From Oscillospiraceae bacterium (lineage in GTDB: Bacteria > Bacillota > Clostridia > Oscillospirales > Oscillospiraceae): a DNA stretch of 60,948 bases. A model generated the notes under the pieces. It saw only the letters and a list, made by a program, of their open reading frames with translations. It had not been told where the DNA came from and searched no databases. The stretch is from the NCBI GenBank assembly GCA_902791215.1, contig CADAUZ010000023.1:1-60948 (forward strand). The letters are read 5' to 3'. Below are positions 1 through 60,948 of this stretch, one piece after another (the stretch's first letter is position 1; each line of letters opens with the position of its first letter). Both the position numbers and the translations under genes were made by a program.

Positions 1-677
1 CAGGACTCGTATTTTGTGCGGACTGTAAGGGAAAGATGTATTTCAACGGAGTAGATGAAAAAGAAAACAAATGGTTCTTTTCCTGCTCCAATGCCCGCTG
101 CGGGACGAAATCATGCACCAGTCATTACATCCGCGCAGTTGTATTAGAGCGCCTGGTCTGGCATTATACACAAAAAGTCATCACGCTTGTTACTCGCTAT
201 GAGGCGTATTTCCGCTCAATCATGGAGCAAAAGCTTCAGGCGGAAGGCGACAATATCCTCAAGACAAAGCGCAGACAGCTTGAAAAGGCCGAGAAGCGAA
301 TTCAGGAGCTTGACCGGCTGTTTGTCAGGACATACGAGGATAATGTAAGCGGAAAGCTGAGCGATGAACGCTTTGCCATGATGAGCAGGGGCTATGAGGA
401 AGAACAGCAGGGCTTGAAAGCGGATGTTGAAGTGCTCCGACAGGAGATTGAAGTACAGGAAAGACAGATCCACAATATTGACATATTCATCGAGCGCGCG
501 AAAAAGTATTCCGATCTGGATGAGCTGACCCCCTACATGGCTCACGAACTGATCAAAGCTATTTATGTGGGTGCGCCTGACAAAAGCAGCGGCAAGCGCC
601 ACCAGAATATCTATATCCAGTACGATCTGATCGGGTTTATTCCGCTTGATGAACTGATGAAGCAGGAAACGGCATGA
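1..677 (+). CDS. Large serine recombinase, C-terminal part (5' end outside window)
   Basis: The reading frame is open from the first complete codon (position 3), so the gene enters from outside the window. The visible part starts with a recombinase zinc ribbon: a CADC pair followed by two more cysteines, as in Tn4451 TnpX/TndX-type large serine recombinases. A long charged coiled coil follows (roughly 55 to 150 residues from the visible start), then a DUF4368-like tail reading ELTP...IYVGAP...IQYDLIGFI. The catalytic serine domain is not visible. In Tn4451-like elements this gene often sits at the element end reading outward, so the boundary with the chromosome is probably just after the stop codon. 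Family assignment is firm; activity cannot be judged. Confidence 0.9.
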   Translation, partial: GLVFCADCKGKMYFNGVDEKENKWFFSCSNARCGTKSCTSHYIRAVVLERLVWHYTQKVITLVTRYEAYFRSIMEQKLQAEGDNILKTKRRQLEKAEKRIQELDRLFVRTYEDNVSGKLSDERFAMMSRGYEEEQQGLKADVEVLRQEIEVQERQIHNIDIFIERAKKYSDLDELTPYMAHELIKAIYVGAPDKSSGKRHQNIYIQYDLIGFIPLDELMKQETA

Positions 678-720
678 CATATGCCTTACCGTTTCACAAA
701 GTTTAATAAAACTATCTTAC

Positions 721-892
721 GGGTGGAGGGGCTTGCCCCTCCCGCACACGACGAACTTGAACTACAAAAAATGTACGGCGATTTCGTAAAATGCTACGTT
801 TTCGCCGTACATTGTTTTATAATGGTTGTGTTGCACTGCCGGGAGGGGCAAGCCCCTCCCCTACGGTGAAAAGTGGATTATGCAACGCGCCC
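721..892. repeat. Nested palindromic repeat element, family A copy 1 (one end missing)
   Basis: Non-coding GC-rich palindromes (GAGGGGC/GCCCCTC type at about 725-740 and 841-860) flank an inner inverted repeat built on ATGTACGGCGA...TCGCCGTACAT. The terminal segment TGCAACGCGCCC is at 881-892. Read as reverse complement, the whole stretch aligns with 47863-48127. The opposite terminal repeat is absent near 700-720, so this copy seems truncated on the recombinase side. It fills most of the 228-bp gap between the recombinase and the next gene. Confidence 0.8.
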
Positions 893-905
893 TTCACTCT
901 TTGCT

Positions 906-1673
906 TTATCTTACGAACGCTTCCAACTCCGCCTTTGTGTCGTGCAGGACCGTGCCGCCGAAGCTCTCGCCCGCCATGGAGAAGAACAGCAGCTCGGGGT
1001 AGGCCGTGCGCAGACGGCTGATGTTGTTGGCAAGCTCGGTCTTTTCCGCCTCGCCGCTGAGGCCGTCCAGGTACAGAAGGCCCTTGCAGTTACGTTTTGC
1101 GATGGCGCTGACGCGCGCGTCGGCGCAGACGGCGGAGAGGTTATCCTCCTTCACCGCGGCAAAAGCGCCGAAAAGGATGTTCTTTTTCGTGAGCGCATCC
1201 ATGGTGTCCAGCGCCTGGGTGCCCGCCTCCGACACGTCCACCACCGGCACGAGGTTCCGGCAGCGGTCCAGGAGTTTGATGGTCTGGGCGTCCGGCGAGG
1301 CGGCGGTGAAGATCGGGAACAGGAGCTCCGTTTTCTTCCCGGCAAGCTCCAGCAGCTGCGTGTACCTGAGCGGTTCGTCCCCGGTGAGCAGCATGACGCT
1401 CACGCCGCGCTTGGAGGCAGCGTCGAAGAAGCTCTCCCAGTCCTTCGCCGTGACACCCTCACCCGCGCCGAGACGGAGCGTGAGGTAGCCCGGCACCTTT
1501 TTCCCCTTGGCCCTCGCGTCGTGCCGACGTTTGGTGGCCGCCGCGAAGCTCGCGCCGAAACGCAGCAGGAAGGCGCTCTCCCGCGGGTTTTTCCATGTGG
1601 AGCGCACGACCTCCGCCGCCACGCGCTCGCCGCCGTGCAGTACGTAACTGCGCAGGTCAAAATTCTGATCCAT
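906..1673 (-). CDS. Radical-SAM-like barrel protein without the cluster cysteines
   Basis: The 255-residue product resembles a radical SAM protein family common in Oscillospirales, with an N-terminal helical lead (LRSYVLHGGE, then KNPRESAFLLRF) followed by a barrel. The stretch LLTGDEPLRY occupies the place of the usual GGEPL strand, and a DRCRNLVPVVDVSE strand follows. The CxxxCxxC loop expected after the first strand is missing: the sequence runs VPGYLTLRLGAGEG directly into the next helix. It therefore cannot bind the usual 4Fe-4S/SAM centre. It lies 21 bp downstream of the TetR gene on the same strand, so the two are probably co-transcribed. Its present function is unknown; a regulatory or vestigial role is possible. 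Confidence 0.55.
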   Translation of the reverse strand: MDQNFDLRSYVLHGGERVAAEVVRSTWKNPRESAFLLRFGASFAAATKRRHDARAKGKKVPGYLTLRLGAGEGVTAKDWESFFDAASKRGVSVMLLTGDEPLRYTQLLELAGKKTELLFPIFTAASPDAQTIKLLDRCRNLVPVVDVSEAGTQALDTMDALTKKNILFGAFAAVKEDNLSAVCADARVSAIAKRNCKGLLYLDGLSGEAEKTELANNISRLRTAYPELLFFSMAGESFGGTVLHDTKAELEAFVR

Positions 1674-1694
1674 GTTGTTTTCTCTCTTTCTGTT

Positions 1695-2243
1695 TCAGTT
1701 TAGAAGATAGGGTTTGAGCGGCTCGGGCATACCCAGCTCGAGGCAGGCGGCCAGCTCCTCCATCGTCATATCCCATTTGTGGGCAGAGTATTCCGAAAAG
1801 GCACACATGCAGGAAAAAACGAACATCTGCACAAAAAACTCCAGTTTTTCCGGCAGCTTCTCCAGGCCGTTGCGCCGACAGATATAGGCACTCAGAAAGT
1901 TGCAGGAGCCCTCCAGACTGAGCCTCGAATAGGGGTTTTCCACCCCGCTGCCGAAGCCGGTGCGGAGATAGTTGCTGTTCTCCGTAAAGAAGCGGATGCA
2001 GGCCAGAACGATCTCATGGAAGCTGCACTGCCGCTCTACCAGCCGGTTCAGGGCGCGCTCGCTGCCCTCCCGGTGCAGCCAGGCCACCAGCTCCTCCTTG
2101 TCGTGGAAGTGATTATAAAAGGTTTGCAGAGACAGGCCGCTCTGCTCCACGATCTGCTTGACCGTGATGCGCTCCAGCTCCTCTTTTCGCGCAAGCAGCA
2201 GCAGCGCGTCGCCGAAAATCTCCTTGGATGTACGTTTTTTCAC
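1695..2243 (-). CDS. TetR/AcrR-family transcriptional regulator
   Basis: The 182-residue protein has an N-terminal helix-turn-helix (ITVKQIVEQSGLSLQTFYNHFHDKEEL, about residues 23-50) typical of TetR repressors, with a ligand-binding helical C-terminal half rich in Cys, Phe and Tyr. The start is read as GTG at 2243 because an AGGTGAGG ribosome binding site precedes it and there is no suitable ATG. It is followed 21 bp later by the radical-SAM-like gene, suggesting a two-gene operon that it may autoregulate. The inducer is not evident. The divergent neighbour at 2398 could also be a target. Confidence 0.88.
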   Translation of the reverse strand: MKKRTSKEIFGDALLLLARKEELERITVKQIVEQSGLSLQTFYNHFHDKEELVAWLHREGSERALNRLVERQCSFHEIVLACIRFFTENSNYLRTGFGSGVENPYSRLSLEGSCNFLSAYICRRNGLEKLPEKLEFFVQMFVFSCMCAFSEYSAHKWDMTMEELAACLELGMPEPLKPYLLN

Positions 2244-2397
2244 CGGGCCTCACCTTTGTTTTTCTGTCAGAAGCAAATTTGTGTGCTGTATTATTATACC
2301 AAGGCGCCGCTTATTATGCAAGCATCCTCATACTTGCCAAGCGGGGGTTTTTCTATTATAATATAATGACAACGCATAAAAAATGGAGGGTTTGCGT

Positions 2398-2943
2398 ATG
2401 GGCAGACTGTTTGTGATCTGCGGCCCCAGCGGTGCCGGTCTGCGTGAGATCGTAGGCGCGGTGCTCGAGAGCCGTGACGATATCGGCAATGTGGTCCCCG
2501 TGACGGCGCGCAAGATGAAGGCCGGGGAGCAAAACGGCGTCGGCTTCTGGTTTTACGACCTGGAAGGCTGGAACGCCATGAAAGAATCCGGCGAGCTTCT
2601 GGAGTGCACTGAATTTGCCGGCAACGACTACGGCACGTCGAGAAAGCTTGTACAGGAGCAGCTTGACGCGGGCAAAAGCGTCGTGCTGAACCTGGAGGCT
2701 GCGCGCGCAAAGCAGCTTAAGGCGAACATGCCCGAGGCCGTGTGCGTGTATATGGCCCCGTCAACGGAGGAACTTCTGCGCGCACGCTATGAGAAGACCG
2801 CCCGCAGCCCCTTTGAGGTCTCGGCCCGTATGGATGTGGCCGCACAGGAAAAACAGGCGGCTTCCTTCTGTGACCGCACGATCTTCACCGACGACGCGGC
2901 CGAGGCTGCCCGGGAGCTGAACGCCCTTCTGGATCAGGCTTGA
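2398..2943 (+). CDS. Guanylate-kinase-like protein with a degenerate P-loop
   Basis: This 181-residue protein keeps the guanylate kinase layout: an N-terminal strand leading to GPSGAG, a TARK segment near residue 36 in place of the PRPGE loop, a lid region (GVGFWFYDLE), the LLECTEFAGNDYGTSR segment and a C-terminal Arg-containing helix. The Walker A loop should read GxGK(S/T), but residues 15-16 are Leu-Arg instead of Lys-Ser/Thr, so normal ATP binding is doubtful. The start is the ATG at 2398, 8 bases after a GGAGGG site, rather than the in-frame ATG at 2383. It ends one base before the CoA-transferase start, suggesting co-transcription. A housekeeping gmk would be expected elsewhere. Confidence 0.7.
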   Translation: MGRLFVICGPSGAGLREIVGAVLESRDDIGNVVPVTARKMKAGEQNGVGFWFYDLEGWNAMKESGELLECTEFAGNDYGTSRKLVQEQLDAGKSVVLNLEAARAKQLKANMPEAVCVYMAPSTEELLRARYEKTARSPFEVSARMDVAAQEKQAASFCDRTIFTDDAAEAARELNALLDQA

Positions 2944-2944
2944 T

Positions 2945-4255
2945 ATGGACTGGAAAAAACGCTATCAGGACAGGCTCATGAACCCGGAGACGGCCTGCGC
3001 GCTGATCCGTTCGGGCGATGTGCTGGCGTCGAACTTCGGCGGCAGCATCCCCTACGCCCTTCTGGACGCGCTGGCGGATTACTCCCTCGAGCACCTGGAA
3101 AATGTGACGCTGTATCTGGCGGGCTTTTACAAGCAGACGAAGATTGCCGAGGCGAAGTACAACCGCCATATCACGGTGAAAAGCTGCTTTCTCGGCCCCT
3201 GGGAGCGCAGGGCCGTCGCGGAAGGCTCGGACCTTTCGTATCAGGCGATGCATCTCGCCAACATCAACCACGACCGCATGGGCAAGCACCGGGCGCGGGT
3301 CCTTCTCGCGGCGGGCAGTGAACCGGACGAATACGGCATGATCAGCCTGGGCGTGGCCCCCTTCGACCCGGAGCTGCTGGATCACAGCGAGACGGTGATC
3401 GTGCAGGTCAACCGGAACATGCCCTTTGTATACGGGGCCAATTGCCAGATCCCGGCAGAGCGCGTGACGGCCCTGGTGGCCATGGACGAGGCGCTGCCCG
3501 AGATGGTGATGGCCCCGCCCAACGATGCCCAGCGCCGCATCGCCGGGCATATCGTGGAGCGCATCCCCGACGGGGCCTGCGTGCAGTTCGGCATCGGCGG
3601 GGTCTCCGCCGCGATAGGCGAGGCACTGCGGGAAAAACGCGATCTCGGCTGTCATTCGGAGATGCTGACCGAGCCCATCATGGCGCTCATGAAGGCAGGC
3701 GTCATCAACAACAGCCGCAAGAGCTTCTGCCCGGGAAGGACGGTGTTCACCAACGCCCTCGGCACTGCGGAGCTCTACCGCTTCATGGACCGGAACCCCT
3801 CCCTTGAAGCCCACCCCACCGCCTGGCTCAACGATCCCAGGAACATCGCCAAAAACGACGGCATGATCTCCGTAAACGGCGCACTGTGCGTCGATCTGAC
3901 GGGTCAGGTCTGCGCCGAGTCCATCGGCTTTCGCCAGTTTTCCGGAACGGGCGGGCAGCTCGACTACGTGCGCGGCGCCAGGTGGAGCCGCGGCGGCAAG
4001 AGCTTTCTGACCCTTCCCTCGGTGCATGTGGACAAGGCGGGGGGACAGCACTCCAACATCTCCCTCACCCTTCCCATGGGCAGCATCGTTACCACCCCCC
4101 GCGCGGATGTACACTTTATCGTCACCGAGTATGGCGCGGCCGATCTCCAGGACGAGCCGGTGGACGTGCGGGCAAAGCGCCTGATCGAAATTGCCCACCC
4201 GGATTACCGGGATGAGCTCACGTTCCAGGCCAAAAAGGCGGGGTATATTGTATAA
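2945..4255 (+). CDS. Acetyl-CoA hydrolase/transferase family CoA-transferase (butyryl-CoA:acetate or 4-hydroxybutyrate type)
   Basis: The 436-residue protein has the two-domain layout of the Cat1/4-hydroxybutyrate CoA-transferase family. The catalytic glutamate is most likely in LGCHSEMLTE (about residues 235-244). The later segments GALCVDLTGQV, FSGTGGQLDYVRGA and SRGGKSFLTLPS are the CoA-binding signatures seen in butyryl-CoA:acetate CoA-transferases of gut butyrate producers. It moves CoA between a short-chain acyl-CoA and a carboxylate such as acetate. Length fits the family. It follows the kinase-like gene with a single base between them. Substrate cannot be fixed by eye; 4-hydroxybutyrate or propionate use is possible. 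Confidence 0.85.
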   Translation: MDWKKRYQDRLMNPETACALIRSGDVLASNFGGSIPYALLDALADYSLEHLENVTLYLAGFYKQTKIAEAKYNRHITVKSCFLGPWERRAVAEGSDLSYQAMHLANINHDRMGKHRARVLLAAGSEPDEYGMISLGVAPFDPELLDHSETVIVQVNRNMPFVYGANCQIPAERVTALVAMDEALPEMVMAPPNDAQRRIAGHIVERIPDGACVQFGIGGVSAAIGEALREKRDLGCHSEMLTEPIMALMKAGVINNSRKSFCPGRTVFTNALGTAELYRFMDRNPSLEAHPTAWLNDPRNIAKNDGMISVNGALCVDLTGQVCAESIGFRQFSGTGGQLDYVRGARWSRGGKSFLTLPSVHVDKAGGQHSNISLTLPMGSIVTTPRADVHFIVTEYGAADLQDEPVDVRAKRLIEIAHPDYRDELTFQAKKAGYIV

Positions 4256-4261
4256 TTTTAT

Positions 4262-4351
4262 TTCCGCAGGGGCTGACAGCTCCTGCGGAACAACTTGAAA
4301 GCATACAGAAATCCCCGGCGAAAACGTACAATTGTACGGATTTGCCGGGGA
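4262..4351. terminator. Two stem-loops between convergent genes
   Basis: A 9-bp stem (TTCCGCAGG/CCTGCGGAA, 4262-4290) is followed by a longer imperfect hairpin with ATCCCCGGC/GCCGGGGAT arms (4310-4351). They lie in the 217-bp gap between the CoA-transferase and the convergent pyrP gene and probably end transcription in one or both directions. Neither has a long T run, so efficiency is uncertain. Nothing else coding is seen in the gap. Confidence 0.5.
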
Positions 4352-4472
4352 TAAGTGCATTTATTGAGGCGCTTGCCGGGCTGTGGGATAAGCTTTGGTC
4401 CCTATGCTGTACGCCGGTTTGGATGCATGAAGCATGCACTTCGACGCGGCCCCGTTTAGCGCTGTGCTTTGA

Positions 4473-5810
4473 TCAGACCTTGAAGTTGACGGCGGTGTCG
4501 CCCTGGGCGTCGACGCCGAACTCGTAGTCCTTGCCGGGCAGGATGGCGTTGAGCAGGATGCCCACGATGGAGGCGACGGCGAGACCGGACAGGGACACAA
4601 TGCCGATCTGGATAGAGCCCGCATAATTGATGCCGATGGCCAGCACCAGGATCAGGGCCGCGATGATGACGTTGCGGGTGTTCGTGAAGTCGACCTTGTT
4701 CTCGACCACGTTGCGCACGCCGACAGCAGAGATCATACCGTAGAGGATGAGGCTGACGCCGCCGATGGTGGCGCCGGGCATGGCGGAGACGAGGGCGGCA
4801 AACTTCGGGCAGAAGGAGAAGATGATCGCGAACACGGCGGCCAGGCGGATCACGCGGGGGTCATAGACCCGGCTCAGGGCCAGCACGCCGGTATTCTCGC
4901 CGTAGGTGGTGTTGGCGGGTGCGCCGAAGAGGGCGGCCAGGGAGGTGGCGAGACCGTCGCCCAGGAGGGTGCGGTGCAGGCCGGGATCGACGAGGTAGTT
5001 GCGCTCGCAGGTGGAGGAGATGGCGCAGATGTCGCCGATGTGCTCGACCATGGTGGCAAGGCTCAGGGGCACGATGGTCAGCAGCGCGGAGGTCAGGAGC
5101 GCGCCGTCGACCTTGCCGGAGGCAAACAGGCCGAACACGGTGCGGTTCCAGTAGATGGGCAGGCCAAACCACTTGGCGCCTGCTACGGCGGCTGCCACAT
5201 TGGCGCGGGCAGCGGGATCGACGATGACCGCGAAGATGTAGGACGCCACAACGCCCAGCAGGATGGGGATGATCTTGATCATGCCCTTGCCGTACATGTT
5301 GGCGCCGATGACCACGACAATGGCGACAACGGCGATGAGCCAGTTGCTGGAGCAGTTGGAGATGGCCGAGGAGCTGAGGTTCAGGCCGATGGCGATGATG
5401 ATGGGGCCGGTGACGATGGGCGGGAAGAAGCGCATGACCTTCTTGATGCCGTAGGTCTTGAAGAGCGCGGACAGGATCGCGTACATGATGCCGACGCACG
5501 CAACGCCGCAGCAGGCATAGACCAGCAGGTCAGCCTCGCCGTGAGGGGCAATGGCAGCATAGCCGGGGATGAAGGCGAAGGAGGAGCCCAGGAAGGCCGG
5601 GACCTTCTTCTTGGTCAGCAGATGGAACAGCAGCGTGCCGAGACCCGCGAACAGCAGGGTCGTGGCGACATCCAGACCGGTCAGGGCCGGAACGAGCACG
5701 GTCGCGCCGAACATGGCGAACATGTGCTGCAGGCCGAGCACCAGCATTCTGGGCGTTCCCAGCTCCCGCGCGTCATACACGGGTCCGTCGATGGTTTTCT
5801 TGTTGTTCAT
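4473..5810 (-). CDS. pyrP: Uracil permease, NCS2/UraA family
   Basis: The 445-residue polytopic membrane protein carries the NCS2 pattern: LGLQHMFAMFGATVLVP in the first helix, the SSFAFIPGYAAI half-helix, and the paired NTTYGENTGVL signature with the conserved Glu in the second repeat. It imports uracil with protons across the cytoplasmic membrane. It lies 71 bp downstream of pyrR on the same strand, the same order as the start of the Bacillus subtilis pyr operon, so the pyr attenuator upstream of pyrR should tune its expression to uridine nucleotide supply. A uracil/xanthine variant is less likely in this context. Confidence 0.92.
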   Translation of the reverse strand: MNNKKTIDGPVYDARELGTPRMLVLGLQHMFAMFGATVLVPALTGLDVATTLLFAGLGTLLFHLLTKKKVPAFLGSSFAFIPGYAAIAPHGEADLLVYACCGVACVGIMYAILSALFKTYGIKKVMRFFPPIVTGPIIIAIGLNLSSSAISNCSSNWLIAVVAIVVVIGANMYGKGMIKIIPILLGVVASYIFAVIVDPAARANVAAAVAGAKWFGLPIYWNRTVFGLFASGKVDGALLTSALLTIVPLSLATMVEHIGDICAISSTCERNYLVDPGLHRTLLGDGLATSLAALFGAPANTTYGENTGVLALSRVYDPRVIRLAAVFAIIFSFCPKFAALVSAMPGATIGGVSLILYGMISAVGVRNVVENKVDFTNTRNVIIAALILVLAIGINYAGSIQIGIVSLSGLAVASIVGILLNAILPGKDYEFGVDAQGDTAVNFKV

Positions 5811-5881
5811 TCAATAACCCTCTCTCTGTAAGATTTTCATTGAAGATCTATTTGCAAGCGGCTTTGCCGCATTACAAGCAC

Positions 5882-6418
5882 TTATATTTCCATGAGCCAG
5901 ACGCCGGTCTCGCCGTCAAACTCCGGCAGGCGCACCTCGATGAGCTCCGTGCGGGCGCTGGGGACGTTCTTGCCCACATAGTCGGGGCGGATGGGAAGCT
6001 CCCGGTGGCCCCGGTCCACCAGCACCGCAAGCTGGATGCTGCGCGGGCGGCCGCAGGAGAACACCGCCTCGATAGCAGCTCTCACCGTGCGCCCGGTGTA
6101 GATCACATCGTCCGCCAGCACCACGTCCCGGCCCGTCACATCGAAGGGCAGCGAGGTGCGGCGCACGGCGGGCAGCTCGTTTTCCAGGCTCAGATCGTCG
6201 CGGTAGAAACGGATGTCGATGCTGCCGACCGGCACCTCGCGCTCCTCGATACGGCGGATATTGTCGCGGATGCGCTCGGCGATCGGGCCGCCGCGGCGGC
6301 GGATGCCCACCAGTACCACGTTCTCCGCGCCCTTATTCTTCTCCACGATCTCATGGGAAATGCGCATCAGCGCCCGGTTCAGCGCCGCTTCGTCCATCAG
6401 CTGGGCCTTCTGTCTCAT
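5882..6418 (-). CDS. pyrR: Bifunctional pyr operon RNA-binding regulator/uracil phosphoribosyltransferase
   Basis: The 178-residue protein matches PyrR: a [14 protein letters not shown] start, the [14 protein letters not shown] segment, and the PRPP loop [13 protein letters not shown] at residues 99-111. PyrR binds an anti-antiterminator in pyr leader RNA when UMP or UTP is high and also has uracil phosphoribosyltransferase activity. The start at 6418 is chosen because a GGGGG ribosome binding site lies just upstream; the frame is open further upstream but runs back into the attenuator hairpin. It is the first gene of pyrR-pyrP. Confidence 0.95.
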
Positions 6419-6433
6419 CCTGCAACCCCCATG

Positions 6434-6516
6434 AAAAAAGTCCTGCCGTTTCCGACAAGACGCGATCCGAGGGCGCACAAAGCCCCGTCCTATGCCGATC
6501 TTGCCGGTCTCTCTGT
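6434..6516 (-). promoter_or_regulatory. PyrR-dependent attenuator in the pyrR-pyrP leader
   Basis: In transcript direction the leader first shows ACAGAGAGACCGGCAAG (6516-6500), close to the PyrR-binding loop consensus CCAGAGAGG. An intrinsic terminator follows: a 9-bp stem GTCTTGTCG/CGGCAGGAC with a GAAA-like loop at 6461-6440 and then six T (6439-6434), ending just before the pyrR ribosome binding site. The order binding loop, terminator, pyrR fits PyrR-controlled transcription attenuation. Confidence 0.75.
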
Positions 6517-6545
6517 ACCGCGCTTAAAAATCTTTGACTGTGGAG

Positions 6546-6574
6546 ATTATAGGGGCTGCTTATCAAAATTGCAA
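6546..6574 (-). promoter_or_regulatory. Sigma-A-type promoter of pyrR-pyrP
   Basis: On the minus strand TTGCAA (6574-6569) is followed by a 17-base spacer and a perfect TATAAT (6551-6546). It lies about 30 bases upstream of the PyrR-binding loop, as expected for a leader-regulated operon. Confidence 0.8.
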
Positions 6575-6696
6575 GTGTTAAAAAATCTTTCATATTTTCT
6601 GTAGAATTTGCATAGCTGATCCCTGCATGATTTGTACAACATTCCCCTACGCGTTGGATGTGTCATGCGTGTTTTCTCAAAACGCCCAGATTTTCC

Positions 6697-6725
6697 TTGC
6701 ACCCGGGGTCTATGTGTTGTATAAT
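6697..6725 (+). promoter_or_regulatory. Sigma-A-type promoter upstream of tRNA-Pro
   Basis: TTGCAC (6697-6702), a 17-base spacer and TATAAT (6720-6725). The only gene downstream on this strand is the tRNA at 6946, about 215 bases away, so the promoter probably makes a precursor that includes the duplicated spacer sequence. Confidence 0.7.
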
Positions 6726-6763
6726 AGATAAGCTCAATTTGAAGCCGGCTTTCATAGTAGCCG

Positions 6764-6931
6764 AATCGAAGCTCTGACTTTCAACCCAAACCGAGGAAGC
6801 GGAATGCAGCAGGCTATCCTAATTTCAACCAAATCGAAGCTCCGACTTCGATTTGGAGAGGAAGAAGGAGCCTGCGGATATGGAGCTTTCCCGGCACTTA
6901 CGCAAACCGGGGAAGCGGAATGGAGCCGGCT
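6764..6931. repeat. Degenerate direct duplication in the tRNA-Pro leader
   Basis: Two word pairs recur in the same order. AATCGAAGCTCTGACTT (6764) recurs as AATCGAAGCTCCGACTT (6832). A 25-base block containing GGAAGCGGAATG (6791-6815) recurs with a few changes at 6907-6931. The segment lies between the tRNA promoter and the tRNA and has no convincing reading frame. It may be remnants of an older tRNA-adjacent insertion. Confidence 0.5.
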
Positions 6932-6945
6932 TCTTCTGACGACGA

Positions 6946-7021
6946 CCGGGTGTAGCGCAGCTGGTAGCGCGCGTGGTTTGGGACCACGATGCCGCAGGTT
7001 CGAATCCTGTCACTCGGACCA
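6946..7021 (+). tRNA. tRNA-Pro (anticodon UGG)
   Basis: A full cloverleaf can be folded: acceptor CCGGGTG/CACTCGG, D-arm GCGC/GCGC around AGCTGGTA, anticodon stem CGTGG/CCACG with loop TTTGGGA (anticodon TGG at 6979-6981), and T-arm GCAGG/CCTGT with TTCGAAT. The discriminator is A and the CCA end is encoded (7019-7021). The UGG anticodon reads CCN proline codons. Confidence 0.97.
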
Positions 7022-7026
7022 ACATC

Positions 7027-7212
7027 AAAACAACACCATAAGGTCACCAGCCGCCGCAGGCGGCGTCCGGTTGACCGATGGTGTTGTTTTTCCTTTCCAA
7101 CTCGGAGGTCTCGCGGGGGACCTCCGAGTTGGTTATTGCGCAGAGGTGAGTCCGTTATGAACACTCGTACCACAAAGGACCTGATCTGTCCGCCGGACAA
7201 ATCAGGTCCTTT
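7027..7212. terminator. Three consecutive hairpins after tRNA-Pro
   Basis: Hairpin 1 (7027-7092) pairs AACAACACCAT with ATGGTGTTGTT and ends in a T run, a good terminator for the tRNA. Hairpin 2 (7097-7132) has perfect 14-base arms CCAACTCGGAGGTC/GACCTCCGAGTTGG. Hairpin 3 (7174-7212) has AAAGGACCTGAT/ATCAGGTCCTTT arms with A and T flanks, so it can stop transcription from both sides before the convergent gene ending at 7239. No gene is seen among them. Confidence 0.75.
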
Positions 7213-7238
7213 TCCATGGTTTTTATTGAAAGATCGTA

Positions 7239-7502
7239 TTACTTCCGGTACGCCAGATAGTGCTCGGCGGTCTGGGGCCTGCCCTTTTCGCGCAGGACCT
7301 CGGCCACGCAGTCACGCACTTCGGCGGTGGTGATGATTTCCGAGCGGTCCGTCAGGCGGTCGAAGACTTCGCTTGCGTAGCGCTGCGCGGTCTTGCGCGT
7401 CATGGCCTCGCTCGGCACCTCGGCATTGGCCTTGAGGATACTGGCGACAACCTTCTCGTCGTCGAACACAACGACTTTTCCGTTTTTCTTGGTAACTTGC
7501 AT
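7239..7502 (-). CDS. Stand-alone ATP-cone domain protein
   Basis: The 87-residue product is almost entirely one ATP-cone domain, with VTKKNGKVVVFDDEKVVASILKA at the start and a TAEHYLAYRK end. This domain normally sits at the N-terminus of ribonucleotide reductases or in NrdR, where it binds ATP/dATP. No reductase or zinc-ribbon partner is present here. The start is the ATG at 7502, 8 bases after AGGAG. It is 81 bp downstream of the ferredoxin reductase gene on the same strand and may be the last gene of that operon. Its role is unclear; nucleotide sensing is an inference. Confidence 0.8.
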   Translation of the reverse strand: MQVTKKNGKVVVFDDEKVVASILKANAEVPSEAMTRKTAQRYASEVFDRLTDRSEIITTAEVRDCVAEVLREKGRPQTAEHYLAYRK

Positions 7503-7583
7503 CTTGAACACTCCTTTCGGACTTTTGCGCAAAATCCCCTGCGGGCACTGGAAACTGTGTTCGCAAGGGATTTTTTGATTTTG

Positions 7584-8774
7584 TTACATGATGGGGATCT
7601 TGATCTTGAGGTCGGTCAGCGGCCAGGAGGAGCAGGCGTGGAACCAGCCCATCTCCTTGTCCATCATGCGCCGTCCGTCGCCCACGGGGGAGACGAAGAT
7701 GTCGCCGGAGAGCAGATGGCTGCGGCAGAAGCCGCACTCGCCGTTGCGGCAGTGGGTGTCGATGGCGATGCCCGCGCGCTCGAGAGCGACGGCGACAGGC
7801 TCGGAAGCCTTCGCGTCGATGACATCCTCATGGATGCCGCGCACCACGGTGATCTTGAAAGTCTTGGTCTCGGTGCCCTTGGGGTAGCCCGGCAGGGTGG
7901 AGACATCGGCGGGGTTATTGACCACGTCGTGGCGGAAGCGGCGCACGGGAACGCCCATATCATCCAGGGCCTTCTTGACGAAGCGGAACATGGGCAGCGG
8001 GCCGCAGAACATGTAGGTGCAGTCGGGTGTGGAGTACTTCTCGATGATCTCGCGGGTGATGAAGCCTTTCTCGCCGGGCCAGTCGGGCTCGTCGGACAGG
8101 ACGTGCACGACCTTCACATCCGGGCAGGCGGCCTCGATCTTGTCAAGCTCGTCCTTGAGCACGATGTCGTTTGCCTTGACCGAGCCGTAGAGGATGGTGA
8201 GCTTGACACCCTTCATCTTGCCGTAGGCGATCTCCTTGGCCAGGGAGTGGAACGGCGTGATGCCCGAGCCACCGGCCAGCGCCACCAGCTCTTTGCTGTC
8301 GCGCAGAGGCTCCCAGTAGAAGAAGCCGAAGGGCAGCGCGCCTTCGAGCGTATCGCCCACCTTGACGTTCTCGAACAGGTAGTCGGGGACGAGATAGGGG
8401 ACGTTGCGGCGCACGGTGATCTCAAAGAAGGGGTGCTCGCCTCTGGCCTCGAAGGGGGCGGAGGAGATGGTGTAAGGTCTCGACAGGACGCTCTCGCCGA
8501 TCTTGAGGCGGAAGTTCACATACTGACCGCTCTGGAACACGGGGATGTGTCCGTCGGCGGACTCGAAGCGGAAAATGCGGGAGCTGGGAGAGGCGTTGCG
8601 GATATCCACGACCTTGAAGCTCATGTGCTCCGGGTGCAGCAGATCCGCCACCTCGCGGATGGGGTCATGGGGATCGGGGATCGGGGAGCCCTTGGCGAAG
8701 TTTTCCTCTCTGAGCTTGACGACGCGGGACGCGCCGCCGATGTCCCGGAAAAAGCCTTTGACCTTGATGCTCAT
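7584..8774 (-). CDS. FAD/NAD(P)-binding oxidoreductase with C-terminal plant-type 2Fe-2S ferredoxin
   Basis: The 396-residue protein has a ferredoxin-NADP reductase module: the FAD motif RPYTISSAP, a nucleotide-binding GGSGITPF segment, and CGPLPMFRFV near the end of the NAD(P) domain. A C-terminal 2Fe-2S domain follows with CRNGECGFC (Cys-x4-Cys-x2-Cys) and a fourth cysteine about 30 residues later. It should pass electrons from NAD(P)H through FAD and the cluster to a partner enzyme. Its start overlaps the stop of the upstream CrtI-like gene by 4 bases (ATGA), implying translational coupling and that the two FAD enzymes are its partners. A stand-alone reductase role is possible. Confidence 0.88.
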   Translation of the reverse strand: MSIKVKGFFRDIGGASRVVKLREENFAKGSPIPDPHDPIREVADLLHPEHMSFKVVDIRNASPSSRIFRFESADGHIPVFQSGQYVNFRLKIGESVLSRPYTISSAPFEARGEHPFFEITVRRNVPYLVPDYLFENVKVGDTLEGALPFGFFYWEPLRDSKELVALAGGSGITPFHSLAKEIAYGKMKGVKLTILYGSVKANDIVLKDELDKIEAACPDVKVVHVLSDEPDWPGEKGFITREIIEKYSTPDCTYMFCGPLPMFRFVKKALDDMGVPVRRFRHDVVNNPADVSTLPGYPKGTETKTFKITVVRGIHEDVIDAKASEPVAVALERAGIAIDTHCRNGECGFCRSHLLSGDIFVSPVGDGRRMMDKEMGWFHACSSWPLTDLKIKIPIM

Positions 8775-10324
8775 TTCTTCGCCTCCTTTTTCTTCTCCAT
8801 ATCTTCCTTGACAGCCTTCGCCGCCGCGCGGCCGTTGGTGATCTGCGGGCCCATGCCGTCGCCAGACATGCCGTGGGCGCCGGCAAACTCCAGACCGTCG
8901 ATGAAGTGATCCTTGTCCTTCATCTGCAGTCTCGCCACCGCGTGGTCCTCCATGGAGTGGAGGTAGCCGTAGATATTGCCCTTCCACGCGCCCACGTAGT
9001 GGGAGACGGTCATGGGCGTGGTGACCTCGATCTCGGTGATGCGCTTGCGGAAGTCCACCTTCGTGATCTTGATGCACTCGTCGATCATCTCGCTGGCAAG
9101 ACGCCGCTTGAGATCGTGGTACTCCTCCTCCTTGACGCCCTCAAAGGGCTTGGAGGGAACCAGGGCCGTGATGGAGAGCTGGGTGTAGCCCTCGGGCAAA
9201 CCGGGGTTGGCGTAATTGAGGCATATCGTGGTGATGTAGTTGTAGGGCTCGGTGAGGTTGGAGTAGTTCTCCCAGATCTTGTTGGTGTCCATGGTGGAGC
9301 CGGAGAAGGTGGAGTAGTTGGTGATGCCGTTTTCCTCGGGCGTACCCTCAATGACCATGATGACGGACACGGGCACCACGGAGAGCTTGCGGTTGTTGAT
9401 CATCTTGATCGCGCCGACGGGCACCTCGCTCTTCGGCTCGATCATCTGGGAGTAGACCCTGTTGGGGTACGGGCCGGAGATGACGTAGTCGCAGTGGATC
9501 TCGTCGCCGCGGCGGGTGCGCACGCCATAGACCTTGCCGTCTTTGACCAGGATCTTCTCAACTTCCTGGTTGAACTCATACTGCGCGCCGTTTTCCTCGC
9601 ACTTGGTCTGGAGCTTCAGGCTCATCTCATGGCTGAAGCCGCGGCAGACGTAGGAGCCGGTGAAGTAGTCGGCCATCAGGAAGGCGTAGATGGTGAAGGG
9701 CAGATCGTCCATGCGGTTGCCGACGTAGATCCAGTACGGGGTCAGCATCTCGACGGCCTTCTTCGGCAGGTCGAAGGTGTTGATGACCTCGGTTGCGGTG
9801 TAGCCGACGGTCTTGACAAAGTCCGGGTGCTTTAAGAGCATCATGGGCTTGCTCATCGGGTGGGTGGACAGGTAGTTCATGCTGTCGTAGACACGGCGGC
9901 AGAGCAGCATCAGCTCATGCACCTTCTCATAGGTGCCGGGGCAGACCTCGTTGACCTCGCGGGCGACGGTGGTGTAGGTATCGTCGTAGTCGTGGTGGAG
10001 GATCTTGTCGATGCCGGAGTTCGGCAGCGCCACACGGTAGCACTCCTTGACCGGCAGCCAGTCGACCTTCACGCCCATGTCGTCAAAGAACTGGCCGACT
10101 TTGAGGCGCTTGCCCGGCTGGCCGATGGACATCATCTCATGCAGGGTGGCCTCGATCTCGAAGCCGTTGCGCACAAAGTCGGTGGCAAGGCCGCCGGGCA
10201 TGTTGTGCTTTTCAAGGATCAGGATGTCCTTGATGCCCCAGGCCTGCAGCTGCAAGCAGGCAGACATGCCCGCCAGCGCCCCGCCGATGATGACCACATC
10301 ATAATGGTCTTTGTAAAACTTCAT
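8771..10324 (-). CDS. FAD-dependent phytoene-desaturase/CrtI-like oxidoreductase
   Basis: The 517-residue protein opens with a Rossmann FAD motif (DVVIIGGALAGMSACLQL) and LEKHNMPGG, and ends with the CrtI-type C-terminal signature LEFAGAHGMSGDGMGPQITNG followed by a lysine-rich tail. There is no signal peptide or membrane segment. CrtI-like enzymes desaturate, isomerise or saturate polyene or lipid substrates; no carotenoid genes are nearby, so the substrate is unlikely to be phytoene. It lies downstream of a second FAD enzyme and is overlapped by the ferredoxin reductase gene. A role on an acyl chain supplied by the divergent ACP genes is an inference. Confidence 0.82.
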   Translation of the reverse strand: MKFYKDHYDVVIIGGALAGMSACLQLQAWGIKDILILEKHNMPGGLATDFVRNGFEIEATLHEMMSIGQPGKRLKVGQFFDDMGVKVDWLPVKECYRVALPNSGIDKILHHDYDDTYTTVAREVNEVCPGTYEKVHELMLLCRRVYDSMNYLSTHPMSKPMMLLKHPDFVKTVGYTATEVINTFDLPKKAVEMLTPYWIYVGNRMDDLPFTIYAFLMADYFTGSYVCRGFSHEMSLKLQTKCEENGAQYEFNQEVEKILVKDGKVYGVRTRRGDEIHCDYVISGPYPNRVYSQMIEPKSEVPVGAIKMINNRKLSVVPVSVIMVIEGTPEENGITNYSTFSGSTMDTNKIWENYSNLTEPYNYITTICLNYANPGLPEGYTQLSITALVPSKPFEGVKEEEYHDLKRRLASEMIDECIKITKVDFRKRITEIEVTTPMTVSHYVGAWKGNIYGYLHSMEDHAVARLQMKDKDHFIDGLEFAGAHGMSGDGMGPQITNGRAAAKAVKEDMEKKKEAKK

Positions 10325-10371
10325 ACTATTTTCCTTTCAAAAGTGGGATCGTGAAACCGTCGTTGGTTACC

Positions 10372-10518
10372 GTAGGGGCCGACGCCCCCGGCGGCCCGTG
10401 CAGTATTACTTCGGTTCTGAAAAATGTTGGGCGACTACGTTAGCTTGTACGTAATCGCCCAACGTGCTGCTAACGGTAAACTGTGCCCCCGGGCCGCGTG
10501 ATAAGCGTCGGCCCCTAC
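10372..10518. repeat. Nested palindromic repeat element, family A-like copy 2
   Basis: Perfect 14-base outer arms GTAGGGGCCGACGC (10372-10385) and GCGTCGGCCCCTAC (10505-10518) enclose a second inverted repeat GTTGGGCGACTACGT/ACGTAATCGCCCAAC (10426-10440, 10449-10463; one mismatch). The plan matches the elements at 721 and 47863, though the outer sequence differs. It sits in the 247-bp gap between two genes of the FAD-enzyme operon, so as RNA it would form a long hairpin within the transcript. Confidence 0.75.
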
Positions 10519-10571
10519 AGTCCAGACGCAGGTTTTACGGTTTTCAGGTTCCCGTATTAAAAGTATTCGCT

Positions 10572-11957
10572 TTAGAAGAATCTCTCGACGAGCTCGCGGG
10601 AGTACTCGGCAGTCTCGTCCATGTCGCCGAAGCTCATGACCTCGCCGGCATAGAAGGTGTCGTACTTGCCCTGCATGGCCTCGACCTTGTCGTACCAGCC
10701 GTCGGCATAGTCGGCGGAGAAGACATGGGGGAAGTAGTACACGGACCACTCGTTGATGACTTCCTCGGCGGGGTTGTGCATGGTCTTGAGGTCGTCCTGC
10801 ACCATCTGGCGGCAGGTCTCGTAGGGAATCTCGGCGCTGTTGCGGTGCTTGCGCAGGGCGTAGGTGGTGATGACCTGGTCGATCTCGTCTCTCCAGCGGC
10901 GGTAGTAGACCATCAGGTGGCCGAGCTTCTCGGGAACCATGTTGTCGAAGACATAGTAGGAGATCTCGGGGTGGTTCTCGGGCTTGGTGAGGAAAGCCTG
11001 CACATCGTAGCGCTCGTAGTCGATGCGGGAGAAGAGCTTCTTCTCGTCGTCACGGGCGTCGAAGTACTCGACCATGCCCTTCTGGCCGTCGGTGCGCTTG
11101 TTGGGAATGTAGAGGGGCGCGGTGACGATGATCTTGTCGTACTCCTCGACCGCACCGTTGACGGTGACGTAGACCTTGCCGTCGCGGCGCTCGACCTTCT
11201 CGATGTTGGAGTTGAGGCGGGCGGGGTTCTTGAGGTGGTCGTTGAGCTGCTCCCAGATATACTGGGTGCCGTTCTTCCAGGTCCAGAGGTTGACCTTGAC
11301 GAAGTTCATGGTGGTCTGGAAGTCCAGATACTTCAGCACGTAGGCCGCGGGGATCTCGTCAAAGTAGCCGTAGCCGAAGGAGGTGTAGGGTCCGATCCAC
11401 ACGTCCTGCACAAGGTCGACGCCGTTCTTGGCGCAGAACTCCTTGAAGGGCAGGGCCAGGTCCTTGAGGTTTGGGTTGATGCCCTGGACGCGCTCGCGGC
11501 CCGGGGTCACGGCATAGCCGTCGTAGCGGCCCTCGGCGACGCCGCGGTGGCCGTTGAGGTCATAGCCCTGGTACTTGGTCTCCAGCAGCTCACCGAACTT
11601 CCGGATCTGCCTTTTCATTCTGAGCAGGCGCGGGATCTTGAGGATGTTCTTCTTGGGCTCGAAGGGCTCGATCACGTCGCCCTTGGCGTTTTTGTAGTTG
11701 CGGTTGAGCTTCGGGCCGTCGTGGGTGATGCCGCAGAACTCCTCCACGTCGTGCACGGCGTAGTAGGAGGGCACGCCCATGATGGCGCCCATCTCGTAGC
11801 GGCGGCCCTTGTAGGTCGGCGACCAGCACTTGCCGCCCACGCGGTCAAGACGCTCGAGGATGGTGTAGTTGAAGTAACCCTTCTTTTCCAGGTACATGCC
11901 CGCGGACAGGCCCGCGGGGCCGCCGCCGATGATGCAGATGCGCGTATTCTTGTCCAT
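10572..11957 (-). CDS. FAD-dependent amine-oxidase/protoporphyrinogen-oxidase-like protein
   Basis: The product is about 461 residues and starts with an FAD Rossmann motif (RICIIGGGPAGLSAGMYL) and LERLDRVGGKCWSPTY, the GG-doublet of the flavin amine oxidase superfamily. The rest is rich in Tyr and Trp and ends in FYAGEVMSFGDMDETAEYSRELVERFF, which holds the GE.. FAD contact typical of the C-terminus. The start at 11957 is an ATG 5 bases after GGAGG; an upstream TTG in frame lacks a good site. It heads the leftward operon and diverges from the acyl-ligase operon. Substrate unknown; remodelling of a lipid or polyketide-like chain is an inference. Confidence 0.8.
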   Translation of the reverse strand: MDKNTRICIIGGGPAGLSAGMYLEKKGYFNYTILERLDRVGGKCWSPTYKGRRYEMGAIMGVPSYYAVHDVEEFCGITHDGPKLNRNYKNAKGDVIEPFEPKKNILKIPRLLRMKRQIRKFGELLETKYQGYDLNGHRGVAEGRYDGYAVTPGRERVQGINPNLKDLALPFKEFCAKNGVDLVQDVWIGPYTSFGYGYFDEIPAAYVLKYLDFQTTMNFVKVNLWTWKNGTQYIWEQLNDHLKNPARLNSNIEKVERRDGKVYVTVNGAVEEYDKIIVTAPLYIPNKRTDGQKGMVEYFDARDDEKKLFSRIDYERYDVQAFLTKPENHPEISYYVFDNMVPEKLGHLMVYYRRWRDEIDQVITTYALRKHRNSAEIPYETCRQMVQDDLKTMHNPAEEVINEWSVYYFPHVFSADYADGWYDKVEAMQGKYDTFYAGEVMSFGDMDETAEYSRELVERFF

Positions 11958-12044
11958 AACTGCCTCCAAAAAATGTAATTTATTTTAGGTGTTTTCAGGG
12001 ATTTTCCTTCTATGTTAAAGATACAGCAAAGGGCCGGAAATTGC

Positions 12045-12129
12045 ATTATACAATTCGATCAAAATGTCAAATTTTTATAGACTTTGCTCAAAAAGCCCTT
12101 TGCAATCCGGCGATGCTATGATATATTAT
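12045..12129. promoter_or_regulatory. Divergent promoter region of the FAD/ACP cluster
   Basis: Rightward: TTGCAA (12100-12105) and TATTAT (12124-12129) with an 18-base spacer. Leftward: a TATAAT (12050-12045) with TTGACA (12070-12065) upstream at an unusually short 14-base spacing. Both operons therefore start from one region of about 85 bp, which argues for joint control. No clear operator palindrome was recognised. Confidence 0.55.
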
Positions 12130-12174
12130 TATCAAGATTTTAAAACGAATGAAACCGGTACTGGAGGTGAAAGC

Positions 12175-13524
12175 TTGCGCTTCGATTCTTTCCATCACAT
12201 GCTCCGTTACTGGGCGGAGAAAACGCCCGATTCCCCTGCCCTGCTCTATGACGATCACGGGCAGAAGGTCCTCAGCTTCTCCGGGCTGCTGCAGGCGGTC
12301 GAGCAGCGGGCCGGGCAGCTCAAGGCCGACGGCGGCAGCTGCGTCGGCATCCTCGCCGACGGGAGCCGTGACTGTATCGTGGAGATTTTTGCCGCCGCCG
12401 CGGCAGGCTTGCAGACCGTGATGCTGGACGCGTCCCTGCCGGACGAGACGCTGGGAAAGCTCCTGCGATACACGGACGTTGACCGCCTCTGGGGCGACGA
12501 GGATCTGTGCGAGGACCTCAAGCCGTACCTCACAAACGGCGTACAGGACGGCGGAGGGAAGCTTCTCTTCTTCACCTCCGGCACGACGGAGCAGGCCAAG
12601 GCCGTCGTGCTGACCGACCACAGTCTGTGCCAGAGCGCCTACAACGGCGGGGCAAAGCTGCCGCTTTCGTCGGAGGACCGGCTCCTGTGCATCCTGCCGC
12701 TGGGCCACGTCTTCGGCTTTGTGTGCGGGCTTCTGTGGGGCCTGAGCTGTGGGGCCTGCGTCGCCCTCGGGCGCGGTGCGCGGCACTATGCCGACGACTG
12801 CGCGTTTTATAAGCCCACCGCCGTGTCGGTGGTGCCGCTGCTGCTGGGCTTTCTTCTGCAGCGAGGGCTTCTCAATGAGGAGCTCAAGCTTGTGCTGGTC
12901 GGCGCGGGCGACTGTCCGCCCGCTCTGCTGGATGCCGCCCGGGCAAAGGGTCTGCGCGTGAGCTTCGGCTACGGCCTTACCGAGACCAGCTCCGGCGTCG
13001 CCATCAGCGTCGGCGGCGACCCCTTCGCCATGGAGGTCTGTCCCGACGACACCGTCACCATCGCCGACGACGGCGAGATCCTCATCCAGGCCCCCACCTG
13101 CATGATGCAGGGCTACTACAAGCGCCCCGCGGATACTGAAGCCGTTTTAAAGGGCGGCGTGCTCTACAGCGGCGACCTGGGGAAATTTGACGAAGAAGGC
13201 CGCCTCCACATCACGGGCCGCAAGAAGGATATGCTGGTCCTGCCGGACGGCACCAAGCTCTTCCTGCCGGAGTATGAGGGCGCGATCATGCAGGCCCTGG
13301 GACACACCGAGCTTGCGGTGACGCTCAAAAACGGCAGACCCGCCCTCGTCTTTTCCGGCGAGGCGGACGCAAAGGACATCGAACAGAAGCTTCGCCCGCT
13401 GATGGCCGCCCAGCCGCGCGGACGGCAGCTTGCAAGCGTGTATGTAATCAGCCATCCCCTGCCGCGCACAGCCACAGGGAAGATCAAACGTTGGGAACTC
13501 CAACAGGAAATGGAGACATTATGA
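12175..13524 (+). CDS. AMP-binding acyl-ligase (acyl-CoA synthetase/acyl-ACP ligase family)
   Basis: The product is 449 residues from the TTG at 12175, chosen because GGAGGT lies 7 bases upstream; ATG codons at 12064 and 12118 overlap the promoter and lack a site. ANL-family motifs are in order: FFTSGTTEQAKAVVLT (residues about 132-147), GYGLTETSSG, YSGDLGKF, ITGRKKDM and the C-terminal RTATGKIKR carrying the catalytic lysine. It activates a carboxylate as acyl-AMP and transfers it to a thiol. It is short for an acyl-CoA synthetase and overlaps an acyl carrier protein gene by 4 bases (ATGA), so loading that carrier is the simplest reading. Confidence 0.88.
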   Translation: MRFDSFHHMLRYWAEKTPDSPALLYDDHGQKVLSFSGLLQAVEQRAGQLKADGGSCVGILADGSRDCIVEIFAAAAAGLQTVMLDASLPDETLGKLLRYTDVDRLWGDEDLCEDLKPYLTNGVQDGGGKLLFFTSGTTEQAKAVVLTDHSLCQSAYNGGAKLPLSSEDRLLCILPLGHVFGFVCGLLWGLSCGACVALGRGARHYADDCAFYKPTAVSVVPLLLGFLLQRGLLNEELKLVLVGAGDCPPALLDAARAKGLRVSFGYGLTETSSGVAISVGGDPFAMEVCPDDTVTIADDGEILIQAPTCMMQGYYKRPADTEAVLKGGVLYSGDLGKFDEEGRLHITGRKKDMLVLPDGTKLFLPEYEGAIMQALGHTELAVTLKNGRPALVFSGEADAKDIEQKLRPLMAAQPRGRQLASVYVISHPLPRTATGKIKRWELQQEMETL

Positions 13525-13772
13525 CCAGAGAAGAAGTACTTGAAAAGATCCGCCAGGTCATCCGCGACTGCGTGCCGGATCTCGCCACCTCGGAGCTGAC
13601 CGAGAACACCGTCATCAACACCGAGACCGCCATCGACTCCATGGGCTTTATCCTTGTCATCTGCAAGCTGGAGGCCATCTTCGACGTGCGCATCCCCGAG
13701 CGCCAGTGGCAGAAGCTTTCCACCATGGGTGATGTGGCGGACGCCATCATGAAGCGCCTGCCGAAGAAATGA
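13521..13772 (+). CDS. Acyl carrier protein
   Basis: The 83-residue acidic four-helix protein carries the phosphopantetheine site DSMGF with the modified serine at residue 40. It overlaps the ligase upstream and the thioesterase downstream by 4 bases each (ATGA), so ligase, carrier and thioesterase are made together. It differs from a housekeeping AcpP, which usually reads DSLD, so it is probably a dedicated carrier for this cluster. A 4'-phosphopantetheinyl transferase would come from elsewhere. Confidence 0.9.
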   Translation: MTREEVLEKIRQVIRDCVPDLATSELTENTVINTETAIDSMGFILVICKLEAIFDVRIPERQWQKLSTMGDVADAIMKRLPKK

Positions 13773-14479
13773 GCGTTTTTTCAACCACGCTACGCCTGCG
13801 CAACAAGGATGTGGAGCTGCACCGGAGGCTTCGTACCTCGGTGCTCTTTGAGCTGATGCAGGAGGCGTCCATCCGCCACACCGAGGAACTCGGCATGGGC
13901 TGTGAGATGACCCTTGACCGGGGGCTTCTCTGGATGGTCACGCTCCAGCGGGCGGAAGTTTCGCGCATGCCGGAATACGACGAGCTCATCACGCTCGAGT
14001 CCTGGCCGGGCGACACTATGCATCTGCTCTTTCCGCGCTATTACCGGGTGCTGGACGAGGCGGGGAACACCCTCGTCAGCGCAAGCGCGCTCTGGGCCCT
14101 GGTGGATCAGGAGACACGCCGCATGGTCTTCCCGGACCGCTACGGCGTTGTCATTGAGGGTGAGAAGACTGGCCAAGAGATCGCCCTGCCCTCTCCGCCG
14201 CAGCGGGCAAAGGAGGGGCAGGTGTCTGCCTTCACGGTGCCCTACAGCTATGTGGACCTAAACGGTCACATGAACAACACCCGCTACTTCGACCTCGCCG
14301 AGGACCGCATCGCGGCGGCGGCCGAGGGTCGTCCCCTGCGCACGATCGCGGTGGAGTACGCAAACGAGGCGCGCCTCGGCGACGAGCTGCGCGTCACGGT
14401 CGAGCACGAGGGCGATACCTACCGCGTCAGCGGCGACACGGAGAAGAAAATTTTCCGCATGGAGTTTGTATATCAGTAA
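13769..14479 (+). CDS. Acyl-ACP thioesterase, FatA/FatB type
   Basis: The 236-residue protein contains two hotdog folds as in plant and bacterial acyl-ACP thioesterases. The second half holds the signature VDLNGHMNNTRYFDLAED, with the Asn and His of the active centre. It hydrolyses acyl-ACP to free the acid. Located directly after the acyl-ligase and carrier genes, it could release a chain from the dedicated carrier or supply acids to the ligase. The family is also found in general lipid metabolism. Confidence 0.9.
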   Translation: MSVFSTTLRLRNKDVELHRRLRTSVLFELMQEASIRHTEELGMGCEMTLDRGLLWMVTLQRAEVSRMPEYDELITLESWPGDTMHLLFPRYYRVLDEAGNTLVSASALWALVDQETRRMVFPDRYGVVIEGEKTGQEIALPSPPQRAKEGQVSAFTVPYSYVDLNGHMNNTRYFDLAEDRIAAAAEGRPLRTIAVEYANEARLGDELRVTVEHEGDTYRVSGDTEKKIFRMEFVYQ

Positions 14480-14496
14480 GAAAGGAAGTATACACT

Positions 14497-14943
14497 ATGA
14501 CACTGGAAGAAAGACAGGCGGCCGCCCCGCGTGAGGCTTGCGGCTACTGCATGGGCGGCGAGCTGCTGGGTGCCTTCGGCATCAAGATCTGCGACCTGAG
14601 CGTCAGCCAGCTCATCCTCTTCAAGGAGCAGAGCCACCCCGGCCGCTGCATCGTGGCCTACAAGGACCACGTTAGCGAGATCACCGATATCTCCGACGAA
14701 GAGCGCAACGCCTTCTTTGCCGACGTGAACCGCGCGGCGAAGGCCATCCACGCGGCCTTCCACCCCGAAAAGCTCAACTATGGCGCCTACGGCGACACCG
14801 GCTGCCACCTGCACATGCACCTGGTGCCCAAATACCGCGACGGCTTTGAGTGGGGCGGCGTGTTTGCCATGAACCCCGGCAAGGTCTTTCTGAGCGATAA
14901 AGAATACGCCGACATGATCGAGAGGATCAAGGCGGCGCTGTAA
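14497..14943 (+). CDS. HIT (histidine triad) family protein
   Basis: The 148-residue protein has the histidine triad HLHMHLVPK with His at residues 104, 106 and 108, and an N-terminal CGYC pair that may bind zinc with later residues. HIT proteins hydrolyse or transfer nucleotides from adenylated substrates. A good AAAGGAAG site precedes the ATG. It is the last gene of the rightward operon; removing adenylate by-products of the AMP-forming ligase would be a sensible but unproven role. A terminator follows at once. Confidence 0.9.
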   Translation: MTLEERQAAAPREACGYCMGGELLGAFGIKICDLSVSQLILFKEQSHPGRCIVAYKDHVSEITDISDEERNAFFADVNRAAKAIHAAFHPEKLNYGAYGDTGCHLHMHLVPKYRDGFEWGGVFAMNPGKVFLSDKEYADMIERIKAAL

Positions 14944-14962
14944 AAACTGCACCACCAAAAAA

Positions 14963-14986
14963 CAGGCCCGGCCGGGCCTGCTTTTT
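14963..14986 (+). terminator. Rho-independent terminator after the HIT gene
   Basis: A perfect 18-base palindrome (CAGGCCCGG/CCGGGCCTG) followed by CTTTTT. Confidence 0.85.
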
Positions 14987-14988
14987 CG

Positions 14989-15672
14989 TTAGGCTTTCGG
15001 GTACTCTGTGCACAGGAGTCGGTAGGGCTCCTCGTCCTCCTCAATGGCGGGGAAGCGGCCCACGGGCGGGTTGAAGCGGTTGTCATTCTTGTCGTCGTTG
15101 ACCTGGCTCACCTCGCCGAGCAGCACCGCGCCGGTGCCCTTCTCCACCTCGAAGTCGTGGTAGAGGTAAGGGTAGATGGTGATGCTCTGCCCCGGATGGA
15201 GCGCCACCTGCGCCCCCGCGGGAACGGTCATGGCATGCCCGTCGATGTGGACGGTGACGGGGCTTTCCCTGTCGATCTCTTCATCCGGCAGAGAGTTATA
15301 CACCCGGATGAGCACCGTGCCGCCGCCGCGGTTGATGATGTCCTCCATCTTGGCCCAGTGAAAATGCATGGGACTGTACTGCCCCTCTTTCAGATACAGG
15401 AGCTTTTCGGCGTAGGGCTTGGGGTAGGTGTCACGCATAGCGAGGTTGCCGTTTCGGATGGTGATGAGCGAGAAGCCCACCTTGTCGAACTTCCCGAGGC
15501 CGTAGTCGGTGATGTCCCAGCCTAAAAGGTTGTCGCGCACCTCGTCATATTCATGGCCCTTGCTCTGCCAGTCGGCGGGGGTAAAGTGGCAGAAGTCGGG
15601 CAAAAAGCAGCGGTATTCCCGAACCATCTGCTCCATCTCCCGGAGCGCCGCGTTGATCTCACTGCGTTTCAT
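14989..15672 (-). CDS. D-lyxose ketol-isomerase-like cupin
   Basis: The 227-residue protein matches the D-lyxose/D-mannose isomerase family: an MKRSEINAAL start, the metal-binding segment MHFHWAKMEDIINRGGG (two His and a Glu as cupin ligands) and a later histidine in LYHDFEVEKG. It interconverts D-lyxose and D-xylulose or D-mannose and D-fructose using a divalent metal. The start at 15672 has GGGAGGAAA 6 bases upstream. It stands alone and converges on the HIT gene; no sugar transporter is adjacent. Confidence 0.85.
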   Translation of the reverse strand: MKRSEINAALREMEQMVREYRCFLPDFCHFTPADWQSKGHEYDEVRDNLLGWDITDYGLGKFDKVGFSLITIRNGNLAMRDTYPKPYAEKLLYLKEGQYSPMHFHWAKMEDIINRGGGTVLIRVYNSLPDEEIDRESPVTVHIDGHAMTVPAGAQVALHPGQSITIYPYLYHDFEVEKGTGAVLLGEVSQVNDDKNDNRFNPPVGRFPAIEEDEEPYRLLCTEYPKA

Positions 15673-15818
15673 ATGTGTTTCCTCCCTGTCGTGTAGTCCG
15701 GATTCTGCCTCAAGTTGATACCTCCGCACGCCCGCACATTCTGGGGGCTCGGTCTTCTGCGCTTTGAACATCCTATCCTACACTTGGAATCTTCACGTTA
15801 ACCGTCCCTGCGTTGTTC

Positions 15819-16487
15819 TTAATAGACAAAGTATAAATTAGTTCCCGGCATTTTGCTTGAATTGGGAATCTTTGAAATAAGGGATCGGATATCGGATATT
15901 ATTTGTGCGACAGAACCGATCATCAACCCTTCATGCAACGTGATCTGATGGTCATTCCTAAAAGAATCTCTGGCAAATATATGTAATTTTAAGGAGGCCG
16001 TGCTTTGGTCTTCATATGAAATCTCATGATTAAATGCATCTCCTACCTCCCTGCTCAGAGCAAGCATCGCTTCAGCCGGTTGCCCAACCACATATTCGGA
16101 AGTTGAAAAGCAAATCTCATCGCCGCTGCTTTCACTCAAATCTACCGCTTTTTTTTGAGAATATGCCATTTGCCGAAGAAAGGCTTCTGAGGAAGAAGGC
16201 GACTGATCTCCATACCGGAATAATTCGTATATTTCAATTTTGTCGAAACGATACGGAGACTCCGTAAGCAGGGAAAAACAACATGCCCCTTCAAGAACGA
16301 TCTCCTCCGAGTTTTCAGTCATTTTTATGAGAACATCTTTTGAACCATTCAGGAATTGCATCGCATCAATATGCTGTTGAACGAGAGGACTCTGAGGCTC
16401 TTTGTTTGCAAACAGTATTTCTGTATCACAAAAACTGTTCTTCTCGACAACAGAGATGCTTTCAAAAGGCAGTATAATATCTATCAT
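15819..16487 (-). CDS. Unrecognised 222-residue protein
   Basis: I do not recognise the family. The product is acidic, has no signal peptide or membrane helix, and contains several Ser/Glu-rich runs (for example QSPSSSEAF). A good GGGGGAG site precedes the ATG. Base composition is clearly more AT-rich than the flanking genes and codon choice uses more A/T third positions, which suggests recent acquisition. It is flanked by a 344-bp gap with a palindromic repeat. It could belong to a defence or phage-related set, but nothing in the sequence shows that. Confidence 0.6.
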   Translation of the reverse strand: MIDIILPFESISVVEKNSFCDTEILFANKEPQSPLVQQHIDAMQFLNGSKDVLIKMTENSEEIVLEGACCFSLLTESPYRFDKIEIYELFRYGDQSPSSSEAFLRQMAYSQKKAVDLSESSGDEICFSTSEYVVGQPAEAMLALSREVGDAFNHEISYEDQSTASLKLHIFARDSFRNDHQITLHEGLMIGSVAQIISDIRSLISKIPNSSKMPGTNLYFVY

Positions 16488-16672
16488 TTTCTCCCCCTGT
16501 TACCGTAGTCTTCAACCAAGCTACTAAATGTACCAATAAAGTTGCCATGAAGTTCTCCTTTCCTGACTGCATAAACATTTCCCGCGGAGTCAATTCTCAA
16601 ATCAGAAAGCGAGCCTCCAATGGATTGTCAGATGAATTGCTCAGAAAGCATGACCTGCGCAATTGCGCCCCC

Positions 16673-16708
16673 CATTCTTTCTTTTCGTCTTGCCGAAAAG
16701 AAAGAATG
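16673..16708. repeat. 15-bp-arm palindrome (dispersed-repeat type)
   Basis: CATTCTTTCTTTTCG (16673-16687) and its exact reverse complement (16694-16708) around a 6-base loop. It lies in the 344-bp gap between the unrecognised gene and the ROK-like gene, which otherwise shows no convincing coding sequence. A similar palindrome occurs as a dispersed repeat in related gut Firmicutes, from memory. Confidence 0.7.
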
Positions 16709-16831
16709 CGCCGCGCCCGGTGTAAGAAAGAAAAGGGCGCTTGCAAATGGTATACGGTCCTGCGCCACGCCGACCGCGGAAGGCTTCGCTTACGCTCGCG
16801 CCGCTGCCTGGTTCTTTGACACACAAAACAA

Positions 16832-18586
16832 TTATTTCTGTGTTACCGCAAAATAAATTGATCCCACAGCCTGACCGAACTGCGCCACCGTCGCATCCTT
16901 CGACTGAGCCAGCTCCCGCATGAGCGGCGTATTGGCAATACCCTCGTCCGAGGGGATAAGCGTCACGTCCCCGACACTCCGCTGAAAGCCCTCTTCCAGC
17001 AGCCGGAAGACCTTCGGCCGCTTGACGAAGCGTCCGAAGAGAAAGCGCGACTTTGCCGCCGGGTGCAGGAGATAGTCCATCTCCCGCGTAACCGCCGAGA
17101 GGTTTTCCCCGATGTCGCGGAAGACCTCGCATGCGTCCGCGTCCCCCTCCCCGGCAAGCTGCATGAGGTGCTCGAGACAGGGCTTGCGCATGTCCTGCGG
17201 CTCCATGGCAATCGTGAGCGCCTCGCCGTCCCGGGCGGTGAAGCCCTCCAGCAGCGCGCTGTTTCGCCGATAGGCCAGGCGATAGGCCGCCGCCTGCCCC
17301 ATGTAGCGCAGCGCGCCGGGCAGGCCCGAGTTTTCGTTTCGCGTGCTTCTCAGGTCACGCGGCGCAATGGCACGGGACGGGAAGCTCCCCAGGTCCAGGA
17401 TCAGATCGTACATCTCCAGCGGCAGGGCCGGGATCGTCCCCTCCGCCGTGAGCCAGCCGGTCCCCAGATCGGTGCCCAGGCTGTGGGCGATCACCCCGTC
17501 TTTGAGCGCGGCGGCATCGGCGCCGTGGGCAAGCTCCATCGCGGCGGTGAAGGCCGCCATGTTGCCGTCGTTCGTGATGCGCACGGCCCCGCCGGGTCTG
17601 CACAGCTTCAAAAGCTCCTCCCTGAGTCCCGAGAGCTTGTGGAATTCCCGCTCGTAGTCAAGGGCCGTATTGCGGCGCAGCCCCTCGGTCTTCGGCGTCT
17701 CCCCGCCGAGGATGCGGTCGCCGATGACGATGTCGGGATAGCTTACACCAATGCCGTCAAGCTGGAATCGGTCTGCCCTGCAGAGGCTTTCTGCCGCCTC
17801 CACCGTCTCCCGGATCGCTGACAGCGGCACGTCCTTTTCCATTGCCGCCTCCAGCGCCTTTTTTAGCTCCGGCGGCATTGGCAGCTTCCGTTCCGGGCCG
17901 ATACAGGCGCGCATCAGGCGCGTAAGCCACAGGATCGGCTCAATGATTTCCTCGGCGCTTTGACAGGCGGCCGGGTTCCAGTCAAACAGCTTTGTGCACA
18001 CGAGCCTGCCGCCCAGCGAGAGGGCAAGCTTGATATCCGTGCCGCCCACATCGACGCCGCACAGGGCAAGGCCCGACGCCCTTCCGCACACCTCGCGCAG
18101 CTTATCCTCCAGCGGCAGGGATGCGCCTTCCGCCTTTTCCTCATTAAGCGGCGTATACTCCGACAGATCGGCCTTTTCAAAGCGAAACGCCCCGCCGCCG
18201 GAGCTTGCCGCGATGCGTGCGGCGATGCTCACGACCTTGCCGCAGCCGTGGCGCTTTGTCTCACACAGCTGAAACACGTCCGCAAGGCTGTCATAAAGGG
18301 CGCAAAGCTCCCCGTCGGCGGTGTCAAAGAACAGCCGCAGCACCCGGCCGCTGTACACGGCGAGAATGTTGTACACACAGGCATAGAGAAATTCCGCCGA
18401 AAAGCGCCGCTCCTCCTCCGTCTCCCAGCGGGGAACGGCGCAGGCGAAGTCTCGCATTGATCCGTCGTGCAGCTTTAGCCGCAGGGTAAGAGGCCGTGCG
18501 CTTTCATCCGCGAGAAAGACCTCGCGAAGCTCCGGCAGCCAGAGGGGCTTGTCCGCGCGGGCCCGTTCAAGATATGCAGAGAGCAT
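16832..18586 (-). CDS. ROK-like sugar-kinase-fold protein with an unassigned N-terminal domain
   Basis: The product has 584 residues. The phosphate-binding GVDVGGTDIKLAL motif starts near residue 197, after about 190 residues of unassigned sequence; classical ROK kinases are near 300 residues and start with this motif. Later segments include DGIGVSYPDIVIGD, RITNDGNMAAF (matching the catalytic Asp region GNDANAAA) and HSLGTDLGTGWL (second phosphate loop). The usual zinc-binding CxCGxxGC motif is not seen. It is monocistronic on the minus strand. Kinase activity is plausible but the substrate is unknown. Confidence 0.65.
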   Translation of the reverse strand: MLSAYLERARADKPLWLPELREVFLADESARPLTLRLKLHDGSMRDFACAVPRWETEEERRFSAEFLYACVYNILAVYSGRVLRLFFDTADGELCALYDSLADVFQLCETKRHGCGKVVSIAARIAASSGGGAFRFEKADLSEYTPLNEEKAEGASLPLEDKLREVCGRASGLALCGVDVGGTDIKLALSLGGRLVCTKLFDWNPAACQSAEEIIEPILWLTRLMRACIGPERKLPMPPELKKALEAAMEKDVPLSAIRETVEAAESLCRADRFQLDGIGVSYPDIVIGDRILGGETPKTEGLRRNTALDYEREFHKLSGLREELLKLCRPGGAVRITNDGNMAAFTAAMELAHGADAAALKDGVIAHSLGTDLGTGWLTAEGTIPALPLEMYDLILDLGSFPSRAIAPRDLRSTRNENSGLPGALRYMGQAAAYRLAYRRNSALLEGFTARDGEALTIAMEPQDMRKPCLEHLMQLAGEGDADACEVFRDIGENLSAVTREMDYLLHPAAKSRFLFGRFVKRPKVFRLLEEGFQRSVGDVTLIPSDEGIANTPLMRELAQSKDATVAQFGQAVGSIYFAVTQK

Positions 18587-18719
18587 GATTCGTTCCCTTT
18601 CATCTGTTTTTATCTATTATACAGCAATTTCCGGCCTTGTAAAGCGCTGCCCGCCACATACTTTTCAAACAGGGCGGACTATGATATAATCAGCAAAAAC
18701 GAGCAGGCGGTGATTGCAC

Positions 18720-20144
18720 TTGGAAAACATACGACCCTATGAGGGCACGGAGCCCTATATATTTCTCAGCTACGCCCATGCCGACGCCGAGGCTGTCATG
18801 GCCATCGCCGCCCGCCTGCAGGACGCCGGCTGCCGTGTGTGGTACGACGGCGGGATCGAGGTGGGCAGCGAATGGCCGGAGTATATCGCCGCCCACCTGA
18901 AGGCCGCTTCGGTAATGCTGGCCTTCCTCTCCAACGCCTATGTCCGCTCGGACAACTGCCGCAAGGAGATGCACTTTGCCCAGACAAACAAAATCAGCAC
19001 CGTCAACATCTTTCTGGAGGAAACCGCCCTCACGCCGGGGATGGAGATGCAGATCGGCCCGCTCTTTGCGCTGATGAAATATACCATGGGCGAGGACGCG
19101 TTTTATAAAAAGCTTCTCGCCGCGCCCCAGCTCTCTCCGTTTCTTGGCAGGGAACAGGCGCCCTTCACGCCGCAGGCCGAGCCTGTCAAAAAGAAAAGGC
19201 GCTGGACGCCCGGGCGCATCGCAGCGCTGTGCGTATCCCTTGCGCTGCTCATCACGGCGGTGACGCTCGGCATCGTGGGCTGGTCCACAGGTATAGTGCA
19301 GCGCATATACATTGAAAAGAGCCAGCCGGAGCTCCTTTATCTGCCCGGCGGCACAGAGATCAGCTTCACCGATACTCAGCTGGACAGCGCCGCGCGAAAA
19401 TACGCCGGGAAAGCCGCAGGGACGCTTACCGTCTCCGATCTCGCCGGCCTGAGCGAGCTCACGCTTGACGCGCCGGACGAAAACGCGCTCTCCGAGCTGC
19501 GGTTTTTCCCGGATCTCAAGCACCTGACCCTGACGGGCATGGAGGCCGAGAATCTGAAAGGGCTGCCGCTGTGCGCCGTAGAGAAGCTCACGCTGCGCGA
19601 CTGCCGTCTGACGAGCCTTAAAGGCATTGGGAAGCTCCTGCTGCTAAGGGAATTGGACACGGAGGACTGCCCCATCCGCTCGTTGGGTGATCTGTCCCAC
19701 TGTCTGCAATTGCGGCGCCTTCGCCTCGCGGGGGCGGACGTGCGCTCCTTTGCCCCGCTCAAGACATTGACATATCTGGCCGAGGCGGAGATCCACAACG
19801 CAGCGCTCAACGAGTTGAGGCCCCTCATGCGCCGGAGCAATCTCACCGATCTCAGCTTTGTAAGCTGCGATCTGCGCGGCCGCTTCTTCCTCCGCTTTGA
19901 CCGGGAGTGGAACATCGTCACCCTCAGTCTTACGGACTGTGAGCTCAACTCCACGAAGAACCTGGAGGACTTCCGGGGGCTGCGCGAGCTGACGCTTGTG
20001 CGCAGCGGGGACAAGCTCGACTGGTCGGCGCTGGCGGGGCTCCCGGCCCTGCGTACGGTCACGGCGGACGCGAGCATGGAGCCCGTCCTGCGCGAGGCGC
20101 TGGCGAAAGCCGCGAATCTGACGGAGCTGATCGTCGTCGAATAA
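18720..20144 (+). CDS. TIR domain - transmembrane - leucine-rich-repeat-like protein
   Basis: The product is 474 residues from a TTG start with GGCGGTG 8 bases upstream; a TTG at 18714 is possible. Residues about 12-135 form a TIR domain: YIFLSYAHAD, RVWYDGGIEVGSEW, VMLAFLSNAYVRSDNCRKE, with Glu83 in the catalytic position of TIR NADases. A basic stretch (KKKRR, 157-161) precedes one membrane helix (about 166-187). The outer C-terminal part (about 205-474) shows irregular leucine-rich repeats of the form L..L.L....... L. The predicted topology is TIR inside, repeats outside, as in Toll-like receptors but with the order reversed. A TATAAT lies at 18685. No partner effector gene is adjacent. 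Confidence 0.85.
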   Translation: MENIRPYEGTEPYIFLSYAHADAEAVMAIAARLQDAGCRVWYDGGIEVGSEWPEYIAAHLKAASVMLAFLSNAYVRSDNCRKEMHFAQTNKISTVNIFLEETALTPGMEMQIGPLFALMKYTMGEDAFYKKLLAAPQLSPFLGREQAPFTPQAEPVKKKRRWTPGRIAALCVSLALLITAVTLGIVGWSTGIVQRIYIEKSQPELLYLPGGTEISFTDTQLDSAARKYAGKAAGTLTVSDLAGLSELTLDAPDENALSELRFFPDLKHLTLTGMEAENLKGLPLCAVEKLTLRDCRLTSLKGIGKLLLLRELDTEDCPIRSLGDLSHCLQLRRLRLAGADVRSFAPLKTLTYLAEAEIHNAALNELRPLMRRSNLTDLSFVSCDLRGRFFLRFDREWNIVTLSLTDCELNSTKNLEDFRGLRELTLVRSGDKLDWSALAGLPALRTVTADASMEPVLREALAKAANLTELIVVE

Positions 20145-20219
20145 GCTGACACCGGCAGAACGGTTTTCTGTAATCATTGCGCTTTTCTTGACGAACCCCC
20201 TGTTTATGTGGTAAATTAT

Positions 20220-20379
20220 TTAAGGCAATACCGCATAATTCGGCGAGAGCGAATCCTGAGAAAAAATGGGTTCTGACGATGGCAGTTTTTTGCAGGAATA
20301 CTTTGTGTATTTCAAGGACGAAGTCAGGGCACATTTTTTTCAGGAGGCGCCGATGGCGGATTGTGCGGTGTTGCCTTAA
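20220..20379. mobile_element. MITE-like element with TTAAGGCAA terminal inverted repeats
   Basis: A 160-bp non-coding element with 20-base terminal inverted repeats TTAAGGCAATACCGCATAAT (20220-20239) and ATTGTGCGGTGTTGCCTTAA (20360-20379), differing at two positions. The ends carry TTAA, which may be the target site. No transposase is present, so it would need one in trans. It occupies half of the 301-bp gap between the TIR gene and malQ. Confidence 0.8.
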
Positions 20380-20445
20380 GGTTTTAACAGTATCCGTGTA
20401 TCAGAAGGGATACGCGGAATATCACGAAGAAAAGAGTTGATTTTT

Positions 20446-21924
20446 ATGAACCGCAGCAGCGGCATCCTCATGCCGTTAAGCTCTCTGCCCTCCCCCTACG
20501 GCATCGGCACCATGGGAAAGAGCGCCTTTGCGTTTGTGGACTTTCTGAAGGCGGCGGGCCAGCGTTACTGGCAGCTCCTGCCCCTCGTCCCCGCCGGCGC
20601 GGGCGACAGCCCTTATTCCTCCTATTCCACCTTTGCCGGCAACCCCGATTACATTGACCTGGATCTGCTGACCAAGTACAAGCTGCTCAAGGCCAAAGAG
20701 ATCGACGAGACCGGCTGGGGTAACGACCCCGCGCAGGTGGATTACGAGAAGATCCACGAAAAGCGCGCCCCGCTCCTGCGTCTGGCCTTCAAGCGCGGCT
20801 GGGAACAGCTCGACAACGAGATAGAAACCTTCCGCAAGAATAACCGCTGGGTGGAAAACTACGCCCTCTACATGGCCATCAAGGAGCACTTTGACATGCT
20901 GCCCTGGACCGAGTGGCCGGAGGAGGACATCCGCATGCAACGGGACAACGCCCTGCGCTACTGGGCGGACCGGCTGCGTGACGAGGTCAATTACCACGTT
21001 TTTCTTCAATACATCTTCTACTTCCAGTGGCAGAAGCTCAAGGACTACGCCCACAAGCAGGGCGTGAAGTTCATCGGCGACATCCCCATCTATGTTGCCT
21101 TGGACTCCGCCGACGTGTGGAGCGAGCCGCAGTTTTTCCAGCTCGACGAGAAGAACGTTCCCAAGCAGGTTGCCGGCGTGCCGCCCGATCCCTTCACCGC
21201 CGACGGCCAGCTCTGGGGCAACCCCCTCTACAACTGGGAAGCGCTGGAGCGTGACGGCTTCGGCTGGTGGATCCGCCGCGTCGAGGGCGCGCAGAAGCTC
21301 TACGACGTGATCCGCATCGACCACTTCCGCGGTTTTGAGAGCTACTGGTCCGTGCCCTACGGCGAGACCACCGCGAAAAACGGCACCTGGCGTCCCGGCC
21401 CCGGCATGAAGCTGGTGGGCGTGCTGACGAGCTGGTTCCACGACCTGGACTTCATCGCCGAAGATCTGGGTTACGTCACCGAGGGTGTGCGCAGACTGGT
21501 ACAGGATTCCGGCATGCCCGGCATGAAGATCCTGGAGTTTGCCTTTGACGCCCACGGAGATTCCGACTACCTGCCCCACTGCATCCCCTACAACAGTGTC
21601 TGCTACCTGGGCACCCACGACAACAACACCGTCCTGGGCTGGGTCAAGGAGACCGGCAAGCGTGACCGGGACTTTGCCGAGCGCTACATGCACATCACCG
21701 AGGACGAGGGCTGGTGCTGGGGCATGATCCGCACCGGCATGCAGACCTGCGCCGACCTCTTCGTCATGCAGATGCAGGACATCCTGGAGCTCGACGGCAG
21801 GGCCCGCATGAACACGCCGGGCACCCCGACCGGCAACTGGCGCTGGCGTATGCTGCCGGACGCGGCCACCAAGGAGCTTGCCAAGAAGCTCCAGCTCTAC
21901 ACCCGCACCTTCCGCCGCTGCTGA
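20446..21924 (+). CDS. malQ: 4-alpha-glucanotransferase (amylomaltase)
   Basis: The 492-residue protein is a full-length GH77 enzyme. It has RSSGILMPLSSLPSPYGIG at the start, the nucleophile region VIRIDHFRGF, the acid/base IAEDLGYVT and the third acidic residue in LGTHDNNT. It transfers alpha-1,4-glucan segments between maltooligosaccharides or glycogen in the cytoplasm. The start is the ATG at 20446 rather than an upstream in-frame TTG. It is a single gene, ended by a terminator at 21934; no other glycogen genes are in the window. Confidence 0.96.
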   Translation: MNRSSGILMPLSSLPSPYGIGTMGKSAFAFVDFLKAAGQRYWQLLPLVPAGAGDSPYSSYSTFAGNPDYIDLDLLTKYKLLKAKEIDETGWGNDPAQVDYEKIHEKRAPLLRLAFKRGWEQLDNEIETFRKNNRWVENYALYMAIKEHFDMLPWTEWPEEDIRMQRDNALRYWADRLRDEVNYHVFLQYIFYFQWQKLKDYAHKQGVKFIGDIPIYVALDSADVWSEPQFFQLDEKNVPKQVAGVPPDPFTADGQLWGNPLYNWEALERDGFGWWIRRVEGAQKLYDVIRIDHFRGFESYWSVPYGETTAKNGTWRPGPGMKLVGVLTSWFHDLDFIAEDLGYVTEGVRRLVQDSGMPGMKILEFAFDAHGDSDYLPHCIPYNSVCYLGTHDNNTVLGWVKETGKRDRDFAERYMHITEDEGWCWGMIRTGMQTCADLFVMQMQDILELDGRARMNTPGTPTGNWRWRMLPDAATKELAKKLQLYTRTFRRC

Positions 21925-21933
21925 TACGATCAC

Positions 21934-21966
21934 GGAGCTGTCCCCGTTTAGGGGCGGCTCCTTTTT
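21934..21966 (+). terminator. Rho-independent terminator after malQ
   Basis: Stem GGAGC..TCCCC / GGGG..GCTCC with a short loop followed by TTTTT. Confidence 0.85.
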
Positions 21967-21974
21967 GCGCTCAA

Positions 21975-22030
21975 TCGTTAACCTTGCAAATCATTAATGG
22001 TTGACAATCGGCCGTCATCTGTGCTATGCT
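21975..22030 (+). promoter_or_regulatory. BirA operator overlapping the bioY-birA promoter
   Basis: The inverted half-sites TCGTTAACC (21975-21983) and GGTTGACAA (21999-22007) are separated by 15 bases, fitting the Firmicute BirA operator pattern of TTGTnAACC-like halves. The right half contains the -35 box TTGACA (22001-22006), followed by an 18-base spacer and TATGCT (22025-22030). Bound BirA would block the promoter. The downstream operon encodes BioY and a BirA with a DNA-binding domain, so the circuit is self-consistent. Confidence 0.8.
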
Positions 22031-22059
22031 CTCCCCATCAAATGCTTTTGGAGGCAGCC

Positions 22060-22617
22060 ATGAAAAATTCCTTCACCACCCGCGACCTCGCGTATATTGC
22101 CATGGGCGTGGCGCTCATCGCCGTCTGCTCCTGGATCTCCGTACCCATGACCATCCCGTTTACCATGCAGACCTTCGCTGTCTGCCTCGTCACGGCCCTC
22201 TTCGGGCTCAGGCGCGGCATGTGGACGGTGCTGTGCTACATCCTGCTCGGTGCGGTGGGCGCCCCGGTCTTCTCCGGCTTCAAGGGCGGCATCGGCGCGC
22301 TGCTGGGCACGACGGGCGGCTACATCGTGGGCTTTTTGTTCACGGCGCTGATCGTGGGGCTTGCGGTGGAGAAGTTCGGCCGCAGCCTGCCTGTGCTGAT
22401 TGTGTCGATGGTCCTCGGCATCCTTGTCTGCTACGCCTTCGGCACGACCTGGTTCATGGTCGTCTACGCCCGCAAGACCGGCCCCATCGGCCTCGGCACG
22501 GCGCTGGGCTGGTGCGTGTTCCCCTACCTGCTGCCGGACGCGGTGAAGATCGCGCTGGCAAGCGTGCTGACCATGCGGCTCTACCCGCTTCTCCAGCGTG
22601 AGGTCAAGGCGGCATGA
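22060..22617 (+). CDS. bioY: Biotin transporter substrate-specific component BioY
   Basis: The 185-residue membrane protein has about six helices and the BioY pattern: the YIAMGVALIAVCSWISVP start, FTMQTFAV, LLGAVGAPVFSGFKGG and TGGYIVGFLF. It is the S component of a biotin ECF transporter or works alone. The start at 22060 follows GGAGG by 5 bases. Its stop overlaps the birA start (ATGA). The BirA operator upstream indicates repression when biotin is plentiful. Confidence 0.95.
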   Translation: MKNSFTTRDLAYIAMGVALIAVCSWISVPMTIPFTMQTFAVCLVTALFGLRRGMWTVLCYILLGAVGAPVFSGFKGGIGALLGTTGGYIVGFLFTALIVGLAVEKFGRSLPVLIVSMVLGILVCYAFGTTWFMVVYARKTGPIGLGTALGWCVFPYLLPDAVKIALASVLTMRLYPLLQREVKAA

Positions 22618-23594
22618 CGAAGGACGATCTGCTTGCCCTATTGTGGCAGAACGCGGACAGCTACATCTCCGGCGAGGAGCTGGCAAAGCTCCTCAGCGTG
22701 AGCCGCACGGCGGTCTGGAAGACCATCGGCCAGCTGCGCGAGGTGGGCTACAGCATCGAGTCCGTCCCCAACCGGGGCTACCGCCTTTTATCGGAGAGCG
22801 ACGTGCTGAGCGAGGAGGGCATCCGCCGTCACCTGCGGCATCAGGAGCTGGAGCTGCGGGTGTACAAAACCATCAGCTCCACGAACACCGTGCTCAAATC
22901 CCTCGCCGCCGAGGGGGCACCCGCGGGGCTCTCGCTGGTAGCCGGGGAGCAGACCGCGGGACGCGGGCGCATGGGGCGCAGCTTCTACTCCCCCGCCGAC
23001 TCCGGGCTGTACCTGAGCCTGCTGCTGCGCCCGGGCATGAGCGCCGTGGAGGCCACGCGCCTGACCGCCTGCGCGGCGGTGGCGGCGGCGGAGACCATCG
23101 AGGCGCTGTCCGGAAAGCAGGCCCAAATCAAGTGGGTCAACGACATTCTCGTAGATGGGCGCAAAGTCTGCGGCATTCTGACAGAGGCCAGCGTGGACTG
23201 CGAAAACGGGATGATGCGCCATGTCATCATCGGCATCGGCGTCAACACCCACGTGCCGAAGGCGGATTTCCCCGAGGAGCTGAAAAGTATCGCGGGCGCG
23301 GCCTTTGGCGCGCAGAACATCCCCGAGCTTCGCTGCCGCCTGGCCGCGGGCATCCTCGACGCTCTCGCGGAATACACGAAAACCCCGGACGCCCCGGCGG
23401 TCTTTGCGGGCTACAGGCGTCGCTCCCTCGTGCTGGGCAAGGCCGTCAACATTCTCTCCCCCGGCAAAGACCCGGTGCCCGCCGAGGTACTGGACCTGCT
23501 GGAGGACTATTCCCTTCTGGTCCGTCTCCCCGACGGCAGCACGGCAAAGCTCAATTCCGGTGAGGTAAGCGTCCGGGTAGACGATCAGCATTGA
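22614..23594 (+). CDS. birA: Biotin-protein ligase and biotin operon repressor (group II BirA)
   Basis: The 326-residue protein has an N-terminal winged helix (ISGEELAKLLSVSRTAVWKTIGQL, residues 18-42), the biotin/ATP loop GRGRMGR at residues 116-122, and the KWVNDILVDGRKVCGIL segment. It attaches biotin to carboxylases and represses biotin uptake genes as a holo-dimer. It is translationally coupled to bioY, and a matching operator lies at 21975. Confidence 0.96.
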   Translation: MTKDDLLALLWQNADSYISGEELAKLLSVSRTAVWKTIGQLREVGYSIESVPNRGYRLLSESDVLSEEGIRRHLRHQELELRVYKTISSTNTVLKSLAAEGAPAGLSLVAGEQTAGRGRMGRSFYSPADSGLYLSLLLRPGMSAVEATRLTACAAVAAAETIEALSGKQAQIKWVNDILVDGRKVCGILTEASVDCENGMMRHVIIGIGVNTHVPKADFPEELKSIAGAAFGAQNIPELRCRLAAGILDALAEYTKTPDAPAVFAGYRRRSLVLGKAVNILSPGKDPVPAEVLDLLEDYSLLVRLPDGSTAKLNSGEVSVRVDDQH

Positions 23595-23745
23595 CGCGCG
23601 CGTTTTGGTGATGCTATACTGATACTATTCCTTGATAGAAATCTTTAAGTCTTCCCGGCGAAATTTGCGCCAGGACTTCGTTGAAGCCCTTGACCATATA
23701 TCTCCATTATGCTCTGCGGGCTTCGCCTGAAGGGAGCGCGCAGAT

Positions 23746-24273
23746 ATGAACACCACACTTGACGATATCCTGACCCGCCGCAGCATCCGCAAATTCAAAC
23801 AGGAGCTTCCGGACCGCAAAGCCCTGGAAAAGATCATCGAGGCCGGGCTCTACGCCGCGAGCGGCCACGGCATGCAGTCGTCCATGATCATCGCCGTCAC
23901 CGACAAGGTTCTGCGGGACCGGCTCATGGAGATGAACCGCCGGATCGGCGGCTGGCAGGAGGGCTTTGATCCCTTCTACGGCGCGCCCGCGGTGCTGGTC
24001 GTGCTTTCCAACCGAGAAAGCCCCAACCACGTCTACGACGGCAGTCTCACCATGGGTAACATGATGCTGGCCGCCCACGCGCTGGGCCTCGGCAGCTGCT
24101 GGATCAACCGCGCTCTGCAGGAGTTTGACTCCGACGAGGGCAAGGCCATCCTCCGCGATCTCGGCATCGAGGGTGACTGGGAAGGCATCGGCCACTGCAT
24201 CGTGGGCTATCCCGACGGCGATGCGCCCGCCCCAAAGCCGCGCGCGGAAGGCCGCGTTTACTGGGTCGAATAA
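23746..24273 (+). CDS. Nitroreductase family FMN-dependent protein
   Basis: The 175-residue protein has the N-terminal FMN-binding RRSIRKFK motif, AASGHGMQS and a C-terminal CIVGYPDGDAPAPKPR segment. Such enzymes reduce nitro, quinone or flavin substrates with NAD(P)H as FMN dimers. It is a monocistronic gene: birA ends 151 bp upstream, and a strong bidirectional terminator follows. The 23595-23745 gap shows no other gene. The true substrate cannot be read from sequence. Confidence 0.92.
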   Translation: MNTTLDDILTRRSIRKFKQELPDRKALEKIIEAGLYAASGHGMQSSMIIAVTDKVLRDRLMEMNRRIGGWQEGFDPFYGAPAVLVVLSNRESPNHVYDGSLTMGNMMLAAHALGLGSCWINRALQEFDSDEGKAILRDLGIEGDWEGIGHCIVGYPDGDAPAPKPRAEGRVYWVE

Positions 24274-24277
24274 GCGC

Positions 24278-24316
24278 AAAAACATCGGCGGATCGAAACG
24301 ATCCGCCGATGTTTTT
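24278..24316. terminator. Bidirectional terminator between convergent genes
   Basis: Perfect 18-base arms (AAAAACATCGGCGGATCG and its complement) with A and T flanks, serving the nitroreductase and the convergent c-di-GMP gene. Confidence 0.92.
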
Positions 24317-24327
24317 CTGTTTTTGGG

Positions 24328-27300
24328 TCACTGCCCGCTCAGCTGTTCGCGCTGCTTCATCTGGGCGTCGACGATGCTGATGCCGATGATGATGCGGTTG
24401 CCGCCCGGCATGCGGGTGATTTTCATGGTGACGTACATGGGCGAGCCGGTGTCGATGAGGCGGTAGGTGGTGGTGAAGACCCCCTGGGCATCGAGCTCAC
24501 GCAGGATGTTCTCCTTGGAAAACCAGGTCAGGAAGGGCTCCCGGTCCGCCTCGTAAATGCGGACCTTGGTGTCGCGGCGGGCCGAGGCGAAGAAGTCCGT
24601 CCCATGCCGCTCGACGGCCAGCTCCTCGCCGCCCACCCGGGAGGAATATTCGATAAAGCGGTCGGTGTCCAGATCCACGACATAGATGTTGTAATAGTCC
24701 GCCGCCAGAGCCCGGGCGATGTCCGCGTAGCTGGTGCTCTTGTCCGGCTCCACGATGGACAGAACCGCCGCGGCGACAGCAGTGGCCCCGGTTTTGGGGT
24801 TTACCCCCACAGGATTGAGAACCGTGTGGGCAAGCGAGCCGTCGCTCAGCCGCCCGTCATAGAAGATGCGGGTCATGTCCTTGCCGCACCTTCTGACCTG
24901 CTTCATGAACTCGCCGACAGGACCTTCGGGCGAAGCGGGATAGCCTCCGTTCTGCGCGTCCAGATCGAACTGGAAGAACTGCTTCAGAAAATCCCGGTAA
25001 GCCTGGTTCGTGCGCACATACGAGACTTCATCTCCCCTGAGCTCCAGGATGCCGGCGGGCAGGGTGTCGAAATAGTCCTGCCGCCCGCCGTCTTTGTCGG
25101 CAGTGACAGTGAGGTCATACAGGTTCACCCTGCCGATGGCGGCGTAGTAATCGCTCTCCGCCGGGTCCTCAAAGCCGATCTGGATTCCCTTGCGGTTGCG
25201 CTCCAGGATCTCCTCGTATGGGATGGGGCGGCAGTAGTAGAAGCCCTGCAGCTTGTTGCAGCCGATCTCCCGCAGGAAGGCGGCTTCCTCGGCGGTCTCC
25301 ACGCCCTCGCATATTGTGTCGACGCCGAGGTCGATGGCCATGCGGATGAGGTCTGTGAGGATGATCTTGCTCTCCTCTCCCTCGCCGAAGCGCTTCATAA
25401 AACGCATGTCGAACTTGAGCAGATCGAAGTGGATATCTTGCAGCACGTCCAGGGAGGAGTAGCCGCTGCCGAAATCGTCCATCCACACCTGGAAGCCCAG
25501 GGCCTGGAAGCGCAGGATCTGCTCCTTCATGAAGTCGAAGTCGCTGCCGATGATGCTCTCGGTGATCTCGATGGTGAGGCGGTCGCGGGCAATGCCCGCC
25601 TCGTCGACCCGGCGGCGGATTTCCTCGACGATGTCGCAGGCGTCGAAGTCGGCGCGGGAGAGGTTCACCGAATGCGGCACGATCTGGAGTCCCGCCAGCT
25701 TCTGGGCCTGCATTTTCTCCAGGATCTGGTCCAGCACGTAGAGATCCAGCTTGTAAATGAGCCGCGCCCGCTCGAGAATGGGGATGAAGACCGTCGGCGA
25801 GAGGGTGCCGCGCACCGGGTCCACCCAGCGCGAGAGAGCCTCCTCGTCGCACACGCGGCCGTTGACCGCGCGGATGATAGGCTGGTAGCAGACCTTGATC
25901 CAGCGCTCGGAGAGGGCCTGGTCCAGATGGTTGATGATATAGCGCACCCCGTCGAGCTGGGTGAGCATTTCCTCGTCGAACACGTACCAGCCGGATTCAA
26001 AGGTGCCGCGGTGCTTGTCGCAGGCGTATTTGGCCCTGTCGCAGGCGATGCTGACGCTGACGGGCTCCATGCTGTCGCGGTAGATGCCCACGCGCACGGG
26101 CAGGCTGTTGCCGCCGTTTGCCTTTTCGCAGTCCTGGAAGACGGCCCGCAGGCGTTCGTCCAGGTTCTCGTCGTCACTGATGGCGGCGAAGTGATCCTCG
26201 CTGAAGCGGCACAGGCACGGGAAATGCTTTGCCAGGATCTCGCCCACCTCGCACAGGAGCTTGTCGCCCTCGTCGAAGTTGTACTGGCGGTTATAGTACT
26301 TCATGCCGATCATGTCAAAGTACAGCAGCACCGCGTCCTTGCCTTCGCTCTTGAGGCGGTCCCGCTCGGTCGGCGCAAGCTTGAAGAAATACCGCATGTT
26401 CGGCAGACCCGTCAGCATATCCGTGTTGACCCGGCGGTTGAGGTCGGAGATCGTGTCCCTGAGCTGGTCGCGCATGCGCAGGAACGCCTTGGTCAGCTTG
26501 TCGATCTCGTCCCCCGAGCGGTAGGTCAGCGCAACGTCGTAGTCCCCGTCGGCCAGGCGCTGGGATGCCGCCGTCAGCCGCAGCAGCGGGTTTGTGACGT
26601 AACGCATGACCAACAGGATGAGTACTGCCGAGACGGCGATGATGATAAAGGCGATGATCGAGACGGCGCGAACCTCATGTAACCAGGAAGCGTTGATCTC
26701 CCTGACGGGGGCGGTGACAATGAGCTTGAGCCCGTTTCGCAGGGTGGTAAAGGCCATCTGCCGGGGCTCGTTGTCGATGGTATAGCGGATGAGGGCGTCG
26801 CCGCTGTCGTCGGCGTAGAGAAGCTCCTGCGGCACCGACAGCTTTGAAAGCTCCGGGATCCGGTGCCTGGTCTCATCGGGGTGGTAGAGGATTTTTCCCT
26901 TTCCGTCCCAGAGGCTTGCAAAGCCCGTGTCATAGACCCTGACGGCGCTGACATGGGAGGTGATGGTCTCCAGGGCAATGTCCATGCCCAGCACGCCGAT
27001 GAGCTCGCCGGTGGAGTAGATCGGGATGAGGTAGGAGCAGGTGGGCATCTCGTCCAGGAAATGTGCCGTATAGGGGCCCACCCAGGAGGGCCTGCCGCGT
27101 TGAATGGGCGTATAGTACCAGGTGGTGTGCTCGGTATCCTCAGGATCGAGGGTGCGGGCGTCCAGCGGCTCGCGCTCCACAAAGCCGGCCTTGCCGACCC
27201 GGGAGTAGAAGAAGCCGTGTACGTTTTCGCTGACCTCGGGATTGATGCAGTAATAATAGGTAATGACGCCGTTTGTGTGCCCGGCGGAGCTTTCAAAGGC

Positions 27301-27657
27301 CTTGAGGACATACGCGCAGTGCTCTGCGAGGTAGGCGTCCAGGCGTTCGGTCTGCTCGGGGCTGCGCGTCTGCTCCTTTGCGTAGCTTCCCGCCGCACCG
27401 CACTCCACCAGCACCACGCTGTCCAGCGAGTCCACCGCCATGTTGGCGGCCAGGCTCACCGACTGCTCGATGCTGGCAAAGTATTCATCCAGGGTGTCCC
27501 TGGTGTTTTCGCCGATCAGGCGCATGATCTCCACCGAGCGGCGGTCCGTTTCGGTGTGGATGGAGTAATAGCTCGCGCCGAAGACGGCGAGGATGGCGAA
27601 CAGGATCGCGGTGACGGTGATCGCCGTGATCTTAAAGCGGATGGAATTGAATTTCAT
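24328..27657 (-). CDS. Membrane Cache-HAMP-GGDEF(degenerate)-EAL protein with C-terminal PAS-like domains
   Basis: The product has about 1109 residues. A first membrane helix (about 10-30) and a second near 330-350 bracket an extracellular Cache-like sensor, followed by HAMP (about 356-405). In the GGDEF domain (about 410-560) the active loop reads SEDHF instead of GGDEF, so cyclase activity is unlikely. The EAL domain (about 575-820) keeps DEEALSRW, ITESI, DDFGSGYSS and EGVE, so c-di-GMP hydrolysis is plausible. Two PAS-like segments end the protein. It starts 5 bases after the stop of a solute-binding lipoprotein gene, suggesting that protein feeds the sensor. The start at 27657 is an ATG; an in-frame TTG lies just upstream. 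Confidence 0.88.
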   Translation of the reverse strand: MKFNSIRFKITAITVTAILFAILAVFGASYYSIHTETDRRSVEIMRLIGENTRDTLDEYFASIEQSVSLAANMAVDSLDSVVLVECGAAGSYAKEQTRSPEQTERLDAYLAEHCAYVLKAFESSAGHTNGVITYYYCINPEVSENVHGFFYSRVGKAGFVEREPLDARTLDPEDTEHTTWYYTPIQRGRPSWVGPYTAHFLDEMPTCSYLIPIYSTGELIGVLGMDIALETITSHVSAVRVYDTGFASLWDGKGKILYHPDETRHRIPELSKLSVPQELLYADDSGDALIRYTIDNEPRQMAFTTLRNGLKLIVTAPVREINASWLHEVRAVSIIAFIIIAVSAVLILLVMRYVTNPLLRLTAASQRLADGDYDVALTYRSGDEIDKLTKAFLRMRDQLRDTISDLNRRVNTDMLTGLPNMRYFFKLAPTERDRLKSEGKDAVLLYFDMIGMKYYNRQYNFDEGDKLLCEVGEILAKHFPCLCRFSEDHFAAISDDENLDERLRAVFQDCEKANGGNSLPVRVGIYRDSMEPVSVSIACDRAKYACDKHRGTFESGWYVFDEEMLTQLDGVRYIINHLDQALSERWIKVCYQPIIRAVNGRVCDEEALSRWVDPVRGTLSPTVFIPILERARLIYKLDLYVLDQILEKMQAQKLAGLQIVPHSVNLSRADFDACDIVEEIRRRVDEAGIARDRLTIEITESIIGSDFDFMKEQILRFQALGFQVWMDDFGSGYSSLDVLQDIHFDLLKFDMRFMKRFGEGEESKIILTDLIRMAIDLGVDTICEGVETAEEAAFLREIGCNKLQGFYYCRPIPYEEILERNRKGIQIGFEDPAESDYYAAIGRVNLYDLTVTADKDGGRQDYFDTLPAGILELRGDEVSYVRTNQAYRDFLKQFFQFDLDAQNGGYPASPEGPVGEFMKQVRRCGKDMTRIFYDGRLSDGSLAHTVLNPVGVNPKTGATAVAAAVLSIVEPDKSTSYADIARALAADYYNIYVVDLDTDRFIEYSSRVGGEELAVERHGTDFFASARRDTKVRIYEADREPFLTWFSKENILRELDAQGVFTTTYRLIDTGSPMYVTMKITRMPGGNRIIIGISIVDAQMKQREQLSGQ

Positions 27658-27662
27658 TGCAG

Positions 27663-29312
27663 TCAAGCCTCACGGATGGACATCTCCCGGTACATGTTCT
27701 TGGCAGAACCGTTCCAGGACGACTGGAAACCCTCCAGCCGCTCAGATGTCACATAGGTGTACTGTCGGGAGAACAGGGGGATCCAGGCGGCATCCTCCTG
27801 CACGATGATCTCCTCAAGCTCACGGTATTCCCCGATGCGTGCCTCGGGGTCTGCGATGGTGCGGGCATCGCGCACCCGCTCCATGATCTCCTCCCTCGGA
27901 TAGCACAGAGAGCGAAAACGCGTGTTTTCTCTGTCTCCGAAGAAGGTATAGAAGAAATTGTCCGGGTCGTTGAAGTCCGCCGTCCAGGTGGCGGAGTAGC
28001 AGGCGAGCTCCCCGCTCTTTCTCAGGCGCATGAACTCGCTGTCGGGCAGGATTTTGATTTCGGTGTGCACGCCAATCTTTTCCCAGGCCGAGGCCGCCGT
28101 GCGGATCAGGGCCGTCTCGCCGAGGCTGGAAGCGGCGCTGACCGTGAAGCTCAGGTCAAAGCCATCGGGGTATCCCGCCTGCTTTAAAAGTATGCGCGCC
28201 TCGTCCGGGTCGAAAGGGATCTCCGGCAGGTCGGGGTTAAAGCCATAAACCCCGTGCGGCATGATGCCGTTTTCCAGATACCCTCGCCCGCTGTAGGCCG
28301 CGTCCAGCAGCAGCGCCCGGTTGAGAGCGAGCTGCAGCGCCTTTCTTACGCGTACGTCGGAAAGCGGTTCCATGGATTCGTTGAGGGCGATGTAGGTGGT
28401 GCTGATGCGCTGCACCGTGTAAAGCCGGTTCTGATAGATGTCGCCGTGCAGGAAAAACTCCGCCGTCTTGCCCACGTCGTCCAGGTTCAGAAGATCCAGC
28501 CCGCCCCTTTCAAACAGGAGCCTTATCTCCTCCGCGTCCGTCATGAAGCGCAGGTCCAGCCCGGCACAGCGCGGCGGCCCCTGCCAGCAGTCCTGATTGG
28601 CCGTGAGCAGCATGCCCTTCCCCGGCTCCCAGCTTTTCAGGATGAAGGAGCCGGTGCCGACCGTCCATTCCGGGTCAAGGCCGAAGCGGTCCCCGGCCTG
28701 TTCGGTGGTCTCCCGGTCGAGGATGGAGGCCCCGGGCATGGACAGGCAGGCCAGGAAGGCCTCGAAGGGATCATTTAACATGATGGCAAAGTCCAGGTCA
28801 CCGAGTACCTCAAAGCCCAGCAGCCTGTTGGCAATCCCCCGCTCCAGAGAGTCGGCCCCCAGGATCATGTCCGCGATATCCCGGTTGCAGGAATCGGGAT
28901 GGGTCAAAAGCCTTGTGAAGGTATACTGCACGTCCGAGGCCGTGAGCGCCTCGCCGTTTGAAAAGCGCACGCCCTCGCGCAGATGAAAGGTGTAGGTGCG
29001 CCGGTCAGGGGAGATCTCCCAGCTCTCGGCAAGCTCCGGCAGGATAACCGCGTTGCCGTCCTTGTCATTCTCCATCGCCACAAGGCGGTTGAAAACATTC
29101 TGGGCGATGGTATAGTGGATGGAGGTACACTGGAAATCCACCGTGTCCGGCTCGTCCTCCACGGCGATGAGAAAACCGTCGGTGCTGTCTTCCGCTTCCG
29201 GCAGCGCGTTCTGTGTCCTGGCCCCGCCGCCCGCGCAGGCGGACAGGGTCAGCAGCAGCGCAAGCGCCAGCAAAAGGCCCAGCGCTCTGCCGAGTCGTGT
29301 GTTGTTTTTCAT
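27663..29312 (-). CDS. Oligopeptide-type extracellular solute-binding lipoprotein (SBP family 5)
   Basis: The 549-residue protein has a lipoprotein signal peptide ending LTLSAC (lipidated Cys26) and the SBP_bac_5 body: EDEPDTVDFQ, LAESWEISPDRRTYTFHLREGVRFSNG, and later ALNRALLLDAAYSGRG. It captures peptides or similar ligands outside the membrane. No permease or ATPase genes of an ABC importer are adjacent; instead the next gene is a Cache-GGDEF-EAL sensor 5 bases downstream. It may act as a ligand presenter for that sensor or use a distant transporter. Confidence 0.92.
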   Translation of the reverse strand: MKNNTRLGRALGLLLALALLLTLSACAGGGARTQNALPEAEDSTDGFLIAVEDEPDTVDFQCTSIHYTIAQNVFNRLVAMENDKDGNAVILPELAESWEISPDRRTYTFHLREGVRFSNGEALTASDVQYTFTRLLTHPDSCNRDIADMILGADSLERGIANRLLGFEVLGDLDFAIMLNDPFEAFLACLSMPGASILDRETTEQAGDRFGLDPEWTVGTGSFILKSWEPGKGMLLTANQDCWQGPPRCAGLDLRFMTDAEEIRLLFERGGLDLLNLDDVGKTAEFFLHGDIYQNRLYTVQRISTTYIALNESMEPLSDVRVRKALQLALNRALLLDAAYSGRGYLENGIMPHGVYGFNPDLPEIPFDPDEARILLKQAGYPDGFDLSFTVSAASSLGETALIRTAASAWEKIGVHTEIKILPDSEFMRLRKSGELACYSATWTADFNDPDNFFYTFFGDRENTRFRSLCYPREEIMERVRDARTIADPEARIGEYRELEEIIVQEDAAWIPLFSRQYTYVTSERLEGFQSSWNGSAKNMYREMSIREA

Positions 29313-29544
29313 ATCCGCACGCTCCTTGTCCGTTCCGCCTTCGTCTTTTTGTGTATCCGTTTGATGCGCCGCCAGGCTGCCCTTATATACTTATTCAATT
29401 TCTATTATACGGTATTCCATATATTTCTTCAAGCTGAAATTTTTGGAAATTCAGTGTTTTTTCAATAAAAAGGAACAGAATTTTGAACGAATCAGCACAA
29501 TTCTGTCCCAATAAGGTTTTATACATTTTTAAGTTCCGCAAGCA

Positions 29545-29976
29545 TCAGACTTTCATTTCGATATAAGGCATCTCCTCAAAGCCGTTTTTGCGGTAGACAT
29601 GCATCGCGCGGCGGTTTTCCGCCTCCACTTCCAGGCGCATGATCGCCTCCGGGTACTTCTCTTTGACGAAGCGCAGGAATGCCGAGCCGAAGCCCTGATC
29701 GCAGTGCTCCGGCTCGAGGTACAGCTCCTCGATCCAGATGCATGGGCGGCCGTACTCGGTGGAAAAGCTTTTGGCCACCATCGCGTAGCCGATGAGCGCC
29801 GCGTCCTCCGTCAGCACATAGCCCTCCAGATAGGGGCTCGGGCCGATGCACGCGTCAAAGTCGGCGCGGAAGATTTCCTCCGAACCGTCGGTCGCCACCG
29901 CGGGCGAGGCGTAAAAAACGCGCATCATGCTGAGCACCTCCTCCCGGTGCCTGTCCGTCATGGCTTCAATCTTCAT
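29545..29976 (-). CDS. GNAT family N-acetyltransferase
   Basis: The 143-residue protein has the GNAT core: an IEELYLEPEHCDQGFGSAFLRFV segment with a Q/GxGxxA-like acetyl-CoA loop (QGFGSA) and the terminal YRKNGFEEMPYIEMKV motif. It transfers an acetyl group from CoA to an amine; the substrate is unknown. It sits between the binding-protein operon and the sortase genes. The 232-bp gap 29313-29544 has only a weak inverted repeat around GGAACAGAATT near 29471. Confidence 0.9.
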   Translation of the reverse strand: MKIEAMTDRHREEVLSMMRVFYASPAVATDGSEEIFRADFDACIGPSPYLEGYVLTEDAALIGYAMVAKSFSTEYGRPCIWIEELYLEPEHCDQGFGSAFLRFVKEKYPEAIMRLEVEAENRRAMHVYRKNGFEEMPYIEMKV

Positions 29977-29992
29977 ATTGTCCTCCTTGAAA

Positions 29993-30021
29993 GCAAAGCC
30001 CCGGCCCGTCGGAGGCCGGGG
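29993..30021 (-). terminator. GC-rich hairpin after the sortase-like gene
   Basis: On the minus strand, CCCCGGC/GCCGGGG arms are followed by CTTTGCTTT, between the sortase-like gene (ends 30037) and the acetyltransferase start. Confidence 0.6.
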
Positions 30022-30036
30022 TGTATGTCGTTTTGT

Positions 30037-30726
30037 TTACCGCTCCACCGCCACGATCAACAGGCGGTTGTCGGGCCGGTCGGTGATGCCGGTGGACAGC
30101 GTGAGCAGCCGGTCCCGGCCCGCGTCCACGCCCATGTCATCCAGCAGGATGGTTCCGGGCAGACCGTCGGTCTGCAGGGACTGCAGGAAGGCCCACTGGT
30201 CCAGAAGTTCCCCGTCGGTGTAGGTGTCCGTGATGCGCCGGTCGTCATACACCACCACGGCGAAGACCTGATACGTGTGCTTTGCGTTCACGCCGTAGAC
30301 GACGATCTCCCTGTGGGCGTCCAGATACTCCACATCCAGGTACTTGTTCAGCCCGCCGAAGTAGCTGCCGTCGGCCATGTTGCGGCCGTAGACCACGGTG
30401 TTGAAGGTGTCAAAGGTCTTGCCGTCGACCTTGTTGACGTAGACCGAGCCGGGCAGGCCCGCCGTCCCGTCAAAGCAGACGTTGAGATAATAGTCGTCGG
30501 TCGCGCTCTGCATGATGGGGTAGTTGACGGCGGTGCCGGGGATGGACAAGCCGCCGATCACATCGTGATTGAGCTCCCACAGGGCTTTCAGCGCCTGGGG
30601 CGGCTCATAGTCCGCGTAAGCCTTCAGGGTGAACGCGGAACCGATCAGCACGGTGAGGCAGAGCATGAGCGCAAGGCCAGCGGAAAGTGCGAGGCGCAGC
30701 GCTCTTGTTTCAGAGTATCTGTTCAT
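30037..30726 (-). CDS. Class B sortase-like protein lacking catalytic His and Cys (pseudosortase)
   Basis: The 229-residue protein has an N-terminal membrane anchor (about residues 10-35) and a full sortase B-type barrel closely resembling the next gene upstream. The catalytic histidine motif YGHNM is YGRNM here, and the catalytic TLSTC motif is TLSTG; the arginine in DNRLLIV is kept. Each loss is one base (CAC to CGC, TGC to GGC). The frame and fold are otherwise intact, so this looks like a retained inactive paralogue, not a decaying gene. It has its own AGGAAG site and a TATAAT upstream. It may bind substrate or partner the active sortase. Confidence 0.88.
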   Translation of the reverse strand: MNRYSETRALRLALSAGLALMLCLTVLIGSAFTLKAYADYEPPQALKALWELNHDVIGGLSIPGTAVNYPIMQSATDDYYLNVCFDGTAGLPGSVYVNKVDGKTFDTFNTVVYGRNMADGSYFGGLNKYLDVEYLDAHREIVVYGVNAKHTYQVFAVVVYDDRRITDTYTDGELLDQWAFLQSLQTDGLPGTILLDDMGVDAGRDRLLTLSTGITDRPDNRLLIVAVER

Positions 30727-30829
30727 AACTTCCTCCGTTCTCCCTTTTATATTTGCCTGCGCACGCCAAACTTTGCGTTTTGCAGGCAGTGATACCCGCG
30801 TTTTGCGGGCAGGGGTTTTCTGTGGAGGT

Positions 30830-30838
30830 ATTATAACA
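30830..30838 (-). promoter_or_regulatory. Extended -10 promoter upstream of the pseudosortase
   Basis: On the minus strand TGTTATAAT (30838-30830) is an extended -10 element; TCGCAA lies 17 bases further upstream. It is in the 184-bp gap between the two sortase genes, so the second gene may be expressed on its own. Confidence 0.5.
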
Positions 30839-30910
30839 CAAGTTTCTAAAAATTGCGATAGGGTTACAAATAAATTTCACCAAAATTTCAAAAAGCGTTT
30901 TTGGTTACAA

Positions 30911-31702
30911 TCACGAATCCGGCTCCTTGTTCTCCGCCGCCACGATCAGCAGGCGGTTGTTCGGCATGCCGCCGACACAGGTGGAGAGGGTGATGATATG
31001 CCCATCGGTGCTTACGGGCACGCTCTCGTCGATCACCGCGCCGAAGTCCCGCAGCGAGCGCAGGAAGGCAACGCGGTCGGCCTCGAATTCGTCGAGGTAG
31101 CGCTCGGTGATATAGCGGTCGTCGTAGGTCACGACGGCACAGAGCGTGTAGCTGTGCTTTTCGGTTGGGGTGTAGATGTCGATCTGGCGGTGAGATGCGC
31201 GAAAGTCCGCGTCGTTATAGTTCTTGAGGCTGCCGAAGTAGGTGCCGTCCGCCATGTTGTGGCCGTAGATGACAGTATTGAAGGTATCAAAATCCCGCCC
31301 CTCCATGCTGTTTGTGTAGATGCAGCCGGGGTAGCCGGAGGAGCCGTCGATGTTGATGTTGAGATAGTGGTTGTCCTCCTCGGGGTGCAGAAGGATGGGG
31401 TAGCTGATATCGGTGCCCGGGATGTCCAGCCAGGCGATGACATGGTGGTTGAGCTCCCAGCTCTTGTAGAGCTCCTCCGGCGGGGTGTAGGGGATGGGTG
31501 TCGGCGTCGGGACGGGGGTGGGGACAGGTGTCGGGACCGGGGTCGGCGCGGGCGTCGGCACCGGGGTCGGGCTTGGTGTCGGTACGGGCGTGGGCGTCGG
31601 CTTGAGGCTCACAAATACGCTCTTGCCGACCATCACCGCCGACACCACGATCAGCACCGCGCACACGCAAAGCAGCGCGGTCAGGATGTTTCGTTTTTTC
31701 AT
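30911..31702 (-). CDS. Class B sortase with Pro-Thr-Pro-rich linker
   Basis: The 263-residue protein has a membrane anchor (about residues 8-30), then about 40 residues of Pro-Thr/Pro-Val repeats, then a sortase B domain. The catalytic triad is present: His in YGHNM, Cys in TLSTC and Arg in NNRLLIV. It should link proteins to the cell wall or each other by transpeptidation outside the membrane. No LPxTG or NPxTN-like substrate was recognised nearby, except possibly the secreted protein at 31785. It pairs with an inactive copy downstream. Confidence 0.92.
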   Translation of the reverse strand: MKKRNILTALLCVCAVLIVVSAVMVGKSVFVSLKPTPTPVPTPSPTPVPTPAPTPVPTPVPTPVPTPTPIPYTPPEELYKSWELNHHVIAWLDIPGTDISYPILLHPEEDNHYLNINIDGSSGYPGCIYTNSMEGRDFDTFNTVIYGHNMADGTYFGSLKNYNDADFRASHRQIDIYTPTEKHSYTLCAVVTYDDRYITERYLDEFEADRVAFLRSLRDFGAVIDESVPVSTDGHIITLSTCVGGMPNNRLLIVAAENKEPDS

Positions 31703-31720
31703 AGGCTTGTCCTTTTGCAG

Positions 31721-31752
31721 TAAAAGCTCCCCGAGGCGAAACCCCGGGGAGG
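31721..31752 (-). terminator. Hairpin between the secreted protein and sortase genes
   Basis: On the minus strand, CTCCCCG/CGGGGAG arms are followed by CTTTT. It may partly separate the two transcripts. Confidence 0.6.
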
Positions 31753-31784
31753 CTGGTTTTTATACGGTTTTGCGCTGTGCGTTC

Positions 31785-32234
31785 TTACTTTGTGCCGCCG
31801 CCCCTGAAGACCATCTCGCTGTAATCGAAGGTGCAGGAGATCATGGCATAGTCGTCGTCATCGCAGATGTAGGTGCCGGGATACAGGCCGCTCTTGCCCG
31901 GGAAGATAAAGGTGTGGTAGAGCACGCCCTCGGGTTCGATCTCAAAATTCTCGATGGCGGTAAAGCTGCCGGAGGCGATCAGAACGTTGTCCATAAAGAC
32001 GGCCATCTCAAAGTTGCGGAAGTTGGAGACGGAGCAGTCGGGGTTGAGGTTGGTGAAGTAGCCGTAGACCGAGACAGCGTCCGCGTCGATGGAGACGGCG
32101 ACCGGGATATAGCGCAGCAGATCGCCGCGCGTGGGCAGCACAGCAAAGGCGCCCGGCGCGGCCAGCGCAAACACCAGCATCAGCGCAAGCGTCAGGGCAA
32201 GCACTCTCCGTGCGGCAGGTTTCCGAACTCTCAT
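31785..32234 (-). CDS. Secreted protein of unknown function
   Basis: The 149-residue product has an Arg-rich start, a hydrophobic signal (about 12-30) and a probable AFA signal-peptidase site, then an acidic beta-rich domain ending GGGTK. There is no cell-wall sorting motif or second membrane helix, so it is probably released or held by other contacts. It stands directly upstream of the sortase pair on the same strand, 82 bp away. A role as sortase substrate or accessory is inferred from position only. I do not recognise a family. The upstream gap to 32457 shows no other gene. Confidence 0.7.
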   Translation of the reverse strand: MRVRKPAARRVLALTLALMLVFALAAPGAFAVLPTRGDLLRYIPVAVSIDADAVSVYGYFTNLNPDCSVSNFRNFEMAVFMDNVLIASGSFTAIENFEIEPEGVLYHTFIFPGKSGLYPGTYICDDDDYAMISCTFDYSEMVFRGGGTK

Positions 32235-32457
32235 AATCGTATCCCCCTTGGCAGGTTGATTTACATAATTTTTGTTTAAATAATTAAATCACATGTCCGC
32301 CCCGTTGTCAAGGGCAGCAGCGGAAAATATTGTGGAAATTTATAGGAAAAACACAAAATGCAGTGAATCCCGCCTCTGTGTCCCGCTTCCAGTATATGCG
32401 CGGGCAGGGCCGTACAGAAGCTGTGAGACGTTTTTCGGAAGCGTATTCATCTTTTAC

Positions 32458-32485
32458 TTGATTTTTCCGACAGATACGGTAAAAT
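32458..32485 (+). promoter_or_regulatory. Promoter of the phosphoribosyltransferase gene
   Basis: TTGATT (32458-32463), a 16-base spacer and TAAAAT (32480-32485), about 40 bases before the start codon. Confidence 0.6.
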
Positions 32486-32524
32486 AAGTCTGTTGTCAAA
32501 AATACCTTTCGGGAGGAATACAAA

Positions 32525-33079
32525 ATGACTTATGAAATGGACATTGCCGGCTTGAAGCGCGAACTGCCCCTGTGCAAGCTCAACGAGAACCTTTGCATCG
32601 GCGCCTTCGTCATGTTCGGCGATGTCGAGCTGACTGTCCATTGCGCGGCGGAGCTTTTAAAGCGCGCGCCGGAATATGACTACATCATCGCGCCCGAAGC
32701 CAAGGCGATCCCCCTGGGCTACGAGATGGCCCGCCAGAGCGCGGCGGAGCGCTACTTTGTGGCGCGCAAGGGCGCGAAGGCCTACATGCAGGGCACCTTT
32801 GAGGTCACGGTGAGATCCATCACCACCAAGGGCGTGCAGCACCTGGTGCTCGACGCCGAGGATGCCGCCTTCATCAAGGGCAAGCGCATGCTCATCGTCG
32901 ACGACGTGATCTCCACCGGCGAGTCCCTGCACGCCGTGGAAGAGCTGGTGCAGAAGGCCGGCGGCATCGTGGCGGGCCGCATGGCAGTCCTGGCCGAGGG
33001 CAACGCCGCCAAGCGCGACGACATCATCGTCCTCGCCCCCCTGCCCCTCTTTACCGCCGACGGCAAGCCCATCGAGTAA
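32525..33079 (+). CDS. Adenine-phosphoribosyltransferase-like protein
   Basis: The 184-residue protein has the type I phosphoribosyltransferase PRPP loop MLIVDDVISTGES and the upstream YIIAPEAKAIPLGYEMA segment typical of adenine phosphoribosyltransferase. It would convert a purine base and PRPP to the nucleotide. A strong GGGAGGAATA site precedes the ATG. It is monocistronic with a terminator after it. Xanthine phosphoribosyltransferase or a PurR-like regulator are alternatives, though no N-terminal DNA-binding domain is present. Confidence 0.82.
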   Translation: MTYEMDIAGLKRELPLCKLNENLCIGAFVMFGDVELTVHCAAELLKRAPEYDYIIAPEAKAIPLGYEMARQSAAERYFVARKGAKAYMQGTFEVTVRSITTKGVQHLVLDAEDAAFIKGKRMLIVDDVISTGESLHAVEELVQKAGGIVAGRMAVLAEGNAAKRDDIIVLAPLPLFTADGKPIE

Positions 33080-33094
33080 TCGCACAAAACGTAT

Positions 33095-33130
33095 AAAAAG
33101 TACGGCGTTCGCTTGACGCCGTACTTTTTT
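33095..33130. terminator. Bidirectional terminator
   Basis: AAAAAGTACGGCG/CGCCGTACTTTTTT arms between the phosphoribosyltransferase and the convergent yihY-like gene; it overlaps the last bases of the latter. Confidence 0.9.
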
Positions 33131-33992
33131 ATGCTTCCTTCCTCCGCCGGTACAGGGCCTCGTTGAGGGCCGCGCCGTAGAAGAGGATCATCATGATGCT
33201 CTTGAGCCACATGGCCGCGAGGAATACCGAAGCCAGCGACCCGTACAGGGAGGATGCCTGCCAGAAGCGTTTGATGAAGATTTCAAACAGCGACGAGAAG
33301 ATCAGCCACATCCCCGCGGCAAACAGCGCCCCCGGCAGCTGATAGCGCAGCTTGCGGTGTACGCCCTGGAGATAGGTATAGGCAAGCAGGATTACGAGTA
33401 CCATCGCCCCCACGGTGATGAGGCCGCTGTACTCCATGAAGTCCATCAGCCTGCCCGCCACGTCCGGGATATTGAGCCACTCGTTGACCACGGCGATGAG
33501 CGACTCGATGGAGCCGCGCAGGACGCGGAAAATGAGCAGCGCCGGGATCAGCGCGATGAACAGCAGCGTGAACAGCAGCGACACGCCGCGCTGGCGCAGA
33601 AAGCGCCTGCCGGTGTTGCTGATTTTGCAAAGGCCCATCTGAATGGCGTTGACGCCGTTGGAGGCAGACCACAGCGACGCCACCACCGACACCGACACCG
33701 CGAGGCTGCCCGCCTGGCGGTTGACGTTTGCGATGACGCTGTGCAGCATGCTGCGCACCTCCGGCAGATCGGGCAGCAGGTCCCGCAGCGCGGTCTCCAC
33801 ATGCTGCAGGCTCACGTCCGGCAGCAGGTTCACGACGCCGATCATCAGCGTCAGCAGCGGCACCATCGCCATCAGGGTATACAGTGTCGTATACCCCGCG
33901 TAGACGGACATCTCGTTTTTGGCGTAGATGCGGCCCGTCTCCTTGACAACGTCCAGCAGGACGCTTTTCTTTATCGGCATGATACTGTTCAT
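33129..33992 (-). CDS. YihY/UPF0761 family membrane protein
   Basis: The 287-residue protein has about six membrane helices and the family pattern: YAGYTTLYTLMAMVPLLTL near the start, WSASNGVNAIQMGLCKI in the centre, and YGSLASVFLAAMWLKSIMMILFYGAALN near the end. The family was once annotated as ribonuclease BN; its true role is uncertain. Its start overlaps the stop of the thioredoxin reductase gene by 4 bases (ATGA), so the two are coupled. Confidence 0.9.
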   Translation of the reverse strand: MNSIMPIKKSVLLDVVKETGRIYAKNEMSVYAGYTTLYTLMAMVPLLTLMIGVVNLLPDVSLQHVETALRDLLPDLPEVRSMLHSVIANVNRQAGSLAVSVSVVASLWSASNGVNAIQMGLCKISNTGRRFLRQRGVSLLFTLLFIALIPALLIFRVLRGSIESLIAVVNEWLNIPDVAGRLMDFMEYSGLITVGAMVLVILLAYTYLQGVHRKLRYQLPGALFAAGMWLIFSSLFEIFIKRFWQASSLYGSLASVFLAAMWLKSIMMILFYGAALNEALYRRRKEA

Positions 33993-34897
33993 GCGTCCAG
34001 ATAGCGGCAGGCGGCCAGCGCCGCCACCGCGCCGTCGGCAACGGCGGTGGTAAGCTGGCGCACGCCCTTTGTGCGGCAGTCGCCCGCCACAAACACGCCC
34101 GCGCTCTTTGTCGCGCAGTCCTCGCCGGAGGCGGCGTAGCCCGCCCCGTCGAGCGTCACGAGCTCCGCGAAGATCCCGTTATCCGGCTGGTGCCCCACGG
34201 CGACGAAAAGCCCCGTGACCTTAAGTTCATAAGTCACGCCGTCCCGCTCGACCGTGATGCCCGAAAGCTCCCCGTCGCCGAGAAGCGCCGTGACACGGGC
34301 ATTCATCAGAAGCGTCACATTCTCGCGCTCCTTGAGCGCCTCAACCAGGCGCTGCTCGCCCCGGAAATCGGCGCGGCGGTGGATGAGGGTGACATGGGAG
34401 CAGGTCTCGCTCAGCAGGAGCGCGTCCTGCAAAGCCGCATTCCCTCCGCCGCAGACGGCCACATCCTGGCCCGCGAAGAAGGCCCCGTCGCACACGGCGC
34501 AATAGCAGACGCCGGAGCCCACAAGCTCCTCCTCACGCTCCACCCCGAGCATGCGGGGCCTTGCGCCCACGGCCGCGATGAGAGCCCGGCTCTGAAAGAC
34601 TGCCCCGGACTCACACACGACGGTCTTGACGCCGTCAGCCTCCGCGCGCACGGACACAGCCTCGTCCAGCTCCACTTCGGCGCCCTGCTCCATGGCCTGC
34701 TCGAGCAGCTTGTCGCCGAGCTCGGTGCCGGTGACGGAGAGAAAGCCCGGGAAGTTTTCGACCCGGGGGCTCCAGGTGATCTGTCCGCCGAAGGCGTTTT
34801 TCTCGATGACCAGCACGCTTTTTCCCGCCCGGCGGGCATAGGTGGCGGCGGTCAGTCCCGCAGGGCCCCCGCCGATAATGAGGATATCGTACAGCAT
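33989..34897 (-). CDS. trxB: Thioredoxin-disulfide reductase-like flavoprotein
   Basis: The 302-residue protein has an FAD Rossmann motif (DILIIGGGPAGLTAATYA), the redox pair CAVC in the middle, an NADPH loop GGGNAALQDALLL and the C-terminal FVAGDCRTKGVRQL FAD contact. It passes electrons from NAD(P)H to thioredoxin or a thioredoxin-like protein. The start at 34897 has a GGAAAGGA site. It is first in a two-gene operon with the yihY-like gene; no thioredoxin gene is adjacent. A ferredoxin- or other-dependent variant is possible. Confidence 0.9.
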   Translation of the reverse strand: MLYDILIIGGGPAGLTAATYARRAGKSVLVIEKNAFGGQITWSPRVENFPGFLSVTGTELGDKLLEQAMEQGAEVELDEAVSVRAEADGVKTVVCESGAVFQSRALIAAVGARPRMLGVEREEELVGSGVCYCAVCDGAFFAGQDVAVCGGGNAALQDALLLSETCSHVTLIHRRADFRGEQRLVEALKERENVTLLMNARVTALLGDGELSGITVERDGVTYELKVTGLFVAVGHQPDNGIFAELVTLDGAGYAASGEDCATKSAGVFVAGDCRTKGVRQLTTAVADGAVAALAACRYLDA

Positions 34898-34997
34898 AAA
34901 CGCTTTTTCCTTTCCAAACACTGTAAATACATACTCCGAAAGTAAAAATAATGCTCTGTTTTGTGCATCAAATTTTCCGGAGTTTACATAAATTTTC

Positions 34998-35027
34998 TTG
35001 CATTTTTGCCCTGATCAGGTATATAAT
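34998..35027 (+). promoter_or_regulatory. Promoter of the DUF975 gene
   Basis: TTGCAT (34998-35003), an 18-base spacer and TATAAT (35022-35027), about 50 bases before the start codon. Confidence 0.65.
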
Positions 35028-35078
35028 GGCATAACGCCTGAGAAAAGCAGGAAAACTTGCAAAAGGGAGGATCATCTC

Positions 35079-35933
35079 ATGTGGGACAGAAAAGAACTCA
35101 AAGCGAGAGGCATGGCCGCCTTTAAGGCCAACTACTGGAAATGCGTGCTGGCGGCACTGCTGCTCACCCTGTTTGTGGCGGGCACTTCCGTCAGCGTAAG
35201 CCGCTCCGCCGGCAACGTCCTCAACAACAACAGCAACATCAACTACTCCGTGAGCCAGACCGATTCCGGCGTGGAAGTCACCGTCAACGGTCAGACCTAT
35301 GACCAGATCGGCGACGCTATCAATGCCGCTGCCGCGATCGAGGGCACGACCCCCGAGCAGGCCCAGGCCGTTGCCCAGTTTGCCGAGTTTGCCGACACCG
35401 TGCAGAACAGTCCCGAGGCGCGGGAAGCCGTCAGCATCATGCTGACGCTGCTGGGCGGCATATTCCTTCTCATCGGTGTTATAAGCTGCCTGCTGCGCCT
35501 GCTGGTCTTCAACCCCCTGGAGATCGGCTGCCGCGGCTTCTTCACCGTCAACAGCGACGCGCCCGCGGAGCTCAGTGAGATCAAGACCGGCTTCAACCCC
35601 TTCGGCCGCAACATCGGCGCGATGTTCCTGCGCGATCTGTTCATCGTCCTGTGGAGCCTGCTGTTCGTCGTCCCCGGCATCATCAAGGCTTACTCCTACC
35701 GCATGGTGCCCTATATTCTCGCGGAGGACCCCGAGATCAGCGGCAGGGATGCCATCACTCTCTCCCGCCAGATGATGGACGGGCAGAAGTGGAACACCTT
35801 CGTGCTGGACCTGAGCTTCATCGGCTGGGACCTTCTCTCCGCCGTGACCGGCGGGCTGCTGGGGCTGTTCTACGTCAACCCCTACAAGCACGCCACCGGT
35901 GCCGAGCTCTACCAGGTGCTCAAAAATCAGTAA
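35079..35933 (+). CDS. DUF975 family membrane protein
   Basis: The 284-residue protein begins WDRKELKARGMAAFKANYWK, the DUF975 signature, then has a first helix, an Asn/Ser-rich outer loop, and several further helices with NPLEIGCRGFF, IKAYSYRMVPYIL and the C-terminal FYVNPYKHATGAELY. The function of the family is not established. The start follows AAAGGGAGG. It diverges from trxB and is followed by a terminator. Confidence 0.88.
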   Translation: MWDRKELKARGMAAFKANYWKCVLAALLLTLFVAGTSVSVSRSAGNVLNNNSNINYSVSQTDSGVEVTVNGQTYDQIGDAINAAAAIEGTTPEQAQAVAQFAEFADTVQNSPEAREAVSIMLTLLGGIFLLIGVISCLLRLLVFNPLEIGCRGFFTVNSDAPAELSEIKTGFNPFGRNIGAMFLRDLFIVLWSLLFVVPGIIKAYSYRMVPYILAEDPEISGRDAITLSRQMMDGQKWNTFVLDLSFIGWDLLSAVTGGLLGLFYVNPYKHATGAELYQVLKNQ

Positions 35934-35951
35934 ACCAAACAGAACATACAC

Positions 35952-35984
35952 ACGTCGGCTCCGTTTCGGAGCCGTCGTTTTTTA
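35952..35984. terminator. Terminator after the DUF975 gene
   Basis: An imperfect stem CGTCGGCTCCG/CGGAGCCGTCG with a short loop, followed by six T. Confidence 0.85.
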
Positions 35985-36188
35985 TTGTTTTTTTCTCGGC
36001 AGCGGATGCTTCTTGCCGTCGGGCGTCACGATATAGGTGTTTTCCAGCACCGAGATGGTGTTGCGGCGAAACTCCTCGATATACTCCTTCCGGAGCGCGT
36101 CGCGCTCGGAAAGCTCCTCATCAGTCAGCGCCCGCTCCTTCGCCAGATGCGCCAGCTCATTGATCCGCTCGATCTTTTCCTTTTCCAT
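35982..36188 (-). CDS. DUF896 (YnzC-like) small protein
   Basis: The 68-residue protein carries the DUF896 pattern EKIERINELAHLAKERALTDEELSER...YIEEFR and a basic end. These short helical proteins are widespread in Firmicutes and their function is not settled. The ATG at 36188 is used; a GTG 15 bases upstream is possible. Direct CACTTTTCACTTT repeats lie just upstream. It lies 30 bp downstream of the YfbR-like gene on the same strand. Confidence 0.88.
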   Translation of the reverse strand: MEKEKIERINELAHLAKERALTDEELSERDALRKEYIEEFRRNTISVLENTYIVTPDGKKHPLPRKKQ

Positions 36189-36218
36189 AACTTCACTTTC
36201 CACTTTTCACTTTTCACT

Positions 36219-36806
36219 TTAATCTTCGATGGTCCCCAGCTCGTCGAGCGTCAGCTCGAAGGCGGGGATGAAATACAGCAGGAAGTAGTCCACCTCCGGC
36301 AGGTGGTAAGCCTCCAGCGCCTCACGGGTGCGGCGCTCGGCGGAGATAAAGTCGCTGTTGCCGGCCTTGCGCTCTTCGATGCACTTGATGTAGGCCGAGA
36401 GCTTGTCAGCCGCCTTCACCAGATCGTGGCAGCGCCTGGCCGACGAGCCGTTGAGATAGGGCTCGAAGGCGCCGCGCATCTGCTCCGGCAGCGTACTCAG
36501 GAGCTTCTCGCAGGCAAGCTGCTCCACCTCGTCGTAAGCGCCCTTGATCTTGGCGCTGTGGTACTTGATGGGGGTGGGCAGATCGCCGGTCAGGATCTCG
36601 GAGCAGTCATGGTACAAGGCCACGGCGGCATATTCCTCCGGGTTGCAGGGGATCTGCAGCACGTCGCGGCGGATGATGCCCAGAGCGTGGGCAATGACCG
36701 CCACCTGATGGCTGTGCTCCTGGATGTTCTCGGGCAGTGCGTTGCGCATGAGGCTCCAGCGCTCGATGTAACGCATGCGCGAGAGATAAGCGAAAAAGTT
36801 ATACAT
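36219..36806 (-). CDS. HD-domain 5'-deoxynucleotidase (YfbR-like)
   Basis: The 195-residue protein has metal-binding HD motifs: EHSHQVAVIAHAL near residue 30, YHDCSEILTGDLPTPIKYH near residue 65 and KAADKLSAYIKC later, the arrangement of YfbR 5'-deoxynucleotidases. It dephosphorylates deoxynucleoside monophosphates. AAGGAGA precedes the ATG. The DUF896 gene follows on the same strand. Confidence 0.9.
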   Translation of the reverse strand: MYNFFAYLSRMRYIERWSLMRNALPENIQEHSHQVAVIAHALGIIRRDVLQIPCNPEEYAAVALYHDCSEILTGDLPTPIKYHSAKIKGAYDEVEQLACEKLLSTLPEQMRGAFEPYLNGSSARRCHDLVKAADKLSAYIKCIEERKAGNSDFISAERRTREALEAYHLPEVDYFLLYFIPAFELTLDELGTIED

Positions 36807-36861
36807 AGTATCTCCTTAAATATTGACAGTGCGCACAGTATAGCACGCCGCCCCGGGAATT

Positions 36862-38448
36862 TCAATCCGATCCTTGCAGCGCTGTCAGCACCGCCTCGGC
36901 GCAGCGCAGGCCGTCCACAGCGGCGGAGGTGATGCCGCCCGCGTAGCCCGCGCCCTCCCCGCAGGGGTAGAGGCCGCGCAGAGAACTCTGCATCGTGTCA
37001 TCCCGCAGAATGCGCACGGGCGAGGACGAGCGCGTCTCCGGCCCGGTGAGCACCGCGTCGGGATCGTCAAAGCCGTGAAGCTTTTGTCCCAGAGCCGGGA
37101 TTGCGTTTTGCATGACAGACGTGATCCGCTCGGGCAGCACCTTTCTCAGATCGCCCCAGACGACACCGGGCGCGTAGCTCGGCGTGACCGCGCCGGGGCC
37201 GGTGCTGGGCCGGTTTTCGAGAAAGTCCCCCACCAATTGCGCGGGCGCCCGGTACGAACCCGTATACGCATAGGCCGCGCGCTCGATCTCCCGCTGCCAT
37301 TCCATGCCCGCCAGCACCCCCTCGCCGGGGAAGTCCTCCGTGTGCAGGGTGACAAGCAGGGCGGCGTTGGCGTTCTCGCCGTCGCGCCGGGAATAGCTCA
37401 TGCCGTTGGTGACAACGCCGCCCGCTTCGGACGCGGCGGCGAAGACCTGCCCGCCGGGGCACATGCAGAAGGTGTAGGCGCTGGTCCCGTCCGGCAGATG
37501 GACATTGAGGCTGTAGTCGGCGGGCGGCAGCTCGCCCCGCTCGCGCCCATACTGGGCAAGGTCGATGGCGCTCTGCTTATGCTCGATGCGCACGCCCATG
37601 GAAAAGGGCTTGCGCTCCATCGGGACACCCATCTCGTGCAGCCACTGAAAGCTGTCCCGGGCGGAGTGCCCGATAGCGAGGATCAGGTGACGGCAGGGCA
37701 GAGTCTCCGATTTGCCGCCGTGTGTGACGTTCGCGCCGCAGACCGCCCCGTCTTCTGTTTTGATGCCGTCAAGCCTTGTTTCAAAGCGCACCTCGCCGCC
37801 GAGGGCGATGATCTCCCGGCGGATGCTCTGCACCACGTCGATCAGGATATCCGTGCCGATGTGGGGCTTAGAGTCAAAGGTCACAGACCCCGGCGCGCCG
37901 TGGGCGGCAAACTCCCGCAGGACCCAGAACATGCGCCGATCGTGCGTGCCGGTGTTGAGCTTGCCGTCGGAGAAGGTGCCCGCGCCGCCCTCGCCGAACT
38001 GGACGTTGGACTCGGTGTCGAGCGGCCCGCCTCTGCGAAAGACCTCCACCGCCGCAGCGCGCTTGACTGCCTCCTGCCCGCGCTCGATGACGATGGGCCG
38101 CGCCCCGGCTCTGGCCAGCACCAGCGCGGCAAACATGCCCGCCGGGCCGAAGCCCACCACCACTGGGCGCGTGTCCGCCTGTACAGCCGGGATCTCATAC
38201 ACGGGCGGCTCATAGGGGGCCGCGTCCTTCCCTGCGGCTTTCAGTGCCCGCTCCTCGCCGCGCTTTAAGCTGACGGCGGCGGAACAGGTATAGTGGATGT
38301 CGTTTTTCTTCCGCGCGTCCAGGGAGCGCTTGACCGGACGGATGTCCGCGATCTCGCCCTCGGGCACGCGCAGTTTTTTTGCCGCCTTTGTGCGGAGTTT
38401 CTCAAGAGACTCGCCCGGTTCGAGGCGGAGGTTTCGTACCAGGATCAT
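36862..38448 (-). CDS. FAD-dependent oxidoreductase of the COG2509 type
   Basis: The 528-residue protein starts with a small ferredoxin-like domain (LRTKAAKKLRV...IADIRPVKRSLDARKK), then an FAD Rossmann motif (VVVGFGPAGMFAALVLA), NVQFGEGGAGTFSDGKL and the C-terminal YPCGEGAGYAGGITSAAVDGL. This family of uncharacterised FAD-dependent proteins is common in Firmicutes. The start at 38448 overlaps the stop of the upstream flavoprotein gene by 4 bases. The substrate is unknown. Confidence 0.88.
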   Translation of the reverse strand: MILVRNLRLEPGESLEKLRTKAAKKLRVPEGEIADIRPVKRSLDARKKNDIHYTCSAAVSLKRGEERALKAAGKDAAPYEPPVYEIPAVQADTRPVVVGFGPAGMFAALVLARAGARPIVIERGQEAVKRAAAVEVFRRGGPLDTESNVQFGEGGAGTFSDGKLNTGTHDRRMFWVLREFAAHGAPGSVTFDSKPHIGTDILIDVVQSIRREIIALGGEVRFETRLDGIKTEDGAVCGANVTHGGKSETLPCRHLILAIGHSARDSFQWLHEMGVPMERKPFSMGVRIEHKQSAIDLAQYGRERGELPPADYSLNVHLPDGTSAYTFCMCPGGQVFAAASEAGGVVTNGMSYSRRDGENANAALLVTLHTEDFPGEGVLAGMEWQREIERAAYAYTGSYRAPAQLVGDFLENRPSTGPGAVTPSYAPGVVWGDLRKVLPERITSVMQNAIPALGQKLHGFDDPDAVLTGPETRSSSPVRILRDDTMQSSLRGLYPCGEGAGYAGGITSAAVDGLRCAEAVLTALQGSD

Positions 38449-39656
38449 GTGCCCAGCCTCCCCGCAAGTCTGCCGCTGGCCCAGGCCCACTGGAGGTTAT
38501 AGCCGCCGCAGTCGCCGTCGATGTCCAGTACCTCCCCGCAGGCAAAGAGTCCCGGAACAAACCAGCTCTCCAGGGTCTCGGGATTGAAGCCCGAGGTCTT
38601 CACGCCGCCCGCCGTGACCTGGGCCTTATCAAAGCCCTCAGTCCCCTGCACCGGGAGGCGAAAATCCTTGCAGGCACCGACGAGCTTTTCGAGTGCCCCG
38701 TCGTCCAGCTCCCGCAGGGGAGCATTCGCGTTGAGGGCCGCGTATTTGACCAGCATTTTCCCCAGCCGGTTATGGACGATGCCCGTCAGCATATCCCCCG
38801 CCGGGAGATCGGGCAGCGTCGCGCGGCGCTGTTTCAATAAAGCAAGAAGCGCGGCCCCGTCATAGTCTCTCAGAAAATCCGCCGCGAGGGTCAGGCCCTT
38901 GCCGCCGGTCGCGGCGGCGCGTGAAAGATCGAAGACAGCGGGGCCGGAGACGCCCGTCTCAATAAACTGGAGTTCACCGCTGCTCTCGGCAAGCAGATTC
39001 TCCCCCGCGTACAGGCGCAGGGCGCAGTCGGCGCGCACGCCCTTGAGGGCGCGGGGATACGCCGGCGCGGTGACGAGCTGGACAAGGGACGGATAGAGCG
39101 CTGTGCGCCTGTGGCCCAGCATTTTCAGTAATTCATACCCGTCCGACACGCCGCCGAGCTTGGCGCCCGCCGCGCCGCCGCAAGCGATAACAAGCTTGTC
39201 TGCGTGCAGGCGCTCCGAGTCCGTGACAACGGTGAAGCCCTGCTTTTCGCGCTTTACCTCCCGCGCAGGCTCGGCGGCTTTGAGCTCCACGCCCCGGGCC
39301 TCCAGATGGAAGCGCAACACGTCCAGCACGCTGTTGGCCGAGTCCGACAGCGGGTAGACCCGCCCGCCGTATTCCTCCACGGTCATGAGACCCAAAACGC
39401 GGAAAAAGTCCAGCACGGCCTGCGGCGGGAACGCGTCCAGCGCCGGGGCGGCGAAATCCCGGCTCTCGCCGTGGTAGTTTTCGATTGTCGCGCCGGTATT
39501 GGTGAGGTTGCAGCGCCCGTTGCCCGTAGCCAGCAGCTTGCGCCCGGCCCGCTGCTGCCGCTCGAGCAGGATGACGCGCCGTCCCGGCACCTCGGCTGCG
39601 GTCAGCGCGGCCATCATACCCGATGCCCCCGCGCCGATTATGATGATCGTTTCCAT
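38445..39656 (-). CDS. HI0933/YhiN-family flavoprotein
   Basis: The 403-residue protein has the family features: IIIIGAGASGMMAALTAA, LATGNGRCNLTNT, FNPETLESWFVPGLFACGEVLDIDGDCGGYNLQWAWASG. Members bind FAD; one has been described as an aminoacetone oxidase and others as rRNA-linked flavoproteins, so the role here is open. It is translationally coupled to the COG2509-type gene. A dispersed palindromic repeat lies directly upstream. Confidence 0.9.
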   Translation of the reverse strand: METIIIIGAGASGMMAALTAAEVPGRRVILLERQQRAGRKLLATGNGRCNLTNTGATIENYHGESRDFAAPALDAFPPQAVLDFFRVLGLMTVEEYGGRVYPLSDSANSVLDVLRFHLEARGVELKAAEPAREVKREKQGFTVVTDSERLHADKLVIACGGAAGAKLGGVSDGYELLKMLGHRRTALYPSLVQLVTAPAYPRALKGVRADCALRLYAGENLLAESSGELQFIETGVSGPAVFDLSRAAATGGKGLTLAADFLRDYDGAALLALLKQRRATLPDLPAGDMLTGIVHNRLGKMLVKYAALNANAPLRELDDGALEKLVGACKDFRLPVQGTEGFDKAQVTAGGVKTSGFNPETLESWFVPGLFACGEVLDIDGDCGGYNLQWAWASGRLAGRLGT

Positions 39657-39673
39657 TTAACAAACCTTCCTTC

Positions 39674-39821
39674 TAAGCTCCCTTTGCGAAAGGGAGCTGT
39701 CAGCCGCAAGCTGACTGAGGGATCGAGCACCCTGCACCAAGCCTTGACTGAGCAGAGCGCAAGCCGGAAAAATCGATCCCTCCGCCCCTTTGGGGCACCT
39801 CCCTTTTTTCCAAAGGGAGGT
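39674..39821. repeat. Dispersed palindromic repeat (CTCCCTTT...AAAGGGAG type)
   Basis: A chain of palindromes: AAGCTCCCTTT/AAAGGGAGCT at 39675-39698, GTCAGC/GCTGAC at 39699-39715, GGGATCGA (39719) facing TCGATCCC (39773), GCCCC/GGGGC at 39784-39796 and CCTCCCTTT/AAAGGGAGG at 39798-39820. The two ends are near inverted copies. It fills the 175-bp gap between asparaginase and the flavoprotein. The same type of repeat is, from memory, scattered in many gut Clostridia. Confidence 0.75.
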
Positions 39822-39831
39822 AAAAGCTGAT

Positions 39832-40830
39832 TCACGGGCAGCGCAGGATATCGTGCGCCACCGGGGTATAAAAGAGCTTCGCCACTTCTTTGGGCTCTTT
39901 TGTCTGGCCCAATATCCACATCATCTTCGCGTAGAGGGATTCGCTGGTCATGTCGTAGCCCTCCAGCACCAGCGGATTTTGCTTGAGTCCGTGGCCCACC
40001 GAGTAGACCGACAGATCCGAGCCCTCGTTCTGCACCTGGGTGGTGACGACGATGAACTTGCCCGCCGCGGTGTGCCTGTCCACCAGACGCAGAAGCTCCT
40101 CGTCCTCGTAGGCGGGAAGTCCCCCGACGCCGAAGCACTCGAGGATGAGCGCGTCGTTTCGCTGCAGCATGTAGTCAAGCAGCTTAGGGTCGAGGCCCGG
40201 CACCATCTTCACAAGCCCCACCTTCTCGTCAAGGCGGTCGAAAAAGCGCGGGGCGTAGAAGGCCTCCGGGGCGATATAGCGCACCAGCCGGTGGTCGAGC
40301 AGGATGCCCACGTCGGGATAGTTGATGCTGGAGAAGGCCGCAAAGCTCTTCGAGCAGGTCTTCCGTGCGTGGGTGCCGAGGATGACGCGGCCGCTGAAGA
40401 CGATATTCACCCCCGCAAGCTGCCCGGAGGCGGCGCAGACAAAGGCGTCGGTGAGATTCAATTTGGAGTCGGTGGAGTCGTAGTTGATGGGCTTCTGCGC
40501 GCCGGTGAGCATGACGGGCTTGTCTGCCCCCTGCACCAGATAGCTCAGCGCGGCGGCGGTGTAGGCCATGGTGTCGGTGCCGTGGCTGATGACAAAGCCG
40601 TCGTAGTCTTCATAGTGTGCCCGGATGGCGGCGGCGGTCTTAAGCCAGTGGGCGGGCGTGATGTTGGTGGAGTCGATGCTGAACAGGTTCACGCAGTCCA
40701 CATGACAGAGGTCCCGGATAGCGGGCACATAGCGCAGCAGCTGCGTGGGGCTCAGTTCCGGCGTAAGGCCGTCCGGTGTCATTTCCGAGGCGATGGTGCC
40801 GCCGGTGCCGATCATGAGGATGTTTTTCAT
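39832..40830 (-). CDS. Asparaginase (type I-like)
   Basis: The 332-residue protein has both asparaginase signature regions: MIGTGGTIASE near the start with the nucleophilic threonine, and VISHGTDTMAYTAAAL around residue 85. It lacks a signal peptide, so it is cytoplasmic and converts L-asparagine to aspartate and ammonia. The start at 40830 is used because GGGAGG precedes it; the frame extends upstream without a site. It diverges from the CotH gene; a TATAAT-like box lies on the minus strand near 40860. Confidence 0.93.
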   Translation of the reverse strand: MKNILMIGTGGTIASEMTPDGLTPELSPTQLLRYVPAIRDLCHVDCVNLFSIDSTNITPAHWLKTAAAIRAHYEDYDGFVISHGTDTMAYTAAALSYLVQGADKPVMLTGAQKPINYDSTDSKLNLTDAFVCAASGQLAGVNIVFSGRVILGTHARKTCSKSFAAFSSINYPDVGILLDHRLVRYIAPEAFYAPRFFDRLDEKVGLVKMVPGLDPKLLDYMLQRNDALILECFGVGGLPAYEDEELLRLVDRHTAAGKFIVVTTQVQNEGSDLSVYSVGHGLKQNPLVLEGYDMTSESLYAKMMWILGQTKEPKEVAKLFYTPVAHDILRCP

Positions 40831-40892
40831 ACCGCGTCCTCCCCAGTGCTTTTTTCTTATTATATACGCTTCTTTTCTTTTGCACAAGCAAT

Positions 40893-40922
40893 TTGACAGC
40901 AGCCCCTGTGCGGCGGTATAAT
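40893..40922 (+). promoter_or_regulatory. Sigma-A-type promoter of the CotH operon
   Basis: Consensus TTGACA (40893-40898), an 18-base spacer and TATAAT (40917-40922), 28 bases before the start codon. Confidence 0.85.
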
Positions 40923-40950
40923 AAATTATTATCATGTCGGAGGTATCCCC

Positions 40951-43494
40951 ATGCGCAGAGGCGATCGCATCCTTATTACGCTCCTGGCGGCGGTCTTGCT
41001 GGCCGCTGCGGCCTTTGCCGCCCTGTTTGAGCGCTCCGCCGTACCGGCCCCCGTGAGCGCGGACGGAACATCGGAGGCAGCGCCGGTACGATCCTCACTC
41101 TTCACCCCGCGCACTGCCGCCAAGCAGACGCCGCAGCCCACGCCCAGGCCGGAGCGCACCCCCATGCCCGCCTCGCCGCTCAAGGACAAGCTGCGCATCA
41201 CGGAGATCATGGTGAAAAACCGCGCCGCCCTCTGCGATGAGGACGGGGATTTCCCCGACTGGATCGAGCTTACCAACGTCTCCGACGAAAAACTGGATCT
41301 CACCGACTGCCGCATCACCGACCGGGAGAAGCACTTCGGCTGGATCATGCCGGAGCTGAGTCTGGAGGGCGGCGAGCGTCTGGTGCTCTTTGCCTCCAAG
41401 AAGGACCGGCGGGAGGGTCTGCTGCACACGAATTTTGCCCTGTCGGAAAAGGACTGCGTGTGCCTCTATGACGCAAACGACCTGCCCGTGGACAGCGCCT
41501 TCTGTCTGGAGACCGAGGCGGACGTGGCGCTCAGGCTGGACGAGACGGGCGCCTGGCAGCAGAGCCTCTACCCCACGCCGGGCGAGGAAAACAGCGCCGA
41601 CGGCTATGCCCGCTGCCAGCTCAGGCTGGAGCCTGTCGGCCCCCTGGTCATCAGCGAGGCGGCGGTCAAAAACCTCGGCCTCAACGTGGCGGGCACCGAC
41701 AGCGACTGCGACTGGGTGGAGATCAAAAACATTTCGGATGCGCCTGTGCTGCTGTCCGATTACTACCTGTCCGACAAGGACGATCTGCCCTTCCTCTGGC
41801 GGCTGCCCGAGGAGGAGCTGGCCCCCGGGGCGACGACGGTCTTTGTCTGCGCCGACCCCGGCTCCGGTTTTTACGGCTCCACGCCCTGTACGGGCTTTGC
41901 CCTCAACGCCGTGAGCGAACAGCTCTATCTCACCAAAGCAAGCGGGGAGCGTATCGACTGGGCCAGTCTCCGGGACATTCCCGCGGGGGGCAGCTACGGC
42001 CGCATGGACGGCTGCGCGGGCTGGTTCTACTTTGCCGTGCCCACCCCCGGTGCCGCCAACAGCGACGGCTTTCGCCGCGTCAGCGCCATGCCGGTGAATC
42101 TCACGGCCGACGGCGTGTTTGAGGGCGTCAGCTCTGTGGAACTGGCCCTGGAGGGCGAGGGCGAGCTGCACTACACCGTCAACGGCTCCGCTCCCACAAA
42201 GGACAGCGTTTTCTACTCCGGCCCCATCCCGATCACCCATACCTGCGTTGTGAGCGTAAGGAGCTTTGAGCCGGGCGCTCTGCCGAGCCGTACCCTGACG
42301 CTGAGCTTCATCATGAACGAGGGCCACACCCTGCCTGTGGTGAGCTTCGCGGCGGAGGACGCGGAGGCCTTTGACAGTCTGTACGACGCGGGCGTCAAGC
42401 TCTACGAAATGCCCGGCACCCTCGCCTTCTTCCGGGGGGACGAGAGCTTCCATATCCACTGCGGCGTCAAGCTCAACGGTGAGACGAGCCTCATCATGCC
42501 AAAGAAAAACATGGCTGTCAAATTCCGCGGCGCCTACGGGGAGCCGACGCTGGAGCACGACCTCTTCGGCGGCGGCGTCACCTCCTTCACCGATCTGCTG
42601 CTGCGGGCCGGGCAGGACCAGTACCAGGGCATCGTGCGCAACGAGCTTGCCCAGAGTCTCGCCGGGAAGGCGGACACCGTCGTCATCAACCAGCGCAGCA
42701 TCTACTGTGTGCTCTATCTCAACGGAGAATATGCCGGTATCTACACCGTCAAGGAGCGGCCCAACGCCTCGCTCTATGCCGCCCTCGCGGGGGTGGACGA
42801 GGACAGTGTGGAGTGTCTGGAGGCCCCCGCTCCTTACGGCAGCGAGCTGTACAGGCAGACGGTGGAATTTGTCAACAGCAACGACATGACCGTCCAGGCA
42901 AACTACGAAAAATTCTGCGAGGCGGTGGACATCGACAGTCTCATCGACTGGCTGATTCTGGAGGGCTTCTGCGCCAACACCGACGTCACGAGCGGCAACC
43001 TCCGCTATGCCCGCTCCGCCGATGCCGACGGCAAGTGGCACCTGCTGTTTTATGATCTGGACGCAGCCTTCCGCAGCTTTGACAGCATCCAGAGCAATCT
43101 GCTCAACGACTACGGTGCGTCGGTCATTCAAGTGGCGTCTTTCTCGGTGCCGCTGATGAAAAACGCGCAGTTTCGCGATAAGTTCCTGACCCGCTCTGCC
43201 GAGCTTCTGGCGGGACCGCTGTCGAATAAATCCGTGCTGGAGGAGCTTGACCGCATGGTTGAGGAGCTTCGCCCCGAGGTGGGTCGCGATTACGCGCGCA
43301 TCGGGCACAGCGAAGCCTCCTGGGACAAAGCCATCCGAGAGCTCAGAAGCATGATCGCGGACCGGAACTGGCAGCAGGCCAATATCGACGGCCTGTGCCG
43401 CGCCTTTGGACTGGACGACGAAGCGCGGATCAAATACTTCGGGGAAATCGACGGCAGACTTGTAAAGGGAGGCGCGATCGAGAGTGCAAGCTGA
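40951..43494 (+). CDS. Secreted CotH-kinase-like protein with two lamin-tail domains
   Basis: The 847-residue protein has an N-terminal membrane/signal segment (about 7-26) and a Thr/Pro-rich linker (about 55-76). Two lamin-tail-like domains follow (about 80-210, ITEIMVKNRAALCDEDGDFPDWIELTN, and 225-360, ISEAAVKN...DWVEIKNIS). A chitobiase-type beta segment ending PLPSRTLTLSF-like comes next, then a CotH domain (about 460-780). The CotH core is visible in KKNMAVKFRGAYG, LYLNGEYAGIYTVKERPNASL and WHLLFYDLDAAFRSFD. Spore coat CotH phosphorylates coat proteins; secreted CotH with lamin-tail domains is a recognised bacterial architecture of unknown substrate. The sigma-A-type promoter argues against strictly mother-cell expression. 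It overlaps the next gene by 11 bases. Confidence 0.9.
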   Translation: MRRGDRILITLLAAVLLAAAAFAALFERSAVPAPVSADGTSEAAPVRSSLFTPRTAAKQTPQPTPRPERTPMPASPLKDKLRITEIMVKNRAALCDEDGDFPDWIELTNVSDEKLDLTDCRITDREKHFGWIMPELSLEGGERLVLFASKKDRREGLLHTNFALSEKDCVCLYDANDLPVDSAFCLETEADVALRLDETGAWQQSLYPTPGEENSADGYARCQLRLEPVGPLVISEAAVKNLGLNVAGTDSDCDWVEIKNISDAPVLLSDYYLSDKDDLPFLWRLPEEELAPGATTVFVCADPGSGFYGSTPCTGFALNAVSEQLYLTKASGERIDWASLRDIPAGGSYGRMDGCAGWFYFAVPTPGAANSDGFRRVSAMPVNLTADGVFEGVSSVELALEGEGELHYTVNGSAPTKDSVFYSGPIPITHTCVVSVRSFEPGALPSRTLTLSFIMNEGHTLPVVSFAAEDAEAFDSLYDAGVKLYEMPGTLAFFRGDESFHIHCGVKLNGETSLIMPKKNMAVKFRGAYGEPTLEHDLFGGGVTSFTDLLLRAGQDQYQGIVRNELAQSLAGKADTVVINQRSIYCVLYLNGEYAGIYTVKERPNASLYAALAGVDEDSVECLEAPAPYGSELYRQTVEFVNSNDMTVQANYEKFCEAVDIDSLIDWLILEGFCANTDVTSGNLRYARSADADGKWHLLFYDLDAAFRSFDSIQSNLLNDYGASVIQVASFSVPLMKNAQFRDKFLTRSAELLAGPLSNKSVLEELDRMVEELRPEVGRDYARIGHSEASWDKAIRELRSMIADRNWQQANIDGLCRAFGLDDEARIKYFGEIDGRLVKGGAIESAS

Positions 43495-44653
43495 AAAGCG
43501 TTCCCGCCTGCTTTTGGCGCTGTGCGGCGTGCTTTTGCTGCTTTTGTGCTGGCGCTGGCAGCGGATCTTCTATCTCATGTGCGCCGACTATATCCGCTCG
43601 GACATGCCGGCCCACATCGCTTTGGCCCTGGGGCACAACGACTACAGTCTCGCCTCTTACATTGTGCGCGTACTCTGGGCCCTGTTCGGCGAAGCCCGGG
43701 GGCAGACGCTCCTGTCTCTTGTGCTGACCGCAAACCAGTTACTCGGCGTTCTGACGGTCTGTTTTCTGCTGCGGCGGATGTTCCCAACACTCGATACGGC
43801 GCTTGCACTGCTTGCGGCGATTCTGGCTCACGTATGCGGGCCGTGGATTCTGCCGGGGCAGACAGAGATGTACCTCGGCGTATACAACGGAAACGTCCTG
43901 CACAACATGACGCTTCTGTTCAGCCGCACCCCCGTGCCGCTGGTGCTGCTGTTTTTCTTCCGGCTGTGGGACAGTCGGGAAAGCCGCCTGCGGCTTAAAG
44001 ACTGGCTGGGCCTTGCGCTGACGCTCGCGCTGTCCACCCTCTTTAAGCCCAGCTTTCTCGGCGCCTTTGCCCCGGCGGTGCTGGTCATGCTGATCTGGGA
44101 TTTCATAAAGACCCGCGCAAAGGGCTTCAAAAACGAGTTTCTGATCGGCTGCGCGGTGCTGCCCTCGGCAGCGGTGCTGTTGTGGAGCTCGTCGGTGCTG
44201 TTTGCGGAGGATTTTGCGGGCACAAGCTCGGGCGTTGCGCTGCGCGCGCTGACGCTCGGAGGGCTTCTGTCGCTGCTGGTGATGTACCTCAGGGGCCTGC
44301 TGCTGCCGCTCTGGAGCCACTTTACTCAGGGCGTGCGGGAGAATGAGCGCGGGCACCTGCGCATTGTGTGGGGAGTCCTGGGCGTCGCGATCCTGGAGGC
44401 GCTGACGCTGACGGAGACGGGCTTTCGCGCAAACGACGGCAACTTTGAGTGGGGCAGCCTCGCGCTGTACCCGACGGTCTTTGCCCTTGCCATCGCGCTG
44501 CTGATGCGCCTTTTGCAGCGCACCGACCGGAAAAAGCGTCCGGACGCTGTCAAGGCCGCCGTGGGCCTCGTCCTCCTGCTCGGCCACCTGGCGGTGGGAC
44601 TCTACTGCCTGTGGCGTCCCGGCCACGCGGGCTATGACTGGTTTTATTTTTGA
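43484..44653 (+). CDS. Polytopic membrane protein, possibly GT-C-like
   Basis: The 389-residue protein starts at a GTG overlapping the CotH gene, with GGGAGG 15 bases upstream. It has about ten membrane helices; the first outer loop carries YIRSDMPAHIALALGHNDYSL, with an Asp that recalls GT-C glycosyltransferases, and the end is short. No family was recognised with certainty. Its coupling to a secreted CotH-type protein suggests a joint envelope function such as surface glycan work, but that is inference. Confidence 0.65.
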   Translation: MQAEKRSRLLLALCGVLLLLLCWRWQRIFYLMCADYIRSDMPAHIALALGHNDYSLASYIVRVLWALFGEARGQTLLSLVLTANQLLGVLTVCFLLRRMFPTLDTALALLAAILAHVCGPWILPGQTEMYLGVYNGNVLHNMTLLFSRTPVPLVLLFFFRLWDSRESRLRLKDWLGLALTLALSTLFKPSFLGAFAPAVLVMLIWDFIKTRAKGFKNEFLIGCAVLPSAAVLLWSSSVLFAEDFAGTSSGVALRALTLGGLLSLLVMYLRGLLLPLWSHFTQGVRENERGHLRIVWGVLGVAILEALTLTETGFRANDGNFEWGSLALYPTVFALAIALLMRLLQRTDRKKRPDAVKAAVGLVLLLGHLAVGLYCLWRPGHAGYDWFYF

Positions 44654-44656
44654 TTG

Positions 44657-44705
44657 AAAAAGAGTGGGTAAATCCGCGGCTTTTGCGAATTTACCCATTC
44701 TTTTT
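44657..44705. terminator. Bidirectional terminator
   Basis: AAAAAGAGTGGGTAAAT faces ATTTACCCATTCTTTTT across a GC-rich loop, between convergent genes. Confidence 0.9.
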
Positions 44706-45391
44706 CACTTGATTCGCAGCGTCTTCAGGTACGTCTTCTGTGCGTCCGTGATGCGGAAGCTCTCCACCGCCTTCTGAATGGTCTTGTTGTGGGTCCAGGC
44801 ATCCAGGCGGCGCTGCTCCAGATACGGCAGCACGGCGCCGTACTGCTTGGCAAGGGCCGTGGCAAAGTACCAGGCCCGCATCATGTTGACGTAGTACTCC
44901 TCCGACTGTACTGCAGCCACCCATTCCGGGTACACGGGATCAAAGTCCGCATCCAGAAAATGCGCCATCAGCATCCCGATCCCAAAGCGCACGGTGTAGG
45001 TCTCCCCGGAGGCGATCCAGCACCGAGCAAGCGGCAGAAGTTCCGCGTGGTGCTTCCCGAACACCTTCGGCGATAGCTGGTCACAGGTGGCCCAGTTGTC
45101 GACGAAGGGCAGAAAGCGCTCCACCTCGTCCGCGCAGCGGTCGAAGTCCTTCATCTCCGAGAGGATAAAGGCGTGCAGCTGGTTTTCGTCAAAGCTTTCA
45201 TGGGGCAGCGCGTTCAGAAAGGCCCCCACGTCCGGCCGCCTGAGAAGCTGCTTTGCGTAAGTGCGCAGCGCTGGGGTGCGCACGCCGATCATGGTCTCAG
45301 GTCTTACTGTCGGTATAAGCTTTACCTGAAAGTCCCGGTACTTCTCATCCTGTTGGCGGTATAACTCCGCACGAATTTCTTCTGTGATCAT
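44705..45391 (-). CDS. DNA alkylation repair protein (AlkD-like HEAT repeat)
   Basis: The 228-residue all-helical protein matches the DNA alkylation repair enzyme family: DFQVKLIPTVRPETMIGVRTPALR at the start, VDNWATCDQLSPKVF in the centre and IQKAVESFRITDAQKTYLKTL at the end. AlkD-like glycosylases remove bulky or cationic N-alkylpurines. The start at 45391 follows GGGGGAG; the open frame continuing to 46228 crosses a promoter and is not coding. It is monocistronic. Confidence 0.92.
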   Translation of the reverse strand: MITEEIRAELYRQQDEKYRDFQVKLIPTVRPETMIGVRTPALRTYAKQLLRRPDVGAFLNALPHESFDENQLHAFILSEMKDFDRCADEVERFLPFVDNWATCDQLSPKVFGKHHAELLPLARCWIASGETYTVRFGIGMLMAHFLDADFDPVYPEWVAAVQSEEYYVNMMRAWYFATALAKQYGAVLPYLEQRRLDAWTHNKTIQKAVESFRITDAQKTYLKTLRIK

Positions 45392-45453
45392 ATTTCTCTC
45401 CCCCTTCTGTGTCCTTATGATACCCGAAGCGCCCCGTCCTTGCAAGACCGGGC

Positions 45454-45482
45454 TTGACGGCGCACGGCGCTTTCGGTATAGT
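45454..45482 (+). promoter_or_regulatory. Promoter of the acetyltransferase gene
   Basis: TTGACG (45454-45459), a 17-base spacer and TATAGT (45477-45482), 33 bases before the start codon. Confidence 0.8.
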
Positions 45483-45514
45483 AATCTTATTAAGGAAAGA
45501 AAGGACTGCCTGCC

Positions 45515-46126
45515 ATGTTTGACGAGCTTCACGACGGTTCCCTCTACTACCCCATGTCCGGGGAGATCCTGGACGTGCAGACCCGATGCCTGGAAAAGCT
45601 GTACGACTATAACCTCACCCGCCCCTCCGAGGCTGAGCGCCGCGCCGCGCTTTTGCGGGAGATGTTCTGCGAGATCGGCGAGGGCTGCTATATCGAGCCG
45701 CCCTTCCACGCCAACTGGGGCGGACACTTTGTCCACTTCGGCAAGAACGTCTACGCGAACTTCGGCCTGACCCTGGTGGACGACACCCACATCTACGTGG
45801 GCGACAACGTGATGTTCGGCCCGAACGTGGTGGTCGCAACGGCGGGGCACCCCATCCTGCCCGCGCTCCGGGAGCAGGGGCTTCAGTACAACGCCTCGGT
45901 GCACATCGGGAAAAACTGCTGGATCGGCGCGGGGGCGCTGGTGATGCCCGGCGTTACGATCGGGGAGGGCAGCGTCATCGGCGCGGGCAGCGTTGTGACG
46001 CGCGACGTGCCCGCAAACGTCGTGGCGGTGGGAAATCCCTGCCGTGTCCTGCGCCCGGTCGGCGAGCGCGACAGGCAGTTTTATTTCCGCGACAGGGCCA
46101 TCCCGGAGGCATATTTCAAGGACTGA
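45515..46126 (+). CDS. Maltose/galactoside O-acetyltransferase (LacA/Maa family)
   Basis: The 203-residue protein has the N-terminal Mac domain (MSGEILDVQTRCLEKLYDYN) and a left-handed beta-helix of hexapeptide repeats, with FHANWGGHFVHFGKNVYANFGLTLVD, NVVVATAGHPI (catalytic His) and IGAGSVVTRDVPANVVAVGNPCRVL. It acetylates a sugar hydroxyl from acetyl-CoA as a trimer. It has its own promoter; the actual sugar is unknown. Confidence 0.93.
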   Translation: MFDELHDGSLYYPMSGEILDVQTRCLEKLYDYNLTRPSEAERRAALLREMFCEIGEGCYIEPPFHANWGGHFVHFGKNVYANFGLTLVDDTHIYVGDNVMFGPNVVVATAGHPILPALREQGLQYNASVHIGKNCWIGAGALVMPGVTIGEGSVIGAGSVVTRDVPANVVAVGNPCRVLRPVGERDRQFYFRDRAIPEAYFKD

Positions 46127-46186
46127 GCGCGTATACTTCTGTGCTGCCGTCATTGTGAACAATCTGTATAATCTTTGCGCTTTTGC

Positions 46187-46215
46187 TTGACAAGGGGTGC
46201 AAAGAGGTGTATTCC
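46187..46215 (+). promoter_or_regulatory. Candidate promoter of the FUSC-HAD gene
   Basis: TTGACA (46187-46192), a 17-base spacer and TATTCC (46210-46215). A TATAAT at 46166-46171 without a clear -35 is an alternative. Confidence 0.6.
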
Positions 46216-46248
46216 TTCGTAAGCTCAACTGTGAGACAGGGAATTCCT

Positions 46249-47583
46249 ATGAACATAAACGAAAGCAAACAGAAGTTTTATCTGCCGCATATCGGCCAGC
46301 GCATTGTCAAGACGAGCATTGCCGTACTCATTACGCTGCTGGTCTACTATCTGCGCGGCTATCGCGGGGCCGCCATGCCCGCCGAGGCCGCCATCACCGC
46401 CATCATCTGCATGCAGCCATACGTGCGCGACACCCGCGATTTTGCCATCAGCCGCTTTCTCGGCACCTTCATCGGCGCCGCCTGGGGCCTGGGCTTTCTG
46501 CTGCTGATGCTGATTTTTCCCCGGATGGGGAGCGTCCTGCTGCTGGTGTACCTGCGCATGGCCATCGGCGTAATGCTGACGCTCTACACCTGCGTCCTGG
46601 TGCGCAGGCCCGACACCTCCGGCCAGGCGGCCATCGTGTTCATCTGCGTGGTCATCGCCTTTCCCGAGATCGAAGGCCCGCTGCAGCAGGCGCTGGAGCG
46701 CTTTGACGGCGTGTTGCTCGGCACCGCTGCCGCCATCGCGGTCAATGTCTTCCGCCTGCCGCGGGACAAGGAGCGAAACTTCGTCTTCTTTGTCAAAATC
46801 TCCGACCTCGTGCCCGACCGCTTCTCCACGCTGCCGGCGGCGGCCCGCTTCCGGCTCAATTACCTCTATGACGATGGGGCAAAAATCTGCCTCATGTCCG
46901 AGCATGCCCCCGCCTTTTTCACCCTCACCATGAGCCAGACCATGCTGAGTGTGCCCTTTATCGTCATGGACGGCGCGGCCATCTACGACGCAAACGAGAA
47001 CACCTACCTCCAGGCTGAGACGCTGGACACCCGGGAGTCCGCCTGCCTGCGGGAGCATCTGGACGCCATCGGTCTGGGCTATTTCCTCTACACCATCCAC
47101 CACGGCAAGGTCTGCATCTTCCACCGCGGCAGGCTGAACACCCAGGAGCAGGCCATCTTTGAGCGCATGAAGCGCTCCCCCTACCGCAGCTATCTGGAGG
47201 GGGAGATCTACCGGGACGACGAGATCGTATATCTCAAGATCATCGACGAGACGGACAAGATCCGGGTCCTGGCAAAGCGGCTTGCAGGTTACATGGAGGG
47301 GCGGAAGCTGCGCATGTCGGTCAAGCCCGAGTCCCTGCCCGGTGTGAGCGGGCTGTACTTCTACGCCGACACCGCCGATATGCCCCAGGCCGAAGAGCGC
47401 CTGATGCGCATGCTTCGCGAAAAGGAACCCCAGCTCAAGCCGCGCGAGGTGTTTTTGAAGACGCCCTACCGCTCGGAGCATGACGCGATGCACCTGCTGC
47501 ACCGCCTGGCAAACCTCTATGAACCCTTAAAGATCCTGCGCCTGTTCCCCCGCCTGCGCGAGAAGCTGATGAACGGCGATTGA
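46249..47583 (+). CDS. FUSC/aromatic-acid-exporter-like membrane protein fused to a degenerate HAD-like domain
   Basis: The 444-residue protein has an N-terminal half (about 15-185) with several membrane helices and the pattern KTSIAVLITLLVYYLRGYRG, TAIICMQPYVRDT and FLGTFIGAAWGL, like the FUSC/ArAE family. The C-terminal half (about 195-444) resembles a Cof-type HAD phosphatase (VPFIVMDGAAIYDANENTYL, HGKVCIFHRG), but the nucleophile motif DxDGT is replaced by KISDLV, so phosphatase activity is unlikely. The start is the ATG at 46249. It may be followed in one transcript by the HPr-like gene 18 bp downstream. Confidence 0.7.
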   Translation: MNINESKQKFYLPHIGQRIVKTSIAVLITLLVYYLRGYRGAAMPAEAAITAIICMQPYVRDTRDFAISRFLGTFIGAAWGLGFLLLMLIFPRMGSVLLLVYLRMAIGVMLTLYTCVLVRRPDTSGQAAIVFICVVIAFPEIEGPLQQALERFDGVLLGTAAAIAVNVFRLPRDKERNFVFFVKISDLVPDRFSTLPAAARFRLNYLYDDGAKICLMSEHAPAFFTLTMSQTMLSVPFIVMDGAAIYDANENTYLQAETLDTRESACLREHLDAIGLGYFLYTIHHGKVCIFHRGRLNTQEQAIFERMKRSPYRSYLEGEIYRDDEIVYLKIIDETDKIRVLAKRLAGYMEGRKLRMSVKPESLPGVSGLYFYADTADMPQAEERLMRMLREKEPQLKPREVFLKTPYRSEHDAMHLLHRLANLYEPLKILRLFPRLREKLMNGD

Positions 47584-47601
47584 ATAAGGAACGGAGTACC
47601 C

Positions 47602-47859
47602 ATGCAGTCATTCATGTATACCGTAAAAACCCCGGTCGGCCTGCACGCCAGGCACGCGGGGCTCATCGTGAAGGAAGCAAAGCTTTACCAGTCCGCCGTC
47701 ACCGTCACCCACGGCGAGCGCAGCGCCGACGCCCGGCACCTCATGGCGCTCATGACCCTCGGCGTCAAGCAGGGCGACGTGGTCCATGTCACGGTCGAGG
47801 GTGTGGACGAGGATGTGGCCGCGATCAAAATGAAGGCTTTGTTCTTCAAGCATTTTTAA
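47602..47859 (+). CDS. HPr-family phosphocarrier protein with altered Ser46 site
   Basis: The 85-residue protein keeps the HPr active site GLHARHAG with the phosphorylated histidine and following arginine, though Pro18 is His. The regulatory serine segment KSIMGVMSLG is replaced by RHLMALMTLG, so HPr-kinase control at Ser46 is lost. It may be a dedicated or auxiliary phosphocarrier rather than the main PTS HPr. AAGGAACGGAG precedes the ATG, and it lies 18 bp after the FUSC-HAD gene. Confidence 0.88.
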   Translation: MQSFMYTVKTPVGLHARHAGLIVKEAKLYQSAVTVTHGERSADARHLMALMTLGVKQGDVVHVTVEGVDEDVAAIKMKALFFKHF

Positions 47860-47862
47860 AAT

Positions 47863-48127
47863 ACGGGCGCGTTGCAAAATACCAGTTTTCACAAAACACA
47901 GCCTTATGAGCGTAGGGGAGGGGCGCCTGTGCCCTCTATGGGTATGCCCCTCCCGGCAGTACAGCACAACCATAAAAAAACAATGTACGGCGAAATCGTA
48001 GCATTTTACGAAATCGCCGTACATTTTTCGTAGTTCAAGTCTGTCGTGCGCGGGAGAGGCAAGCCCCTCCCCTACTGCCGGGAAGTATCACATTTACAGG
48101 TACAACCCCATTTTGCAACGCGCCCGT
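47863..48127. mobile_element. Nested palindromic MITE-like element, family A copy 3 (complete)
   Basis: A 265-bp non-coding element with perfect 18-base terminal inverted repeats, ACGGGCGCGTTGCAAAAT (47863-47880) and its complement (48110-48127). Inside lie the same GC-rich palindromes and the ATGTACGGCGA...CGCCGTACAT hairpin as in copy 1, which it matches in opposite orientation. No clear target duplication or transposase is seen. It fills the 270-bp gap between the HPr-like gene and the frameshifted acyltransferase. Confidence 0.85.
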
Positions 48128-48129
48128 CG

Positions 48130-48874
48130 TTATCTCCCGAAAAGCAGCATGCAGATCCCCATCAAAATCGGCTGGTGGAGCATGTAGACCCAGATGGTTT
48201 TTCTCCCGATCGCGGACAGCAGCGGGATCTTTATACGCGCGACACGCTGCAGGGGCCTGCTCCGTTCCAGGAGTCTCCCCAGAAACCACCCGCAGAGAAA
48301 CAGCAGATACCAGGGCAGCATGGGAAAATAATCACCGGAGCGAAAAGCCGGGTCGGGAAAGCCCAGCGGCGCGAGGACGCGGTAACGGTAAATCCCCGCG
48401 GGCAGGCGGTACAGGAACGGCCCGAAGCCGAGATATCCGCTGTCCACATTCTTGAGCAGCAGAAACAGCGCAAAGCAGACCGCAAGCCCCGGCAGGATTG
48501 GCAGTCTTTTGAGGCCCTTTTCCAGCGCCATTGTAAGCAAAATCGCGCAGCCCATGAAGTTCAGGATGCCGAACCAAATTGCTTCCTCCGGCATGACGAT
48601 CAGCGTGACAAGCGTGATGACCAGCCCGCAGGTGTTGAGAAGCAGTCCCCGGCGCAGATTGTTCCTTTTTCCGAAGTGATAAGACACCCCCGCAATCAGG
48701 ATAAAGGTCCAGCAGATGCACTGCTGCCAGACACGCGCCGCCGGGCGCAGGAAAAAACTGCGGGTCCCGCCCGTAGACCACGTTCACGTCGAACAGAAAG
48801 TGGTAGGCCAGCATATTCACCAGCGCAAGACCGCGCAGGGCGTCGATGAGATGATAGCGCCTGTCCTCTTTCAT
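48130..48874 (-). pseudogene. Heparan-alpha-glucosaminide N-acetyltransferase-like membrane protein, frameshifted
   Basis: The N-terminal part (MKEDRRYHLIDALRGLALVNMLAYHF, from 48874) and the C-terminal part (WQQCICWTFILIAGVSYHFG to YMLHQPILM) of one DUF1624/HGSNAT-like protein lie in different frames. The break is at a run of six A (plus strand, 48752-48757). With one base fewer the frame reads continuously as QFFLRPAARVWQQ. The whole would be about 248 residues with several membrane helices. It may be a true mutation, a phase-variable tract, or a sequencing error. AGGAG precedes the start. The 221-bp gap after 48874 holds the cysK promoter only. Confidence 0.85.
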
Positions 48875-49024
48875 GGGCACACTCCTAATATTCAATCACT
48901 TGCGGCGCGATGTCCGCGTCGCGGCCGCACAGGATGTCCGCGCAGCCGGGGCTTTTTCAATTTACCATCCGGAGCGCGCAATGTCAAACAGAGAAACAAC
49001 TTCATAGAATAATAAGAAAACAAG

Positions 49025-49053
49025 GTGACAAGCCGCTGAAAACCTGCTATAAT
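49025..49053 (+). promoter_or_regulatory. Promoter of cysK
   Basis: GTGACA (49025-49030), a 17-base spacer and TATAAT (49048-49053), 42 bases before the start codon. No T-box or SAM-type leader fits in this short space. Confidence 0.7.
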
Positions 49054-49095
49054 ATCTCCGCTTTTGCTGAAACCTGTAAGTGAGGTAACCGGAAC

Positions 49096-50028
49096 ATGAT
49101 CTACAACAACATTCTCGAGGCCATGGGACACACCCCGATGGTCCGTCTCAATAAGTTGCCCGCGCCCGGCAGCGCCGACATTCTGGTGAAGGTGGAGGCG
49201 CTGAACGTGGGCGGCTCCATCAAGAGCCGCACGGCGCTGAATATGATCGAGGAAGCCGAGCGGGCCGGACTCCTGACGCCGGACTCTGTGATCGTGGAGC
49301 CCACCAGCGGCAACCAGGGCATCGGCCTTGCGCTGGTCGGGGCCATCAAGGGCTACCGCACGGTGATCGTCATGCCCGACTCCGTGAGTGTGGAGCGGCG
49401 CAAGCTCGTCCATCACTACGGGGCGGAGGTGCGCCTTGTCCACGATGACGGGGATATCGGCAAATGTATCGAGGAATGCCTCCAGACCGCCCTGCGCATG
49501 CGGGAGGAAGACCCGAAGGTCTTCATCCCCCAGCAGTTTTCTAACCCCGACAACAAGTATGCCCACATCCGCTTCACCGCGCAGGAGATTTTGGAGCAGG
49601 TAGGCGGCCCGATCCACGGCTTTTGCAGCGGCATAGGCACCGGCGGCACCATCTCCGGCATCGGCGAGGTTTTGAAGGAGCAAAACCCCGACATGGAGAT
49701 CTGGGCAGTGGAACCGGAAAACGCTGCCATTCTCGCGGGCGGGTCCATCGGCACCCACATCCAGATGGGCATCGGCGACGGCATCATCCCGGAGATTTTG
49801 AACCAGCAGATCTACAGCGACATCTGCGTCATTACCGACGACGAGGCCCTCGAGACCGCGAGGCGCCTGACCAAGGAGGAGGGCCTGATGGTGGGCATCT
49901 CCAGCGGCACGAATGTGGCCGCGGCCCTGCGCCTGGCAAAGAAGCTGGGCCCGGGCAAGACGGTGGTCACGGTCCTGCCCGACACCGCCGAGCGCTACTT
50001 CTCCACCCCGCTCTTTGAAGGGGAATAA
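49096..50028 (+). CDS. cysK: Cysteine synthase (O-acetylserine sulfhydrylase)
   Basis: The 310-residue PLP enzyme has the lysine in GGSIKSR at residue 43, the substrate loop TSGNQGIGLAL (Gln where most CysK have Thr), and the phosphate-binding GTGGTISG. It makes cysteine from O-acetylserine and sulfide. No serine acetyltransferase gene is adjacent. The start follows GTGAGGT. It is monocistronic and followed by a strong terminator. A cystathionine beta-synthase role is less likely at this length. Confidence 0.93.
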   Translation: MIYNNILEAMGHTPMVRLNKLPAPGSADILVKVEALNVGGSIKSRTALNMIEEAERAGLLTPDSVIVEPTSGNQGIGLALVGAIKGYRTVIVMPDSVSVERRKLVHHYGAEVRLVHDDGDIGKCIEECLQTALRMREEDPKVFIPQQFSNPDNKYAHIRFTAQEILEQVGGPIHGFCSGIGTGGTISGIGEVLKEQNPDMEIWAVEPENAAILAGGSIGTHIQMGIGDGIIPEILNQQIYSDICVITDDEALETARRLTKEEGLMVGISSGTNVAAALRLAKKLGPGKTVVTVLPDTAERYFSTPLFEGE

Positions 50029-50038
50029 TTCTTATCAC

Positions 50039-50072
50039 AACGGCCTCGCCGATCGGCGAGGCCGTTTGTTTT
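50039..50072. terminator. Bidirectional terminator between cysK and trkH
   Basis: AACGGCCTCGCC/GGCGAGGCCGTT stem with a T-rich 3' side. Confidence 0.9.
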
Positions 50073-51510
50073 ACCGCTTTCTCCACACGCTGGGGGCGAA
50101 GAGGAACAGCACCGGGAAGATCTCCAGCCTGCCGAGCAGCATTTCCAAAATGAGCATCAGCTTGCTCGGGATCGAGAAAAAGGTGAAGTTCCCTGTCGGG
50201 CCGACCAGAGAAAGGCCTGGGCCGATGTTGGACATGCAGGCGATGGAGGCCGTGAGGTTTGTCACGAGATCGCGCCCGTCCAGCGAGAGCACCAGCACGC
50301 CCAGCGCGATGATGAACATATACACCTGAAAATAGACCAGGACGCTGCGCACGGTCTGGTCGCTGACGGCCTTGCCCTCAAACCAGATGCGCTTGACACG
50401 GGTAGGCAGGATCAATTGCTTGAGCTCGTAGAGGTAGGATTTAAAAAAGATGATGACGCGCGAGATCTTGAGGCCGCCCGCCGTGGACCCGGCACAGCCG
50501 CCCGCGAACATCAGCAGAACCAGAATCCAGCGGGAAAGCTCCGGCCACTTGTCAAAGTCGCAGGTGGCAAAGCCGGTGGTGCTGATGATGGTGGTGACCT
50601 GGAAGTAGGCGTAGCGAAGACCCTGCGCAAAGCCGCCGACGCTGCCCCTGATGTTCAGCGCGATCGTGAGCACCGCCGCCGCGATGATCGCGAGGAAGAC
50701 CCGCAGCTCCTCGCTCTTGAAGATCGCCCTGGCCTGCCCCAGCAGAATCAGATAAAAGAGGTTGAAGTTGCAGCCGAAGAGCAGCATGAAGGTGGCAATG
50801 ACCATCTCGATGTACACGCTGTCATATGCGGCGATGCTGGCTCCCCGGGTCGAGAAGCCGCCGGTGCCGGCGGTGGCAAAGGCGTGGAGGATGGCGTCAT
50901 AAAAGCTCATCCCTCCGCACAGCAGGAAAATTGCCTCCAGAAGCGTAAGCCCCAGATAGATGAGGTACAGGATGCGCGCGGTTTTGCGCGCCTTGGGTAC
51001 AAGCTTCGACACCGTCGGTCCCGGCACCTCGGCCCGCATGACGTGGATGTAGTGGTCGCCGGAGACGGGCAGGATCGCCGCGATGAAGACCAGGACGCCC
51101 ATGCCGCCCACCCAGTGGGTGAAGAGCCGCCAGAACATGCAGCCCCGGCTCATGGCCTCCACATCCGTGAGGATGCTGGAGCCCGTGGTGGTAAAGCCGG
51201 AGACGGTCTCAAACAGGGCGTCTATGTAATGGGGAATGTCCCCGGAGAGGACAAAGGGCAGCGCGCCGAAGGCGGACATCAGCACCCACGAAAGACCCAC
51301 CACCACAAAGCCCTCACGGGCAAAGAGGCTGTTGCTTCTGGGCTTTATGAAGTTGAGCCCGCCGCCGAGCAGTGCCAGCGGCAGCATGGTCCAAAGAAAG
51401 GGCAGGACGGATTCATGATACCACAGTGCCGCCGTCATCGGCAGCAGCAGCAAAATAGCCTCCGCCAGCAGCACCTTTCCCAGTATATTGCATACAACAC
51501 GGTAATTCAT
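50071..51510 (-). CDS. trkH: Potassium uptake channel subunit TrkH
   Basis: The 479-residue membrane protein has the four pore-loop repeats of TrkH/KtrB, visible as FETVSGFTTTGSSIL, FATAGTGGFSTRG, TTIISTTGFATCD and CMSNIGPGLS. It moves potassium across the membrane under control of a TrkA ring. Its start lies 12 bp after the trkA stop, with GGGAG upstream, so the two form an operon. Confidence 0.95.
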   Translation of the reverse strand: MNYRVVCNILGKVLLAEAILLLLPMTAALWYHESVLPFLWTMLPLALLGGGLNFIKPRSNSLFAREGFVVVGLSWVLMSAFGALPFVLSGDIPHYIDALFETVSGFTTTGSSILTDVEAMSRGCMFWRLFTHWVGGMGVLVFIAAILPVSGDHYIHVMRAEVPGPTVSKLVPKARKTARILYLIYLGLTLLEAIFLLCGGMSFYDAILHAFATAGTGGFSTRGASIAAYDSVYIEMVIATFMLLFGCNFNLFYLILLGQARAIFKSEELRVFLAIIAAAVLTIALNIRGSVGGFAQGLRYAYFQVTTIISTTGFATCDFDKWPELSRWILVLLMFAGGCAGSTAGGLKISRVIIFFKSYLYELKQLILPTRVKRIWFEGKAVSDQTVRSVLVYFQVYMFIIALGVLVLSLDGRDLVTNLTASIACMSNIGPGLSLVGPTGNFTFFSIPSKLMLILEMLLGRLEIFPVLFLFAPSVWRKR

Positions 51511-51522
51511 GTTCTAACTCCC

Positions 51523-52881
51523 TCAGGTGAGGATATCGTCCAGCGTCACTACGCTGCTGCCCGCCGTGATGACCACGGCCTTGTCTCCGGGCTGGAGGGC
51601 AGTTTTGCCGTCAGGCAGGAAGCTCTTGCCGCCGCGCACCACCGCCGAGATGAGCACCCCGGGCTTTAAGCGCAGCTCCATGAGGGTCTTGCACGCGCAG
51701 GCGGCCTTCGCGCCGACGACAAACTCTGTCGCCGTCACGTCCCGGTTGCCGAGGTAGTAGAGCGCCTCGATGGTAGACTTATCGGAGGCGTGGGCAAGGC
51801 CGCGCACATAGCCCTCGATCCGCTCCGCCACCAGGTTTTTGGGGGAGAGCGTCGTGTCCGGGAACACGTCGCGCAAAAGGTCTGTAAACTTCTCGTTGTT
51901 GATCTTCGACACCACCTTCTCCACGCCCAGCTTCTCGGCATACATGGAGAGGATGATGTTTTCCTCGTCGATATTGGTCAGGGCCACGAAGCCGTCCGCG
52001 TCCTGGATGCCGCTCTGGGCAAGAACGGTGGTGTCGGTGCCGTCGGCGCAGACCACATCCGCGTCCTGCAAAAGCTCCGCCAGCTTCTGGCAGCGCTCGT
52101 TGCTGCTCTCGATGATGGTGACGGAAACGCCGGTGGCCTCCAGAAGCTGGGTAAGGTAGACTGCAATGCGGCTGCCGCCCAGGATGAGCACGTTTTTGGC
52201 CGGCTTCTGGTAAGCTCCCATCGCCTCAAAGAATTTGCGCAGCGTTTTCGGCTGGGCCGTGACGGAGATGCTGTCTCCCGCCTGGAGGACGAAATTGCCG
52301 TCGGGGATTTGTACTCTTCCGCCGCGCTCGACCGCGCAGACGAGCACCTTCTTCTCGCGCTCCGGGGGCAGCCTTTTCAGGGCCAGTCCGTTCAAGCGGC
52401 TGCGCTCTGGGATGCGGAAGGTGACGATCTCCAGCTCACAGTCGGGAAAGCTGTCCACCTGGGTCGCCGCCGGGAACTGCAAAACCCGGGAGATCTCCTC
52501 CGCCGTGACATAGTCGGGGTTAATGGCAAGGCTCAGGTCCATGATCTCCCGCAGAGATTCGCCGCTGTCGAGGTACTGCTGGTTGCGGAGCCGGGCGATG
52601 GTGTGGCCCGCGCCCATCCGCCGGGCAAACTGGCAGGCGACGAGATTGGCCTCATCGTTGCCGGTGGCAGCGATGAAGACCTCGCACTTGCCCGCCTCCG
52701 CCTCGCGCAGCACGCTCGGCGCGGCGCAGCTGCCGCAGCAGATCATGGCGTCCATGGCGTTGGACGCGGCCTCCAGCACCTCGGGCTTTTCGTCGATGAG
52801 GGTGATGTCATGCCCCTCCCGGCACAGCCTCTGGGCCACGGTAAAGCCCACCTTTCCCGTACCGGCGATCACGATTTTCAT
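51523..52881 (-). CDS. trkA: Trk potassium system nucleotide-gating protein TrkA
   Basis: The 452-residue protein is a duplicated RCK unit: a Rossmann fold at the start (IVIAGTGKVGFTVAQRL) and again near residue 225 (NVLILGGSRIAVYLTQLL), each followed by a TrkA-C domain. It binds NAD(H)/ATP and gates TrkH. It is the first gene of the trkA-trkH operon. Note the CCGSCAAPS stretch after the first fold, unusual but outside the nucleotide loop. Confidence 0.95.
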   Translation of the reverse strand: MKIVIAGTGKVGFTVAQRLCREGHDITLIDEKPEVLEAASNAMDAMICCGSCAAPSVLREAEAGKCEVFIAATGNDEANLVACQFARRMGAGHTIARLRNQQYLDSGESLREIMDLSLAINPDYVTAEEISRVLQFPAATQVDSFPDCELEIVTFRIPERSRLNGLALKRLPPEREKKVLVCAVERGGRVQIPDGNFVLQAGDSISVTAQPKTLRKFFEAMGAYQKPAKNVLILGGSRIAVYLTQLLEATGVSVTIIESSNERCQKLAELLQDADVVCADGTDTTVLAQSGIQDADGFVALTNIDEENIILSMYAEKLGVEKVVSKINNEKFTDLLRDVFPDTTLSPKNLVAERIEGYVRGLAHASDKSTIEALYYLGNRDVTATEFVVGAKAACACKTLMELRLKPGVLISAVVRGGKSFLPDGKTALQPGDKAVVITAGSSVVTLDDILT

Positions 52882-53022
52882 ACAGAATCACTCCCGCTGT
52901 AAAAGACATGTTAAGATTTGTTTATTATAGCATATGCACGGCTTAAGCGCAACAACGGGCTTTTCTCAAAGCAAAACCTGTGGTATACTGTTCAAAAGGC
53001 AAACCACAGGGAGGCAAAGCAT

Positions 53023-54129
53023 ATGGACAACAGCAAAATCCGTGAACAGCAGATCACCCGCACAAGCGTGATCGGCATTGTGACAAACGTGCTTCTGGCC
53101 GTCTTCAAGGCGGCGGTGGGCCTTTTGTCCAACTCCATTGCCATCGTGCTCGACGCGGTCAACAATCTGACTGACGCCATGAGCTCGGTCATCACGATTC
53201 TGGGCGTCAAGCTCGCCCGGCGCCGCCCGGACGACAAGCATCCCTTCGGCTACGGGCGCATCGAGTATTTCAGCGCCATCATCATCGCGGCCATCGTCCT
53301 GGCCGCGGGCGCGACCTCTCTCGTCGAATCGGTCAAGAAGATCATTCACCCCGAGACCCCGGACTACAGCGCCGTGACGCTCATCATCGTGGCGGTGGCC
53401 GTGGTGGTCAAGCTCATCCTGGGGCGCTATGTCAAGAGCCAGGGCGAGAAGTACAACTCCGAGGCGCTCATCGCCTCCGGCTCGGACGCAAGCTTCGACG
53501 CCATCATCTCCGCCTCCACCCTGGTCGGCGCGGTCATCAACCTGGTCTTCAAACTCAACCTCGACGGCATCATCGGTGCGGTCATCTCCTGCTTCATCCT
53601 CAAGGCGGGCTTTGAAATGCTCCTCGACTCCATCAGCGACATTCTCGGCAGCCGCCCCGACAGCGAGATCACCCGCCAGATCAGCGACTGCGTGAAGGAG
53701 GTCCCGGGCGTGCTCGGCGCCTACGACCTGATCCTGCACAACTACGGCCCCGACACCGCCATCGGCTCCATCCATGTGGAAGTTCCGGACACCATGGACG
53801 GGCGCAGCCTGCACACCATGACCCGCACGATCCAGAGCAAGGTGCTCGAGCGCTTCCACATCTTCCTGACCGTTGGCTTCTACGCCATCGCCACCGACCG
53901 GCAGGCGGACTTTGAAAAAATCAACGCCGCCGCGAAAAAACACCCCGGCGTGCTCGGCACCCACGGCGTCTACTTTGACGACGAGCACAAGACCCTGAGC
54001 TTCGACGTGCTGGTCGACTTCACGGTGCGCGACAAGCAGGGGCTGTGCGAGGCCATCCGCACCGAGCTCAAGCCCCTCTTTCCCGGCTATGAGATTCTGA
54101 TCAACCTCGACACCAATTACAGCGACTGA
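53023..54129 (+). CDS. Cation diffusion facilitator (CDF) metal transporter
   Basis: The 368-residue protein has the CDF metal sites: DAVNNLTDAMSS in helix 2, HPFGYGRIEY between helices and SDASFDAIIS in helix 5, followed by a long cytoplasmic C-terminal domain with many histidines in separate positions. It exports Zn, Mn or Fe in exchange for protons. The start at 53023 follows GGGAGG; the frame is open upstream but has no site. The metal cannot be fixed by eye. Confidence 0.93.
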   Translation: MDNSKIREQQITRTSVIGIVTNVLLAVFKAAVGLLSNSIAIVLDAVNNLTDAMSSVITILGVKLARRRPDDKHPFGYGRIEYFSAIIIAAIVLAAGATSLVESVKKIIHPETPDYSAVTLIIVAVAVVVKLILGRYVKSQGEKYNSEALIASGSDASFDAIISASTLVGAVINLVFKLNLDGIIGAVISCFILKAGFEMLLDSISDILGSRPDSEITRQISDCVKEVPGVLGAYDLILHNYGPDTAIGSIHVEVPDTMDGRSLHTMTRTIQSKVLERFHIFLTVGFYAIATDRQADFEKINAAAKKHPGVLGTHGVYFDDEHKTLSFDVLVDFTVRDKQGLCEAIRTELKPLFPGYEILINLDTNYSD

Positions 54130-54168
54130 TCGCCCGCCACAAGCATTCAAATCCCATAAAAAACGCGT

Positions 54169-54240
54169 CATCCTGAGCGCCAGCGAAGGATCTTCTGCTT
54201 CCCATGTGTTGGGGAAAGATCCTTCGCTTCGCTCAGGATG
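54169..54240. repeat. Dispersed palindromic repeat (CATCCTGAGCG type)
   Basis: A 72-bp near-perfect inverted repeat: CATCCTGAGCG..AGCGAAGGATCTT on the left (54169-54194) and its complement on the right (54216-54240), with one indel and a 21-base loop. It lies between convergent genes and may also act as a terminator. Closely similar repeats are, from memory, widespread in bacterial genomes. Confidence 0.8.
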
Positions 54241-54251
54241 ACCTTTTTGTT

Positions 54252-55139
54252 TCAGTCCACTCGCTCGCTGCCCCAGAAGAACAGGGCTACGGTACCGGGG
54301 CCGGTGTGCGCCCCGATCAGGCCGCCGATGTTGTTGATGAGCACCTTGCCGTTGAGCTTCGGGAACTTCTCTTCCACGAGGCGGGCAACCTCCTCGGCAT
54401 CCTCCCGGCAGGCGGACATGGAGATGAAGCACTTGCCGTCGTAATCCGCGCCGCCCTCGGCGTTTTCGACCATGCGCTGCACGATCTCCCTGATGACGTT
54501 TTTCTTGGTGCGGATCTTCTGCCGCGGTACGAGCCGCCCGGCGTCGTCCATATTCAGCAGCGGGCAGATCTCAAACACGCCGCCGAAGAAGGCCGCCGTT
54601 TTGGAGATACGGCCGCCGCGCACATAGCTTGAAAGGTCCGTGGAGAAAAACCAGTGGTGTACCTTGAGCCTGTTTTCCACGATCCAGTTGGCAAGCTCCC
54701 TTGCGCTCAGGCCCTTGTCGCGCATGGCGGCGGCGGTGTCCAGCAGCAGGCCGTAGCCCGAGGACGCGCCAAGGGAGTCGATGATGTGGATCTGTCGAGC
54801 GGGGTAGCGCTCCCTGACGATAAGGGCCGCGCTGCGTGCGGAGTTATAGGTGCCCGAGATGCCGGAGGAGAGGGTCACATGGACGATATCCTTGCCCTGC
54901 TCGCAGAAGGTGCTGAAGTAATCCACATACTCGGCGATATTGACCTGTGAGGTCTTGGTCATGGCCCCCTCGGACATGCGGCGGTAAAACTCCTCGGCGG
55001 ACATCGTGGCGCCCAGGTCGTCGGGATAGAGCACATCGTCCATCATATAGTGGAAGCAGATGTACTTGACATTGATGCGTTCAAAATGCTCCTTCGTCAG
55101 ATCGGCGGCGGAGCAGCCGCTTAAAATATAGTCAGCCAT
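54252..55139 (-). CDS. DegV-family fatty-acid-binding protein
   Basis: The 295-residue protein follows the DegV plan: an N-terminal domain ending EFYRRM..GAMTKTSQVN, then VHVTLSSGISGTYNSA, LRVHHWFF-like strand (KVHHWFF), LSSYVRGGRISK and the C-terminal GGLIGAHTGPGTVALFF. DegV (FakB-type) proteins bind fatty acids and present them to the kinase FakA; no fakA is in the window. It is monocistronic. Confidence 0.93.
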   Translation of the reverse strand: MADYILSGCSAADLTKEHFERINVKYICFHYMMDDVLYPDDLGATMSAEEFYRRMSEGAMTKTSQVNIAEYVDYFSTFCEQGKDIVHVTLSSGISGTYNSARSAALIVRERYPARQIHIIDSLGASSGYGLLLDTAAAMRDKGLSARELANWIVENRLKVHHWFFSTDLSSYVRGGRISKTAAFFGGVFEICPLLNMDDAGRLVPRQKIRTKKNVIREIVQRMVENAEGGADYDGKCFISMSACREDAEEVARLVEEKFPKLNGKVLINNIGGLIGAHTGPGTVALFFWGSERVD

Positions 55140-55222
55140 AAGCTCAGTCCTTTCCGTTTCATGCTGCGTTTATTCTACCCAAAACCGCTCCGCGAGGCAA
55201 GCGGAAGAGGCTCTACGATCCG

Positions 55223-55260
55223 AAAAAGCCGACTCTACAAATCGTAGAGTCGGCTTTTTT
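55223..55260. terminator. Strong hairpin with A and T flanks
   Basis: AAAAAGCCGACTCTAC/GTAGAGTCGGCTTTTTT (one base offset), ending the XRE regulator gene on the minus strand and separating it from degV. Confidence 0.9.
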
Positions 55261-55871
55261 CAAGGCTTTGCGGGCTTTTTGCGCTTGGGTCGCCTGCGGA
55301 TGTTGCACACGAGGAACACCATCGCCACCGCCGGCACGGCAATCAGAAACAGCTGCCAGTTATTGCCGTACGGCAGCGTCAGCACGTAGATCAAAACGAA
55401 AACACTCAGCACCAGCGCCGCCAGCATATACTGTAAATTTTTGGTTCTCTTGAAATAAAGGCTCAGGCCCAGGTACACGATGGCCGACGCCGTCAGCCCC
55501 ACGAAGAAGGCCTGCCAGTAGATATAGCCCATCCACCACAGCACGACAAATCCTGTCAGCGCCATGGTCCAGACGCCGACGATGGCCACCGCGTAGATCA
55601 TGCCGCGGCTGTACTGCGGTCCTTCGTCCTCCTGATCCGGCGGGACCCATGCGTCGTGGGAGGAGAGAATGTAGTCCACCGTCACGCCGAAAATCTCCGC
55701 CAGGCGCGTGAGCACCCAGGCATCGGGGATGGCCTCGCCGCGCTCCCACTTGGAGACGGATTTGTCCGAGTAGTTCAGCTTCGCGCCAAGCTCCGCCTGG
55801 GTCAGTCCCGCGGCCGTGCGCAGGCGGATGAGGTTGCTTGCGCAGATGAGTTTGAGTTCAGAAAGCTCCAT
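55260..55871 (-). CDS. XRE-family regulator with membrane-spanning C-terminus
   Basis: The 203-residue protein has an N-terminal Cro/CI helix-turn-helix (AAGLTQAELGAKLNYSDKSVSKWERGEAIPDAWVLTRLAEIFGVTVDYIL, residues 20-68) and then four hydrophobic helices (about 88-190), ending in a basic tail. It is a DNA-binding protein held at the membrane, a known combination in Firmicutes that may sense envelope or ligand signals. The start at 55871 follows GGCAGGA. Targets are unknown. Confidence 0.88.
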   Translation of the reverse strand: MELSELKLICASNLIRLRTAAGLTQAELGAKLNYSDKSVSKWERGEAIPDAWVLTRLAEIFGVTVDYILSSHDAWVPPDQEDEGPQYSRGMIYAVAIVGVWTMALTGFVVLWWMGYIYWQAFFVGLTASAIVYLGLSLYFKRTKNLQYMLAALVLSVFVLIYVLTLPYGNNWQLFLIAVPAVAMVFLVCNIRRRPKRKKPAKP

Positions 55872-56021
55872 GGTCCTGCCCTGTGTCGTAATTTCCGAAT
55901 ATCCAACGGGCACATTATACCACCGCGGCGGTTTTTATTCAACCGGAATCGCAGCCATACGCTCGTCATGTCCCCGTCCGGGCTCGCATAGACTAAAGCA
56001 TCAAAAACTGCGGAGGTTACG

Positions 56022-56582
56022 ATGAAACGACTGATTATCCCGATCCTGCTGTGCGTCCTGCTGCTCACCGCCTGCGGCAAGCGCCGGGGCGAGGGCGACT
56101 TTCGCGCCTTTGCCGAACGTCTGAACAGTCTTGATGCTCTCTCCTTCACCGCCCAGGTGCGGGCCGAATATGAGCACAAGACCGCCCGCTTCGCTCTGGC
56201 CTACGAGGAGAACAGCGAGGGCGGGCGCGTGACGGTGCTGGCCCCGGATCTCATCCGCGGGGTGTCGGCGCGGGTAAAGCCCGGCAGCTCCACGCTGGAA
56301 TACGACAGTGTGGTGCTGGATACCGGGTCGCTCGACTCCTTCGGGCTCTCGCCGCTGTCGTCTCTGCCCGCGATGCTGCGTGCCATGCGCCTGGGCCATG
56401 TGGACAGCATCTGGGACGAGGACGGCAAGACCGTCGTCATGCTCGAGCCGGACGACGAGCTCCGGTGCAGCGTCTGGTTTTCCAAGCCCGACATGCGTCC
56501 CCTGCGCGCCGAGCTCATCACCGACGGCCGCGTGACGGTCTATGTCGAAATCAGCGACTGGACCGAAGGCGCAAAGCCGTGA
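56022..56582 (+). CDS. Lipoprotein, possibly LolA/GerS-like fold
   Basis: The 186-residue protein has a lipoprotein signal ending LLTACG (Cys18). The mature part begins with a helix (GDFRAFAERLNSLDALSFTAQVRAEY) and continues with alternating strands, a layout that recalls LolA-like lipoproteins such as GerS of spore-forming Clostridia. I cannot prove this by eye. It is divergent from the XRE regulator and 110 bp upstream of the EFR1 gene. A divergent promoter lies within the 150-bp gap before it. Confidence 0.7.
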   Translation: MKRLIIPILLCVLLLTACGKRRGEGDFRAFAERLNSLDALSFTAQVRAEYEHKTARFALAYEENSEGGRVTVLAPDLIRGVSARVKPGSSTLEYDSVVLDTGSLDSFGLSPLSSLPAMLRAMRLGHVDSIWDEDGKTVVMLEPDDELRCSVWFSKPDMRPLRAELITDGRVTVYVEISDWTEGAKP

Positions 56583-56692
56583 GCGCTTGCAGCCCTTTTG
56601 CGCAGGGGCAAAAGCCGTTGCCTTTCCGTGAAATCTGTGATAAAGTACAGCCATGCAGATACCGACCTGAGAAGAAGGAAGGACGATGCTCC

Positions 56693-57505
56693 ATGATCCT
56701 GTATTTCAGCGCCACCGGCAACACAAAATTCATTGCGGAGGAGCTTGCGCGCAGGCTCGACGACGCCGTGCTGGATCTGCGCGGCAAAATCCGGGATCAC
56801 GATTACGCCCCTGTCCGCTCGGAAAAACCCTTCGTCATCTGCTCACCGGTGTATGTGTGTGAGCCGCCAGGCTTTCTGACCGAATATCTGCGCAAAACGC
56901 CGCTTGTCGGCAATCAGGACGCGTATTTTGTTTTCACCAGCGGCGGCTATTCGGGCATCAGCGCCTATCTGGCCCGCCGCCTTGCGCGAAAAAAGCAAAT
57001 GCGGTACCAGGGCAGCGCCGACTTCAAGATGCCGCGCAGCTATCTGATCAGCAGCGCCTACCCGCCGCTGGAGAAGGATGAGATCGAGGCGCGCATCCGC
57101 GGGTGTGCCGCAAAGCTCCCGGAGACGGCGGAAACGATCCGCCGCGGAGAAACGCTCAAATCCCGCCATATCTGGCTGTGGGAAAAGCTGGTCACGCTCC
57201 CCTTCACGCCGGTATGGGTGCGCCTGCGTCAGGGGACAAAGGACTTTTTTGTGACAGACGCCTGCATCTCCTGCGGCAAATGTGAGCGCGGCTGTCCATT
57301 GCGCGTGATCCGGATGGAGAACGGAAGACCGGTCTGGCAAACCGGGAGCTGTGCCCACTGCATGGCCTGTATCCAGAACTGTCCCGTTGGGGCGATCGAA
57401 TACGGCAAGCTGACGCAGGGCAAGGAGCGCTACCGCTTTGAAAAATTCCGTTATGTGCTCTCCGGCGGAAAGCCTGCCCCCGCGCCGCAGGAAACGAAGC
57501 CCTGA
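56693..57505 (+). CDS. EFR1-family flavodoxin fused to two 4Fe-4S clusters
   Basis: The 270-residue protein has an N-terminal flavodoxin-like domain (MILYFSATGNTKFIAEEL, FMN phosphate loop) and a C-terminal bacterial ferredoxin domain with CISCGKCERGC and CAHCMACIQNC motifs. It belongs to the EFR1 electron-carrier family of anaerobes. GAAGGAAGGA precedes the ATG. It lies upstream of the interrupted sigma gene with its own untranslated gap; the relation to sporulation is unclear. Confidence 0.92.
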   Translation: MILYFSATGNTKFIAEELARRLDDAVLDLRGKIRDHDYAPVRSEKPFVICSPVYVCEPPGFLTEYLRKTPLVGNQDAYFVFTSGGYSGISAYLARRLARKKQMRYQGSADFKMPRSYLISSAYPPLEKDEIEARIRGCAAKLPETAETIRRGETLKSRHIWLWEKLVTLPFTPVWVRLRQGTKDFFVTDACISCGKCERGCPLRVIRMENGRPVWQTGSCAHCMACIQNCPVGAIEYGKLTQGKERYRFEKFRYVLSGGKPAPAPQETKP

Positions 57506-57558
57506 TCCGCATCCTCCTTTTGACAAGCCTGCCTGCCGTGTTTCGACTTGCACTTTCT

Positions 57559-57588
57559 GTATCAAATTTCCCGGCGCGGGAAATACTA
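57559..57588 (+). promoter_or_regulatory. Forespore sigma-F/sigma-G-type promoter of the sigG-like gene
   Basis: The -10 region GGAAATACTA (57579-57588) fits the sigma-F consensus GGnnAnAnTw at every position. Fifteen bases upstream lies GTATC (57559-57563), four of five matches to the -35 consensus GyATA. B. subtilis sigG is itself transcribed by sigma-F and sigma-G RNA polymerase, so the site fits its gene. Confidence 0.75.
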
Positions 57589-57617
57589 ACACCACTCTTT
57601 CAAAAAGGAGTGGTGTT
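57588..57617 (+). promoter_or_regulatory. Leader hairpin covering the sigG ribosome binding site
   Basis: Perfect 10-base arms AACACCACTC (57588-57597) and GAGTGGTGTT (57608-57617) enclose a 10-base loop. The ribosome binding site AAGGAG (57605-57610) lies partly in the right arm, 12 bases before the ATG. It may limit translation or terminate transcription (T run after it). A hairpin in the B. subtilis sigG leader has been reported to restrain expression. Confidence 0.7.
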
Positions 57618-57621
57618 TTTC

Positions 57622-57951
57622 ATGCAGGGAAAGGTCGAGATCTGCGGGGTGAACACGGCGAAGCTGCCGGTGCTCAAAGCCGCCGAGACGCGGGCGCTGC
57701 TGGAAAAAGCCCGCAGCGGTGACCGGGAGGCCCGTCAGGCGCTCATTGCGGGAAACCTTCGCTTGGTGCTATCGGTGATCCAGAAATTTTCCGGCCGCGG
57801 TGAGAGCATGGACGATCTCTTTCAGGTCGGCTGCATCGGCCTCATCAAGGCTGTGGACTGCTTTGACCTGAGCCAGAATGTCCAGTTTTCCACCTATGGT
57901 GTTCCAGCGATTAACGGATGGCGAGAAGATGAAAAGAGGTTTTCACCATGA
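57622..57951 (+). pseudogene. sigG: RNA polymerase sporulation sigma factor sigma-G, 5' fragment interrupted by a mobile element
   Basis: The first 95 residues match SigG: KVEICGVNTAKLPVLKAAE, GNLRLVLSVIQKF, DDLFQVGCIGLIKAVDCFDLS and VQFSTYGVP, covering region 1.2-like sequence and most of region 2. At about codon 96 (near 57907) the expected MIIGEIRRYLRD is replaced by unrelated codons, and a stop follows at 57949-57951. Regions 3 and 4 are therefore missing and the product cannot bind -35 elements. The start at 57622 and the promoter/hairpin upstream are intact. The last bases overlap the next gene (ATGA). The break is most simply explained by insertion of the element that follows; the 3' half is not in the window. 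Confidence 0.85.
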
Positions 57952-58496
57952 CGCGAAAGCAGGCACTGGCTATGGCAGAGCAAGTCTTATCCGAGCGCGG
58001 GCAAGACGAAGCGGCAGCGATCCTACATAAGCTTTCCGGCGAGCTCCCCTTCTACAGTTGGTCAGAGGATGCGATCCGGGACGCGGTGGAGCAGTTCATC
58101 CTCGACCATGGGCGCGTCCCCACCGCCACCGATTTCAAAAAGCGGGGCCTTCCCCCGCACACGGTCATCAAGAAGCGCTTCGGCATCACCCTGCAGGAGT
58201 GGCTGCACCGGGATTACCCCGTCGTCAAGCCCTCCGAGGACGAAAAACGGACAAAGGCCACTGAGGCCTTTGTCCGGGATTATTTTCGTATTCAGCCCAA
58301 AAGCGCCGACGAGTTCAACGCCCGTCGCGCGCCCGGGACGCACTGCTGGTACACCGTCGCTGTCTACAACCACACCCGCAGCTGGCGGAATCTGCTGGCC
58401 AAGCTGGAGCTGCCGATCTACAACAACGTCGATGTCCCGCGCGTGAAGCCCGACCTCAAGGTCAGCGTGATCTCCGATACCGATTTTCGGGACTGA
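57948..58496 (+). CDS. Mobile-element protein with HNH-associated-repeat-like DNA-binding segments
   Basis: The 182-residue product has no signal or membrane helix. The segment FILDHGRVPTATDFKKRGLPPHTVIKKRFGITLQEWL (about residues 48-84) resembles the homing-endonuclease-associated repeat (GRxPT...FG..). A second stretch (TRSWRNLLAKLELP) is weakly similar. No HNH nuclease motif is seen. The start overlaps the stop of the sigma fragment (ATGA), so expression may be coupled to the sigG promoter. It is the first gene of the inserted element. The function is unknown; DNA binding is inferred. Confidence 0.6.
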   Translation: MTRKQALAMAEQVLSERGQDEAAAILHKLSGELPFYSWSEDAIRDAVEQFILDHGRVPTATDFKKRGLPPHTVIKKRFGITLQEWLHRDYPVVKPSEDEKRTKATEAFVRDYFRIQPKSADEFNARRAPGTHCWYTVAVYNHTRSWRNLLAKLELPIYNNVDVPRVKPDLKVSVISDTDFRD

Positions 58497-58510
58497 GGGG
58501 AGGTAAGAAC

Positions 58511-58756
58511 ATGAAACTGTTACTATCCTGCAAGTACAACATGGACACGGCCTGTGTGGAGCTGCGTTATTCCGACGGCAGCACTCTCGCTCTCGACTGC
58601 ATCGAGATCGAAAACCTGTATGGCAACAGCCCCGCTTACCGCACCGAGCTGGACTATCTGATCTACAACGATCCCCTGGCCTATGCCGACCTGATCCTGA
58701 ATGGGGATGTGGAGGCGTATCTGCGGACTGCAGCGCAAGAGCGGTATCTGGACTGA
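58511..58756 (+). CDS. DUF6061-like small protein
   Basis: The 81-residue acidic protein (CKYNMDTACVELRYSDGSTLALDCIEIEN, then DPLAYADLILNGDVEAYLRTAAQ) resembles small proteins common in integrative elements of gut Firmicutes. GGGGAGGTAAG precedes the ATG, and it lies 14 bp after the previous gene. Function unknown. After it a 503-bp stretch without genes holds a hairpin, tandem repeats and an inverted repeat. Confidence 0.7.
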   Translation: MKLLLSCKYNMDTACVELRYSDGSTLALDCIEIENLYGNSPAYRTELDYLIYNDPLAYADLILNGDVEAYLRTAAQERYLD

Positions 58757-58787
58757 AGCCAGCCAAACAAAGCTATAGTGTTTCATT

Positions 58788-58828
58788 AAAAACGGCTGTT
58801 TCACCAAATCGGTGAAATGGTCGTTTTT
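58788..58828 (+). terminator. Interrupted hairpin with A and T flanks
   Basis: AAAAACG (58788) and TTTCACC (58799) face GGTGAAA (58811) and CGTTTTT (58822), with a 4-base internal loop on each side. It lies about 30 bases after the DUF6061-like gene and is likely a bidirectional terminator. The 13-base word TGAATTTAGAGTC is repeated directly just after it (58847 and 58861 region). Confidence 0.7.
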
Positions 58829-58925
58829 AGTGAAATGGAGCTATACTGAATTTAGAGTCGCTGAATTTAGAGTCAGTGAAAATCTTCTGTTAACCGCCAA
58901 CACCACAACGCACAAGTTCAACACG

Positions 58926-59012
58926 CAGTGTGCGTTGGTGAAATGTTGAACGTTCAGTGTGCGTTGGTGAAACGTTGAATGTTCAGTGTGCGTTGGTGAA
59001 ACGTTGAACGTG
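58926..59012. repeat. Three tandem 29-bp repeats
   Basis: Copies at 58926-58954, 58955-58983 and 58984-59012 share the core CAGTGTGCGTTGGTGAAA and differ at a few positions near the end. A partial related segment (GTTCAACACG) precedes the first copy. They lie about 250 bases upstream of the AbiE pair. They could be protein-binding iterons, an element origin or part of an RNA. No reading frame crosses them. Confidence 0.85.
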
Positions 59013-59100
59013 CATTAACTTATTCCAACTTGCTAAAACTTGCTTTTAGCAGCAAAATAGTGATTTCTTTTAACGCTCCTTCCATTTTTAATCCGTCATA

Positions 59101-59159
59101 CAACTGCTCATACAAATGATTCTTCTTTAATATTTGTATGCGAGTTGTATGAGCAGTTG
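59101..59159. promoter_or_regulatory. Inverted repeat upstream of the AbiE operon
   Basis: Perfect 15-base arms CAACTGCTCATACAA (59101-59115) and TTGTATGAGCAGTTG (59145-59159), with an inner ATTTGTATG (59132-59140) that can also pair with the left arm. AbiEi antitoxins are known to bind inverted repeats at their own promoter, so this is a candidate operator. A possible promoter TTGATT (59212-59217), 17 bases, TAATAT (59235-59240) lies downstream of it. Confidence 0.65.
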
Positions 59160-59259
59160 TGGGAGGCCGATCACTCCAAATTTGCTTTTAAACTAGTTCG
59201 GAATAATTTGCTTGATTTTCTCCAATAATTGCAGTAATATTGCAATTGGTGGTGAAAAT

Positions 59260-59862
59260 ATGCTAAAAACTCATCTTGTCTTGATGGACGAACTGAAAAG
59301 CTACGTCAGCCCGGCAAAGAAGATTGAGCGAATGGTGAAGAGCGGCGAACTGACCCGAGTTGTGCGCGGGTTGTATGAGACCGATCCACATACTCCAGGA
59401 CACCTTCTTGCAGCGAGCATCTATGGTCCGTCCTATCTGTCTTTTGAATATGCTCTTGCTCAACACGGCTTGATTCCGGAGGCAGTCCATCAATTTACTT
59501 CTGCAACTTTTGATAAAAAGCGGGCTAAGCAGTTTGAAACGCCGTTCGGAGTTTTCAGCTATCGTGATATACCATATAAAGCTTTTTCTTACGGCATCCT
59601 GCCGCTGATCGAAAATGGATACAGCTATCGCTTGGCCACACCGGAAAAGGCAGTCTGTGATGAGTTGTATAAGATTTCGCCCTGTGCAAATCGCTCGGAA
59701 CTGGAACAATTGCTGTTTGAAAACCTGCGAATCGACCGCCAGGCGTTCCTGGAGCTCGACCTCGCAGAAATGGAGCAGCTTGCGGCGCTGTACCAGACAA
59801 AGAACCATAAGCTACTTCGATCCTGGATCAGAAAGGAGATCCGACATGCAACAGATACTTGA
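59260..59862 (+). CDS. abiEi: AbiEi-like type IV antitoxin/transcriptional regulator
   Basis: The 200-residue protein has an N-terminal winged helix (SPAKKIERMVKSGELTRVVRGLYETD) and the AbiEi body (LLAASIYGPSYLSFEYALAQHGLIPE, then YGILPLIENGYSYRLATPEKAVCDELY). Such proteins repress the abiE promoter and counter the AbiEii toxin. The start is the ATG at 59260 with GGTGGTG before it. It overlaps the toxin gene by 17 bases. Base composition is more AT-rich than the chromosomal genes, supporting acquisition. Confidence 0.9.
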   Translation: MLKTHLVLMDELKSYVSPAKKIERMVKSGELTRVVRGLYETDPHTPGHLLAASIYGPSYLSFEYALAQHGLIPEAVHQFTSATFDKKRAKQFETPFGVFSYRDIPYKAFSYGILPLIENGYSYRLATPEKAVCDELYKISPCANRSELEQLLFENLRIDRQAFLELDLAEMEQLAALYQTKNHKLLRSWIRKEIRHATDT

Positions 59863-60709
59863 GCAGATGCTGCGCTCTTACGAGCCGCAGACTTCGACTG
59901 ACAAGAAAAACGCAATCAAGGAGATCATTCAGGAAATCGTATTGTGCGGACTGAGCCGTGCAGGATTCTTTAAGCATGCGGCGTTCTATGGCGGAACGGC
60001 GCTGCGGATCTTCTACGGGCTGGATCGCTTCTCCGAAGATTTGGACTTTTCCCTAATGGCTCCAGAGAGCTTTGATCTTAGCGAATATCTGCCTGCGCTG
60101 GAGAAGGAAATCCGCTCCTACGGTCTCAATTTCAAGGCGGAGGAACGGGAAAAAACGGTGGACTCTGCTGTCCAATCCGCCTTTCTGAAAGGAAACACGA
60201 AGGAGCACATCCTTCTTTTCTATGCAGATGATCGGCTTGCACGATCCATCGCGCCGAACGAGCTGATCAAGGTCAAGTTTGAAATCGACACAAATCCGCC
60301 ACCCTTTGCCGGCTTTGAACATAGATATCGGTTGCTGCCCAGCCCATATGAGATATGCCTTTATGATCAGCCCTCCCTCTTTGCCGGAAAAGTACATGCC
60401 GTTCTCTGCCGGGCATGGAAAAATCGCATCAAAGGCCGCGATCTCTACGACTATGTGTTCTACCTTTCCATGAATACGCCGGTCAATCTGCAGCATCTGG
60501 AAGCACGTCTCCGGCAGTCCGAATTTCTTGAAACGGAGGCACCGATGGATATTGACCAGCTGAAAGGCCTGCTCCGAGCTCGTTTTGCAACAATTGACTA
60601 CGATCAAGCTAAGCAGGACGTCCTGCCGTTTATTAAGGATCCCAGCAAGCTCACCGTATGGAGCAAGGACTTTTTTGGTCAAATCACAGAAGGCCTGATG
60701 ACAATATAG
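59846..60709 (+). CDS. abiEii: AbiEii-like nucleotidyltransferase toxin
   Basis: The 287-residue protein has the nucleotidyltransferase motif GGTALRIFYGLDRFSEDLDFSL at residues 49-70 with catalytic Asp65 and Asp67, then KVKFEIDTNPP and the later FAGKVHAVLCRAWKNRIKGRDLYDYVFYLS segment, as in DUF1814/AbiEii enzymes. AbiEii halts growth and gives abortive infection against phage; relatives transfer nucleotides to tRNA. AAAGGAGA precedes the ATG inside the end of the antitoxin gene. All key residues are present. Confidence 0.92.
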   Translation: MQQILEQMLRSYEPQTSTDKKNAIKEIIQEIVLCGLSRAGFFKHAAFYGGTALRIFYGLDRFSEDLDFSLMAPESFDLSEYLPALEKEIRSYGLNFKAEEREKTVDSAVQSAFLKGNTKEHILLFYADDRLARSIAPNELIKVKFEIDTNPPPFAGFEHRYRLLPSPYEICLYDQPSLFAGKVHAVLCRAWKNRIKGRDLYDYVFYLSMNTPVNLQHLEARLRQSEFLETEAPMDIDQLKGLLRARFATIDYDQAKQDVLPFIKDPSKLTVWSKDFFGQITEGLMTI

Positions 60710-60846
60710 CCCCAGCGAATCAAGCCTTCGTGCTAATTCTGATAAAATTCAACCGGGGATCACTTGCAATGCCACAATCGTAAGCGCTCAATAACCACCC
60801 GTGAACAGCAGAACACCCCAGCTCCTTTTTGTCGTGTGTTTTCTAA

Positions 60847-60948
60847 CTATATTGGGTCAATCACTTTTTCTGTGGGATGCCGGTAAAGGCATCGAGCAAA
60901 TGAATTGAATAAAGAAGAGCCATCCGCTAAGATGGGGTACTGTCTTCC
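60847..60948 (-). CDS. Possible 3' end of a gene entering from outside the window
   Basis: On the minus strand a frame is open for 33 codons from the window end to a TAG at 60849-60847, reading YPILADGSSLFNSFARCLYR and ending DPI. The composition looks protein-like, but it is too short to name. It would converge on the AbiE pair. The bases between 60710 and 60846 show no gene or clear terminator. Confidence 0.3.
   Translation of the reverse strand, partial: GRQYPILADGSSLFNSFARCLYRHPTEKVIDPI

Follow-up and report, generated by a model that had tools for sequence, protein, structure and literature searches.

The sporulation sigma-factor gene sigG of this Oscillospiraceae bacterium is split by the site-specific insertion of an element that encodes a large serine recombinase. 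We consider it probable that the insertion is reversible, and that recombination between attL and attR by the element's own recombinase would rejoin sigG in sporulating cells.

The split gene and its intervening element

The window, i.e. the whole stretch of DNA that was analysed (60,948 nucleotides), is contig C23 of a 3.19 Mb genome in 67 contigs with 95% completeness. Its right end is the contig end and lies inside the element that splits sigG after codon 95 (Table 1). The initial annotation had described the promoter, the leader and the first 95 codons of sigG as intact, and all of them are present, as seen from the promoter pattern, the leader hairpin and the TIGR02850 and NF006071 matches. 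The promoter pattern, built on what we take to be the sigmaF/sigmaG consensus, is seen at all 15 split loci and at 45 of 50 whole ones, with 0.04 and 0.18 expected from shuffles. A weaker hairpin at the ribosome-binding site has been described for sigG of Bacillus subtilis, where the developing spore transcribes the gene with sigmaF and sigmaG (PMC5942855). The SigG homology stops at the core, GTT-CC. After codon 95 the reading frame adds 14 foreign codons and ends with a stop at 57951, which overlaps the next ATG at 57948. The break in homology and the mobile-DNA genes behind it had also been annotated initially; these genes are found to encode an HNH_repeat-like protein (named HRP here), a DUF6061 protein and AbiEi/AbiEii.

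Table 1. Features of the split sigG locus and of the intervening element (window positions unless contig C28 is named).
Feature	Position	Strand	Evidence or remark
sigmaF/sigmaG-type promoter pattern of sigG, GTATC-N15-GGAAATACT	57559..57587	+	pattern match
Leader hairpin over the sigG ribosome-binding site	57588..57617	+	13 bp stem, -17.3 kcal/mol, z -5.17 against 200 shuffles
sigG 5' half, codons 1-95	57622..57906	+	TIGR02850 positions 2-97, 152 bits, E 2.8e-44; NF006071, 158 bits
attL core GTTCC	57901..57905	.	junction sequences; common to attR, C28:11636-11640
Element-side arm of attL, AGCGATTAACGGATGG	57906..57921	.	inverted partner of the attR arm CCATCCGATATTC
Window part of the sigG-intervening element	57906..60948	.	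runs off the contig end; right part on C28:1-12133
HRP, left-end gene, 182 aa	57948..58496	+	ATGA overlap with the stop of truncated sigG; weak HNH_repeat match
DUF6061 protein, cargo	58511..58756	+	PF19537, 121.5 bits
AbiEi, cargo	59260..59862	+	PADLOC, 220 bits, scanned from TTG 59212; ATG start at 59260 picked by eye
AbiEii, cargo	59846..60709	+	PADLOC AbiEii, 361 bits
Right element part	C28:1-12133		sigma-like gene, DarTG, actin-like protein, MobV relaxase, small protein, serine recombinase, attR, sigG 3' half

The 3' half of sigG is found on contig C28 of the same genome, where it starts at 11636 (profile search; TIGR02850 79-253, 242 bits). Directly before it lies the gene of the large serine recombinase (C28:10015-11586), whose Resolvase, Recombinase and zinc-ribbon domains (PF00239, PF07508, PF13408) all score above cut-off. 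The left junction reads GTTCC|AGCGATTAACGGATGG and the right junction CCATCCGATATTC|GTTCC|CATGATTGC, with GTTCC in both. The element-side arms are inverted repeats, as the attP of a serine integrase would have. The two junctions imply an attP of the form CCATCC...GGATGG, and the attB in the host gene corresponds to the whole sigG of relatives. The profile search of this 95%-complete genome detected no complete sigG; the best whole-length relative of the sigG profile is a sigF-like gene (185 bits). The split is thus real and not a chance arrangement, since the missing half lies in the same genome behind a serine recombinase and carries the same 5-base core. The remaining SigG codons, a recombinase gene and a short direct repeat near 57900-57915, all of which the initial annotation had pointed to, are accounted for by these findings. 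Its alternatives of a dead duplicate or a simple deletion are not borne out in this genome, with the 3' half present and no second complete sigG found, and the likeness that it had drawn to the skin element stands in architecture.

For the length of the element we can give a lower bound of 3.0 kb on C23 plus 11.6 kb on C28, because the halves lie on two contigs, the middle is unassembled and other pieces may lie between. Both partner genes are present for AbiE in the window, of which we take AbiEi to be the antitoxin and AbiEii the toxin half of the defence system, and for DarTG on C28, where DarT scores below the NCBIfam cut-off and above that of Pfam. The C28 part also holds a regulator gene. 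A sigma-70-like gene on its minus strand (C28:426-1139), distantly related to SigK/SigE (52-53 bits), lies beside an HTH regulator. A MobV relaxase (above cut-off) and the integrase are found in the element, the middle of which is unassembled. HRP matches HNH_repeat (homing endonuclease associated repeat) with 24.1 bits, just below the Pfam cut-off of 26. Its model is all-helical (pLDDT 78, pTM 0.43), with weak HTH-like matches.

Recurrence of the insertion in related genomes

Each related species was represented by one genome in the comparison. Among the matches listed for the own genus, with G101 left aside, sigG is whole in 50 of 101 genomes, split in 19, broken by contig ends in 3 (G025, G030 and G050, kept as a separate class) and absent in 29; 5' halves were sought a second time in 21 genomes only. 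Whole genes score 374-416 bits. In 18 of the 19 split genomes the 3' half is found at the core; for the other one, G019, the left junction alone is seen. We could read 18 right and 15 left ends, and the insertion site and core are identical in all except G057. Thus GTTCC is present at 14 left and 17 right junctions, with the reversed element of G057 set apart. This 17 kb element has the opposite orientation and a recombinase that is 68% identical. In forward elements of the genus the attL arm AGCGATTAACGGATGG is kept with few changes. Sizes vary from about 22.6 kb for the whole element of G018 to about 3.8 kb in the named record L091, where a type IV pilin-like protein (8781-9422; named by eye) is the only evident cargo of a minimal element.

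Recombinase profile matches at E 1e-80 occur in 15 of 102 genomes, all of them split, and in none of the 50 with a whole gene. In the four split genomes with no match (G005, G019, G056, G060) the contigs end near the junction. HRP is found in 17 of the 102 genomes, 15 split and two with whole sigG and partial copies (G033:C14:15343-15705 and G038:C107:35726-35872), which are possibly traces of past insertions. Among the rows listed for the own genus and for the sister genus described below, no genome has a whole sigG together with a 3' half.

A scan of named genomes for two short peptides returned 23 recombinase loci, 37-99% identical and all at sigG. In 22 of them sigG lies inside the fetched locus; for L081 the 5' half is about 11 kb along the contig (apparently C76 of G078). 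These records are MAGs of Oscillospiraceae, Ruminococcaceae and other Clostridia, and isolate names often refer to rumen or hindgut. Reversed elements are seen in G057/L087, L088, L090, G439, G476 and G485, of which L090 and G439 look like the same genome. In G050 (L037, L043) the contig with the 3' half stops exactly at CGTTCC, where attR and attB diverge, as if empty and filled sites were both in the sample. In G031 (L041) the recombinase gene is apparently frameshifted near the C terminus and the 3' half of sigG is intact; an assembly error or a decaying element is possible.

Across the order, the recombinase family was found at E 1e-80 in 23 of 394 genomes, with at most three candidates scored per genome. 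The matches lie at sigG in 16 of these 23, within 1.5 kb in 15 and at 2.8 kb in G102; no sigG half was seen beside the recombinase in the other 7 within the fetched DNA. Recombinases located at sigG are spread over several families and include ones near 32% identity. With 16 of 23 matches at sigG, insertion into this gene has happened repeatedly and over a wide section of the recombinase family. In G437, a single-contig genome of 4.0 Mb, a related recombinase (G437:C1:1745963-1747276, L190) lies directly before a sigG 3' half, and the 5' half was not found within nearly 60 kb fetched upstream.

Such recurrence has to be weighed against the view that sigG is a mere conserved landing site, with excision rare and linked to transfer, so that only spontaneous excisants sporulate. 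We regard this as unlikely, with several observations in its favour. Elements move horizontally within the own genus: between G073 and G077 the recombinase dS is 0.15 and the sigG dS 0.60. Insertions occur in both orientations, and our element carries a relaxase and an actin-like gene. A phage-like contig (L108, IMGVR_UViG_3300032167_000130), which encodes ribonucleotide reductase, thymidylate synthase and guanylate kinase, has at its end an attR-like junction with the first codons of the sigG 3' half, next to a recombinase that is 60% identical. Furthermore, purifying selection on sigG would also arise if excisants did all the sporulating. The regular place of HRP and the retention of the element in the sister genus, both described below, speak against it.

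A second view, that the insertions are permanent knock-outs and their carriers recent non-sporulating dead ends, seems quite improbable to us. It would suit the scattered distribution of the split state, for which a tree of 73 rows (68 genus and 5 outgroup rows) requires 13 changes or more, with 2 of 500 shuffles as low. It would also suit the lack of sigG in 29 of the 101 genus genomes among the matches listed, and the result that no excised form was found, as the pattern used for the circle junction matched none of 102 genomes and nothing in IMG/VR. Against it, no stop is found behind the core in any of the 18 own-genus 3' halves; two TGA codons reported in G060 sit on the element side of the core. 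Of the split genomes 16 of 19 have kept SASP genes, as have 45 of 50 whole ones, versus 6 of 29 with no sigG. In the own genome a sigE-type gene scores above its curated cut-off and a sigK-type gene above one of its two; genes resembling sigF and sigH are present below theirs. The median pairwise dN/dS in the own genus is similar for split 3' halves (0.185, 128 pairs) and for whole genes (0.192, 872 pairs). Since elements jump between species and the split state is scattered, this selection test leaves room for recent dead-end insertions.

A probably ancestral split and an inversion in a sister genus

Stronger constraints come from genus g4 of the same family, in which 9 of 20 species have a whole and 11 a split sigG. 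Eight of the split species (group A) share the order sigG5'-[cargo]-recombinase-sigG3' with the same neighbours. In seven of the eight the cargo includes an alcohol dehydrogenase together with an aldehyde ferredoxin oxidoreductase, and G508 has the dehydrogenase alone. These elements (L192, L194, L241-L246) span roughly 3-6.4 kb, with metabolic cargo in which the alcohol dehydrogenase is of the iron type by Pfam; further cargo of G315 was named by eye and is presumably ferredoxin, a MoaD-like and a ThiF-like protein. The remaining three species (group B; G396, G509, G517 = L240, L239, L238) have the order sigG5'(-)-MocR(+)-recombinase(+)-sigG3'(+).

On a tree rooted with four whole-sigG species, the 11 split species form one group on a 100/100 branch; these four of the nine whole-sigG species were also the ones taken into the dN/dS comparison. 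The recombinase tree separates the same groups A and B, with some disagreement inside A. Median synonymous distances within group A are 0.43 for the recombinase, 0.46 for the dehydrogenase and 0.36 for the oxidoreductase, compared with 0.58 and 0.43 for chromosomal neighbours and 0.50 and 0.42 for sigG. Given these trees, and element distances that resemble those of the neighbours, the insertion is best read as inherited from the common ancestor. Such vertical retention through 11 species argues against a mere landing site, as does the one g4 element with ORFs listed, in which metabolic cargo is present and no mobility gene other than the recombinase was recognised.

Both halves of the split gene are strongly constrained. 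Over 55 pairs the median dN/dS is 0.035 for the 5' half and 0.047 for the 3' half, with no stop in 11 species. For comparison, it is 0.18 for the recombinase over all 11 species (0.13 within group A), 0.10 and 0.135 for neighbours, and 0.036 and 0.104 for pairs of whole sigG (6 pairs). The att arms are kept as well: the right arm TTTCCC is present in 11 of 11, and the left arm is TGGGGAAA in 8 and GTGGAAA in 3, with variable bases between arm and core. SASP genes are found in all 20 species and hence in all 11 with split sigG. A gene that lies functionless in two pieces should not show this combination of dN/dS, att arms and SASP retention. A permanent block of sporulation is therefore disfavoured, as the split goes back to the common ancestor of 11 species. 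We find it likely that split sigG is reversibly used and rejoined by recombination, and g4 supports this best, with a long-standing split, purifying selection on the halves, retained att arms and remaining spore genes. From the long-term purifying selection and the conserved arms, we infer that excision is regulated.

Purifying selection on both halves while split would also be expected if each were made as its own protein and the two then formed a single sigma factor without any recombination, in the manner of SigO/RsoA, a two-part sigma factor of Bacillus subtilis. The g4 junction even supplies an ATG to the 3' half just behind the recombinase gene. To us such an assembly seems highly improbable. 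The att arms and the recombinase are conserved too, no ribosome-binding site is seen before the 3' half, and in L092-L095 a gap of 1.7-1.9 kb separates the recombinase from the 3' half.

Group B differs from group A by an inversion of the sigG 5' half, its promoter and MocR. The order in group A is HD, MocR, sigG5', where the HD-domain gene, presumably such by our assignment by eye, is seen in three of the eight species (G186, G508, G513). In group B attL keeps its arm, now beside the HD gene and pointing against attR. With att sites inverted in this way, recombination would flip the DNA between them (about 3.7 kb in G396) and yield a whole sigG with no loss. This arrangement is a possible DNA-inversion switch for sigG. 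The flipped state was not found; in the nine whole-sigG species of g4 the recombinase is absent from the 3-6.6 kb upstream of MocR.

Candidate trigger and comparison with known systems

HRP is the first evident gene in 14 forward own-genus elements with the left end seen; the same holds for L091 and for the genomes of L086, L092 and L096. In 13 of 18 elements its start follows the core by 41-44 nt, and in G036, G059 and G077 by 92-206 nt; two of the 18 (G017 and the L096 genome) gave no start position. This mostly fixed place directly behind the sigG promoter is not what a mere landing site would lead to. From the close placement, and with no sigma70-type promoter found in window positions 57500-58000, transcription of HRP in the integrated state should come from the sigG promoter. 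Position and conservation make HRP a plausible recombination directionality factor, with no fold or sequence match in support from the family and structure searches. A small conserved protein encoded before the recombinase gene is a second candidate. In SPbeta and in the skin element of C. difficile, the recombinase is already there at an early stage, and the time of excision is set by another small protein, which the mother cell makes (PMC4191935, PMC5025042). HRP is not placed behind the sigG promoter in reversed elements, and none was recognised in G291 or among the g4 elements. The reversed and the g4 elements must use another trigger.

The following mechanism can be proposed. The dedicated large serine recombinase would insert the element at one fixed site of sigG, codon 95. 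Activity of the sigG promoter in the forespore would set off rejoining: the promoter would make HRP as directionality factor, and the developmental signal would thereby trip the switch that serves it. Excision of the circle would part HRP from the sigG promoter, so that the recombinase alone, favouring insertion, could reinsert the element after germination. In the three group B species the same reaction would act on inverted att sites and flip the DNA with nothing lost. Both the forespore timing and the trigger by HRP are plausible proposals. Extended to Oscillospiraceae and relatives, the picture becomes more tentative and somewhat less likely than not: the inherited forespore genome would be rearranged by programme, with sigG rebuilt when its own promoter makes the excision factor, the element returning after germination, and inversion in the place of excision in the three-species clade.

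A close parallel is the skin element in sigK of B. subtilis and C. difficile, where a sporulation sigma-factor gene is likewise split by a serine-recombinase element. In C. difficile a recombinase and a directionality factor rejoin sigK (PMC5025042). Unlike sigK, sigG acts in the forespore and not in the mother cell. Furthermore, related recombinases insert at sigG recurrently across an order, and in contrast to skin, excision at sigG is predicted from sequence. As in SPbeta, which splits spsM (SprA/SprB), an accessory gene adjoins one half of the split gene (PMC4191935). The SPbeta recombinase is expressed in growth and SprB is induced in sporulation; excision is specific to the mother cell, and the spore genome thus retains the prophage (PMC4191935). 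At 58 aa SprB is shorter than HRP (182 aa), for which transcription from the promoter of the host gene is predicted. The gin element in gerE of Bacillus cereus (GirC/GirX) resembles our element as a non-phage element with a serine recombinase and an accessory factor, and its cargo is a restriction-modification system (PMC5595907). It differs in that gerE is a mother-cell gene and in having three recombinases and a 9-base core (PMC5595907).

The known split targets sigK, spsM, spoVFB, spoVR and gerE are mother-cell genes in the portions of the sources at hand (PMC4191935 and PMC5595907 among them). Another named target of intervening elements in these portions is yabG. The compartment of yabG is again the mother cell. 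The usual explanation for intervening elements in sporulation genes is that the mother cell leaves no descendants, so that cutting its genome is costless. A split forespore sigma factor breaks this rule and needs reinsertion or inversion. For sigG a rearrangement confined to the mother cell is not expected, since B. subtilis sigG is transcribed in the developing spore (PMC5942855). We recognised no published account of a split sigG in the accessible parts of the literature searched. If our reading is true, the formation of transmissible spores in some gut and rumen bacteria would hinge on a recombination event, and a genome could wrongly be called non-sporulating from a sigG that looks incomplete. 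Defence genes or metabolic operons would then persist by residing inside an essential developmental gene. The sigG element also offers a testable system for the coupling of a recombinase to cell fate.

Two further systems lie outside the intervening elements of sporulation genes. The comK gene of Listeria differs from sigG in not being a sporulation gene, and its prophage reintegrates in a lineage that lives on. As proposed for sigG, excision of this prophage (active lysogeny) rebuilds the host gene, here outside sporulation (PMC4191935). The RecV flagellar switch of C. difficile is similar to the group B arrangement, as a recombinase inverts DNA and a group of genes is switched on or off (PMC7446863). 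Unlike the RecV switch, the inverted segment of group B would restore a sigma-factor coding sequence, and it carries the recombinase itself.
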